Source: Candidatus Dadabacteria bacterium
GTDB lineage: Bacteria; Desulfobacterota_D; UBA1144; Nemesobacterales; Mycalebacteriaceae
NCBI GenBank assembly: GCA_026708565.1
Contig: JAPOUR010000003.1
Location: 1 to 44,931 of the forward strand
Direction: 5' to 3'
DNA: 44,931 bases
Each line of letters opens with the position of its first letter. Within the stretch, counting starts at the first letter, position 1. Shown here piece by piece: positions 1 through 44,931 of this stretch. The position numbers and the translations under genes were made by a program. The notes beneath the pieces were generated by a model. It did no database searches and was not told where the DNA came from. It was given only the letters and a program-made list of their open reading frames with translations.

Positions 1-306
1 AACAACCACGCGCATGTAGTTAAGGCAAAGCCACAAATCTCTGATAACTACTTTCTTTGCTATATGTTGAATTTTATAAACATTGAACCATTTATAACCG
101 GAGACGCAAGAGGGAAATTGTCAAAATCAGTTTTAACAACGATTCCCCTTCCCTGCCCTTCCCTCTCAGAACAAAAGAGGATTGCCGAAACCTTACGGGC
201 TATTGACAGGAAGATTGAACATCATGAAAACAAGAAAGCAACCTTGCAGGATTTCTTCAAGGTTGCGTTGAATGACTTGATGAAAGGAGGAAATTCACAT
301 GTCTGA
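1..306 (+). CDS. hsdS: Type I restriction specificity subunit (HsdS), C-terminal end, partial
   Basis: The reading frame is open from base 1, so the gene starts upstream of the window; about 101 residues remain. The tail has the usual HsdS half-site pattern: a target-recognition-domain end, then 'IPLPCPSLSEQKRIAETL', then the conserved coiled-coil helix around 'LRAIDRKIEHHENKKATLQ' and 'LNDLMKG'. HsdS sets the DNA sequence recognised by the HsdM/HsdR complex. hsdM is expected just outside the left edge. The end overlaps the next gene by 8 bp. The region is AT-rich compared with hsdR downstream, as is common for rapidly exchanged specificity genes. Identity as HsdS is firm; the specificity cannot be read. 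Confidence 0.9.
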   Translation, partial: NNHAHVVKAKPQISDNYFLCYMLNFINIEPFITGDARGKLSKSVLTTIPLPCPSLSEQKRIAETLRAIDRKIEHHENKKATLQDFFKVALNDLMKGGNSHV

Positions 307-1318
307 AAAGAAGAACTTACTCATATTCGCCGGAGCAGGAGCGTCTGTTGACTTGGGGTATCCTACGACCAGAGAATTTATGGAACACCTCAACCATGAA
401 GTAATAAACAATTACATATATAAGCCAATACCAAAAAGTGAAAAAATTGACATAGAAAGAGTCTTATGGTTTATCAAGGCTGAGATTCTTGAACCTATAG
501 AAAACTGCCTCATCAAAAATGACTTTCTACATAAGAATTGTTATTTGTTTTACCTCAATCATAACCCGGGCAATAATGTTCATTCGGCACAAGAGTACTA
601 CGGAAAGGCAAAAGAATTAACAGAAAAAATAAATCAAATAGTTCACAGCAGTTATGGGGTGTCTTCCATAAAAAACCAAGATCTCAGAGAAACAGGTTAC
701 TGGGTTAACGAACTGATCAACAGCGGAAAACCATCCGATGATCATTACAATATAGAAATTTTCACAACAAATTATGACCGTGCCATTGAAAAGGCATTGG
801 AAGATAATGGAATACCCCCTCAAAGAATATCACCTTTCTCTAACTCAGACTTTAACACATTATTGAATACCGATAAATACAGTACAAAGAAAGCTTTTTC
901 AAGGAAAATATGGCTTACAAAACTGCATGGCTCTTTAGAATGGAGACTAACAGAAAACGGAGAAATTGAAAAAGTCATTGAAGAGTTCTCGGATAAATCT
1001 TCTGTCCTGTATCCGGGGTTCAAGGGCGCACCGAAAGAAAAACCTTTTAAGCAATTCCATGAATACTTCACCGCTTGTTTACAAAAATGTGATGCTTTTT
1101 TGTCAATGGGATTTTCATATAGAGATGAACATATAAACGATTTAATAAAAAACAATCTAAAGCCACAAAGCGAAATCTACATTATAGATACAGACCCTGA
1201 TGGAATACTAGACAAAGAAATCTGGAGGAGTTGGGAAAACCCACAAAACATCAAAGCCACAAGAAACAATATTGATTACTCTTCAGTTTATGCAGCAAAA
1301 CAATACTTGAGGGACTAA
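299..1318 (+). CDS. SIR2-family protein embedded in type I RM locus (putative NAD-consuming defence protein)
   Basis: 339 residues. Seen: N-terminal Rossmann-type NAD loop 'FAGAGASVDLGYPT' (GAGAS at residues 12-16), 'FTTNYDRAIE' with the expected SIR2 Asn at N158, and 'KLHGSLEW' with the expected catalytic His at H210. These are the hallmarks of bacterial SIR2-like domains, which in several anti-phage systems (for example Thoeris ThsA and the DSR proteins) hydrolyse NAD+. No second domain or membrane segment was seen. A strong Shine-Dalgarno (AAAGGAGG, 283-290) sits 8 nt before ATG 299, inside hsdS. hsdR starts 3 nt after the stop, so all three are probably one transcript. Base composition is strikingly AT-rich (bases 421-480: 19 of 60 G+C) against hsdR (1381-1440: 39 of 60), pointing to separate acquisition. 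NADase activity and a defence role are inference. Confidence 0.85.
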   Translation: MSEKKNLLIFAGAGASVDLGYPTTREFMEHLNHEVINNYIYKPIPKSEKIDIERVLWFIKAEILEPIENCLIKNDFLHKNCYLFYLNHNPGNNVHSAQEYYGKAKELTEKINQIVHSSYGVSSIKNQDLRETGYWVNELINSGKPSDDHYNIEIFTTNYDRAIEKALEDNGIPPQRISPFSNSDFNTLLNTDKYSTKKAFSRKIWLTKLHGSLEWRLTENGEIEKVIEEFSDKSSVLYPGFKGAPKEKPFKQFHEYFTACLQKCDAFLSMGFSYRDEHINDLIKNNLKPQSEIYIIDTDPDGILDKEIWRSWENPQNIKATRNNIDYSSVYAAKQYLRD

Positions 1319-1321
1319 CCC

Positions 1322-4243
1322 ATGACCACCCCAATAACAGAATCCAAAACCGTCCAAGCCCCGATGATTGAATACGCCTCTCAAATCGGCTGGCAACCCG
1401 TCTCCCGCCAAGACGCCGAGAGTCTGCGCGGCGGAACTCAGGGCATTATCTTCTCCTCTATCCTGACGGACAAACTCCTCTCATTAAACCCCGACATCCT
1501 CAACCCCGAAACAGTACGGGAAGTAGTCCGAAACATAGAAAACGTCCACCACGACATAAGAGGCAACAATGAAGCCCTTGAATGGCTGCGCGGAAACAAA
1601 AGCGTTTATCTGGACACCGAAAAGCGGGAGCGCAATATCCGCGTGATTGACTATGAAAACCCGCAAAACAACACCTTTCAGGTTACGGACGAATGGACGG
1701 TAACCTCAGACAAACCCCACCGCGCCGATGTTGTGTTCCTCATAAACGGCATTCCCGTCGCCGTTGCGGAAACCAAAAGCCCGAAGAAAAGAAACGCAAT
1801 CTATGAAGGGCTGATACAAATACGCCAATACCACCGCGAAACCCCCGCAATGTTCGCCCTGCCCCAAGTGTTTGAAATAACAAACCTGCCGGAATTCCAC
1901 TACGGCGCAACATGGAACACCGAAGCGAAAAACCTGTTTGACTGGCGGGAGGAGCGGGAAGGCAACTTTGAAGCCAAGGTTAAATCCTTCTTTGACACGG
2001 AAAGATTTCTGAAACTGATTGAAAAATGGGTCATTTTCTACTTGAAAGACGATGAACTGAGAAAGACCGTTCTCCGCCAGCACCAGACCCGCGCGGCGGA
2101 GAGGATAGAGGAAAGATGCGCGGACACAAAAAAGACGCGCGGGCTGATATGGCACACGCAGGGGTCGGGCAAAACCTTTACGATGATAAAGGCGGCGGAA
2201 CTGGTCATAAGACGCAAAACGGAACTCGGAGACCCCACCGTTATTTTGATGATAGACAGAAACGAACTTGAAGGGCAACTGGAAGGCTGGCTCGCCTCCC
2301 TCTCCTCAGGGGGCGGCATAAGAGGGGTGAACATCCGGCGGGCGCAAACCAAAAAAGACCTGCGGGAAATACTTGAATCGGACTTCAGGGGGCTGGTGAT
2401 ATCAACCATTCAGAAGTTTGACGACATGCCCGCAAATATGAACGACAGGAAAAACATATTCGTCTTTATTGACGAGGCGCACCGGGGCGTTGAGGGAGAC
2501 CTCGGAAACTACCTGACCGGAGCGCTTCCCTATGCCACCCTTATAGGCTTCACCGGAACGCCGGTGGACAAAACCGCGCACGGAAGGGGAACATTCAAGG
2601 TTTTCGGCAAAGAGGACAAAACCGGCTATCTGGACAAATACTCCATTATGGAGTCCATAAGGGACGGCACAACGGTGGGGCTGAAATACAAACTCGCCCC
2701 CGCCAAACTTACAGTTCCCGCAGAGACTCTGGAAAAAGAGTTCCTCGGACTTGCCGAAGCGGAAGGGCTTTGCGACATTGAACAACTGAACAGGGTTCTT
2801 GAAAAGGCGGTAACCCTGAAAAACTTTCTGAAAGCGGGGCAAAGAGTGCGCCGCGTGGCGGAGTTTGCCGCAAGGCACTTCAAAGAGAATGTTGAGCCGC
2901 TCGGATACAAGGCGTTTTTTGTGGCGGTTGACCGCGAGGCGTGCGCCCTTTATAAAAGGGAGTTTGACAAACACCTCCCGCCGGAATCGGTGAAGGCGGT
3001 TTACACAAAAGCGCAGCATGACACCGAAGCCCTTCCCCTTGTGGCGCAATACCAGATACCGGCGGACGAGGAAAAAACCCTCCGCAAAGAGTTTCAGAAA
3101 CCGGGCAGAGACCCGAAGATGTTTGTTGTTACGGACAAACTGCTTACCGGCTTTGACGCGCCCGTTCTTTACTGCATGTATCTGGACAAGCCGATGAGAG
3201 ACCACGTGCTGCTTCAGTCCATAGCGCGGGTCAACAGGCCCCACACTTTCGGGGAGGGAGGGAAGGAAAAGGAATACGGGCTGATAGTGGACTTCATCGG
3301 CATATTCGGCAATATGAAAAAAGCGCTCGCTTTTGATTCAAAGGATGTGAGCGGCGTTATAGAGGACATTGAAATCCTGTTTGAAAAGTTCGGGCGGGAA
3401 ATGGAGCGGGCGCGGGGGTATCTGAAGGAAACGGGCGGCGGAAAGGGCGAAAAAATTATAGAGCGGTTTACGGACAAAGCCGAAAGGGAGGCGTTTATTG
3501 AGTTTTTCAGGGGATTGCAGGGGCTTTACGAAATCCTTTCGCCGGACGAAAAACTGAGGGGCTTTCTTGACGACTACACGGCAATTTGCGGGGTTTACAA
3601 GGTCGTGATGAAAAGTTTTGAACGGGACAACCTTCCCGTCAGATACGGGGAGTTTCTGGAAAAGACCGAAAAACTGATAGCGGACAGCGTGGGAGCGTTC
3701 GGACCGGAGGAAAACGGCGCGGAGGCGGTTGTCAGCGCGGAGACGCTTGAGGAAATCCTGCAAAGCGGCAAGAGCGACAAGGTGAAAATCAACAACCTGC
3801 TCAAACTTGTTGAGAAACTGGTCTCGGAGATTGAAAGGACGCTGGGCCTTGCGTCAATGGCGGGAAAGGCGCGGGACGTCAGAGACAGGTTTCACACCGG
3901 GCAGGCGGGGGCGAGGGAAACTGTGGAGAACCTGAACCGGATTGCGCGGGAAAACCTCGGCCTCAGGCGCGAGTTTGAGGAGAGCGGAATGTCGGCGCGG
4001 GAGTTTGTGTTCCGCCTTGTGCTTGAAAAAGAGGGGGACGCAAACGCCGGGGAAACCGCCGCGGAGATGGAAAACCTTTTCAGCGCCTTTCCCGACCACC
4101 GCGAAAACATGCACCAGAAAATGTCCCTCAAATCGGGGCTTTACAAACTGACGGGCGCGGCGGTGGGAGAGAAAAACGAAGACCGCGTTATCGGGGAGAT
4201 AATGAAACTGGATGAGCGTATCAAAAAAGAAGTTCAAGGGTGA
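1322..4243 (+). CDS. hsdR: Type I restriction endonuclease, motor/nuclease subunit HsdR
   Basis: 973 residues, normal length. HsdR translocates DNA with ATP and cuts it at a distance when the HsdS-defined site is unmethylated. Seen in order: N-terminal PD-(D/E)XK nuclease near residues 135-155 ('ADVVFLINGIPVAVAETKSP', Asp then ExK); SF2 helicase Walker A 'HTQGSGKT' near 280; DEAH box 'VFIDEAHRG' near 384; 'IGFTGTP' near 410; 'TGFDAPVLYCMYLDKP' and 'LLQSIARVNRP' of the second RecA lobe; and a long helical C-terminus that contacts the methylase. All catalytic motifs look intact. It begins 3 nt after the SIR2 stop and its 3' end overlaps the YgjP-like gene by 32 bp. GC content is that of the host chromosome, unlike the two genes before it. 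Confidence 0.97.
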   Translation: MTTPITESKTVQAPMIEYASQIGWQPVSRQDAESLRGGTQGIIFSSILTDKLLSLNPDILNPETVREVVRNIENVHHDIRGNNEALEWLRGNKSVYLDTEKRERNIRVIDYENPQNNTFQVTDEWTVTSDKPHRADVVFLINGIPVAVAETKSPKKRNAIYEGLIQIRQYHRETPAMFALPQVFEITNLPEFHYGATWNTEAKNLFDWREEREGNFEAKVKSFFDTERFLKLIEKWVIFYLKDDELRKTVLRQHQTRAAERIEERCADTKKTRGLIWHTQGSGKTFTMIKAAELVIRRKTELGDPTVILMIDRNELEGQLEGWLASLSSGGGIRGVNIRRAQTKKDLREILESDFRGLVISTIQKFDDMPANMNDRKNIFVFIDEAHRGVEGDLGNYLTGALPYATLIGFTGTPVDKTAHGRGTFKVFGKEDKTGYLDKYSIMESIRDGTTVGLKYKLAPAKLTVPAETLEKEFLGLAEAEGLCDIEQLNRVLEKAVTLKNFLKAGQRVRRVAEFAARHFKENVEPLGYKAFFVAVDREACALYKREFDKHLPPESVKAVYTKAQHDTEALPLVAQYQIPADEEKTLRKEFQKPGRDPKMFVVTDKLLTGFDAPVLYCMYLDKPMRDHVLLQSIARVNRPHTFGEGGKEKEYGLIVDFIGIFGNMKKALAFDSKDVSGVIEDIEILFEKFGREMERARGYLKETGGGKGEKIIERFTDKAEREAFIEFFRGLQGLYEILSPDEKLRGFLDDYTAICGVYKVVMKSFERDNLPVRYGEFLEKTEKLIADSVGAFGPEENGAEAVVSAETLEEILQSGKSDKVKINNLLKLVEKLVSEIERTLGLASMAGKARDVRDRFHTGQAGARETVENLNRIARENLGLRREFEESGMSAREFVFRLVLEKEGDANAGETAAEMENLFSAFPDHRENMHQKMSLKSGLYKLTGAAVGEKNEDRVIGEIMKLDERIKKEVQG

Positions 4244-4523
4244 AGTCGCGCTGTGGAGCGCAAGGATAAAGGTCTCGCCCCGGCGGGTAACCGTCAGACC
4301 GATGACGCGCAAATGGGGGTCATGCTCTTCGCGCGGCGGGGTCTGTTTTAATTCCGACCTGCTGGACAAGCCGCCCTCCTTCCGGCGGTTTGTGATCGCG
4401 CACGAACTGCTGCACCTGAAAATCCCCAATCACGGCGGGCTTTTCAAACAGATGCTGAGCGCCCACATTCCGGGGTGGCGCAAAATAAGAGCGTCTCAAA
4501 CATTGCGCGGCGGGCGGGGGTGA
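4212..4523 (+). CDS. Short YgjP-like (DUF45/M48-type) zinc metallopeptidase domain protein
   Basis: 103 residues. The motif 'IAHELLHLKIPNHGGLF' contains HExxH (zinc ligands and catalytic Glu) plus a downstream His, and 'RKWGSCSSRGGVCFNSDLL' matches the 'WGSC...N..L' signature of the YgjP/DUF45 family. Full YgjP proteins are about 220-240 residues, so this is essentially the C-terminal catalytic half alone. Short forms of this domain are often found beside hsdR, and here the start lies inside the hsdR 3' end (32-bp overlap), suggesting translational coupling. Substrate and role in restriction are unknown. The ATG at 4212 is the earliest start that does not reach far into hsdR; a later start would still keep the active site. 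Confidence 0.8.
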   Translation: MSVSKKKFKGEVALWSARIKVSPRRVTVRPMTRKWGSCSSRGGVCFNSDLLDKPPSFRRFVIAHELLHLKIPNHGGLFKQMLSAHIPGWRKIRASQTLRGGRG

Positions 4524-4574
4524 TTATTATATGACTTGCAAAGGGGGAAACTCCCGGGCGGAGGACAACGAACA

Positions 4575-5438
4575 ATGAACACTTTGAAAAGCGTAATTCT
4601 GCTGGCGGCTCTGTCGGCGATACTGGTCTGGTGCGGGGGCGCGTTCGGCGGCCAGCAGGGGGCGGTTATCGCCCTTGTTGTTGCGGGGGTTATGAACTTC
4701 GCAAGTTACTGGTGGAGCGACAAGATCGTTCTGAAAATGTACAAGGCGCAGGAAGTGGACGAAAACTCCGCCCCGCAGATATACGCCGATGTGAGGGAAC
4801 TCGCCCACAATGCGGGGCTTCCGATGCCGCGCGTTTACATCGTTCCCGAAGAAGCGCCCAACGCCTTTGCCACCGGCAGAAGCCCGTCCCATTCGGCGGT
4901 CGCCGTAACGCGGGGAATCGTGAAACTTCTGGACAGGCACGAACTCAAAGGGGTTCTCGCCCATGAACTCGCCCACATTAAAAACCGCGACATACTGGTG
5001 GGCTCAATAGCCGCAACCATAGCCGCCGCAATCAGTTACATAGCCTGGATGGCGCAGTTCGCCGCCATTTTCGGGGGAGGAGGCGGAAGGGACGGCAGAA
5101 ACAATGTTTTTGTTCTGCTCGCAATGGCGATTGTCGCGCCGCTGGCGGCAACCATAGTGCGCCTTGCCATATCGCGCACAAGGGAGTTCGGCGCGGACAG
5201 GGAGGGGGCGGCAATATGTATGAACCCGATGTTCCTTGCGGACGCGCTGAGAAAGATGGACCACTTTGCAAAACGGATACCCTTTAACGTAAGCGAGCAG
5301 GCGGCGGAAAGCACCGAGCACATGATGATAGTCAGCCCGGTGATTGGCGGCGGCTTTGCCAAACTTTTCAGCACCCACCCCCCCACCGGAGAGCGCATCA
5401 AGCGCCTTGAGCAAATGGCAATGGGCGGCGTGGGGTGA
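4575..5438 (+). CDS. htpX: Membrane zinc protease HtpX
   Basis: 287 residues, typical HtpX length. It is an inner-membrane M48 peptidase that degrades misfolded membrane proteins under envelope stress. Seen: two N-terminal hydrophobic segments (residues about 3-40), 'LAHELAHIKNRDIL' with HExxH (H130, E131, H134), a central hydrophobic pair around residues 147-205, and 'SRTREFGADREGA' carrying the third zinc ligand Glu. The C-terminus 'FSTHPPTGERIKRLE' is characteristic. I chose ATG 4575, preceded by GGAGG at 4560-4564, over a TTG 13 codons upstream. uvrA follows 12 nt after the stop. Confidence 0.95.
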   Translation: MNTLKSVILLAALSAILVWCGGAFGGQQGAVIALVVAGVMNFASYWWSDKIVLKMYKAQEVDENSAPQIYADVRELAHNAGLPMPRVYIVPEEAPNAFATGRSPSHSAVAVTRGIVKLLDRHELKGVLAHELAHIKNRDILVGSIAATIAAAISYIAWMAQFAAIFGGGGGRDGRNNVFVLLAMAIVAPLAATIVRLAISRTREFGADREGAAICMNPMFLADALRKMDHFAKRIPFNVSEQAAESTEHMMIVSPVIGGGFAKLFSTHPPTGERIKRLEQMAMGGVG

Positions 5439-5450
5439 GCCGCGCGCGCT

Positions 5451-8210
5451 TTGAGTTTCATCACCATAAAGGGCGCGAGGAGTCACAACCTCAAAAACAT
5501 CAGCGCAAAAATCCCGCGCGGCAAACTTGTAACCATCACCGGCGTGAGCGGCAGCGGAAAGTCGTCCCTCGCGTTTGACACCCTTTTCGCCGAAGGGCAG
5601 CGCAGGTTTATGCAGTCTCTCTCCGCCTATGCGCGGCAGTTTGTGGAGCAACTGGAAAAACCCGATGTGGACTTTATTGACGGGCTTTCGCCGTCCATAT
5701 CGCTTGACCAGAAAAGTTTCCACCGCAACCCGCGCTCAACTGTCGGCACGATAACCGAGATTTACGACTACATGCGCCTGCTGTTCGCAAGGGCGGGCGC
5801 GCCGATGTGCCCCCGCTGCGGCGAGGAAATCACCGCCCAGAGCGCCGGGGCAATGGCAAAACGCGCGGTCGCGGCGGCGCGGGGCGGCGAAGCGCGGATT
5901 ATGTCCCCCATCGTCCGGGGAAGGAAAGGCATATACCGCAAGGAGATTGAGGAGTTAAGGGCGGAGGGGTTTGTGCGCGCCGTCATAGACGGGGAGGAAA
6001 GAGACCTGGACGAGGACATATCACTTGAGAGAAACAAGGCGCACGACATACTGGCGGTCATTGACACGGCGGACACCTCAAAGCCCGGCGCGCTTGAGAG
6101 GGTTGAGGGCTCAATTGAACTCGCGCTCAAAAAATCCGGCGGGGCGGCGGTCTGCGAGGCGGGGGGCAGAACGCTTAATTTCAACTCCGTGTTTTCATGC
6201 CCGTCCTGCGGGGCGGCATACGGGGAGATCTCCCCGAGACTGTTCTCCTTCAACAGCCCCTACGGAATGTGCGCAAAGTGCGGCGGCCTCGGCGAGGAGA
6301 CAAGGTTTCGCGCCGACCTGCTGGTGGACTCCTCCCTGTCAATAGAGGCGGGAGCGATACGCCCCTGGAAAAACTCGCGGTATCACAGGCGGCTTATGGA
6401 GCGGGCGGCGGAGTATCACGGCTTCAGCACAAGCGCCCCTTTCGGCAAACTGTCCGCGCGGCACAGGCGGCTTATCCTTGAGGGGGACGGCGCGGGGGGG
6501 GAGTTCCCCGGAGTGATAGGCTCGCTTTCGCAATGGATGAGCGAAACCTCGTCCGCCGGGGCGCGGGAGGGCATTTCCGCCTACACGGAAACGGTTTCGT
6601 GCGGCTCGTGCAAAGGGGCGCGCATAGGGGCGGAGGGGCTTTCGGTTCTGGTGGACGGCAAAACCATTCACGATGTCTCGCGGCTTGACGTAACGGACGC
6701 GGAAGGTTTCTTTGCCGGGCTCAAACTGGACGATTACGGAATGGCTGTGGCGGGCGGAGTCATAAGAGAGATAAAGTCAAGAATCGGGTTTCTGAAAAAT
6801 GTGGGTCTCGGATACATGACGTTTGACCGCCCCGCCACCACCCTTTCGGGCGGCGAGGCGCAGAGGATACGGCTCGCCACCCAGCTGGGCTCTTCAATGA
6901 CCGGCGTAACCTACGTTCTGGACGAGCCGTCCATAGGGCTGCACCCCTCGGACAACGACAAACTGATTCGCACTCTCAGGTCAATGAGGGATGACGGCAA
7001 CACGGTTGTGGTGGTGGAGCATGACGAAGACACGATAAGAAGCAGCGACTTTGTTCTTGACCTCGGACCCGGAGCGGGAGCCGCCGGAGGGGAGATCATC
7101 GGGTGCGGAACGGTGAAGGATTTGACGGCGGACAAGAGGTCTCTCACCGGCAAATACCTCGGCGGCGAGCACTCCATTGAAGTGCCGGAGAAGCGCAGAA
7201 AGACGGAAAAATTCATTGAGGTAAGGGGCGCGAAGAAGCACAACATATCGGGGCTGAACGTATCGTTTCCGGTCGGGGTTTTCACTTGCGTTACGGGCGT
7301 TTCGGGTTCGGGCAAAAGCACGCTCATACATGAAATACTGCTGCCCGCACTGCGGGACGGCGGACTGCGCGGGGCGCGGAACGTGGACAAAGTGATAGAG
7401 ATAGACCAGACGCCGATAGGCAGAACGCCGAGGTCAAACCCCGCCACATACACGGGCGTTTTCTCTCCCATACGCGAGCTGTTCGCCATGACTCCGGAGG
7501 CGAAGGTACGGGGCTACGGAGCGGGAAGGTTCAGTTTCAACGTGCGCGAGGGCAGTTGCGGCCTGTGCGAAGGCAAGGGCAGCGTGAAGGTTGAGATGCA
7601 CTTTCTGCCGGATGTCTATACAACCTGCGAACAGTGCGGCGGACTGCGCTACGGCACGGAGACGCTTGAGGCAACCTACAGGGGCAAAAGCATAGCCGAT
7701 GTTCTCGGAATGACGGCGGCGGAAGCGGCGGACTTTTTCTCAAACATTCCGCAGATAAGCCGCAGGCTGAACGTGGTTGAGAATGTGGGGCTGGGCTACA
7801 TACGGCTCGGACAGGAGGCGAACACCCTTTCGGGCGGCGAGGCGCAGAGGATTAAAATCGCAAAGGAGCTTTCCCGCAGGGAAACGGGCAACACCCTTTA
7901 CATTCTTGACGAGCCGTCCATCGGGCTGCATTTTCACGATGTGAAAAAACTTCTCTCGGCAATGGAGAGGCTGCTCGCGCGGGGAAACACGGTGATAGTC
8001 ATAGAGCACAACACCGACATAATAAAAAGCGCCGACCATATAATAGACATGGGCCCCGGCGGGGGCGCGGAGGGCGGCAAAATAGTGGCGGAGGGAACTC
8101 CGGAAGAGGTGGCGGGAGCGAAGAACTCCAAAACCGGGCTTCACCTGAAAAGGGCGTTGAAAACACCGAAGAAGAAAAAAGGGGGAACATCCCGAATTGG
8201 AAAAAATTGA
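5451..8210 (+). CDS. uvrA: UvrABC excinuclease subunit A
   Basis: 919 residues. This is the damage-sensing ABC ATPase of nucleotide excision repair, which loads UvrB. Seen: first Walker A 'GVSGSGKSS' (from residue 31), zinc-binding Cys pairs (CPRCG near 120; CPSC near 250 and CAKC near 274), first ABC signature 'LSGGEAQRIR' near 465 and Walker B 'VLDEPSIGLH' near 489; second Walker A 'GVSGSGKST' near 617, C-terminal zinc finger (CGLC...CEQC, about 703-731), second signature 'LSGGEAQRIK' near 793 and Walker B 'ILDEPSIGLH' near 820. Both ATPase modules are complete. The start is TTG 5451, which gives the family N-terminus 'MSFITIKGARSHNLKNI'. uppP overlaps the end by 14 bp. Confidence 0.98.
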   Translation: MSFITIKGARSHNLKNISAKIPRGKLVTITGVSGSGKSSLAFDTLFAEGQRRFMQSLSAYARQFVEQLEKPDVDFIDGLSPSISLDQKSFHRNPRSTVGTITEIYDYMRLLFARAGAPMCPRCGEEITAQSAGAMAKRAVAAARGGEARIMSPIVRGRKGIYRKEIEELRAEGFVRAVIDGEERDLDEDISLERNKAHDILAVIDTADTSKPGALERVEGSIELALKKSGGAAVCEAGGRTLNFNSVFSCPSCGAAYGEISPRLFSFNSPYGMCAKCGGLGEETRFRADLLVDSSLSIEAGAIRPWKNSRYHRRLMERAAEYHGFSTSAPFGKLSARHRRLILEGDGAGGEFPGVIGSLSQWMSETSSAGAREGISAYTETVSCGSCKGARIGAEGLSVLVDGKTIHDVSRLDVTDAEGFFAGLKLDDYGMAVAGGVIREIKSRIGFLKNVGLGYMTFDRPATTLSGGEAQRIRLATQLGSSMTGVTYVLDEPSIGLHPSDNDKLIRTLRSMRDDGNTVVVVEHDEDTIRSSDFVLDLGPGAGAAGGEIIGCGTVKDLTADKRSLTGKYLGGEHSIEVPEKRRKTEKFIEVRGAKKHNISGLNVSFPVGVFTCVTGVSGSGKSTLIHEILLPALRDGGLRGARNVDKVIEIDQTPIGRTPRSNPATYTGVFSPIRELFAMTPEAKVRGYGAGRFSFNVREGSCGLCEGKGSVKVEMHFLPDVYTTCEQCGGLRYGTETLEATYRGKSIADVLGMTAAEAADFFSNIPQISRRLNVVENVGLGYIRLGQEANTLSGGEAQRIKIAKELSRRETGNTLYILDEPSIGLHFHDVKKLLSAMERLLARGNTVIVIEHNTDIIKSADHIIDMGPGGGAEGGKIVAEGTPEEVAGAKNSKTGLHLKRALKTPKKKKGGTSRIGKN

Positions 8211-8988
8211 GATTGCGGTTCTGGGAATCGTTCAGGGAATTACGGAGTTTTTTCCGGTAAGCAGCACGGCGCACATGATGATAGTTTCGTGGCTGTTTTC
8301 GTGGGAGGATGCGGGTCTGCGGACGGCGGTCTGGCTTCATGCGGGGACTCTTGCGTCCATACTGTTCTGCTTCAGAAAGGACTGGATGAAAGTGGCGCGG
8401 GGGCTTGCCCGCGCGGGGGCGCGCGGCTCTCTTGACAGCCCCGAAGCGAGAATGGGCGCGGGCCTTCTAATAACCGTTCTGCCGTCCGTTGCGGCGGGGC
8501 TCGCCTTTGAGCATCTGGTGGCGGGGGCGCTCCGCCAGCCGCAGGCGGTGGTCGCGGGGCTTGTCGCGGGAAGCGCGGCGCTTTTCCTTGCGGACAGAAA
8601 GCCCCGCGAGGGAAAACGTCTTCGCGATGTCTCAATAAGAGACTGCCTTGTTATCGGGGTCGCCCAGGCGTTTGCGCTGGCGCCGGGAGTTTCAAGGGCG
8701 GGGGCGTCAATATCGGGCGGAATGTTTCTCGGATACACGAGGGAGGAGTCGGCAAAGTTCGCCTTTATGATGGGCGTTCCGGCAATAGGCGCCGCCATCG
8801 GGCGCACGGCTTGGAACAACGGGTTTGCGCTTCCCGACGGCGGCGATGCGGCGGGGGCGGTCATTGCGGCGGCGGCGGGAGTGTTTGCCGTCAGGTTTCT
8901 GATGAGGTTTGCAAGAAGGGGCGGCTACATGCCCTTTGTGGCGTACAGAATGGCGGTCGCCCTCGCGCTGCTGGTGTTTTTCGTTTAA
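8197..8988 (+). CDS. uppP: Undecaprenyl-diphosphatase UppP (BacA family)
   Basis: 263 residues, a multi-pass inner-membrane enzyme that dephosphorylates undecaprenyl diphosphate to recycle the lipid carrier for peptidoglycan and surface polysaccharides. Family motifs are intact: 'GIVQGITEFFPVSSTAHMMI' (residues 11-30, with the (E/Q)xxxE helix and SS(T)xH) and 'ALAPGVSRAGASISGG' near 160-175 with the catalytic Arg. Several hydrophobic helices follow, up to 'MAVALALLVFFV' at the end. Translation starts at TTG 8197 within the uvrA 3' end, with GGGGGA just upstream. It converges with the SufU-like gene; the two ends overlap by 4 bp. Confidence 0.95.
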   Translation: MEKIEIAVLGIVQGITEFFPVSSTAHMMIVSWLFSWEDAGLRTAVWLHAGTLASILFCFRKDWMKVARGLARAGARGSLDSPEARMGAGLLITVLPSVAAGLAFEHLVAGALRQPQAVVAGLVAGSAALFLADRKPREGKRLRDVSIRDCLVIGVAQAFALAPGVSRAGASISGGMFLGYTREESAKFAFMMGVPAIGAAIGRTAWNNGFALPDGGDAAGAVIAAAAGVFAVRFLMRFARRGGYMPFVAYRMAVALALLVFFV

Positions 8989-9368
8989 CCGGCGGAGCGG
9001 GAGGCCGCCGTCAGCGCGCCTTTCAGGGTGTCAAGGGCGAGCATGGCGCATCTGGGGCGGCGCACAACTATCTCTTTGCCTAACATCTCAACCATTCTGT
9101 CCCTGCCCATCGCGGACACATCCTCAAGCGCCATGCCCTCAACTTCAAGAGACAGCAGAGACGCCGCCGCCTGACTGACCATGCAGCCCTTGCCCTCAAA
9201 TTTGAACGTTTCCACCGCGCCGCCGCCGAGTTTCACATAGACGGTTATGGTGTCTCCGCAGCCCGGATGGCCGCCGCCGCGCACTATGTCGGCGTCTTCC
9301 AGAGAGCCGAAATTTCTCGGATGCTCGTAGTGGTCTATGAGCATGTCCATAAGTTCCCGGTGTATCAT
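8985..9368 (-). CDS. sufU: SufU/IscU-type iron-sulfur cluster scaffold protein
   Basis: 127 residues. NifU N-terminal-like fold with the three conserved cysteines in their usual settings: C37 ('HPGCGDTI', including Asp39), C62 ('GKGCMVSQAAAS') and C107 ('RPRCAMLAL'). The N-terminus 'LIDHYEHPRNFGSLEDAD' is typical. Such proteins either build Fe-S clusters or, as zinc SufU, accept sulfur from a cysteine desulfurase. The missing SufU-type insertion between the second and third Cys could not be judged without alignment. The start codon overlaps the sufE stop as ATGA, so it is coupled to sufE. It is the last gene of a three-gene sulfur operon that lacks a cysteine desulfurase. Confidence 0.88.
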   Translation of the reverse strand: MIHRELMDMLIDHYEHPRNFGSLEDADIVRGGGHPGCGDTITVYVKLGGGAVETFKFEGKGCMVSQAAASLLSLEVEGMALEDVSAMGRDRMVEMLGKEIVVRRPRCAMLALDTLKGALTAASRSAG

Positions 9369-9802
9369 TGCTTTAATTCGGAGGCTTCGGCTTTGTCGCG
9401 CACCTCGCGCCTTATCCTCGCATAAACAGCCCCAAGCCCGTACATGCGCCTTGTGCCTATTTTTTTGTCAAGGCCGAGGCGGTGCAGTATGTCCGCCGGA
9501 GCCTCCTCCACCTCAAGCGGGGACGCGCCCGTGAAAGCGTCAATCAAAATGGAGACAAAACCCCTCACCGTGGGAGACTCCTCCGGCACCTGGGCAAATA
9601 TGCCGACCCTGCCGCCGTCAACCTCAACCCACAGAAAAACGGGCGTCTCGCATTCGGGAACTCTGGCGTCCGAACTCTCAAGGAGCGGGACATACCTGTC
9701 CGGGAGAGGCGGAAGACTGTCCGAGTAGTCAACCAGCATCTCAAGCGTGGTCTGAAGGTCTGAATCCCTGAACTGCCGGATTATTCCGGCCAAGTCGCCC
9801 AT
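9365..9802 (-). CDS. sufE: SufE-family sulfur acceptor protein
   Basis: 145 residues. SufE takes persulfide sulfur from a donor enzyme on one conserved cysteine and hands it on for Fe-S assembly. The conserved Cys is at C51 in 'VPECETPVFLW', the same position as in E. coli SufE. 'ESPTVRGFVSILIDAFTG' matches the family's central block, and the C-terminal 'GTRRMYGLGAVYARIR' its final helix. The gene starts 1 nt after the rhodanese stop and ends overlapping sufU, so the order is rhodanese, SufE, scaffold. The usual partner SufS is absent, which makes the rhodanese a possible sulfur source (inference). Confidence 0.9.
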   Translation of the reverse strand: MGDLAGIIRQFRDSDLQTTLEMLVDYSDSLPPLPDRYVPLLESSDARVPECETPVFLWVEVDGGRVGIFAQVPEESPTVRGFVSILIDAFTGASPLEVEEAPADILHRLGLDKKIGTRRMYGLGAVYARIRREVRDKAEASELKQ

Positions 9803-9803
9803 G

Positions 9804-10646
9804 TCATCTTTCTATGGGGGCGCGCACAAGGTTGCCCCACTCCGTCCACGAGCCGTCATAGTTTTTGACGTTCGTGTAACCGAGAAGGTAGGTCAGAACA
9901 AACCATGTGTGCGAAGACCTCTCCCCGATCCTGCAATAAACCACAACTTCGCCGTCCGGGCTCAGTTTCTGCTCGCCGCCGTATATGGCGGCAAGTTCGT
10001 CCGCCGATTTGAAAGTGCCGTCTTCATTCGCCGCGCGCGCCCACGGAACGCTGCTCGCGCCGGGTATGTGCCCGCCCCTGAGGCAGCCCTCCTGCGGATA
10101 CGCCTCCATGTGCGTAAGTTCGCCCGTGAACTCCTGCGGCGAGCGCACGTCAACCAGAGCGCCGCCCGCTTTCATGTGGTCCAAGACCTCATCGCGGAAC
10201 GCCCTTATGCTCTCGTCAATTTTGCCGACCTTGTATTTCGTCTCTGGAAGCTGCGGCACATCCCGCACAAGCGGCCTGCCCTCGTCAACCCACTTCTGCC
10301 TTCCGCCGTCCATTATGAGGCAGTTCTCATGCCCCATTACCTTGAAAGTCCAGAACGCGTAGCACGCCCACCAGTTGCTTTTGTCGCCGTAGAAAACCAC
10401 CTTTGAATCATTGGAGATGCCCTTTTCGGACATCAGCCTCTCAAAGTTTTCAGCCGCCAGATAGTCTCTCACGAGCTGGTCCTGCAACTCTATCTGCCAG
10501 TCAAGTTTGATTGCTCCCGCAATGTGCCCCACCTCGTAAAGAAGCACATCCTCATCGGACTCAACCACAATAACGTCCTTGTCATCTTTGTGGTCTTCAA
10601 CCCACTGCGTTGAAACAAGAACCTCCGGGTGTTTGTATTCAGCCAT
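9804..10646 (-). CDS. Thiosulfate sulfurtransferase (two-domain rhodanese, CysA2/SseA-like)
   Basis: 280 residues, tandem rhodanese domains. The active Cys is C238 in the C-terminal loop '[14 protein letters not shown]', nearly identical to the loop of actinobacterial CysA2-type thiosulfate sulfurtransferases; the N-terminal domain has no Cys at the matching place ('[16 protein letters not shown]') and is probably structural. The enzyme moves sulfane sulfur from thiosulfate to an acceptor. ATG 10646 is preceded by a near-perfect Shine-Dalgarno (AAAGGAGG, complement of 10653-10660), better than a TTG 13 codons upstream. It is the first gene of the operon with sufE and sufU. A promoter candidate lies at 10676-10704. 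Confidence 0.92.
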
Positions 10647-10675
10647 TTTTTCCCTCCTTTGCGCGATGGCTGAAC

Positions 10676-10704
10676 ATAATAACACACCGCGCCGCCTCCG
10701 TTAA
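10676..10704 (-). promoter_or_regulatory. Sigma70-type promoter candidate for the rhodanese-sufE-sufU operon
   Basis: On the minus strand: TTAACG (10704-10699), a 17-bp spacer ending in TGT (an extended -10), then TATTAT (10681-10676). The predicted start is about 20 nt before the Shine-Dalgarno of the rhodanese gene. Read by eye; no transcript data. Confidence 0.5.
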
Positions 10705-10717
10705 ATCGCGCCGACAA

Positions 10718-10746
10718 TTGCGCGGCGGGCGCGCCTGTAATACAAT
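10718..10746 (+). promoter_or_regulatory. Sigma70-type promoter candidate for the CBS-domain gene
   Basis: TTGCGC (10718-10723), 17-bp spacer, TACAAT (10741-10746). The predicted transcription start, about 10753, falls right at ATG 10754, and there is no clear Shine-Dalgarno, so the transcript could be leaderless. Divergent from the rhodanese promoter. Confidence 0.4.
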
Positions 10747-10753
10747 TGAAGCG

Positions 10754-11236
10754 ATGAACGAGAAAGACCTGGGAAAAATTGTCGTCCGCGACATGATAGA
10801 AGACCGGGAAGCCATTTACTCGGTCGGCGCGGATGACACCGCAAGGGAGGCGTCCGAGGCGCTCAAAAGGTTGAAACTGCGGGCGACCGGGGTTCTTGAA
10901 GACGGCAAACTTGTGGGGATTGTCAGCCATTACGATGTGTCAACCAAGGTGGTGGCAAAGGGCATGGACCCGGAAAAGACAAAAGTGCGCGAGATAATGA
11001 CGCCGGATGTCGTGAAGGTCAACCTGCGGCACAGTTTTACGGAGTGCCTTGAGTTGTTTGAGCGGCACGACATTTCCCACCTCGTGATTGAGGACAGAAA
11101 AGGAAACTACTACGGCGTTATTTCAAACAAGCACTTGCAGGCGAGGCTGCTTGAGATGCTGAAATCAATGCTTGAAATAGCGAGGCAATACGCTTTCGGC
11201 TCTTACCCGAAGGAGTCGGAAAAGCAGGGAGACTGA
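10754..11236 (+). CDS. CBS-domain pair protein
   Basis: 160 residues made almost wholly of two CBS motifs: residues about 10-65 ('VVRDMIEDREAIYSVGADD' ... 'GVLEDGKLVGIVSHYDV') and about 75-135 ('VREIMTPDVVKVNLRHSF' ... 'LVIEDRKGNYYGVISNKHL'), followed by a charged tail. A CBS pair (Bateman module) usually binds adenine nucleotides and regulates a partner protein. No catalytic domain is attached. ATG 10754 was chosen because it starts the conserved region; the frame is open upstream but crosses the divergent promoter region. A 55-residue membrane protein follows after 1 nt, so the two are probably co-translated; that partner may be what the CBS pair serves (inference). Confidence 0.85.
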   Translation: MNEKDLGKIVVRDMIEDREAIYSVGADDTAREASEALKRLKLRATGVLEDGKLVGIVSHYDVSTKVVAKGMDPEKTKVREIMTPDVVKVNLRHSFTECLELFERHDISHLVIEDRKGNYYGVISNKHLQARLLEMLKSMLEIARQYAFGSYPKESEKQGD

Positions 11237-11237
11237 C

Positions 11238-11405
11238 ATGACGGAAGAGGAAAAAACGGCGAAAGAGGAAAAAAAGGTGATTTGGGGGCAGCCGCGCGTT
11301 CCGAACATCAAGAAGGGGCACAACCCCAACTACCCGTATTACATGATGGGCATCTTCGCGGTACTCGTGATTCTGAGCGCCCTTTTCGCGTTTGCCACCG
11401 GCTAA
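11238..11405 (+). CDS. Small single-pass membrane protein, function unknown
   Basis: 55 residues. A charged N-terminus ('MTEEEKTAKEEKKVIW'), a polar Pro/Asn/Tyr-rich middle ('PNIKKGHNPNYPYYMM'), and one clear transmembrane helix at the end ('GIFAVLVILSALFAFATG'). ATG 11238 lies 1 nt after the CBS-protein stop (TGA c ATG), typical of coupled translation. Its stop overlaps the stop of the converging FAD/Fe-S gene. I do not recognise the family. Support comes from the coherent charge/hydrophobicity pattern, the tight spacing, and the fact that it fills the gap exactly. Confidence 0.65.
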   Translation: MTEEEKTAKEEKKVIWGQPRVPNIKKGHNPNYPYYMMGIFAVLVILSALFAFATG

Positions 11406-14227
11406 CGCCTGATGCAGTCCGCGACAAGGCGGGCGAAGTGGACGGGCTCGGCGCCGGAAAAGTGGCGTATCTGCTCCATGCATGAAACCCCCGTTGCGCA
11501 CACGCGCGCGCCCCGCCCGGCTTTCTCTATGGAGGGAACAAGCCTGTCCGAAGCCATCTTCTCCGACACGTCGTAATACTTTTTCTCATAACCGAACCCG
11601 CCCGCCATTCCGCAGCAGCCCGCCCCGGTGTCCGAGGAGTCAAACCCCAGCGCGTCCAGCGTCTCGCCGAGAGACGAGCCCGCCGCCCTGCCGTGGCAAT
11701 GGGTGTGGGCGATGACCCTTCCGGCGGGGATGTCCAGTTTTGCCGAAAGCGATTCGGCGCGGGGTTTTACAAACTCCTCAAGCGTGAAAAACATCCGCCC
11801 CACGGCCTCCCTCCCGCCGCTTTGGGGAAGCAGGTCGGCATAGTCGTCCGTGAACATTGAAACGCAGCTGGGCTCGGTCCCGATTATCGGTATGCCCCGC
11901 TCGGCGTAGGGGGCGAGAACCGAAACGTTGATTTCCGCATTTGCGCGCGCCTCCGCGACCATTCCCCGGCTCATCATCGGCCTGCCGCAGCAGACCCTGC
12001 GCTCTTCAACCGCCACCTCAAAACCGAGAGCCTCAAGGATTTCAACCGCGCCGCGCCCCGCTCCGGGGTTGTAAAACTCCGCCCATGTGTCGTGAAAATA
12101 AACCGCCTTTGCGCCCGCCGGGGCGGAGACGCCGCGCGCGGAAAACCAGTCGCTGAACCTCCGGCGAGCCAGAGCGGGAAACCGCCTCTGCGGGGCGATG
12201 CCGAGCAGACCCGTCAGCCCCGCTCCGGCGGCGGCGTCCGCAAGCAGGTTTGCCGCCGCCGGAGCGCGGGAGAGAACGGACGAAACCGCATGGGCGCGGG
12301 CAAACATTTTGTCCGTGAGCGAAAAACCCGCGCGTTTTCCCCTCTGCGCCAGAAACTCCGTTTTCATCTTTGCCACGTCAACCGAAGACGGGCATTCGGT
12401 TTTGCACGCCTTGCAGCCCACGCACAGGCCGAAAACCTCCTCCGCCTCTGCGGAGAAGATGAAATCATGGCCGACCTCGCCGTGAAGAACGGCTCGCAGC
12501 AGGTTTGCGCGCGCCCGTGTTGTGTGCGCCTCATCGCGGGTCGCCATAAAAGACGGGCACATCGCCCCGTCCCCCGTTTTTCTGCAAAGCCCCTGACCGT
12601 TGCATGCGGCAACCTCCGGCGCGAGGCCCCCGGACGCGCTCCAGTCCAGAACGGGCGCAAGGCGCGAGGAGTCCGCGCCCGCCGCCCTGAGGGTCGCGCC
12701 GGGGTTGCGCCGCGCGCTTACAACCTTGCCCGGATTCAGCGCGCCCGCCGGGTCAAAGATGTGTTTCAAGTCCTTCATCGCCCCGTAAATGTCCGCGCCG
12801 AAAAGCCGCTCGTTGAGGCGACTCCTCTGAAGCCCGTCCCCGTGCTCGCCGCTCATCACCCCTCCGTGTTTCAGGGCAAGCCCCAGCGCGGCGTCCGACA
12901 CCTCATCCATAAGCGTTGCCCCTTCGCGGGTTGAAAGGTCTATCAGCGGGCGTATGTGCAGGCAGCCCGCGCTTGCGTGGGCGTAGTAGCCGGCGGTGAG
13001 CCCCATGGACGAAAACACCTCCGATATGTCTTTCACATAGGCGGCAAGGGAGAAGACCGGAACTGACACGTCTTCAATGCACGGAATCGGCTTTGCGCCT
13101 GAGCGGGAACTCATCAGAAGCCCCAGACCCGCCGTCCTCACGCCCCAGACCATAGTCTGCTCTCTTTGTGAGAGGGCAAATCCCTTTTCGCACCGGACGC
13201 CTTCACGGGTGAGAAAACCGGCAAATCCCTCCGCCTTTTTGCGGCAGTCCTCATCCGTTTCGCCGAAGAACTCAACCGCCAGAACGGCTTCCGGCTCTCC
13301 TTTCACAAAAGACAGCATCCTTGAGTATCCGCCGTGTTTTCTCGTGAGTCCGATGAGCATTCCGTCTATGAGTTCAACCGCGGACGGCTCGCGCCGGAGA
13401 ATAAGGGGGACGCTTTCAATTGCGCGGAAAAGGTCGTCAAACTGCAAGACGCAGAGCGCCGTGCGGGCGGGTGTGTCAACAAGTTTGAGCGTCAGTTCGG
13501 TAGTCAGGGCGAGTGTTCCCTCGGACGAGGCAAGCAGTTTTGCCGGGTTGAAATTGTCGTCAAGTAGACAGTCCAGCGAGTAGCCGGAAGCCCGCCGCCA
13601 GTGGCGCGGGAAATCGCGCTCAACAAGGGCGCGGTTTGCGCCTCTGAAATCCTCAAGCGCTTTTGAAAGCCGCGCATCGGAGCATCCCGAAGCGGACAGG
13701 GAAACCTCATCGCCCGTGGCTATAACCGCCTTTGCGGACAGCAGGTTGTCGCCCGCCATTCCGTAAAGTATGGAGTGCGCGCCCGTTCCGTTGCTCGCCA
13801 CCACGCCGCCTGCGGTGGCAACTTTTGCGCTTGCGGGGTCGGGCCCGAACATCAGCCCTTTTTCTCCCGCCAGAGCGTTCAGCCGCCCGATGGTAACGCC
13901 CGGCTGCACTGTGGCGGTCTTGTTTTCGGCGTCAATGGCGGAAACGCCGTCCATATACTTGGACATGTCAACCGCTATTCCGTCTCCGAGGCACTGCCCG
14001 GCCAGCCCCGTCCCCCCGCCGCGCGGAAGAACGGAGACGCCGAATTCGCCCGCGATCCTGACGGTTTCCGCCACATCCTCCGCCGTGCGGGGAAGGACAA
14101 CGCCGAGCGGTTCAACGCGGTAGTTGCTTGCGTCCGTGGCGTAGAGGATTCTGTCTATTTTGCGAAAGCGGACTTCGGCGGAAGTGCGGGAGGCAAGGGT
14201 TTTTGCAAGTTCGGTTGAGAGAGGCAT
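11402..14227 (-). CDS. FAD-linked oxidase fused to Fe-S (CCG-domain) dehydrogenase, D-2-hydroxyacid dehydrogenase-like
   Basis: 941 residues. N-terminal half: FAD-binding type 4 domain of the VAO/GlcD family, with 'PRGGGTGLAGQCLGDGIAVD' and 'GVVASNGTGAHSILYG', and a FAD-oxidase C-terminal end 'GALNPGKVVSARR'. C-terminal half: [4Fe-4S] motif 'CVGCKACKTECP', and two CCG-type repeats ('RRVCCGRPMMSRG', 'GAGCCGMAGGFGYEKK'). This GlcD-GlcF-like fusion matches E. coli YdiJ-type and D-lactate/D-2-hydroxyglutarate dehydrogenases, which feed electrons to the quinone pool or another acceptor. The exact substrate cannot be read. ATG 14227 gives the natural N-terminus; a TTG 18 codons earlier is possible but its extension looks unstructured. 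Confidence 0.88.
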   Translation of the reverse strand: MPLSTELAKTLASRTSAEVRFRKIDRILYATDASNYRVEPLGVVLPRTAEDVAETVRIAGEFGVSVLPRGGGTGLAGQCLGDGIAVDMSKYMDGVSAIDAENKTATVQPGVTIGRLNALAGEKGLMFGPDPASAKVATAGGVVASNGTGAHSILYGMAGDNLLSAKAVIATGDEVSLSASGCSDARLSKALEDFRGANRALVERDFPRHWRRASGYSLDCLLDDNFNPAKLLASSEGTLALTTELTLKLVDTPARTALCVLQFDDLFRAIESVPLILRREPSAVELIDGMLIGLTRKHGGYSRMLSFVKGEPEAVLAVEFFGETDEDCRKKAEGFAGFLTREGVRCEKGFALSQREQTMVWGVRTAGLGLLMSSRSGAKPIPCIEDVSVPVFSLAAYVKDISEVFSSMGLTAGYYAHASAGCLHIRPLIDLSTREGATLMDEVSDAALGLALKHGGVMSGEHGDGLQRSRLNERLFGADIYGAMKDLKHIFDPAGALNPGKVVSARRNPGATLRAAGADSSRLAPVLDWSASGGLAPEVAACNGQGLCRKTGDGAMCPSFMATRDEAHTTRARANLLRAVLHGEVGHDFIFSAEAEEVFGLCVGCKACKTECPSSVDVAKMKTEFLAQRGKRAGFSLTDKMFARAHAVSSVLSRAPAAANLLADAAAGAGLTGLLGIAPQRRFPALARRRFSDWFSARGVSAPAGAKAVYFHDTWAEFYNPGAGRGAVEILEALGFEVAVEERRVCCGRPMMSRGMVAEARANAEINVSVLAPYAERGIPIIGTEPSCVSMFTDDYADLLPQSGGREAVGRMFFTLEEFVKPRAESLSAKLDIPAGRVIAHTHCHGRAAGSSLGETLDALGFDSSDTGAGCCGMAGGFGYEKKYYDVSEKMASDRLVPSIEKAGRGARVCATGVSCMEQIRHFSGAEPVHFARLVADCIRR

Positions 14228-14281
14228 TGTTAGGGAAGAGTTTAACCGGCGAAAGGCTGTGAACCTGACGCATTGCAACAA

Positions 14282-14512
14282 TCAATCGGATAAATATTCG
14301 CCGACCACTTCGTGAAAAGTGTGTTTTGTCAATTCTTGAATGCCAAGCTGGCTACAGATTTCCCGTGCGAGATACCTGCCAATTTCCCGATGGCGCGGAA
14401 TGGCCGCATGTTTACCGCTGGAAGGATTGAACCACCAAGAATGCCGCTTTCCTTCCCTTACAAATTCGCAACCATGGGACTCAAGATAGCGGATTAAGTC
14501 CCTTCGTTTCAT
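14282..14512 (-). CDS. hicA: HicA-family mRNA interferase toxin
   Basis: 76 residues. The double-stranded-RNA-binding-like HicA fold is seen in 'RYLESHGCEFVREGKRHSWW', with the catalytic His at H24, and in 'HAAIPRHREIGRYLAREI'. HicA cleaves mRNA and is neutralised by HicB. The start overlaps the preceding HicB-like gene by 4 bp (ATGA), the normal arrangement in hicBA operons where antitoxin and toxin are co-transcribed. No inactivating change was seen. Confidence 0.9.
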   Translation of the reverse strand: MKRRDLIRYLESHGCEFVREGKRHSWWFNPSSGKHAAIPRHREIGRYLAREICSQLGIQELTKHTFHEVVGEYLSD

Positions 14513-14727
14513 AACGTTATGGGAACTTCTTCGTATTCCTTACCGGCGGACTTTATAGCGTTTGAACGGTGAATTTCCAGCACTTCGCGCAAAGTAATCT
14601 TCAATGTCTCCAGAAGTTCCTCTCTGGTAGATTCCTGACAGGTAACACCGCTAACTTCCCCAATCCACCCAATCCACCACTTGCCGTCACGCCTTATGAT
14701 TGCAGTATATTGAGATTGTGAACTCAT
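14509..14727 (-). CDS. hicB: HicB-like antitoxin (cognate partner of hicA)
   Basis: 72 residues. Shows the short HicB/UPF0150 pattern 'YTAIIRRDGKWWIGWIGEVS' followed by 'TCQESTREELLETL' and a C-terminal helix; this WIGW variant is the form often coupled to HicA. No DNA-binding domain is attached. Two tandem ATGs (14730 and 14727) follow the Shine-Dalgarno AGGAGG; the second has better spacing (5 nt). It ends overlapping hicA by 4 bp. Confidence 0.85.
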   Translation of the reverse strand: MSSQSQYTAIIRRDGKWWIGWIGEVSGVTCQESTREELLETLKITLREVLEIHRSNAIKSAGKEYEEVPITL

Positions 14728-14752
14728 CATTCCCTCCTTTCCTTTGACGGAT

Positions 14753-14947
14753 TTACTGTAACCCGCTCCTATTTACAGTGTCAACCAAGCGCCGACCTTT
14801 CAAAAAAGCAAGATACTCCCGAATCGCATCGGCTATGTTCTCAAGCGCTTCCTCTCTTGTCCCGCCTTGCGAATGGCATCCCTTCAAAGCCGGGCAGGAA
14901 ACGCTGTATCCCTCATCCGACTTCCTCAAAACAATCTTGTAAATCAC
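14753..14947 (-). CDS. Second HicB-like (UPF0150) protein
   Basis: 64 residues. Classic HicB beta-sheet core: 'YKIVLRKSDEGYSVSCPALK', then 'GCHSQGGTREEALENIADAI'. It starts at GTG 14947, overlapping the gdhA stop (GTGA), so it is probably expressed with gdhA. It lies 22 bp upstream of the other hicB. It may be an orphan antitoxin or part of a three-gene HicB-HicB-HicA module; no second hicA is present nearby. Confidence 0.85.
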   Translation of the reverse strand: MIYKIVLRKSDEGYSVSCPALKGCHSQGGTREEALENIADAIREYLAFLKGRRLVDTVNRSGLQ

Positions 14948-16293
14948 ACTACCCCCTGCGCCACCATCGCATCCGCCACCCTTTTGAAACCCGCTATATT
15001 CGCGCCCGCCACATAGTCAATCTTTCTGCCCTTCTTTCCGAACTCAACACACTGCTCGTGAATGTCCACCATAATATCCCGCAACTTCTCCTCAACCTCC
15101 TCGCGGGTCCATCTGAGCTTCATACTGTTCTGGGTCATCTCAAGCCCCGAAACCCCCACGCCTCCGGCGTTGCACGCCTTGGCGGGGGCAAGCGCAACCC
15201 CGGCATCCCCGAACACATGAACCGCATCAAGGTCGCACGGCATATTGGCACCCTCCCCCACCGCCTTCACGCCGTTTTTCACAAGCATTTTCGCGTCCGC
15301 GCCGTTAAGTTCATTCTGGGTCGCGGAGGGAAACGCCACATCACACCGGACGCCCCACGGCTTTTTGCCCTTGTAAAACTTGCATTTGAAATGCTTCGCG
15401 TATTCACTCATGCGCCCGCGCCGGTTGTTTTTCAAATCCATTATCCAAGCCAGTTTTTCAGGGGTTATCCCGTCCGGGTCGTGGACGAACCCGTCTGAGT
15501 CCGACATGGTTACCGCCCTGCCGCCCAGTTGGGTCAGTTTTTCAACCGTGTATTGAGCCACATTTCCCGACCCGGAGACCACGCATATCTTGCCCGCCAT
15601 ATCGTCCGCCGCCGCGCCGAGAACTTCCCGGATGAAGTAAACGCTGCCGTATCCGGTGGCTTCGGGGCGTATGAGGCTGCCGCCGAAAGATATTCCCTTT
15701 CCGGTCAGAACGCCCGTGAACCTGCCCTGAACACGCCTGTGCTGGCCGAACATATAGCCGATTTCACGCGCGCCGACCCCGATGTCGCCCGCGGGAACGT
15801 CAACATCCTCGCCCACATGGCGGGCAAGTTCGGTCATAAACGCCTGACAGAAACGCATAACCTCGCGCTCGGATTTTCCGCGCGGGTTGAAATCGCTTCC
15901 GCCCTTGCCGCCGCCCATGGGAAGGCCGGTCAGGCTGTTTTTGAATATCTGCTCAAAGCCCAGAAACTTCATTATGCTGAGCGTTACCGACGGGTGAAAT
16001 CTCAGGCCGCCCTTGTAGGGGCCTATGGCGTTGTTGAACTGAACCCTGTAGCCCCTGTTGGTGCGGACATTGCCGTCGTCATCCTCCCAGCAGACGCGGA
16101 AAGACACTATCCTGTCGGGCTCGGTGAGCCGCTCAAGGATTTGGTTTCTTGTATAGTCGGGGTTCTTTTTGATGAACGGAACGAGAGACTCCGCGACTTC
16201 TCTTGCCGCCTGATGAAATTCCGTCTCTCCGGGGTTTCTGCGCTCCACCCCGCGCATGAAGTCGCCTATCTTTATCCGGTTTCTGATTGGCAT
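14944..16293 (-). CDS. gdhA: Glutamate dehydrogenase (NADP-type, hexameric)
   Basis: 449 residues, the standard length for the small hexameric enzyme, which interconverts glutamate and 2-oxoglutarate plus ammonium. Seen: 'GLPMGGGKGGSDFNP' (substrate-binding lysines), 'VDVPAGDIGVGAREIGYMFG' (catalytic Asp), and the dinucleotide fold 'CVVSGSGNVAQYTVEKL'. The N-terminal 'QFNNAIGPYKGGLRFHP' block is also present. ATG 16293 has GGAGG about 10 nt upstream; an ATG 13 codons earlier (16332) overlaps the -10 box and has no Shine-Dalgarno, so I reject it. The downstream HicB-like gene overlaps by 4 bp. Confidence 0.96.
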   Translation of the reverse strand: MPIRNRIKIGDFMRGVERRNPGETEFHQAAREVAESLVPFIKKNPDYTRNQILERLTEPDRIVSFRVCWEDDDGNVRTNRGYRVQFNNAIGPYKGGLRFHPSVTLSIMKFLGFEQIFKNSLTGLPMGGGKGGSDFNPRGKSEREVMRFCQAFMTELARHVGEDVDVPAGDIGVGAREIGYMFGQHRRVQGRFTGVLTGKGISFGGSLIRPEATGYGSVYFIREVLGAAADDMAGKICVVSGSGNVAQYTVEKLTQLGGRAVTMSDSDGFVHDPDGITPEKLAWIMDLKNNRRGRMSEYAKHFKCKFYKGKKPWGVRCDVAFPSATQNELNGADAKMLVKNGVKAVGEGANMPCDLDAVHVFGDAGVALAPAKACNAGGVGVSGLEMTQNSMKLRWTREEVEEKLRDIMVDIHEQCVEFGKKGRKIDYVAGANIAGFKRVADAMVAQGVV

Positions 16294-16330
16294 TCCCTGT
16301 TCTCTCCTCCCGTCATTTCTGACTTTTTTC

Positions 16331-16336
16331 ATTATA
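16331..16336 (-). promoter_or_regulatory. -10 box of gdhA promoter candidate
   Basis: The minus strand reads TATAAT exactly. No good -35 at 17 bp; TTGCAA occurs 20 bp upstream, too far for a standard promoter. The predicted start, near 16324, gives a leader of about 30 nt containing the gdhA Shine-Dalgarno. Confidence 0.4.
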
Positions 16337-16383
16337 CCTGCCTTTTCCTGTCATCCTTGCAAAACAATAGCGGACGGCAACAC

Positions 16384-16980
16384 TCACTCCTTTCCGCCTA
16401 CAAATCGTAAAAGCAACCCGTAATCTCCGCCGTCAGCCGCACGAAGCGCCGCAATGTAAGACTTGCGGCGTTCATTGTCCGCCTGAAAATCAAAACCGGG
16501 CATCCACGCAATCGGGTCATGCCCGAAATGACGCTCCAGATAGAGGTCTGTCGCAATCCGCGCATGACGCCCGTTGCCATTGGGGAACGGATGTATCTGC
16601 GTTAAGCGGTGATGAAACCGCGCGGCGGCTTCAAGCGGCGGGAAAGTTCCGCGCTGAACCCAATACCGCGCATCATCAATCAACTTTCGCATTTCAACGC
16701 CAATACGCAGAGGGTCAACGCCGATGTTCTTTTCCGTCCGGCGATAAGTTCCCGCCCAGTTCCAGACATCTCCAAACAGGCGTTTATGCAGACCGCGCAA
16801 AAAGTCATCACTCAAAATATCCCTCCGGCGACTCCTTGAAACCCACCGCAGACCGCTCTGAACATTGGCTTGCTCCAACTCATTCAGTTCGCCGCGCGTC
16901 GTAATGTGTTTGTGCTTAAGCCCCTCACATTCATCGGGGTCAAGAGGCGTTGCGCCCTCCGGGGCATCGCCGTCAATCAT
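16384..16980 (-). CDS. Fic-domain protein, 'mobile mystery protein B' type (putative toxin)
   Basis: 198 residues. The Fic core motif is 'HPFPNGNGRHAR' (His130 to Arg141). Canonical AMPylating Fic proteins have Asp/Glu where this has Asn134, a magnesium-ligand position. The N-terminal segment 'APEGATPLDPDECEGL' and 'HITTRGELNELEQANV' match the family annotated as mobile mystery protein B, which always travels with an XRE-type partner (protein A). Here that partner lies immediately upstream and overlaps by 4 bp. Fic enzymes transfer AMP or related groups to target proteins; the target here is unknown. I start at ATG 16980, which has GGAGGAG upstream; ATG 16992 is possible. Confidence 0.85.
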   Translation of the reverse strand: MIDGDAPEGATPLDPDECEGLKHKHITTRGELNELEQANVQSGLRWVSRSRRRDILSDDFLRGLHKRLFGDVWNWAGTYRRTEKNIGVDPLRIGVEMRKLIDDARYWVQRGTFPPLEAAARFHHRLTQIHPFPNGNGRHARIATDLYLERHFGHDPIAWMPGFDFQADNERRKSYIAALRAADGGDYGLLLRFVGGKE

Positions 16981-17444
16981 TTCTCCTCCCATAAATCGGA
17001 AGGCATGTAATGCGCCAAATCATCGCGCAAACGCGCGATCTCCTCTTTGTTCTTCTCATCGGAAAGAGACTGCTCTTCCAGCGCCATCTGCCCCCCGGCG
17101 TTACGAACTATCCCGGCCGCCCTGCGCCCGGCCTGAGCAAGAATTACATCTTTGATGCCGCCTTCTTCGGGAACAATGGCGTAAACAAAACGGCAATTCA
17201 ACGCCCCGGCAACGGTTTGCATGTGCCTGATGGTAACGCCGCCCTCCGCCTCGTTCCTTTCCGTCTGGGAAACGGCGGCACGGGTTACACCCAAACGACG
17301 GGCAAGCTGTGCTCCGGACATGCCCAGAGATTTCCGCACAGTGGCAACCCAACCCTCCGGCGGCGTCCGGACACCGGAAAACCGCAAAGCCGCGCCGTCC
17401 ACAATCCCCTGATACTGCCTCTTGATGGTCTCCTTAACACTCAT
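16977..17444 (-). CDS. XRE-family regulator, 'mobile mystery protein A' type (putative antitoxin)
   Basis: 155 residues. A clear helix-turn-helix at about residues 42-62 ('QLARRLGVTRAAVSQTER'), preceded by 'VRTPPEGWVATVRKSLGMSG' and followed by 'GGVTIRHMQTVAGALNCRFV', the pattern of mobile mystery protein A. The C-terminal third is charged and probably contacts the Fic partner. It likely represses its own promoter: repeated GTATAT(GT)CAATA motifs lie over the promoter at 17446-17484. The pair has no transposase or integrase nearby despite its name. Confidence 0.85.
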   Translation of the reverse strand: MSVKETIKRQYQGIVDGAALRFSGVRTPPEGWVATVRKSLGMSGAQLARRLGVTRAAVSQTERNEAEGGVTIRHMQTVAGALNCRFVYAIVPEEGGIKDVILAQAGRRAAGIVRNAGGQMALEEQSLSDEKNKEEIARLRDDLAHYMPSDLWEEK

Positions 17445-17445
17445 A

Positions 17446-17484
17446 GTATATCAATATATTAGCATTACGCCGTATATGTCAATA
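17446..17484 (-). promoter_or_regulatory. Promoter and candidate operators of the XRE-Fic pair
   Basis: On the minus strand: TTGACA (17482-17477), 18-bp spacer, TATATT (17458-17453). Two related motifs overlap these boxes: GTATATCAATA (17446-17456) and GTATATGTCAATA (17472-17484), written on the plus strand. They are good candidates for autoregulatory binding sites of the XRE protein. The start codon (17444) follows the -10 box so closely that the mRNA may be nearly leaderless. Confidence 0.5.
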
Positions 17485-17567
17485 CTTGGCTATACCAAAA
17501 CGGCAAAATGTCAATCAAAAAACAGACAAAACAGTTGAATGTTTTCGCTTGGAATTACGAGGGAAAC

Positions 17568-18809
17568 CTAACCGGCATCTTGCGCCCCATTGCCCTGAAC
17601 CGTCTCCGTTTCCCCGTCAAACCGTTTCAGAATCCCGTAAACCGTGTTGCGCTCGGCGGGAATCCTGCCTATCTCCCTTGTCAGGCGGCGAAACTCTTCG
17701 GGCGGGAAATACTGCCCGTAACTCGCCCCCGCATGGCGGGAGATCTGCTCCTCCATAAGCGTTCCGCCGAAATCATTCGCCCCGGCGGTCAGCGAAAACT
17801 GGGCAAACTCCGGCCCCTGCTTTACCCACGACACCTGAATGTTGTCTATCCACCCGCGCAGAAAAAGCCGCGAAACCGCATACATCTTGAGTTGGTGAAT
17901 GTCCGTGGGGCCCTCGTGAACCTTGCCCTTGGAATTTTTGTAAATGCGCGTCTCCCACGGAATGAAACGGAGCGGCACAAACTCCGTAAAACCGCCCGTG
18001 CGCTTCTGTATGTCGCGCAGAACATTCAGGTGGATTGACCAGTGCTTCGGCTCGTCAAGATGCCCGTACATGATGGTTGAGGTGGTCCTCATTCCGGCGT
18101 TGTGAATCTTCTCCACCACCCTTATCCAGACCTCGGTGGGAATCTTGCGCGGCGCAATCTTCTTTCTCACATCCTCAACAAGCACCTCCGCCGCCGTGCC
18201 GGGAAAAGTGTCATGCCCGGCGTCTTTGAGCATGTTGATAAAATCAGTCTCCTCAATGCCGAGAGTATTCGCCCCATACCACACCTCATAGGGAGAGAAG
18301 GCGTGAGTGTGCATTCCGGGGACGGCTTTCTTCACATTTTTTATAAGGTCAACATAGTAGTCGCCGTTTATGCGGGGATGCATGCCGCCCTGCATGCACA
18401 CCTCGGTCGCCCCGATTTCCCACGCCTCTTTTGTCTTGTCCGCTATCTCCTCCATGGAGAGAAAGTAGGCTTTTTCATCGCCTTCGGGAGCCATAAAATT
18501 GCAGAAACCGCAATAAACATCACAGATATTGGTGAAGTTTATGTTCCTGTTGACAACATAGGTTACGACATCGCCCACATCCTCTTTTCTCACATGGTCG
18601 GCGGCGATTGCCAGCGCGGCAATGTCTTCGGGAGACCCGGCGGCAAACAGTATGTCGGCCTCCGGCACGGTTATCTCTTTGCCCTCAAGGGCCTTTGCAA
18701 CGATTGCCGCAAGTTCGGGATTTGCGCGTCCGAGGCATGCGGACACCCCGTCCGGCCTCCTCTCGTTGACCATCCCCGCCAGTTCCTTCACTTTCAGGTT
18801 TTCCGCCAT
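17568..18809 (-). CDS. cofH: FO synthase subunit 2 (radical SAM CofH)
   Basis: 413 residues. Radical-SAM cluster motif CX3CX2C at C96/C100/C103 ('FTNICDVYCGFCNF'), 'EVCMQGGMHP', and the C-terminal 'GANDFGGTLMEEQISRHAGA' block typical of CofH. Together with CofG it makes FO (the deazaflavin core of F420) from tyrosine and 5-amino-6-ribitylamino-uracil. Homology to MqnC/MqnE of menaquinone synthesis must be considered, but the neighbour CofG settles the assignment. The start is ATG 18809, 11 nt after the cofG stop. Confidence 0.93.
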   Translation of the reverse strand: MAENLKVKELAGMVNERRPDGVSACLGRANPELAAIVAKALEGKEITVPEADILFAAGSPEDIAALAIAADHVRKEDVGDVVTYVVNRNINFTNICDVYCGFCNFMAPEGDEKAYFLSMEEIADKTKEAWEIGATEVCMQGGMHPRINGDYYVDLIKNVKKAVPGMHTHAFSPYEVWYGANTLGIEETDFINMLKDAGHDTFPGTAAEVLVEDVRKKIAPRKIPTEVWIRVVEKIHNAGMRTTSTIMYGHLDEPKHWSIHLNVLRDIQKRTGGFTEFVPLRFIPWETRIYKNSKGKVHEGPTDIHQLKMYAVSRLFLRGWIDNIQVSWVKQGPEFAQFSLTAGANDFGGTLMEEQISRHAGASYGQYFPPEEFRRLTREIGRIPAERNTVYGILKRFDGETETVQGNGAQDAG

Positions 18810-18820
18810 GACAACCGCCC

Positions 18821-20080
18821 TCAGGAATTCGCCTCCGGCACAAGACCCCCGGCATCGGCTCGCGCCCTGACCATCTCAAGAACCGCCGGGTCTATAAACT
18901 CGTCCGTGATGTATTCGGGATAAACCGGAAGACGCTCCCTGAGATCAAACCCCAGCGCGCCTACCTGTTTTTTCATCTCCTCAAGGGCGGGCCACGGCGC
19001 TTCGGGGTTTACATAGTCAATGGTGAGCGGAGACACCCCGCCCAGGTCGTTTATTCCGGCGGGTATGAATTTTGAATAGGTCTCCCCGTTGAGGTTGGGC
19101 GGAATTTGAAGATTCATTTCGCCACCCATAACAAGGCGCGCCACGGCGACCGTTTTCAGCATCTCAAGAAAAGACGGCGGCGGAAACTGCTCCATCGCTA
19201 TGCCGTCTTTGGGGCTGAAATTCTGAACTATTATCTCCTGAATATGGCCGTGCCGCTCCGCCATGTCTCTGAGGGCGAAAAGAGAGTCCACCCTCTCCCG
19301 CACGGTCTCCCCGATGCCGACAAGTATGCCGCTCGTCCACGGAATTCTCAGCCTGCCCGCGGTTTCCATAGTCTCCATTCTCAGTTTGGGAACTTTGTCC
19401 GCGCAACGGTGGTGCGCCTCGCCCTTCTTCAGCAGGCGCGGGCTGATGTTTTCAAGCATAAGCCCCATGCTCGGATTGCTGCGCCGGAGGCGGCGCAACT
19501 CGTCTTCGGTCGCAAGGCCGAGATTTGAGTGGGGAAATATGCCGCGCTCAATCGCCGATTCGCACACCTCCGCAAGATACTCCGCGGTTGTTGAACAGCC
19601 CAGTCCGGAGAGCATATCCCTGTATTGCCCGTAAACCGCCTCCGGCTTGTCGCCGAGAACAAAAAGCAGCTCGGTGCATCCGAGTTCCGCCCCTTTGCGG
19701 GCTATCTCGTCCACCTCTCCGGGCGGAACAAGCAACTCCGCCTCTCCGGGCTCAATCTTGAAAGTGCAGTATCCGCAGTGGTTTCTGCACAGGCGCGTCA
19801 GCGGCACAAACACATTTTTGGAATAGGTGAGCCGCTTTCCGTGAGAGCGGACGGCAAGAAAAGAGGCGGCGCTCAAGAGCGCCGGAACTCCGTCTCCGGA
19901 GACCTCCGCAAGAAAAAGGGCGTCATCGGGAGAAACGCCGCCCCCGGAGACCGCGCCTTCGCATATGCGCGCAACCTCAGGGCTTGGCGGCGCGGTCGGG
20001 GGCGCTATCCCCGCGACACGCGCCATCTCCTCAAGACGTGAACGGTCAAACAGTTCTGTTTCTGAGCACTCAAACGCCAC
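18821..20080 (-). CDS. cofG: FO synthase subunit 1 (radical SAM CofG)
   Basis: 419 residues. Radical-SAM motif at C98/C102/C105 ('LTRLCRNHCGYCTFKI'), 'GCTELLFVLGDKPE', and the C-terminal 'GINDLGGVSPLTIDYVNPE' characteristic of CofG. It starts at GTG 20080 with GGAGG 6 nt upstream. Separate cofG and cofH genes occur in archaea, cyanobacteria and some Gram-negative bacteria, while actinobacteria have the fused FbiC. No cofC, cofD or cofE is in the window, so whether FO is converted to F420 or used directly (for example by a photolyase) is open. Confidence 0.93.
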   Translation of the reverse strand: MAFECSETELFDRSRLEEMARVAGIAPPTAPPSPEVARICEGAVSGGGVSPDDALFLAEVSGDGVPALLSAASFLAVRSHGKRLTYSKNVFVPLTRLCRNHCGYCTFKIEPGEAELLVPPGEVDEIARKGAELGCTELLFVLGDKPEAVYGQYRDMLSGLGCSTTAEYLAEVCESAIERGIFPHSNLGLATEDELRRLRRSNPSMGLMLENISPRLLKKGEAHHRCADKVPKLRMETMETAGRLRIPWTSGILVGIGETVRERVDSLFALRDMAERHGHIQEIIVQNFSPKDGIAMEQFPPPSFLEMLKTVAVARLVMGGEMNLQIPPNLNGETYSKFIPAGINDLGGVSPLTIDYVNPEAPWPALEEMKKQVGALGFDLRERLPVYPEYITDEFIDPAVLEMVRARADAGGLVPEANS

Positions 20081-20143
20081 TACGGGCCTCCGCGCGGCCG
20101 ACGCAAGCCGACAGGCCTGATAGTGTCATATTACACGCGGTAA

Positions 20144-20171
20144 TTGTCAAGAACCGCCGCTCAAGTATCAT
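20144..20171 (+). promoter_or_regulatory. Promoter candidate for the tmk-holB-autotransporter-metG-pilin string
   Basis: TTGTCA (20144-20149), 16-bp spacer, TATCAT (20166-20171), with a predicted start near 20178, about 11 nt before the tmk ATG. This would be the only promoter seen upstream of a tightly packed 14-kb gene string. Weak by consensus. Confidence 0.3.
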
Positions 20172-20188
20172 TACCGGCGGACACGGTC

Positions 20189-20809
20189 ATGCTTGTAACT
20201 TTTGAGGGAATAGACGGTTGCGGAAAATCCACTCAGGCGGCGCTCTTCCGCGACCACCTTTCGGCAAAGGGCGCGGAGACGGCGCTCACCCACGAGCCCG
20301 GAGACGGCGGGGACATAGGCCGCGCCATAAGAAAAACCATCCTGCTTGAACGGATGAAAAACATAGACCCGCTGGCCGAACTTTTTCTGTTCTGCGCCGA
20401 CAGGGTTCACCATGTTGAAACGGTCATCCGCCCCGCGCTGGAGCAGGGCAAAACCGTTATCTCGGACAGATTTTTTGACTCCACCGTGGCCTATCAGGGC
20501 TACGGGCGCGGGATAGACATAGATTTTGCCGCCGCCGCCGCGCGGCGTTCCGCCCTCGGCGTTGAGCCCGCGATAACCTTCTTCCTTGACGCTCCCGTTG
20601 AAGTCTGCCTGCGGCGGCTTGAAAACCGGCGCGGGGAAGGGGCGGACAGAATGGACAGGGAAGCCGGAGAATTTTACGACCGCATCAGGGAGGGCTTCAT
20701 CGCGGAGGCGGAAAAACAGCCGCGCAGAATTAAAGTCATAGACGCGCGCGGAGAGGAACGGGAGACGCACGGCAAAGTGGTGGCGGCGTTTGAGCGGGCG
20801 GATGTTTGA
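20189..20809 (+). CDS. tmk: Thymidylate kinase
   Basis: 206 residues. Phosphorylates dTMP to dTDP. P-loop 'FEGIDGCGKSTQ' near the N-terminus, 'VISDRFFDSTVAYQGYGRGI' (the DR motif), and a lid region 'RRGEGADRMDREAGEFYDRI'. ATG 20189 starts the conserved sequence; the open frame extends 15 codons upstream without family similarity. The end overlaps holB by 8 bp. Confidence 0.95.
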   Translation: MLVTFEGIDGCGKSTQAALFRDHLSAKGAETALTHEPGDGGDIGRAIRKTILLERMKNIDPLAELFLFCADRVHHVETVIRPALEQGKTVISDRFFDSTVAYQGYGRGIDIDFAAAAARRSALGVEPAITFFLDAPVEVCLRRLENRRGEGADRMDREAGEFYDRIREGFIAEAEKQPRRIKVIDARGEERETHGKVVAAFERADV

Positions 20810-21797
20810 CTCCATAGACGGACACACGGCGGCAAAGCAGACTCTCAGCCGCGCATTGCGGGACGGCAAAACCGCCCACGCCTATCTGTTCAGCGGGCCG
20901 GACGGGGTGGGAAAGAAACTCACCGCGATTGAGTTTGCCAAAAAACTGAACTGTGAACGGGGCGGAGCGGATGACCTGTGCGACTGCCCCGCATGCGACA
21001 GAATCGGCAGAGGGGTACACCCGGATGTTTCGGTGTTTGAATACCCCGGCAGCAGTGTCATAACGGTTGACAACACGCGCGGGGAAATAGAGCGGAGGGT
21101 TTTTCTCAAGCCGTTTGAATCAAAACACAAAATCTTCATCGTTGACGGCGCGGAAAGGATGAACTCAAGCGCCCAGAACGCATTTCTGAAAACGCTTGAA
21201 GAGCCGCCCGCCTACTCGGTTATCATCCTGATAACCCACCTGCCCTCTCTCATACTGCCCACCATACGCTCCCGATGCCAGACGGTGTCTTTTGGCGGCT
21301 TGGACGGAAGGGTGGCGCGGGAGAAACTGCTTGAGAAGGGGGAACTTTCGGAGCGGGAGGCCGCGCTTGCGGTCGCCGTGGCGGGCGGAAGCCCCGGAAA
21401 AGCCCTTGGGATAACGCCCGGCGAGGCGGGCGCAATGCTTGAAACCATCGGCGCGCTCGCCCGCCTCGGCCCCGAAGACCCCGCCGGGGTCTTTTCCCTT
21501 GTGGAGAAAGTTGTCGGCAAAGAAAAAACAACCGCGGGGCAAAGGGCCGAGGCGGAAAAATTTGCGGACTGGGCCTCCCTGTGGATACGGGATCTGCTTC
21601 GGGCGGGCGCCGGAACGGGAGAGGCAGCGTATGGCGAACTGGAGGGCGCTTCAAAGGATTTTGCGGACGGGAGAAGCGCCGCATCCATAGCGTCCAAGGC
21701 ATTCGCTCTGGAAGAGGCCGTTGCCGGTGTCAGGCGGGGAAACCTCAACTGCCGTCTGGCGCTTGAAACATTTGTTTTCAAAGTTGTTGAGGTGTAG
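20802..21797 (+). CDS. holB: DNA polymerase III delta' subunit (clamp-loader)
   Basis: 331 residues. AAA+ clamp-loader fold: 'AYLFSGPDGVGKKLTA' (P-loop lacking the usual Ser/Thr after GK, in keeping with the non-hydrolysing role of delta'), zinc-type cysteines 'CDCPACDRIGRGVHPD', the SRC motif 'LPTIRSRCQTVSF', and 'NAFLKTLEEPP'. ATG 20802 overlaps the tmk stop; a TTG four codons earlier is also possible. The stop is followed after 2 nt by the autotransporter start, so read-through expression with the next gene is likely. Confidence 0.9.
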   Translation: MFDSIDGHTAAKQTLSRALRDGKTAHAYLFSGPDGVGKKLTAIEFAKKLNCERGGADDLCDCPACDRIGRGVHPDVSVFEYPGSSVITVDNTRGEIERRVFLKPFESKHKIFIVDGAERMNSSAQNAFLKTLEEPPAYSVIILITHLPSLILPTIRSRCQTVSFGGLDGRVAREKLLEKGELSEREAALAVAVAGGSPGKALGITPGEAGAMLETIGALARLGPEDPAGVFSLVEKVVGKEKTTAGQRAEAEKFADWASLWIRDLLRAGAGTGEAAYGELEGASKDFADGRSAASIASKAFALEEAVAGVRRGNLNCRLALETFVFKVVEV

Positions 21798-21799
21798 AA

Positions 21800-24700
21800 T
21801 TGCCCGAAATACGGAAGGGTTTTTCCATCTTCTTCTTGCAGGCATTCACAACAAAATTTTTCCATCGGCTCGCGGCGTTTGCCGCCGCCCTGTTCTTGCT
21901 GTGCCCGGAGGCGGAAGCCGTTGTCGTAAGGCCGGACATTCCGGTTACGGAAAACCTGATTCAGACCGGAAATGCGGCGGACGAACTCGTCATTGACAAC
22001 CTTGATGTTTTTGAGGAGGGAGTTTTTGCGGACTTCGGCGGCGGCACGGACACCGTAATTCTGACAACAAACGGCTCTTACAACGCGAGCCGGATAAGAC
22101 CCGGCGGGCGGTTTCGCAACTTTGAGAGGGTGATGCTTTCCGTCGGAGATGACGCGTGGACAATCAGCGTGCAGGACCTTGCCCTTGAACGGATAGACGC
22201 ATTCAGCGGCACGGACGGCCTCATACTCGGAGACGGCGACCATGACGCCTCGGACATCGGCGCGAACAGGCAATACAGAAACTTTGAGTTTGCAAACCTT
22301 TCCGCCGGAAACAATGTGTGGACGGCAACGGACGCGGACACGTCTCTTCAGTGGATAGACGCGCTGGGCGGAGCGGACACCGTTGCTCTCGGAAACGTGA
22401 GCGGGAATGCGGCGGACATCGGCGCAAACAGACGATACAGGGGCTTTGAGCGCGCCACCCTCTCCGACGGCGATGACGAGTGGGAATTCACGGACGGAGA
22501 TGCGGGGCTTCGGGAGATAGACGCGCTTGCCGGAACCGACCTGCTTGTGTTCGGAGACGGCAACCACAACTCGGAGGGTTACAGAAACTTTGAGCGCGCC
22601 CGGCTGTCGGACAACGACAATACATGGACGGTAACGGACGGGGACGCCGATTTTGAATACATAGACGCGCTGGACGGCGGCGGCGACACGCTCGCCTTTG
22701 AAAACGCGGCCGCAAGAAGCGCAAGGGAAATCGGCGGCGCGAGGCTGTACAGAAACTTTGAGCGCGCCTCGCTGTCGGACGGGGATGACTCATGGTCTGT
22801 TACGGAAAACGACGATGAACTCACGGCGATAGACGCGGGCGGCGGAACCGCCGATACGCTGGAGGGCATGATAGCGGACGCCGGGGATGACGGCGTATTC
22901 AACGCCTCGGACTCTAACTTTTCGGCGGGCGACATCACGGCAAAATACCAGAACTTTGAGCAGGTTGCGGTCGGAACATCTGACGGGAGCGACACATGGA
23001 CGGCGGGCGCGGCGGACACAACCAAGACTTGGGAGTGGATAAGCGGAAGGGACGGTTTTGACACGCTCAATCTCGGAGACGGCGACCATGACGCCTCGGA
23101 CATCGGCGCGAACAGATTCTACAGAAACTTTGAGCGCGCCCTGCTTTCGGCGGGCGGCAACATCTGGACGGTTACGGACGGAGACGCCGACCTTGAGCGC
23201 ATAGAAGCGCTCGCTGGAACGGACACGGTTGTCTTCGGAGACGGAAATCACACAATGACCAGAAAATACAGGGGCTTTGAGTTCGCAAACCTTTCCGCCG
23301 GAGACAATGTCTGGACCGCCACGGAGGTGGACAAAGGTCTTGTGGCGATAAACGCGCTCGGCGGAACGGACACCCTTGTTCTCGGAGACGGCGGCCACAA
23401 CGCGGCGGACATCGGCGCGAACAGACTGTACAGGAACTTTGAAAACGCCGAACTGTCCGCCGGAAGCAATACGTGGACAATTACGGGCGGAGACACCGGC
23501 CTTACGGCGATAGACGCCCTTGCCGGAACGGACACCCTTGTTTTGGGAGACGGCGGACACAGCGCGGCGGGCGCGGGGATTGGCGGAAAATATAGAAACT
23601 TTGAGAGCGCGGAACTGTCTGCGGGAAACAACTCGTGGTCTGTCGGCGCGGGAGATGATGAACTTGAAATCATTGACGCGCTCGGCGGAACGGACACCCT
23701 CGCGCTGGGAGGGGGAAGCCACAACGCGGCAGACATCGGCGCGGAAAGAAAATACAGAAACTTTGAGAGCGCAAACCTGTCGGCAAGCGCCGACATCTGG
23801 ACAATCACGGACGATGATGCGGCGCTTCAGTCAATAGATGCCGGCGGCGGAAGCGACACACTGGAAGACGGGCTCGCCGACATCGGGAGAGACGGCATTT
23901 TCAACGCCTCGGACTCGGACTTCTCAAGCGGCGACCCCGGAACGGGCGATTACCGGAAATACCTGAACTTTGAGCGGGTGGCGGTCGGAACATCCGACGG
24001 GAGCGACACATGGACGGTAAACTCCGCGGACGACACGGCGAAAGGGTGGCGGTGGATTAACGCAAGGGGCGGGACGGACACCCTCGCCTTTGGAGACGGA
24101 AACCACAGCGCGGCAAATGCCGGCGCGGCCCGGTTCTACAGAAATTTTGAAAGGGCGGAACTATCGGACGGGGATGGCGCATGGTCTGCCGGCGCGGAGG
24201 ATGACGAACTTGAGATTATAGACGCGCTCGGCGGAACGGACACCCTCTCTCTGGGAGACGGCGGCCACAATGCGGCAAACATCGGCGCGGAGGGGAAATA
24301 CAGAAACTTTGAAAGGGCGGAGTTGTCGGACGGAGACAACTCATGGGAGTTCACGGACGGAGACGCGGGCCTTGCGGAGATAGACGCGCTCGGCGGAACG
24401 GACACGCTGACCTTCGGCACGGGACACCACAACAGCGGAAGATACAGAAACTTTGAGTTTGCAAACCTTTCCGCCGGGGATGACATCTGGTCTGTTACCG
24501 CAGGAGACGCCCAGTTTGACAGTGTGAATGCGGGCGGCGGAACGGACACGCTGGAAGACCTGCTTTCCGACAGCGAAAGGGACGGGATTTTCAACGCCTC
24601 GGACTCATCTTTCTCGCCCGGCGACATCGGGTCGGGCGATTACGCCAACTATGCGAGGTTTAATCAAGTCGCGGTCGGAACCGGAAGCGGCAATGAGGTC

Positions 24701-27700
24701 TGGACGGTTAACCCGCCGGTTGACACGGCGAAAAACTGGCAATGGGTAAGCGGAAGGGACGGGGTTGACACGCTCGCCTTTGGAGACGGCGACCACAGCG
24801 CGGCGAATGTCGGCGCGGGGGAATTCTACAGAAACTTTGAGCGCGCCACGCTTTCAGACGGCGACAACATCTGGTCTGTCACCGGAGGCGAAGGCGGGCT
24901 TGAAACAATAGACGCGCTCGGAGGGACGGACACACTTGCTTTCGGCGCGGGCAACCATGACGGAAGCGCGCTTGCGCGATACTCAAACTTTGAGCGCGCC
25001 ACGCTTTCAGACGGGAACGACAGGTGGGCGGCCGGGGCGAACGACTCCGACCTGATGCTTATAGACGCGATGGGCGGAGACGATGTGCTCGCCTTCGGCA
25101 CGGGACATCACAACAGCGTGGGGTATGCGAATTTTGAACGCGCCGCCCTCTCGGACGGGGATGACGCATGGTCTGTGACTGAGGGGGATGACGCATTTGT
25201 CCGCATAGAAGCGCTCGGAGGGACGGACACGCTGGAAGACTTTATAGCGGACGGCGGGGATGACGGAATCTTCAACGCTTCGGACTCGGACTTCTCCGCT
25301 AATCAAGTCTTCAGTGGCAACTACGCAAAATACAGGAATTTTGAGCGGGTTGCGATTGGAACAACAAACGGGGCTGACTCATGGACGGCGAATGCCGCGG
25401 ATGACACAGGGAAAGGATGGCAGTGGGTAAACGCCAGAGAGGGAAAGGACACGCTTTTGCTGGGAAGCGGAAACCACAGCTCTCTGGCAATCGGCGCGAA
25501 CAGGTTTTACAGAAACTTTGAGAGAGCCGAGCTGTCCGCGGGGAACAACACGTGGTTTGCCGGAGCGGGCGACGCCGGACTTGAAGAAATAGACGCGCTT
25601 GACGGGACGGACCTTCTCAGCTTCGGAGCCGGAAGCCACAGCGCAGCGGAAATAGGCATGAGCAGAAAATACCAGAACTTTGAGCGCGCCGAACTGTCCG
25701 CCGGAAACAATGTGTGGTCTGTTACTGCGGGCGAAGGCTCAAGCGGGCTTGAGTGGATAGACGCGCTTGGCGGGACGGACACCATTGTCTTTGGAAACGG
25801 AAGCCATGACGCGCAAGACATCGGCAACAACTTGTTTTACAGAAACTTTGAGCGCGCCGAACTGTCCGCCGGAAACAACTCATGGACGGTCGGCGGGGAA
25901 GATGACGGACTGGTCTCAATAGACGCGCTCGGCGGCGCGGACACCCTTGAATTCGGGGACGGAAACCACGAGATGACGGCGAAATACGCCGGGTTTGAGT
26001 TTGCAAATCTCTCCGCCGGGGAAAACATCTGGACGGTTACGGGGTTGGACGGGAGGCTTGAGTATGTGAATGCCATGGCGGGAACAGACACGCTTGCATT
26101 TGGAAACGGCGACCACAGCGCGGCGAATGTCGGCGCGGACGGGAAATACAGGCAGTTTGAGCGGGCGGAGTTGTCCGCCGGAAACAATGTGTGGACAGTT
26201 ACGGGACGGGACACCGGCCTTGCGGAAATAGACGCGCTCGGCGGAACGGACACGCTGGAAGACCTGATTGCCGATGCCGGAGGGGACGGCATTTTCAACG
26301 CCTCGGACTCAGTCTTCTCCTCAAGCGACCCCGGAACGGGCGCTTACACGCGATACCAGAACTTTAACCAAGTGGCGGTCGGAACGGGAAGCGGCAATGA
26401 AGTCTGGACGGTTGACCGGTCGGCAGACGCGGCGAAAGACTGGCAATGGGTAAGCGGAAGGAACGGGGTTGACACGCTCGCCTTTGGAGACGGCGACCAC
26501 AGCGCGGCGGATGTCGGCGCGGGCGAATTCTACAGAAACTTTGAGCGGGCGACCCTTTCAGGCGGCGACAACATCTGGTCTGTTACCGTAGGCGAAGGCG
26601 GGCTTGAAACAATAGACGCGCTCGGAGGGACGGACACCCTTGCTTTCGGCGCGGGCAACCATGACGGAAGCGCGCTTGCGCGATACTCAAACTTTGAGCG
26701 CGCCACCCTTTCAGGCGGGGACGACAGTTGGGCGGCCGGGGCGAATGACTCCGACCTCACCTACATAGACGCGCTCGGAGGAGAGGACGCCCTCATACTG
26801 GGAAGCGGAGACCACGATGCGGCAAATATCGGCACGGGCAAAAGATACAGAAACTTTCAGAGGGCCGAACTGTCCGCCGGAGACAATGTGTGGTCTGCCA
26901 CCGCCGGTGAAGGCGGGCTTATGTGGATAGACGCGCTCAACGGAGCTGACACCATCGTCTTTGAAAACGGAAACCATGACGCGCGGAACATCGGCAACGA
27001 CCGGCTTTACAGAAACTTTGAGCGCGTCCGCCTTTCGGGCGCGGAAAACGGCGACTGGTGGACGGTTACCGCCAGAGACAGCGGGATTGAACACGTGGAC
27101 GCCATGGGCGGAAACCGGGACACCATCGTATTGGGCGGCAACACCGATAACTACGGGCAGGTGCACATACGGGGCAAATACGCGCACTTTGAAAGAGTCC
27201 GCCTCTCGGACACGGCAAACGTCTGGACGGTTCGGGGAACGGATGAAAACCTTGAATACATAGACGCGCTCGGCGGCACAGACACCCTTGAGTTCACACA
27301 GGGCCGGGGCACCGCCTCGGACACGGGAGATAATGCGCGCTACAGGGGGTTTGAAAACGCCCGGCTTTCGGGTTTTGACGACTCATGGGAAAGGACGGAC
27401 GGAGACATCGACCTTACGGAAATAGACGCGCTGGGCGGAACCGACTTTCTGGAAGACCAGCTGCCGGACACGGGGGACGGCATTTTCAACGCCTCGGACT
27501 CGGACTTCTCCGAAAGCGACCTCGGAGGGGGCGATTACGCAAAATACCAAAACTTTGAGCGGGTGGCGGTCGGAACGACAAACGGAGATGACCTGTGGAC
27601 GGCGTCAAACGATGACTTCGGCAAAGACTGGGCATGGATAAACGCGAGGGAGGGATATGACACGCTCTCGCTGGGAGACGGCAACCATGACGCCTCAAAC

Positions 27701-30616
27701 ATCGGCGCGCGCAGGTTTTACAGAAACTTTGAGCGCGCGGGGCTCTCAACGGAAAGCAACACGTGGACCATCACCGAGAACGATTCGGGCATTGACGAGA
27801 TTGACGCGCTCGGCGGGTTTGACACCCTTGAGTTCGGAAACGGCAGTCACGACGGGTCGGTGCTTGAGAGATACAGAAACTTTGAGAGGGCGCGCCTCTC
27901 CGCAATAGAAGACGTTTGGACTGTCAGCGCGGCTGATTCCGGCCTCTCCTACATAGACGCGCTTGCCGGAACGGATGTGTTGAGGTTTGAGCAACTCAAT
28001 CCGGCGGGAAGGGTTCTCGGCGGAAACCACAGCGCGGTGAACATCGGCGCGGAAGCCAGATACAGAAACTTTGAGCGCGTGCAACTGGGGGGCGGACAGG
28101 ATTCGTGGACAATCACGGAGAGAGACAGCAATGTTGACTTTGTGGATGCGCGCGGCGGGCCCGACACGCTTATATTCGGCGATGGAAACCACAGCGCGGC
28201 AAATGTCGGCGCGAACATGTTCTACAGAAACTTTGAGGTCGCCGCGCTTTCGGTGGGAAACAACGAATGGACGGCCAACGCCGCGGACGAAAGGGGGCTT
28301 GTAGCCATAGACGCGCTGGACGCCGGGGACGGCTCGGACTCGGACACGCTCCTGCTGGGAGACGGCAACCACAGCGCGGCAAACATCGGCGCGAATGCCC
28401 TTTACAGAAACTTTGAGCGCGTGGAGATGTCTGCGGGAAACAATGCGTGGTTTGTCAGCGGGGGAGACACGGAACTGCTCTCAATTAACGCGCTCGGAGG
28501 AGTGGACACACTGGAAGACCTGCTTGCCGACGCCGGAGGAGACGGCATTTTCAACGCCTCGGACTCATCGTTCTCGCCCGGCGACATCGGGTCGGGCGAT
28601 TACGCCAACTATGCGAATTTTGAGCAAGTCGCGGTCGGAACCGGAAACGGGGACGACACATGGACGGTGAACTCGGCGGCGGACATGAACGCAATGAACG
28701 GGTGGCGGTGGATAAACGCAAGGGGGGGAACGGACACCCTTTCCTTTGGAAACGGGAATCACAGCGCGGCGAATGTCGGCGCGGAAAGGTTTTACAGAAA
28801 CTTTGAACGCGCCTCCCTTTCGGACACGGACAACAGGTGGGAAGTTGCGGGCGGCGAAGACGGCCTGATTGAAATAAACGGGCGTGCCGGGGAGGACGCC
28901 ATTGTTTTCGGAGACGGCGACCACGGCGGAAACGCGCTTGCGCGATACACAAATTTTGAGAACGCCCTTCTTTCAGGCGGGGTGAACACATGGGAGGTTG
29001 CCGGTGATGAGGGCGACCATGTGGATTATGTGGACGGGCTCGGCGGGACGGACACGATGCTGTTTGATGTGGGCGCAAATTCGTTCATGTCCTTTAACGG
29101 GGAAAATGTGGGCGACACGGAACTTTACAGAAACTTTGAATCCCTGCGCAAAACCGGAGAGGGAACTCTGTTTGTTCAGCGTCCCTTGAACCTTGAAAGC
29201 GGCGGAGACGTGCGGATTGACGAAGGGGCGGTCGCCTTCAGCATAAACATTGAAACGGCAAGCGGCATGGAGACCGGCGCCAACTCCGGCGCGATAACGG
29301 CGGACGCAATTCACGCCGGCCCCAACGCCGCCATTGCGGTGGGAGACTTTGACGTGGTCAGATTCTCGCACATTAACGACTCCGCCATCACCCTGTTCAC
29401 GGGCGACACCGCAAACACGGAGAGCGCCAACTTCTCAGACCCCGGCCTGTTTACGGACATTGTCGTCCGCCCGGACAATATCCTCCTCGCGCTGGACTCC
29501 GAGGAGGGGGCGCGCGAAGAGATAGAGGAAAGATTTGAAAATGACAACTCGCGCGAACTTCTCGTGGCGGTGCACCGCGCGCTCCGGAACAGGCGCGTGG
29601 AGACCGGTTCGGATGTGGGGGGCGTGGTGAGCCAGCTGGACGGCCGCACGGTTCTTGAGGGGGCCGTCCGCTCTCTTGTTCCGAGCGAGCACGCGGGGGT
29701 CAACTACGAAATAATTGACTTGCAGAGGGTTTTGTTTGATTCCATAGAGGAAAAGGCGGTGGAAGCCGTCCGGCTTATGCCGTGGGATGAGCGCTCGGAG
29801 AATGACACACACCGCGTTTTTGCGTCCGGGTTTGAGAAAACCTCTTCGGGCGGCCTCTACAAAACGGGTTCGCGCGGATACTCGGCGGGGGTTTACAGAG
29901 CCCTGTTTGACTCAAAAATGGGAGTGGGAATTTCAGGCGCCGCCACCTTCCTTGAAACCAGACGCGAGCGCGTGACCGAAAAAACCAGCGGCTTCCACGG
30001 AGCCCTTTATTCCAACTACGAATCGGGCGGGCTGTCTCTGAGGGCGGTGCTTGCGGCGGGAACGCACGAATACGATTCCGAAAGGAGTTCGGCTCTGCTG
30101 TCCCTCGGTGAAACCATCACGGGAAAAACCGACATACTGGTTTACGGCGGGCGCGTGTCCGCGGGGCTTGAGATCCTGCGCAACCTGCCCGTGAGGATAA
30201 AGCCCGACATCTCCTTCACCCTGTCGCAGGTCAGCGCGGACGGTTATTCCGAAAACGGCGGGATGAATATCTCGTTCGGGCGGTCAACCATGACTTCCGC
30301 CGAAGCGGGCGCAAGAATAAACGCCGCTTTCAACCCTCTCAAGGCGGGGCTCAGGACAATCGTCCAGCCGGAGATAGAGGCGGGCGTTTACTACGACTTT
30401 GCGGCGGCGGATGAAGAGAATGTGGCCGCCTCCATGCTTGGGGCGGATTACACGGTGCTGCGTCCGCAGACGGCGGATGACATACGTTATTTTGTCGGCG
30501 GAAAACTGATTCTGTCGGACCACAGAAATCTTGCCTTCAGGGTGGGTTACAGGGTTGACTTCTGGAACGGCATGCGCTCCTACATAGGTTCCGGGCAGTT
30601 CCATATCCGTTTTTGA
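21800..30616 (+). CDS. Giant repeat autotransporter (type Va secretion), 2938 residues
   Basis: Layout: a long signal peptide (residues 1-40, hydrophobic core 'LAAFAAALFLL', likely cleavage after 'PEAEA'); 42 tandem units from about residue 79 to 2450, each about 50-75 residues, with the core pattern 'YRNFERAELS', 'NNxWTVT', 'IDALGGTDTL' and 'FGDGNHSAANIGA'; a passenger end with 'TGEGTLFVQRPLNLESGG'; a helix-rich linker about 2575-2660; and a C-terminal beta-barrel about 2667-2938 ending 'SGQFHIRF' with the terminal Phe of outer-membrane proteins. Seven longer units (6, 12, 16, 20, 26, 33, 39) contain a dockerin-like loop such as 'DAGGDGIFNASDSDFS', which suggests calcium binding. The start is TTG 21800 with GAGGTG upstream, 2 nt after holB; metG follows after 6 nt. 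Likely surface-exposed adhesin or matrix protein (inference); no protease or lipase motif was seen. Confidence 0.9.
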   Translation: MPEIRKGFSIFFLQAFTTKFFHRLAAFAAALFLLCPEAEAVVVRPDIPVTENLIQTGNAADELVIDNLDVFEEGVFADFGGGTDTVILTTNGSYNASRIRPGGRFRNFERVMLSVGDDAWTISVQDLALERIDAFSGTDGLILGDGDHDASDIGANRQYRNFEFANLSAGNNVWTATDADTSLQWIDALGGADTVALGNVSGNAADIGANRRYRGFERATLSDGDDEWEFTDGDAGLREIDALAGTDLLVFGDGNHNSEGYRNFERARLSDNDNTWTVTDGDADFEYIDALDGGGDTLAFENAAARSAREIGGARLYRNFERASLSDGDDSWSVTENDDELTAIDAGGGTADTLEGMIADAGDDGVFNASDSNFSAGDITAKYQNFEQVAVGTSDGSDTWTAGAADTTKTWEWISGRDGFDTLNLGDGDHDASDIGANRFYRNFERALLSAGGNIWTVTDGDADLERIEALAGTDTVVFGDGNHTMTRKYRGFEFANLSAGDNVWTATEVDKGLVAINALGGTDTLVLGDGGHNAADIGANRLYRNFENAELSAGSNTWTITGGDTGLTAIDALAGTDTLVLGDGGHSAAGAGIGGKYRNFESAELSAGNNSWSVGAGDDELEIIDALGGTDTLALGGGSHNAADIGAERKYRNFESANLSASADIWTITDDDAALQSIDAGGGSDTLEDGLADIGRDGIFNASDSDFSSGDPGTGDYRKYLNFERVAVGTSDGSDTWTVNSADDTAKGWRWINARGGTDTLAFGDGNHSAANAGAARFYRNFERAELSDGDGAWSAGAEDDELEIIDALGGTDTLSLGDGGHNAANIGAEGKYRNFERAELSDGDNSWEFTDGDAGLAEIDALGGTDTLTFGTGHHNSGRYRNFEFANLSAGDDIWSVTAGDAQFDSVNAGGGTDTLEDLLSDSERDGIFNASDSSFSPGDIGSGDYANYARFNQVAVGTGSGNEVWTVNPPVDTAKNWQWVSGRDGVDTLAFGDGDHSAANVGAGEFYRNFERATLSDGDNIWSVTGGEGGLETIDALGGTDTLAFGAGNHDGSALARYSNFERATLSDGNDRWAAGANDSDLMLIDAMGGDDVLAFGTGHHNSVGYANFERAALSDGDDAWSVTEGDDAFVRIEALGGTDTLEDFIADGGDDGIFNASDSDFSANQVFSGNYAKYRNFERVAIGTTNGADSWTANAADDTGKGWQWVNAREGKDTLLLGSGNHSSLAIGANRFYRNFERAELSAGNNTWFAGAGDAGLEEIDALDGTDLLSFGAGSHSAAEIGMSRKYQNFERAELSAGNNVWSVTAGEGSSGLEWIDALGGTDTIVFGNGSHDAQDIGNNLFYRNFERAELSAGNNSWTVGGEDDGLVSIDALGGADTLEFGDGNHEMTAKYAGFEFANLSAGENIWTVTGLDGRLEYVNAMAGTDTLAFGNGDHSAANVGADGKYRQFERAELSAGNNVWTVTGRDTGLAEIDALGGTDTLEDLIADAGGDGIFNASDSVFSSSDPGTGAYTRYQNFNQVAVGTGSGNEVWTVDRSADAAKDWQWVSGRNGVDTLAFGDGDHSAADVGAGEFYRNFERATLSGGDNIWSVTVGEGGLETIDALGGTDTLAFGAGNHDGSALARYSNFERATLSGGDDSWAAGANDSDLTYIDALGGEDALILGSGDHDAANIGTGKRYRNFQRAELSAGDNVWSATAGEGGLMWIDALNGADTIVFENGNHDARNIGNDRLYRNFERVRLSGAENGDWWTVTARDSGIEHVDAMGGNRDTIVLGGNTDNYGQVHIRGKYAHFERVRLSDTANVWTVRGTDENLEYIDALGGTDTLEFTQGRGTASDTGDNARYRGFENARLSGFDDSWERTDGDIDLTEIDALGGTDFLEDQLPDTGDGIFNASDSDFSESDLGGGDYAKYQNFERVAVGTTNGDDLWTASNDDFGKDWAWINAREGYDTLSLGDGNHDASNIGARRFYRNFERAGLSTESNTWTITENDSGIDEIDALGGFDTLEFGNGSHDGSVLERYRNFERARLSAIEDVWTVSAADSGLSYIDALAGTDVLRFEQLNPAGRVLGGNHSAVNIGAEARYRNFERVQLGGGQDSWTITERDSNVDFVDARGGPDTLIFGDGNHSAANVGANMFYRNFEVAALSVGNNEWTANAADERGLVAIDALDAGDGSDSDTLLLGDGNHSAANIGANALYRNFERVEMSAGNNAWFVSGGDTELLSINALGGVDTLEDLLADAGGDGIFNASDSSFSPGDIGSGDYANYANFEQVAVGTGNGDDTWTVNSAADMNAMNGWRWINARGGTDTLSFGNGNHSAANVGAERFYRNFERASLSDTDNRWEVAGGEDGLIEINGRAGEDAIVFGDGDHGGNALARYTNFENALLSGGVNTWEVAGDEGDHVDYVDGLGGTDTMLFDVGANSFMSFNGENVGDTELYRNFESLRKTGEGTLFVQRPLNLESGGDVRIDEGAVAFSINIETASGMETGANSGAITADAIHAGPNAAIAVGDFDVVRFSHINDSAITLFTGDTANTESANFSDPGLFTDIVVRPDNILLALDSEEGAREEIEERFENDNSRELLVAVHRALRNRRVETGSDVGGVVSQLDGRTVLEGAVRSLVPSEHAGVNYEIIDLQRVLFDSIEEKAVEAVRLMPWDERSENDTHRVFASGFEKTSSGGLYKTGSRGYSAGVYRALFDSKMGVGISGAATFLETRRERVTEKTSGFHGALYSNYESGGLSLRAVLAAGTHEYDSERSSALLSLGETITGKTDILVYGGRVSAGLEILRNLPVRIKPDISFTLSQVSADGYSENGGMNISFGRSTMTSAEAGARINAAFNPLKAGLRTIVQPEIEAGVYYDFAAADEENVAASMLGADYTVLRPQTADDIRYFVGGKLILSDHRNLAFRVGYRVDFWNGMRSYIGSGQFHIRF
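24661..25060 (+). repeat. Segmental duplication within the autotransporter, copy 1
   Basis: Covers the end of unit 16 through unit 18. It aligns without gaps to copy 2 at a constant offset of 1704 bp (568 codons), checked at several anchors, for example GCGGTCGG at 24671 and 26375, and GCCGGGG at 25031 and 26735. Identity is visibly far above that between ordinary units. Confidence 0.85.
26365..26764 (+). repeat. Segmental duplication within the autotransporter, copy 2
   Basis: Matches copy 1 (24661-25060) at an offset of 1704 bp without indels. Substitutions are scattered, for example 'SDGDNIWSV' in copy 1 and 'SGGDNIWSV' in copy 2. Upstream of the block the two units differ more, which fits copying by recombination between repeats. 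Confidence 0.85.
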
Positions 30617-30622
30617 GCCGGT

Positions 30623-32161
30623 ATGAAGAAACATTACATCACCACCCCCATTTACTATGTGAACGACCTGCCTCACATCGGGCACGCCTACACAACCGTG
30701 GCGGCGGACGCGCTCGCGCGCTGGCGGCGGCTGTGCGGAGACGATGTTTTTTTCCTGACCGGAACGGACGAACACGGCAGAAAGATAGAACAGGCCGCCG
30801 CGCGCGCGGGGCGGACGCCGCTGGAACTCGCCGATGAGGTCGTGGAGAGGTTTCACTCTCTCTGGGGCCTGCTGCGCATAGAAAACGATGACTTTATCCG
30901 CACCACCGAGGAAAGGCACAAGCGATGCGCCCAAAAACTTTTCAGCGCCGCCTTTGAAAACGGCGACATATATCCGGGAGAGTATGAGGGCTGGTATGAC
31001 GTGCGCGAGGAGAGTTTTATCACGGCGACCCGGCTTGACGAGATAAACAAACTGCCGCCCGAAAAACGCCCCGTTCTTGAAAAAATCAAAGAGGAATGCT
31101 TTTTCTTCCGCCTTTCCGCCTACCGGGACAGGCTGCTTGAACACTACGAAACAAATCCCGGCTTTGTCATGCCGAAAGAGAGGATGAACGAGGTGCGGAG
31201 TTTTGTTGAGTCCGGTCTGAAGGACTTGAGCATAAGCCGCACCACCTTCTCGTGGGGAATTGCCGTTCCCGGACACCCCCGCCACGTTATGTACGTGTGG
31301 TTTGACGCGCTTTCCAACTACCTGACCGCGGCGGGATACGAATCCGACCCCGAAAGATTTGCGAAAACATGGCCCGCCAGCCTGCATCTGGTCGGCAAAG
31401 ACATATTGAGATTTCACGCCGTTTACTGGCCCGCCTTTCTGATGTCCGCCGGGCTTGCCCCGCCGGAAAGGGTTTTCGCCCACGGATGGTGGACGGTTGA
31501 GGGGGAGAAAATGTCCAAATCCCTCGGCAATGTCGTAAGCCCCCCGGAGATTGCGGACGAGTTCGGCGTTGACGCCTTCAGGTATTTTCTGATGAGGGAA
31601 ATCCCCTTCGGAAGCGACGGGGATTTCTCCCGGAAGGCGCTCGCGGCGCGCATCAATTCCGACCTGGCAAACGGTCTGGGGAATTTTGCAAGCCGCGCCC
31701 TTGGAATGGTTGAGCGGTATTTTGACGGCGCGATTCCGGAGCCGGGGGAGGCGCTTGCGGAAGACGCCCCGCTGCGGCGGCAGGCCGGGGAGATGACACG
31801 GGACTTTTCCGCCGCGATGGACGGCGTGGCTCCCGGCAAAGCCCTTGCCTCCCTGTGGAAACTGATAGGCGAGGCGGACAGATTTGTTGAAGAGACAAAA
31901 CCGTGGGAGATGCACAAAAAAGGGGAAAAAGAAAAACTGTCGCGGGTTTTGTGGACGCTTTGCGAAATACTGAGAATTGTCGCCCTTCACTCCCACCCTT
32001 TTATGCCCGCCGCCGCCGGACGGCTCTGGGAAAAACTGGGGTTTGAAAATACCATCGGGCGGTCCGGCGGGAAAGAAACCTCCTTTGAGTGGGGCGCGCT
32101 CGGAAGCGGGGCGCGGGTCAAAAAAGGGGACAATTTATTTTCCAGGGTAAATGAAGTCTGA
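30623..32161 (+). CDS. metG: Methionyl-tRNA synthetase
   Basis: 512 residues. Class I synthetase with 'DLPHIGHAYTTVAADALARW' (the HIGH motif) and 'EKMSKSLGNVVSP' (KMSKS near residue 296). It is the short form without the C-terminal tRNA-binding/dimerisation domain, and the Cys-rich zinc knuckle is absent from the connective insert ('YEGWYDVREESFITATR'). Charges tRNA-Met for initiation and elongation. ATG 30623 lies 6 nt after the autotransporter stop and the end overlaps the first pilin gene by 11 bp. Confidence 0.97.
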   Translation: MKKHYITTPIYYVNDLPHIGHAYTTVAADALARWRRLCGDDVFFLTGTDEHGRKIEQAAARAGRTPLELADEVVERFHSLWGLLRIENDDFIRTTEERHKRCAQKLFSAAFENGDIYPGEYEGWYDVREESFITATRLDEINKLPPEKRPVLEKIKEECFFFRLSAYRDRLLEHYETNPGFVMPKERMNEVRSFVESGLKDLSISRTTFSWGIAVPGHPRHVMYVWFDALSNYLTAAGYESDPERFAKTWPASLHLVGKDILRFHAVYWPAFLMSAGLAPPERVFAHGWWTVEGEKMSKSLGNVVSPPEIADEFGVDAFRYFLMREIPFGSDGDFSRKALAARINSDLANGLGNFASRALGMVERYFDGAIPEPGEALAEDAPLRRQAGEMTRDFSAAMDGVAPGKALASLWKLIGEADRFVEETKPWEMHKKGEKEKLSRVLWTLCEILRIVALHSHPFMPAAAGRLWEKLGFENTIGRSGGKETSFEWGALGSGARVKKGDNLFSRVNEV

Positions 32162-32570
32162 CGAAAAAGGATTTACTCTTCTGGAGGCGCTTTTCGCAAT
32201 GCTTATCGCCTCGGTGGGGATAGCCGCCGCGCTTGAAATTAACTCGCTCACCCTTCAAAACCGCGCCCGCGCCGAAGAGTTTTCACTCGCGCAAAATGAA
32301 ATTGAGTCGCTGATGGAGACCGACCGGGGGCGGCTCAGGTCTCTTATAAAATCCGGCGCGGCAAACGCGGTTGAAACATTGTTCAGGCACACGCGGGCGT
32401 CCCGGCTTTCGTGCTCAAATCTTTCGGGAACGGAATGCCGGGATTTCGGGGAAAAATCCGGCAGGGTTTGCCGCGCTCCCGAAGCCGCAAGCGGCGTGGT
32501 AAAAATAAAATACATAACATGCGCCGGAAAACACTCTTTCAGGAGCGAGCAGTTTATCTATGTTCCGTAG
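32151..32570 (+). CDS. Type IV minor pilin/pseudopilin, PilV-like
   Basis: 139 residues. Prepilin N-terminus: short basic leader, then 'G-FTLLEALFAMLIASVGIA' with cleavage expected after Gly and Glu at +5, followed by one hydrophobic helix. Two Cys pairs in the C-terminal globular part. First of four consecutive prepilin-like genes in the order commonly seen for minor pilins (PilV, PilW, PilX, FimT), which prime pilus assembly. The ATG overlaps the metG end by 11 bp. Assignment to PilV rests on order and length, not on specific residues. Confidence 0.8.
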   Translation: MKSDEKGFTLLEALFAMLIASVGIAAALEINSLTLQNRARAEEFSLAQNEIESLMETDRGRLRSLIKSGAANAVETLFRHTRASRLSCSNLSGTECRDFGEKSGRVCRAPEAASGVVKIKYITCAGKHSFRSEQFIYVP

Positions 32571-33189
32571 AGATGAAGCGCGCGGGTTCACCCTGCTGGA
32601 ATTTCTTTTCGCCTCTTTCCTTCTGGCGGTTTTGACGACCGCGGGGCTTTTCGTCCTGCGTCATCAGTCAAAGAGCGGCCTGACGCAGAAAACCTCAAGC
32701 GAGATGGACCATGCGGCATATTCCATTCTCGCCATAATTTCACGGGAGATCAGAAGCGCCGGCGGGTTTGGAGGGAGCGCGCCGCCTATTGTTTTCGTTG
32801 ACGGGGGCGGGGGCGTCCGGAAAGACGGAAACGGGTGCGACCCCCTGCTGGCAAAAAAGGACGGGACGGACTGCATAACATTTGAGAGCGTTTCCTACGA
32901 CGGCTCGGAAGCCGTGAAAAAAACTTTTTTCGTTGACGGCGGCGTCCTGAAAATTCGCAACAGCGACAGTTCCAGAACCCAGTCGCTGACATCGGCTGAC
33001 GCCGGGGTAAAGGTTGAGGATTTCCAAATCGGATTTTTTGAGAGCGGGAAAAGTGATTTTCAGGACATGCCGGAAAACATGGAAGACGTTGAAGCGGTAA
33101 AGGTTTCACTGACCCTGAGCCTTCACGGCTTCGGGAGCGCGCCGGAAATAAAAACCTATTCGGCGGTTGCCAGCCCCAGAAACATTTAG
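32560..33189 (+). CDS. Type IV minor pilin, PilW-like
   Basis: 209 residues. Prepilin motif 'RG-FTLLEFLFASFLLAVLT', then the PilW-like stretch 'AAYSILAIISREIRSAGGFG' (the 'REIRxAGG' element is typical of PilW/PilJ-type minor pilins). The globular part has 'DGNGCDPLLAKKDGTDCITF' with a likely disulfide. It overlaps the PilV-like gene by 11 bp. Confidence 0.85.
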   Translation: MFRRDEARGFTLLEFLFASFLLAVLTTAGLFVLRHQSKSGLTQKTSSEMDHAAYSILAIISREIRSAGGFGGSAPPIVFVDGGGGVRKDGNGCDPLLAKKDGTDCITFESVSYDGSEAVKKTFFVDGGVLKIRNSDSSRTQSLTSADAGVKVEDFQIGFFESGKSDFQDMPENMEDVEAVKVSLTLSLHGFGSAPEIKTYSAVASPRNI

Positions 33190-33594
33190 ATGAAAAAACG
33201 GGAAAAAGGTTTTGCGGTGATTGTGTCCCTTCTCTTTGTGGCGATAACATCCGCGGTCGCGGCAACCGCGTTCTTTATATCGGTTTCGGATTTGAAAATT
33301 TTATTCAACCGGCTGCAAGACGCCAAATCACTCCGGGAAACGGAAAGAATTCTCGCCGAGGCCGAGATGGAAATGGAACTGTGCATGGCGGAAGACGGCG
33401 TTGCGGACTGCGTGTCCGAAGTGGAAACCTCGGTGGCGGGCGTAACGGGGGCGGAAACCCTGCCGGACGGTTTTCTGCTCAGGGCGGAAGGAAAGGCGGG
33501 AAATTTTTCAACCGTTGTTGAGGCGGTTTATTCGGCGCAAAACGGGGCGGTAAAGATCAGAAACTGGCGGCATGCGGACGGTGAAAACCGGTGA
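33190..33594 (+). CDS. Type IV pilus assembly PilX-like protein
   Basis: 134 residues. N-terminus 'KKREKGFAVIVSLLFVAITS' resembles the PilX/GspK-type pseudopilins (Gly-Phe-Ala-Val-Ile then a hydrophobic helix), lacking the +5 Glu, which is usual for tip subunits. Two Cys ('ELCMAEDGVADCV'). It starts directly after the PilW-like stop and overlaps the next gene by 4 bp. Confidence 0.75.
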   Translation: MKKREKGFAVIVSLLFVAITSAVAATAFFISVSDLKILFNRLQDAKSLRETERILAEAEMEMELCMAEDGVADCVSEVETSVAGVTGAETLPDGFLLRAEGKAGNFSTVVEAVYSAQNGAVKIRNWRHADGENR

Positions 33595-34082
33595 AAAGAG
33601 AGCGCGGATACTCGCTTTTTGAGATGCTGCTTGTGCTCGCGCTCGCGGCGGGGGCGGTCGGGGTTTCGGTTCCCTTTCTCATCCGGTATGCGGAAAACTC
33701 CAAATTTGAAAGCGCGGCGCGGCGGGTGGTTTTTCAGATGAGAAGAACCAAAATGCTCGCCGTAGCAAAGGGAAAAAGCCACGCCGTCTGCGTCCCGATG
33801 GGAGAGGCAAACCGGGAAAACAGATGGAGGTTTTTCACGGTGGCGGAAGGGGGAAATTGCGGCGCGGCGGACGAAGCGGTTATTGACACCGCGATAGACT
33901 ACGAAGTTTTTCAGAAAAGCGGAAAAACCGAAGTGCGCAAGATATGGTTTCACCGCAGGGGAACGTCAACCAACAAATCCTTCTGCATACGGAATAAACG
34001 GGGCACGCGGTGGAAAAAAATCACCGTTTCCAATTTCGCCAGAATCACGGTGACCCCGGCGTCTGAAAACCCGTGTGATTGA
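33591..34082 (+). CDS. Type IV minor pilin, FimT/GspH-like
   Basis: 163 residues. Prepilin motif 'RG-YSLFEMLLVLALAAGAVG' with Glu at +5. The FimT/GspH pattern follows: 'ARRVVFQMRRTKMLAVAKGK' and a C-terminal beta-rich part with 'TSTNKSFCIRNKRGTRWKKI'. GTG start at 33591 overlaps the previous stop (GTGA). Last gene of the pilin set; the ilvD promoter candidate begins inside its final codons. Confidence 0.82.
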   Translation: MKRERGYSLFEMLLVLALAAGAVGVSVPFLIRYAENSKFESAARRVVFQMRRTKMLAVAKGKSHAVCVPMGEANRENRWRFFTVAEGGNCGAADEAVIDTAIDYEVFQKSGKTEVRKIWFHRRGTSTNKSFCIRNKRGTRWKKITVSNFARITVTPASENPCD

Positions 34083-34106
34083 CTGCTTTTCGCATCCGTA
34101 TACAAT
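34079..34106 (+). promoter_or_regulatory. Sigma70-type promoter candidate for ilvD-coaBC
   Basis: TTGACT (34079-34084), 16-bp spacer, TACAAT (34101-34106). The -35 box overlaps the stop codon of the FimT-like gene. The predicted transcription start is near 34113. Confidence 0.5.
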
Positions 34107-34108
34107 GA

Positions 34109-34132
34109 AAAGCGCTTGAGAGGAGGCGCTTT
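34109..34132 (+). other. Inverted repeat enclosing the ilvD Shine-Dalgarno
   Basis: AAAGCGC (34109-34115) and GCGCTTT (34126-34132) form a perfect 7-bp stem around a 10-nt loop that carries GAGAGGAG. ATG 34133 follows the second arm directly. If transcription starts near 34113 the first arm would be mostly missing from the RNA, so the repeat could instead be a DNA operator. Confidence 0.5.
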
Positions 34133-35818
34133 ATGGCAAAAAACAGCAATTCAAGAAGGTTTTCGTCAATTTACGTTGAAGGGCCCGACCGCGCTCCGAG
34201 CCGCGCAATGCTCAGGGCGGTCGGCTTCAAAGACGCCGATTTTTCAAAGCCGGTCGTGGGAATTGCCTCAACATGGAGCATGGTAACCCCGTGCAACATG
34301 CACATAGACAAACTCGCCGTTCATTCCGCCGCCGGGGCGAACCGGTCGGGCGGCAAGGCGGTCATTTTCAACACCATCACGGTTTCGGACGGCATTTCAA
34401 TGGGAACTCCCGGAATGAGATACTCCCTTGTTTCGCGCGAGGTGATAGCGGACTCAATAGAGACGGTTGCGGCGGCGGAGGGTTTTGACGGGCTGGTTGC
34501 CATAGGCGGGTGCGACAAAAACATGCCCGGCTGCATGATGGCAATCGCGCGCCTCAACCGCCCGGCGGTTTTTGTTTACGGCGGGACGATAATGCCCGGC
34601 TGTCACAAGGGCGCGGACGTGGACATAGTTTCCGTTTTTGAAGCCGTGGGCGCTCACGCGAGCGGGGAAATTGGAGACCGCGAACTAAAGCAAATAGAGT
34701 CTGCGGCGATACCGGGTCCCGGCTCGTGCGGCGGCATGTATACCGCCAACACAATGGCGTGCGCCATTGAGGCGATGGGAATGAGCATGCCGAACAGTTC
34801 CGCTCAGGCCGCCGTGTCGCGGGATAAAAGCCGCGACTGCTCGCTTGCCGGAGAGGCGGTTGTCCGCATGATGAAGGCCGGAATAAAACCCCGCGACATA
34901 ATGACAAAGAAAGCGTTTGAAAACGCCATAGCGGTCGTAACGGCGCTGGGCGGCTCAACCAACAGCGTGCTTCATCTTCTTGCGATGGCAAAGGCGGCGG
35001 AGGTGAAACTCTCCATTGACGACTTCACAAAAATAGGCCGCCGCACTCCGGTCGTGGCGGACCTCAAGCCGAGCGGGACATACATGATGGCGGACTTCTG
35101 CCGCATAGGCGGGCTGATTCCGCTGATGAAAAACATGCTGGACGGCGGGCTTCTCCACGGAGACTGCCTGACCGTAACGGGGCGGACGGTCAAGGAAAAT
35201 CTGCGCGGAGTGAAAAAATATCCCGCGCGCCAGAAGATCGTGGCTCCCCTCAAAACTCCCCTCAAGAAAGACGGCCACCTCGTGATACTGCGCGGAAATC
35301 TGGCTCCGGACGGCGCGGTCGCCAAGATAACGGGCAAGGAGGGAAGCAGGTTCAGCGGCAAGGCGGTTGTTTTTGACTCCGAGGAAAAGTGCATGAAAGC
35401 GATACTCGCGGGCAAAATCAAAAAGGGAAATGTGATTGTGGTGCGGTATGAGGGGCCGAAGGGCGGGCCCGGAATGAGGGAAATGCTGGGACCCACGGCG
35501 GCGGTCGTGGGAAGGGGTCTCGGAGACGATGTGGCACTTATAACGGACGGCAGATTTTCCGGCGGCAGCCACGGCTTTGTGGTGGGGCATGTAACGCCGG
35601 AAGCCGCCGTGGGCGGCCCGATTGCCCTGATAAAAAACGGCGACACAATCGTCATAGACGCGGCAAAAAGGGAAATAAACACCCCGGTTTCAAAGGCGGA
35701 GATGAAGCGCAGGGCCGCCGCGTGGAAAGAGCCCGCCCCGAAGGAAAAGACCGGCGCGCTCGCCAAATACGCAAAACTTGTCGCGTCCGCGTCCGAGGGA
35801 GCGGTAACGGACTTGTAG
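34133..35818 (+). CDS. ilvD: Dihydroxy-acid dehydratase
   Basis: 561 residues. Fe-S dehydratase of isoleucine/valine (and, through 2-ketoisovalerate, pantothenate) synthesis. Cluster cysteines are in place: C54 ('TPCNMH'), C127 ('[12 protein letters not shown]') and the later '[15 protein letters not shown]'. The C-terminal '[18 protein letters not shown]' is characteristic. ATG 34133 has GGAGG 6 nt upstream. coaBC follows after 2 nt, which links branched-chain synthesis to coenzyme A synthesis. Confidence 0.97.
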
Positions 35819-35820
35819 GC

Positions 35821-37032
35821 ATGGGAGCGTTTGAGGGAAAAACCATAGTTCTGGCCGTTACCGGCGGCATAGCGGCTTACAAGTCCTGCGAACTTACAAG
35901 GGAGTTCATCCGTCTCGGCGCGCGGGTGCGTGTCGTTATGACAAAAAACGCCCGCGAGTTTGTCTCCCCGCTCACGCTTCAAACGCTGTCGGGAAACAGG
36001 GTCGCCTCCGACCCGTTTGACCTTGAGTGGGAATCTGAAATAGGCCACATATCCCTTGCGGACGGGGCGGACGCGGTTGTGGTGGCTCCGGCAACCGCAT
36101 CATTCATCGGAAAGGCGGCCGCCGGCATTGCGGACAACCTGCCGGGGGCGGTGATGCTTGCCACCCGCGCCCCGGTGATTGTGTGCCCCGCAATGAATGT
36201 GAACATGTATTCAAACCCGATTGTGCGCGGCAATCTGGAAAAACTTCAGGATGCGGGAATCATTCTGGTAGGCCCCGCCGAGGGAGACCTCGCGTGCGGA
36301 TGGGAGGGCAAGGGGCGGCTGAGTGAAACCGGGGACATAGTCGCTGCGGTGGAAAAGGTGTTTGCGCCGGACGACCTTGCCGGAAAGAAACTGCTTGTTA
36401 CGGCGGGCGCGACCCGCGAGAGAATAGACCCCGTGCGCTTTATCTCCAACCCGTCAACCGGAAAGATGGGGCGCGCCGTTGCGCGGGCGGCGTGGATGAG
36501 GGGAGCGGAGGTGGTTCTGGTTTCGGGCGCGGGAGCGGGCATGGAACTTCCCGGAATGCGGCTTGTGGAAGTGGAAACGGCAAAGGAGATGTTTGACGCG
36601 GTTATGGAAAACCTGCCGGGGGCGGACTTCATTGTTAAAGCGGCGGCGGTCGGGGACTACGCGCCCGCGAGCGAGGAGGCGGAAAAGATAAAGAAAACGG
36701 GCAAAACCATGAGCCTGCGACTTGAAAGAACTCCCGACATACTTGAAGAGGTCGGCAAAAGGCGCGGGAAAAACGCCGTTGTCGCTGGTTTTTCTGTGGA
36801 AACGCAGTCGCTGGTTAAAAACTCGCGGGAAAAACTCAGGAAGAAAAACGCCGACCTGATAGTGGCAAACGATGTGTCGTCCGAAGGGTCGGGCTTTGGC
36901 ACGGACACAAACCGGGCGGTTTTCATAACGGAGAGAGAAAAACCGGAAAGATTACCTCTTATGACAAAAGACGAACTCGGACATAAAATTCTGGATGCGG
37001 CTTTGCGGATTTACGGGGAGAAAAACAACTAA
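35821..37032 (+). CDS. coaBC: Bifunctional phosphopantothenoylcysteine decarboxylase / phosphopantothenate-cysteine ligase
   Basis: 403 residues. N-terminal flavoprotein CoaC: 'VTGGIAAYKSCELTREFI', the active His in 'EIGHISLADGAD', 'PAMNVNMYSNP' and the Cys in 'LACGWEGKGRL'. C-terminal CoaB: 'LVTAGATRERIDPVRFISN', 'STGKMGRAVARAAW' and 'VKAAAVGDY'. It carries out two steps from phosphopantothenate to phosphopantetheine in CoA synthesis. ATG 35821 comes 2 nt after the ilvD stop. Confidence 0.96.
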   Translation: MGAFEGKTIVLAVTGGIAAYKSCELTREFIRLGARVRVVMTKNAREFVSPLTLQTLSGNRVASDPFDLEWESEIGHISLADGADAVVVAPATASFIGKAAAGIADNLPGAVMLATRAPVIVCPAMNVNMYSNPIVRGNLEKLQDAGIILVGPAEGDLACGWEGKGRLSETGDIVAAVEKVFAPDDLAGKKLLVTAGATRERIDPVRFISNPSTGKMGRAVARAAWMRGAEVVLVSGAGAGMELPGMRLVEVETAKEMFDAVMENLPGADFIVKAAAVGDYAPASEEAEKIKKTGKTMSLRLERTPDILEEVGKRRGKNAVVAGFSVETQSLVKNSREKLRKKNADLIVANDVSSEGSGFGTDTNRAVFITEREKPERLPLMTKDELGHKILDAALRIYGEKNN

Positions 37033-37059
37033 AACAGATAATTCACTGAAACCGTCCCG

Positions 37060-37635
37060 CTATGTTAGAAACCGGGGCGGCACTTGGAAAACTCCTTTGA
37101 TACAATCCAAGTCGCGCACAGCAATCTGAATATGGGTTTTTTCATAAACACCGGACCCGCAAAACACCGGTTTGCCCTCTATAAAAACCCCGCGAACAGT
37201 GTTAATAGGGGGTTTGCCGTCTTCTTCCCGCATTTCATGAACCTTCTTTATGACTGCACAATCCAATTTGCGCTGTAACAAATCCTGACTGTTCCGTGGC
37301 ATTTCCGCTTTCTTGGATATGGCCTCAATTTGCTTATAGGCATCCACAAAGTGCTCAATCCCCGCATTAGACGTCAAGTCCAGACACAATCCCAGTTCAA
37401 TCACAGCGCCCACTACAGCGGGGGTTTTAATATTGCCTTCTCTGCGACTCTCCAACTCACGAGCAAAATCAAGCCCTCTCCGGGGATTTGCCTCCCAAAA
37501 GTAAATCCCAGAACCCAGCCAATCGTAATCGTTATTGCTGGGCTTGAAAGACTCTGTTCCCTTAACGAGCCGGTCAGCAACGGATTTGTCGCAACCGTGG
37601 TAGCCGAGAATAAAACTGGATACCAGCCGGTCCAT
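37060..37635 (-). CDS. PARP/ART-like ADP-ribosyltransferase domain protein (putative toxin)
   Basis: 191 residues, no signal peptide. The pattern resembles the catalytic core of PARP-type ADP-ribosyltransferases: 'LGYHGCDKSVADRLVKG' (His13 followed by Gly), then 'DYDWLGSGIYFWEANPRRGL' (Tyr45 in GIYF, compare GKGIYFAD of PARPs), and a C-terminal strand 'VYEKTHIQIAVRD' whose Glu165 could complete an H-Y-E triad. 'VVGAVIELGLCLDL' and 'LDCAVI' appear conserved in hypothetical proteins of this type as I remember them. The start abuts the stop of a 65-residue basic protein (no spacing), as in toxin-antitoxin pairs. Enzyme activity, target and toxicity are inference. The segment is less GC-rich than its neighbours. 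Confidence 0.7.
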   Translation of the reverse strand: MDRLVSSFILGYHGCDKSVADRLVKGTESFKPSNNDYDWLGSGIYFWEANPRRGLDFARELESRREGNIKTPAVVGAVIELGLCLDLTSNAGIEHFVDAYKQIEAISKKAEMPRNSQDLLQRKLDCAVIKKVHEMREEDGKPPINTVRGVFIEGKPVFCGSGVYEKTHIQIAVRDLDCIKGVFQVPPRFLT

Positions 37636-37833
37636 TTATCTGGAGTATCTCTTGGTCAGGCGGCCGTCAGCCCTGAGTATGCCCATCTTGCGGAGCTCCG
37701 CTCTGGCAGTTTCCTTTGTCCTGCAAGCCTTGCGACCCCATTCCTTGGCAATTTTTTTGAACTCTCTGGCATCCTCCATAGTCAGAGGGCCTGCATACAC
37801 TACTTTGGAACGCTCATTTTTAGTCTTGGCCAT
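37636..37833 (-). CDS. Small basic protein upstream of the ART-like gene (putative antitoxin)
   Basis: 65 residues, strongly basic and probably helical: 'SKVVYAGPLTMEDAREFKKI', 'KEWGRKACRTKETARAEL', ending 'DGRLTKRYSR'. I do not recognise a named family. ATG 37833 has AGGAG 8 nt upstream and is preferred to a TTG two codons earlier. The stop is immediately followed by the ART-like start. Size, charge, position as first gene and tight coupling suit an antitoxin/regulator; a direct repeat in the leader could be its operator. Confidence 0.7.
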   Translation of the reverse strand: MAKTKNERSKVVYAGPLTMEDAREFKKIAKEWGRKACRTKETARAELRKMGILRADGRLTKRYSR

Positions 37834-37883
37834 TGGCAACTCTCCTTTTGCAACGGGTATACAATTTTACCGCCTCCCGAATG

Positions 37884-37914
37884 CTAATCAACTAATCAAT
37901 AACAAAAGATTATA
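37884..37914 (-). promoter_or_regulatory. -10 box and tandem repeat upstream of the ART-like pair
   Basis: The minus strand has TATAAT (37914-37909), with no good -35. Just downstream is a perfect tandem repeat, CTAATCAA CTAATCAA (37884-37899, plus strand), in the putative leader. Such repeats near toxin-antitoxin promoters often bind the antitoxin; this is inference. Confidence 0.4.
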
Positions 37915-37955
37915 ACCACACAATAGACACAAAGCAGAGCAGTTCTGTAAAACCG

Positions 37956-39128
37956 TTAACGCAAAGCCGCCTTCGCCTTCTCAAACGCCTTTAACGCTTT
38001 TTCAATGTGCGCTTCTGTGTGGGTTGCCATTATTGTCGCCCGTATTCTGCATTTGCCCGGCGGAACGGACGGCGGACGGACGGCGGGGGTGTAAACGCCG
38101 TTGTCCCGCAGAACGGACGCAAACCTCATCGCCTCATCCGGCTCCCCGACCAAAACCGGAACAATCGCCGATTGCGAGGGCAGAACATTAAGCCCCATCG
38201 CGGCAAGGCCGTCTTTGAACATACCGACATTCCTCCACAAACGGTCGCGCAACTCCGTGTCCCCCTCTATTATCTCCAACGCCGCAAGAGACGCCGCAAG
38301 CGCGGGCGCGGCGGGGGAAGTGTCAAAGATAAACCCCCTTGCCCTGTTCCTTAGAAACTCAACAAGCGCCCGGCTTCCGGCTATGTATCCCCCGCTTGAG
38401 CCCACCGCCTTGGAAAGCGTCCCCATGGCGACGGAGACCCTGTTCTCAACGCCAAAATGCTCGGTCGCCCCGCTGCCGCGAGAGCCGAGAACGCCCGTGG
38501 CGTGCGCCTCGTCAACCATCAGGGCGCAGCCGTATTTTTCAGCAACCCCGCAAAGCGCGGAAAGGTCGGCAAGGTCGCCGTCCATGCTGAAAACCGTGTC
38601 GGTGACTATAAGTTTTTTCACACCGGGGGGGCTTTGCGCCGAAAGGGCGGCGAGAGCGTCAAAATCCAGATGAGGAAAAACCCTCACCTCCGCGCCCGAT
38701 ATCCGGCAGCCGTCAATGATTGAGGCGTGATTCAACTCATCGCTGAAAACAACATCCCCCGGCCCGGCAAGCGCCTGTATGGTTGTCGTGTTGGCAAGGT
38801 ATCCCGAACTGAACACTATTGCCGCCTCGGTTTTTTTGAATGCGGCGATTCTTTCCTCAAGTTCGGCGTGAAGGTCGGTTGTTCCGCTTACAAGGCGCGA
38901 GCCGCCGCTGCCCGCGCCGTATTTCTCAAGGGCGCGGGACGCCGCCCGCCTGACCTCCGGACGGGTGGAAAGCCCCAGATACCCGTTTGAGCCGAGAAGA
39001 ACATAAGGCCTGCCGCCGATTAAAACCTCCGGCGTCTGCCCCGTCTCAATCGCGGTCAGTTCGCGGAAAAGCCCCCTCTCCCGTATCAGGGACAGTTCGC
39101 CTTCAAGCCAGCCCAGCGGTGTTTCCAT
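37956..39128 (-). CDS. bioF: 8-amino-7-oxononanoate synthase (BioF family)
   Basis: 390 residues. PLP-dependent alpha-oxoamine synthase joining pimeloyl thioester and alanine in biotin synthesis. Seen: 'LLGSNGYLGLSTRPEV', 'GSGGSRLVSGTTDLHAELE', 'VDEAHATGVLGSRG' and the PLP lysine in 'MGTLSKAVGSSGGYI'. The related 2-amino-3-ketobutyrate CoA ligase (Kbl) and CqsA share these motifs; bioB and bioA upstream on the same strand favour BioF. ATG 39128 begins the family sequence and lies 16 nt after the Nudix stop. Confidence 0.88.
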   Translation of the reverse strand: METPLGWLEGELSLIRERGLFRELTAIETGQTPEVLIGGRPYVLLGSNGYLGLSTRPEVRRAASRALEKYGAGSGGSRLVSGTTDLHAELEERIAAFKKTEAAIVFSSGYLANTTTIQALAGPGDVVFSDELNHASIIDGCRISGAEVRVFPHLDFDALAALSAQSPPGVKKLIVTDTVFSMDGDLADLSALCGVAEKYGCALMVDEAHATGVLGSRGSGATEHFGVENRVSVAMGTLSKAVGSSGGYIAGSRALVEFLRNRARGFIFDTSPAAPALAASLAALEIIEGDTELRDRLWRNVGMFKDGLAAMGLNVLPSQSAIVPVLVGEPDEAMRFASVLRDNGVYTPAVRPPSVPPGKCRIRATIMATHTEAHIEKALKAFEKAKAALR

Positions 39129-39144
39129 TGCCGGAGAGCGCGCG

Positions 39145-39678
39145 CTAAACGGCCTCCCGCGCCCTTGAATCCGTAACGGGAAACCTGTGGGAGTTTGCTT
39201 CAAAAAACACCTTTTTCCACAGGTTTGTCACATAGTCTATGCGGGGGCGCATCCCCCCCCTGTACGCCTTGAAATTGCCGGGATGAATCCAGCGGCATTC
39301 CGTTATCCCCTCTTCAACCTGCGGACGCAGATTTTCGCCCTTCCCCTCGTATTCAATGACAAACCAAACCGTCTTTTTGATGTAGATTTTGCCGCCGTAG
39401 GAAGTGGTGTGCCATGTGTGGCAAAGGGGGTTTGCTATCCTTATGAGGTCTTTTTCAATGGAGGTCTCCTCCACCACCTCCCGCAGGGCGGTCTCCTCAT
39501 ACCCCCCGCCGCGCTCAACCCTGCCCTTGGGAAGGTCCCACTTGCCGCCCTTTGCTATGAACAGCACGCCGCCGGACGGATTCACTATCAGGCCGCCCGC
39601 AGCCTCAATCCTGCCAAGGCCCGCCGCTTCCACAAATCCGTTTTCGTATGAGTCTTCCAAAACCCGCTCAGTCGGCAA
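39145..39678 (-). CDS. Nudix hydrolase
   Basis: 177 residues. Nudix fold with 'GGKWDLPKGRVERGGGYEE' followed by 'TALREVVEETSI'. The catalytic REVVEE is intact, but the Glu normally found six residues after the first Gly is Gly here, and the later Gly is Ser. Nudix enzymes cleave nucleoside diphosphates linked to another group; the substrate is not readable. It overlaps ppk2 by 11 bp, so both are probably made together. Confidence 0.88.
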   Translation of the reverse strand: MPTERVLEDSYENGFVEAAGLGRIEAAGGLIVNPSGGVLFIAKGGKWDLPKGRVERGGGYEETALREVVEETSIEKDLIRIANPLCHTWHTTSYGGKIYIKKTVWFVIEYEGKGENLRPQVEEGITECRWIHPGNFKAYRGGMRPRIDYVTNLWKKVFFEANSHRFPVTDSRAREAV

Positions 39679-40546
39679 TCAGGTTCGCCATAACGGCGTA
39701 TTGCTTTGCGCTCAACCCCTTGAATGCCACTCCGTCAAGCTCAATGTCGTAACGTGTCTCCACCATCTCCCCGGTGAGCGGAACAAATCCCGTTTTGTTA
39801 AGATAAGTCAGATAAAGCATACAAGTCAACACCGCTTCATTCTTTGAGTTTGAGTTCACCACAACCCACGGCAGCCGCCCGGACGAGGTGCGGGAGAACA
39901 TCTGCTCTTTGTATGCGGAAAAACGCTCCCATTTCTTCCGCGCCTTCAGGTCGTTTTTGGACAGTTTCCAGAATTTCAGCGGGTCTTTAATCCTCTCGTT
40001 AAAACGTATCAACTGGGTCTCAATATCAACGGAGAGGTAAAACTTCACTATCTCAAACCCCTCCCTCAGAAGGGATTCCTCCCATCCGAGCACTTTTTTG
40101 ATGAAATACTTGTACTGGGCCTCTGTGCAGTATCCCATGGTGGGCTCCACAAGGGCGCGGGTGTACCATGAGCGGTCAAAAAAGACCATCTCGCCCGGCG
40201 CGGGCAGGTGTTTTTTGTAGCGGCGAAACCAGTTTTTTGACTCCTGCGGCGTGGGCACGCCGAGTTCCACCACCTTGTAGTGCATCGGCATAAGGTGCTC
40301 AACACACCGCTTGATGGTTGAGCCCTTGCCCGCCGCGTCCCTGCCTTCAAACAGTATGGCAAGGCGGCGTCCCTTTTTCACAACATCCTGCTGAATTTTG
40401 AGAAGTTCGTATTGAAGCCGCCGTTTTTCAATCTGATAAGTCGGCGCGGTTATCCCCGTATAAGGGGTGTCCGGCGCGCGCGCCTTGCTCTTTCCGGATT
40501 TCCTCACACCCGCGCAACCATTTTTAATACAGTCCAGCACAGCCAA
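39668..40546 (-). CDS. ppk2: Polyphosphate kinase 2 (PPK2 family)
   Basis: 292 residues. PPK2 transfers phosphate between polyphosphate and nucleotides. P-loop 'FEGRDAAGKGSTIKR' (residues 67-81), 'FFDRSWYTRALVEPTMGYC' (Walker B and lid element), and 'LKFWKLSKNDLKARKKW' are all family landmarks of the single-domain PPK2 enzymes. Start TTG 40546 has GGGAG just upstream; a GTG two codons later is the alternative. It lies between bioA (74-bp gap) and the Nudix gene. Confidence 0.93.
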   Translation of the reverse strand: MAVLDCIKNGCAGVRKSGKSKARAPDTPYTGITAPTYQIEKRRLQYELLKIQQDVVKKGRRLAILFEGRDAAGKGSTIKRCVEHLMPMHYKVVELGVPTPQESKNWFRRYKKHLPAPGEMVFFDRSWYTRALVEPTMGYCTEAQYKYFIKKVLGWEESLLREGFEIVKFYLSVDIETQLIRFNERIKDPLKFWKLSKNDLKARKKWERFSAYKEQMFSRTSSGRLPWVVVNSNSKNEAVLTCMLYLTYLNKTGFVPLTGEMVETRYDIELDGVAFKGLSAKQYAVMANLIAD

Positions 40547-40575
40547 TTAGCTCCCGTAAATGAAGCCCCCCGACT

Positions 40576-40606
40576 CCGCCCGTAAAACTAACACAAGGGC
40601 GGGCGG
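40576..40606 (-). terminator. Weak inverted repeat between bioA and ppk2
   Basis: CCGCCCG (40576-40582) pairs with CGGGCGG (40600-40606) around a 17-nt loop. No T-run follows on either strand, so it would be a poor intrinsic terminator. It may only attenuate read-through from bioA into ppk2. Confidence 0.2.
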
Positions 40607-40620
40607 CGCGTCAAACCGCG

Positions 40621-41955
40621 CTACCCGCCGTCCGTCACCTCCCGCACGGCGCGGTAGGTCGCCTTCATAAGTTTCCTCAAGTCTTCCGTCTCAATGCCCA
40701 CCGGGGGCATCAGAACCACCACATCGCCGAGCGGACGCAGAAGAACGCCGTATTCCATCGCCTTGTCCGTTATCCGTTTGCCCATCCTCTCAGCCGCCGG
40801 ATAGCGCTCCTTCGTGCGCCGGTCTTTCACTATCTCAATGCCCGCCATAAGCCCCTTGTTTCTTATGTCTCCCACATTTTCAAGCGAGGCAAACTCTCTG
40901 AGTTCGCTCTCAAACAGTTCTATTTTTTCCGGCAGTTTTTCAAGTGTCTTTCTGTTTTCAAACGCGGCAAAATTGCCCAGACCGGCGGCGCAGGCGAGCG
41001 GGTTGCCGGAGTAACTGTGCCCGTGAAAAAAAGTTTTGAACTCCTCGTAGTCGCCGAGGAACGCCTCGTATATGCGCTCCGTGGTCAGGGTGGCGGAAAG
41101 CGCCGTGTATCCGCCCGTGAGCCCCTTGCCGACAACCATCATGTCCGGTGTAACGCCGTCGTGCTCGCACGCAAACATCTTTCCCGTTCTGCCGAACCCC
41201 GTGGCGACCTCATCGGTTATAAGAAGCGCGCCGCGCTCTGCGGCTATCTTTCCGACCTTCTCAAGGTAGCCCGGCGGCGACACTATCATCCCGCCCGCCG
41301 CCTGAACAAACGGCTCAACTATTATGGCGGCTATCTCCCCCGGATGGGCGGCGCATATAGCGTCAATCTCGTCCGCGCAGGCGACCCCGCAGGACGGGTA
41401 ACTTTTTGAGAGCGGGCATCTGTAGCAGTAGTATGAGGGGGCTTTGAACGACTCAAACAGCAGCGGCTTGAAGGTGTCGTGAAACAGCGAAATCCCCCCC
41501 ACCGACACCGCCCCCAGCGTGTCGCCGTGATAGCCGTTTTCAAGGCACACAAACTTGGTTTTGCCCTCCTCTCCCTTGTGCTTCCAATACTGAAACGCCA
41601 TTTTAATCGCCACTTCAACGGCGGACGCGCCGTCTCCCGAAAAGAAAACCTTTGAGAGCCCCGGCGGCGCGGCGGCGACCAGTTTTTCCGCAAGCCCCTC
41701 GGCGGCGGAGTTTGACAACCCGAGCAGTGTGCTGTGCCCCAGTTTTTCAAGTTGTTGTTTAATGGCGTCCTCTATTTCCGTAACGCCGTGCCCGTGGATG
41801 TTGACCCACAGGGAGGAAACACCGTCTATGTAGCGGTTGCCGTCGGAGTCCGTAAGGTATGAGCCCTCGCCCTTTTCTATCATGAGCGGGGCGGACTCTT
41901 CATGCTCCTTCATCTGAGTGAAGGGGTGCCAGATGTTTTTACGCGCGGGGGACAC
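40621..41955 (-). CDS. bioA: Adenosylmethionine-8-amino-7-oxononanoate aminotransferase
   Basis: 444 residues. Makes 7,8-diaminononanoate in biotin synthesis with PLP. Seen: 'NIWHPFTQMKEHEESAPL' (the BioA-specific N-terminus), 'FFSGDGASAVEVAIKMAFQY', 'GYHGDTLGAVSVGG', 'LITDEVATGFGRTGKMFACE' and the PLP lysine in 'MVVGKGLTGGYTALSA'. I start at GTG 41955, 11 nt after the bioB stop. The longer open frame upstream lies inside bioB and is not protein-like. Confidence 0.95.
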   Translation of the reverse strand: MSPARKNIWHPFTQMKEHEESAPLMIEKGEGSYLTDSDGNRYIDGVSSLWVNIHGHGVTEIEDAIKQQLEKLGHSTLLGLSNSAAEGLAEKLVAAAPPGLSKVFFSGDGASAVEVAIKMAFQYWKHKGEEGKTKFVCLENGYHGDTLGAVSVGGISLFHDTFKPLLFESFKAPSYYCYRCPLSKSYPSCGVACADEIDAICAAHPGEIAAIIVEPFVQAAGGMIVSPPGYLEKVGKIAAERGALLITDEVATGFGRTGKMFACEHDGVTPDMMVVGKGLTGGYTALSATLTTERIYEAFLGDYEEFKTFFHGHSYSGNPLACAAGLGNFAAFENRKTLEKLPEKIELFESELREFASLENVGDIRNKGLMAGIEIVKDRRTKERYPAAERMGKRITDKAMEYGVLLRPLGDVVVLMPPVGIETEDLRKLMKATYRAVREVTDGG

Positions 41956-41966
41956 CGGCTTCTCTT

Positions 41967-42956
41967 TCAGTTTTCTATGTGGGTGCGAACCGGCATCTGG
42001 AGGTCTTCCAGCATTCTCAGGTCTTCTTCGGGGGAACGGCCGGGCGTGGTCAGGTAGTTGCCGATTATCATGGCGTTTGCGCCCGCGAATACGCCCATGG
42101 ACTGAAGGTCTCTGAGGGTTACTTCTCTGCCGCCGGATATCATCAGTATTTTGTCGGGAAGCACGAGCCGCCATATTGAGATCATCTTCACCGCTTCAAG
42201 CGGCTGAACCGGCTCAAATGCGGAAAACGGCGTTCCGGGGCGCGGGTTGAGGAAGTTGACGGGGACCCAGTTCGGGTCAAGTTCCCTTAACTCAAAGGCG
42301 AATTCAACTCTCTGGCGCACACTTTCGCCCATCCCTAAAATCCCGCCGGAGCAAAGGTTCATGCCCACTTTTTTAACAAGTTTCGCCGTGTTGACGCGGT
42401 CGTCATAGGAGTGTGTCGTAACAATGTTCGGGAAATGGCTTCTGCAAGTCTCAATGTTGTGGTTGTATCTCCAGACGCCGTGTTCTTTGAGCAGTATTGC
42501 CTGTTCTTCGGTAAGTTCTCCGAGCGAGCAGCCCACTTTCAGCCCCGTTTCCCTCACGAGCAGGTCAACCGCGCCGAGAACGCGTTTGAATATGCGCGGC
42601 GTGGGCCCCTTGGCGCTTATCACAATGCAAAAGTCCATCGCGCCCATTGCTTCCGCCTGTTTTGCGGCGCGAAGTATCTTTTCGTCCGCCATAAGCGGGT
42701 GCGCTTCAACGTCTGTGTCGTAATGGGCGGACTGGGAGCAGAAGGAGCAGTCTTCGGGGCAGTTTCCGGTCTGGGCGGAGATGATGGAGCGCAGAAAAAC
42801 GCCGTCTCCGTGGTGTTTCTTGGTCACATCGCGGGCAACGCACATAAGGTCTCCCACGTTTGCCGATGGAATATCGGCAAGCGCGAGCGCCTCTTCAAAC
42901 TCCAAGGGCTCTCCGCGCACGGCAACTTTGGTGTATATGTCGTCTATGAGAGTAAT
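41967..42956 (-). CDS. bioB: Biotin synthase, probable ATT start
   Basis: 329 residues from ATT 42956. Radical SAM enzyme inserting sulfur into dethiobiotin. Cluster motif 'TGNCPEDCSFCSQSAHYDTD' (C66, C70, C73), 'NHNIETC', 'NFLNPRPGTPFS' and the Arg of 'MISGGREVTL' (second cluster) are present. The usual GTG candidate (42920) has no Shine-Dalgarno and cuts off 'TLIDDIYTKVAVRGEPLEFE', which matches the normal BioB N-terminus (helix, then KV..GE.L..EEAL). An ideal GGAGGA lies 6 nt before the in-frame ATT, and no ATG, GTG or TTG exists between the upstream stop (42987-42989) and 42920. Confidence 0.93.
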   Translation of the reverse strand: MTLIDDIYTKVAVRGEPLEFEEALALADIPSANVGDLMCVARDVTKKHHGDGVFLRSIISAQTGNCPEDCSFCSQSAHYDTDVEAHPLMADEKILRAAKQAEAMGAMDFCIVISAKGPTPRIFKRVLGAVDLLVRETGLKVGCSLGELTEEQAILLKEHGVWRYNHNIETCRSHFPNIVTTHSYDDRVNTAKLVKKVGMNLCSGGILGMGESVRQRVEFAFELRELDPNWVPVNFLNPRPGTPFSAFEPVQPLEAVKMISIWRLVLPDKILMISGGREVTLRDLQSMGVFAGANAMIIGNYLTTPGRSPEEDLRMLEDLQMPVRTHIEN

Positions 42957-42983
42957 GGCGACTCCTCCGTCAAAACGGGGTTT

Positions 42984-43011
42984 AAGTTACAGGGAAACGG
43001 GGGATTGTCAA
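42984..43011 (-). promoter_or_regulatory. Promoter candidate for the biotin operon
   Basis: The minus strand has a perfect TTGACA (43011-43006), 16-bp spacer, then TAACTT (42989-42984), a weak -10. The predicted start gives a leader of about 20 nt before bioB. No clear BirA or BioR operator was recognised. Confidence 0.35.
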
Positions 43012-43042
43012 AGGGACGGGGCGGAGAAACAGGACCATATTG

Positions 43043-43138
43043 CGGAATCCGTGTTTTATGCGGATAACGGAATACGATGCCAAACCGCCGTAAGGGAATG
43101 GAAACCTGCCCGTCATTCCGTGCTCCGACACGGAATCC
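43043..43138. repeat. REP-like intergenic repeat element
   Basis: CGGAATCC occurs at 43043-43050 and again at 43131-43138. The second copy is part of a hairpin TTCCGTG (43116-43122) / CACGGAA (43129-43135) with a 6-nt loop, inside the sequence CGTCATTCCGTG...CACGGAATCCAG that is typical of widespread bacterial intergenic repeats. It lies between bioB and the AT-rich helicase gene, at the edge of the composition change. No gene is seen from 42990 to 43236. Confidence 0.55.
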
Positions 43139-43187
43139 AGAGGGGATGAGGGTGGTGTCCGTCAGCCCGAAGTGTGCGGTAAATCCT

Positions 43188-43216
43188 TTGACAGCCCGCG
43201 CACGGGGGTGTTAACT
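43188..43216 (+). promoter_or_regulatory. Promoter candidate for the DUF559-RecQ gene
   Basis: TTGACA (43188-43193), 17-bp spacer, TTAACT (43211-43216). Start predicted near 43223, followed by GGAAGG and ATG 43237. The -10 box is weak. Confidence 0.35.
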
Positions 43217-43236
43217 TCAAGCCTTGGAAGGTAAAG

Positions 43237-44931
43237 ATGAGATACACAGCAAACTACTCTCACAGCAACCACAACTTTGTAATCCAGAACCTTGAGGGTG
43301 AAAGGGTTGAAAGTAAATACTTGCCAGCAATTTGCATTCTTAAGAACATACTCCAACGGGGGAAACCAACACTTCTGTCAACCTTTCTTCAAGAGAAGAT
43401 TGGAGCAATCCACGAGAATAGAGATGTCTTTGAAAAACCCTACCCCTTAATTGACACAAAATTGCCGAAGTGGGACAAAACCATCAAAGGGGATGAGAAA
43501 CAGGACTACAATCCCGCCAAAGAATTCTTTAAAGACTTACCCAGATACTTGTCAGAATGCGAACTACCAGATTATGAATTCATCCAACAATTGCTTTTGC
43601 CTGAGGCTTCAATCAATGTAATTATCCCACCGAAAGATGGTGAAGAAGAACAAAAGTTTTTACGACAACAAGTCGATTTCTATTTACCTCAAGCTCGCTT
43701 AATCATTGAAATTGACGGTATAGATCCAGACACCAAAAGACCGCATGGCAATAGGCAAGAGAATGACTCTGGACGTGACCGTCACGCAAAAGATCGAGGA
43801 ATAGAGACAGTAAGAATCACTACTGTCGATTTGAAATCAAAAAATAAAACTTTCTGGAAGAAAATCGAAGCCATTAGAAATAGAATCATAAGAGAGCAAG
43901 AAAATCGCAGAGCAAAAAACAAGACTTTTATCTCCTTGAATGATTACAAGAAAGCATTTAAGGATGGTGTAGATTTGCAAGACCATAACTATCTGGCTAC
44001 AGCAATAATGCGTTTTCAGATTCTTTTGTTGGAGCTCCTTGAGCGTGGACTCATCAATTTCAACGAACCATGGGCATTTGAAATCATAGAAAGAGACGTG
44101 AAAGGTTTTGCCGAACTCGCAATTGAAGACCTTTTGGAATGGTTTCAGCATCTTTTAAACTTACAAAAAGTGGAATTTAGAAAACCAGAATACAAGATAA
44201 ATGATAAAATTCACTCTACAAAAGCAACCATCAAAATTGACTTTAGCCTCCTACAACGACACGATGAAAGCGCACAAGACAATGAAAGTATTATATTTGT
44301 AAGAAATGACTATCTGGATGAGTTCTACGACCACTTTCAAGTCTCTACATACAAACAAAAGATAAAGTATAAACTGAAAATTGGAGAAGAATCTTCTGAT
44401 GAAGCATCTTTGTGGTTTTTGTTGCTAAACATCTTTCTTCAAAACAATGAAAACCTTAATTTAGACACTCGCAATTTCAGAGAGGGGCAACTCGCCATTA
44501 TTGTAAACGCGCTATCGTGCAATGACACAATTGGACTTCTTCCTACTGGAGCAGGCAAGTCTGTCTGTTATCAATTGTCAGCCATCCTTCAACCGGCAAT
44601 CAGCTTTGTAGTTTGCCCACTCAAATCTTTGATGTATGACCAAAAAGATGAACTGGACTCTGTATATTTTACCCGAACCAACTACATAACAAGTGACGAT
44701 GACCCAGAAACCAGAGAAAGAACAATGAAAGAATTCGGAGAAGGGAAGTATCTTTTCATTTTAATTACACCGGAAAGATTTCAAATTAAATCATTTAGAG
44801 ATTATTTAAGGCGAGTCAATGATAGATTCTCAATTGCCTATGCAGTTATTGATGAAGTTCATTGTCTCTCAGAATGGGGACATGACTTTAGACTTTCTTA
44901 CCTCAATCTTGCAAACACAATACGAAACCAT
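43237..44931 (+). CDS. DUF559/Vsr-like nuclease domain fused to RecQ-type helicase, partial (3' end outside window)
   Basis: 565 residues are visible and the frame is open to the right edge. Residues about 140-200 look like a DUF559/Vsr-type PD-(D/E)XK nuclease: 'QQVDFYLPQARLIIEIDG' (Asp147, Glu158, Asp160) and 'SGRDRHAKDRGIETVRIT'. Residues 205-410 are a helical, unrecognised linker. From about 415 a RecQ-family SF2 helicase begins: 'DTIGLLPTGAGKSVCYQL' (Walker A 436-442), 'FVVCPLKSLMYDQKDEL', 'ILITPER', and 'YAVIDEVHCLSEWGHDFRLS' (DEVH in place of DEAH at 539-542). The second RecA lobe lies off-window. The DNA is AT-rich (bases 44161-44220: 15 of 60 G+C), unlike bioB (42601-42660: 35 of 60). 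Start ATG 43237 has GGAAGG upstream. A defence role is inferred from domain mix and composition. Confidence 0.8.
   Translation, partial: MRYTANYSHSNHNFVIQNLEGERVESKYLPAICILKNILQRGKPTLLSTFLQEKIGAIHENRDVFEKPYPLIDTKLPKWDKTIKGDEKQDYNPAKEFFKDLPRYLSECELPDYEFIQQLLLPEASINVIIPPKDGEEEQKFLRQQVDFYLPQARLIIEIDGIDPDTKRPHGNRQENDSGRDRHAKDRGIETVRITTVDLKSKNKTFWKKIEAIRNRIIREQENRRAKNKTFISLNDYKKAFKDGVDLQDHNYLATAIMRFQILLLELLERGLINFNEPWAFEIIERDVKGFAELAIEDLLEWFQHLLNLQKVEFRKPEYKINDKIHSTKATIKIDFSLLQRHDESAQDNESIIFVRNDYLDEFYDHFQVSTYKQKIKYKLKIGEESSDEASLWFLLLNIFLQNNENLNLDTRNFREGQLAIIVNALSCNDTIGLLPTGAGKSVCYQLSAILQPAISFVVCPLKSLMYDQKDELDSVYFTRTNYITSDDDPETRERTMKEFGEGKYLFILITPERFQIKSFRDYLRRVNDRFSIAYAVIDEVHCLSEWGHDFRLSYLNLANTIRNH

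Follow-up and report, generated by a model that had tools for sequence, protein, structure and literature searches.

We describe a gene for a Vsr/DUF559-like nuclease fused to a RecQ-type helicase, located at the end of a stretch of 44,931 nucleotides from a Candidatus Dadabacteria bacterium (contig JAPOUR010000003.1), the whole of which is referred to as the window. Judging from sequence comparisons, we see about an even chance that it represents the catalytic gene of an unnamed mobile two-gene module, tethered to the membrane and destroying invading DNA in defence of the cell or of the element carrying it. The fusion itself, proposed in a first-pass annotation of the window, is borne out by profiles, fold matches and invariant active-site residues.

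A Vsr-like nuclease precedes a RecQ-type motor

The window contains the 5' half of the gene (43237..44931; this and all features in this section lie on the forward strand), i.e. 565 codons with an ATG start and a frame still open at the contig end. The sequence GGAAGG ahead of the ATG (43226..43231) reads as a putative ribosome-binding site. In its sequence the gene product shows, in this order, a nuclease of the Vsr/DUF559 type, a middle region specific to the family, the RecQ-type helicase core and a C-terminal region of ~390 residues.

The nuclease domain is of the PD-(D/E)XK type and, based on profile and structure model, comprises residues about 82-231 (43480..43929). The Pfam DUF559 match of the window protein (residues 145-208) is marginal (E 0.0011, 19.3 bits compared to a cut-off of 20.6) and is made solid by relatives scoring above the cut-off (L016 30.8 bits, L003 38.5, L029 43.6) and by a structure model covering residues 1-398 (mean pLDDT 75, pTM 0.79). 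Three structures match this model over residues ~82-222: I-Bth0305I, which is a Vsr-like homing endonuclease (Z 10.4, rmsd 2.6, 97 residues), 3HRL, a DUF559 protein (Z 9.6), and 1CW0, a Vsr structure (Z 8.1); Foldseek by itself supports a Vsr-like fold weakly. D147, E158, D160, H170, D177 and R193 are identical in all 14 alignment rows, showing that Asp147 (codon 43675..43677) and the Glu158-Ile159-Asp160 motif (43708..43716) were correctly picked as catalytic in the first-pass annotation. The profile scores above the gathering score in relatives and the conserved D...ExD...H pattern place the domain among the DUF559/Vsr-like nucleases. It shares the nuclease fold and active-site arrangement with 3HRL, I-Bth0305I and the Vsr endonucleases, all of which, unlike the window protein, come without an attached motor. 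To the middle region (residues 232-405; 43930..44451) and the C-terminal region no family could be assigned, and structure comparison returned no fold match for them.

The motor begins with its first RecA-like domain (residues 410-565; 44464..44931), which is supported by a Pfam DEAD domain match at residues 416-560 and by fold matches to RecQ catalytic cores in the PDB. The Walker-A Lys441 within GLLPTGAGKS (44557..44559), likewise singled out before, is identical in all 13 rows covering this position. The Walker-B motif reads DEVH (residues 539-542; 44851..44862), as had been noticed and taken as a replacement of DEAH; the family alternates between V and A at position 541, some relatives having DEAH, so DEVH is ordinary here. 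The Walker A/B motifs and a profile extending across both RecA domains assign the motor to the RecQ-type SF2 cores, and the complete relatives L016 (221.4 bits), L020 (224.8) and L042 (250.3) pass the recQ_fam subfamily cut-off of 219.8 bits. A full-length model of the Plebeiobacterium protein is of poor confidence over RecA1 and was used for the overall RecQ match only. Scores on the housekeeping RecQ equivalog TIGR01389 amount to 127-268 bits compared to a cut-off of 640, its alignment stopping before RQC/HRDC, for which no match was found in the helicase core. The related RqlH clade is known for 3'-5' translocase activity, as stated in the title of Ordonez et al. 2012 (cited in PMC13316683).

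The second half of the gene and its membrane-anchored partner

A search of the bacterium's genome, in which the C-terminal half of an E. coli relative served as query, revealed an open frame of 592 codons that lies right at the end of contig C59 and represents the second half of the gene (L012 19584-17806, reverse strand; all L012 coordinates refer to this contig). Alignment of both halves to complete relatives leaves a gap of ~18 residues at the motor's TATAS motif, corresponding to ~53 nt of missing sequence. The join of the two contig ends is confirmed by synteny with a sister species of the same genus (G001), in which the genes flanking both ends, i.e. bioB, a GFA-like gene and an aldehyde dehydrogenase gene, adjoin. 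The right-hand flank and possible partner genes, both of which the first-pass annotation had recommended looking for, were obtained together, a partner gene lying behind the second half. The second half, this partner and the ShosTA-like extension of the proteobacterial branch escaped the first-pass annotation because all three are located beyond the window.

At all 13 examined loci with an intact 3' end, a small codirectional gene follows the nuclease-RecQ gene; these loci stem from several phyla and a prophage-like contig and include the window's locus. The two genes overlap by 4-38 nt in 12 of these loci (by 26 nt in six of them, one being the window's locus) and are spaced by 11 nt in one. 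The partner proteins, which measure 162-379 aa (107 aa in L042), form coiled coils whose sequence is hardly conserved. A single hydrophobic C-terminal segment (mean Kyte-Doolittle 2.2-3.3) is located at most 4 residues from the end in 12 of 12 partners measured, and the thirteenth, L042, shows the same kind of ending. At the two partnerless loci, L013 and L021, the nuclease-RecQ gene itself is cut short and transposase genes are adjacent. Nuclease-RecQ and coiled coil are hence a conserved pair, translational coupling being probable, and the second protein is membrane-anchored.

A small transmembrane protein next to another enzyme is also a common layout in abortive infection (PMC9122126), in which case the nuclease-helicase would mainly do the sensing and the effector would be the tail-anchored coiled coil, harming the membrane or halting growth on release. 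The partner's tail being conserved but not its coiled-coil sequence would fit this, as would the ShosT-like phosphoribosyltransferase (PRTase) module added in the proteobacterial branch. However, a single helix with almost nothing behind it resembles an anchor, and a pure sensor would not need the fully conserved nuclease active site, so we regard abortive infection as unlikely.

The gene opens an AT-rich island

The left flank of the insertion site is formed by bioB (41967..42920, reverse strand; protein 89% identical in G001). Homology to G001 breaks off at 43012 and is picked up again at L012 13324, and in G001 ~24 bp separate both points, which shows that an island was gained between bioB and the GFA-like gene, the site being empty in the sister species. 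The island, its left part being 43013..44931 of the window, is ~8.2 kb long with mostly 33-48% GC compared to 56% beside it, and the nuclease-RecQ gene is its first gene. The first-pass annotation had pointed to AT-rich DNA, and the values of 33-42% GC compared to about 56% in the surroundings agree with this; the mobile-island setting it had suggested is backed by the foreign base composition and the empty site. The repeat beside which it had placed the gene is probably a palindrome-like unit upstream of the gene (43111..43141), which is present as a single copy in the window.

Besides nuclease-RecQ and the coiled-coil protein, the cargo of the island includes a UvrD-like helicase encoded downstream of the partner, as well as two features of opposite orientation, a SLOG-like ORF and an AAA ATPase. 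The UvrD helicase (L012 15254-17179) is GajB/PcrA-like without a GajA neighbour; it is absent beside the pair in other loci and was rejected as part of the module. The small SLOG-like ORF, without Pfam match, and the AAA ATPase lie on the opposite strand at L012 13464-15225.

RecQ motors normally work in repair, and the gene might accordingly code for a host-serving DNA-repair or recombination enzyme. The genome possesses a separate housekeeping RecQ gene on contig C40, and a search of 100 related genomes gave no match to the nuclease-RecQ gene, where the first-pass annotation had named a core-genome repair helicase in relatives as the outcome opposing its reading. Given these findings, the sporadic distribution, the foreign base composition and the empty site in G001, we rejected identity with the core RecQ repair helicase and consider a host-serving repair role highly improbable.

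Relatives are scattered and travel with mobile elements

Relatives were found by profile-guided scans of genome and viral collections, in which single-sequence scans gave nothing. In the N-terminal part, proteins of Plebeiobacterium, Cyclobacterium, Brumimicrobium, Flavobacteriales, Cryomorphaceae and Balneolaceae are 43-55% identical to the window protein and those of Bacillus, Advenella, Maribrevibacterium, Vibrio thalassae and Marinobacterium 34-38%. Among 386 other genomes only two have members, both being divergent with an N-terminal zinc ribbon, one from the window's own order (L029 in G022) and one from another lineage (L042 in G144). One viral contig carries a relative according to the profile-guided scan; the phage collection yielded RecQ-motor matches only. 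Plasmid-borne relatives occur in E. coli, Klebsiella, Raoultella and Haliscomenobacter, and among complete E. coli genomes only 7 of 5,426 are carriers.

In the tree the window protein lies loosely among Bacteroidota rows, nearest to Cyclobacterium (61% identity) with modest grouping support; this position and the base composition fit an acquisition from a Bacteroidota-like source. In the forms from E. coli, Klebsiella, Vibrio and marine gammaproteobacteria, the N-terminus is extended by ~390 residues, which contain a HAD domain and a segment resembling a PRTase. This N-terminus matches the HAD_2 and ShosT profiles, the upstream DprA-family gene matches ShosA, and the carriers form one clade in the tree, suggesting that the HAD-PRTase N-terminus is a later addition.

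The neighbourhoods are of the defence and mobile-element type. Type I restriction genes adjoin both the chromosomal copies in E. coli, one strain also having an MZA system, and plasmid copies. Phage tail genes are found on a plasmid carrying a relative. The Flavobacteriales copy adjoins ZorA/ZorB-like and DarT-like genes, the viral contig copy directly follows an integrase, and L022 and L023 lie within a conjugative element adjacent to TraU and TraN. ICEValHN396 has been reported to contain dprA and recQ, without further analysis (PMC4857294).

Carriers thus including conjugative elements, plasmids and a prophage-like contig, the module might serve competition between elements, acting against plasmids or conjugating DNA or stabilising its own element rather than acting against phages; DprA-type partners handle single-stranded DNA (PMC9122126), which would agree with such a role. 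Against this, many hosts, the window's genome included, have chromosomal copies beside anti-phage systems, and we consider inter-element competition improbable.

Comparison with known systems

Helicase-nuclease defence proteins and RecQ/DprA/PRTase systems are already known kinds. The literature searched gave no description of a nuclease-RecQ layout with a membrane partner, in line with the first-pass annotation, which had pointed to no named system of exactly this layout. The antitoxins of ShosTA, PsyrTA and RqlHI are DprA-like proteins, and a DprA plus PRTase pair confers protection from T7 and lambda (PMC9122126). In RqlH, a RecQ-like helicase, the genotoxic PRTase domain is kept in check by RqlI (PMC4670107).

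The family resembles PsyrTA/RqlHI in having a RecQ-like motor without RQC/HRDC match and, in the proteobacterial branch only, in the DprA-family link and the presence of a PRTase. In contrast to PsyrTA/RqlHI, it has a Vsr-like nuclease ahead of the motor and always the membrane coiled coil, and the PRTase, C-terminal in PsyrTA/RqlHI, is N-terminal in the proteobacterial branch and accompanied by a HAD domain. The window's branch has neither a PRTase nor an adjacent DprA gene: no DprA-family antitoxin gene adjoins the window's locus, whereas the proteobacterial branch has one. Identity with PsyrT/RqlH was rejected since the C-terminal half contains no PRTase and the PsyrT profile covers the motor alone. 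As for ShosTA, the ShosT and ShosA profiles match the N-terminal module and the upstream DprA of proteobacterial relatives; in ShosTA, PRTase and DprA stand alone, whereas in these relatives they are fused to the nuclease-RecQ chassis. Both a ShosT-like PRTase and a ShosA-like DprA are present in the E. coli relative, and neither was found at the window's locus.

DUF4011-helicase-Vsr is another defence fusion, with a different helicase family and the Vsr domain at the C-terminus. ARMADA YprA-family helicases (PMC12458937) likewise combine a helicase and a Vsr-type nuclease in one defence protein, differing by the helicase family and by the C-terminal Vsr domain, compared to a Vsr-like domain N-terminal to the RecQ motor in the window family.

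DpdF, a RecQ-like helicase of a 7-deazapurine DNA-modification system, has to be considered because the PADLOC profile PDLC02868, which bears this name, aligns with almost the entire protein (E 2.7e-58) and reaches 376 bits in the E. coli relative. On the NCBIfam equivalog NF041063, however, with a cut-off of 550 bits, the window half scores 76 bits and complete relatives 130-161, the genome's housekeeping RecQ scoring higher at 180 bits. Moreover, the genome (96% complete) has no DpdA match and the annotated loci of relatives are devoid of Dpd genes. We therefore rejected Dpd membership, the chance of a DpdF component being close to nil; since PDLC02868 covers the protein, annotation pipelines may mislabel nuclease-RecQ as DpdF.

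A model for a mobile anti-invader module

The conserved nuclease and motor active sites, the fold matches, the constant partner, the mobility, the defence-type settings and the rarity in E. coli favour the destruction of invading DNA as the module's task, and so do the ShosT/ShosA profile matches together with the phage protection conferred by a DprA plus PRTase system (PMC9122126). According to this model, the second protein would anchor the nuclease-RecQ protein at the inner membrane, where ends, forks or single-stranded gaps might give foreign DNA away; the motor would then translocate and unwind, and the nuclease would cut the DNA. In the proteobacterial branch, the fused HAD-PRTase, probably checked by DprA by analogy to ShosTA/RqlHI, might add a suicide arm. 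We infer the tethering and the DNA target and, from the genomic context, the purpose in defence. The mobile defence gene envisaged in the first-pass annotation is hence supported in its mobile part by the island and the empty site in G001, its defence part being suggested by context. Counting against the model, mobile-element neighbourhoods carry non-defence cargo too, and ~53 nt of the window's own gene fall into the sequence gap.

Somewhat short of an even chance, we envisage a new defence family in which a membrane-tethered nuclease-RecQ chassis would be extended by a ShosTA-like HAD-PRTase/DprA pair as a proteobacterial add-on, acting by DNA destruction or by the suicide arm. If it acts in defence, this would be a widely travelling system with carriers in E. 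coli, Klebsiella, Vibrio and Bacteroidota, to which current tools attach no label but "DpdF" or plain "RecQ". Its fused proteobacterial form would tie two toxin-antitoxin pairs, ShosTA and RqlHI, to the nuclease-helicase chassis, making a shared trigger testable. The constant membrane-anchored partner suggests how a DNA-destroying motor may be kept at the membrane.

Further observations on the contigs

The window contains an ORF of 2,938 codons without Pfam match at 21800-30616. On contig C59, a 371-aa protein and a Fic/DOC-family protein (L012 3143-5489) are encoded between the PRPP synthetase and enoyl-CoA hydratase genes, neither being at that place in G001. Another insertion (L012 7904-12865), not at that place in G001 either, separates the GFA-like gene from the aldehyde dehydrogenase gene and encodes one TolQ/MotA-like protein, one TolR-like protein and one protein of 1,102 aa that contains two FGE-sulfatase domains. 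The AT-rich island has a short tandem array of 10-bp units, TTTATCCC/TTATAACC, at its right edge (L012 13379-13458). On either side of the L042 island in G144 lies a copy of one and the same gene fragment (6448-6786 and 13930-14694), as if inserted with duplication.
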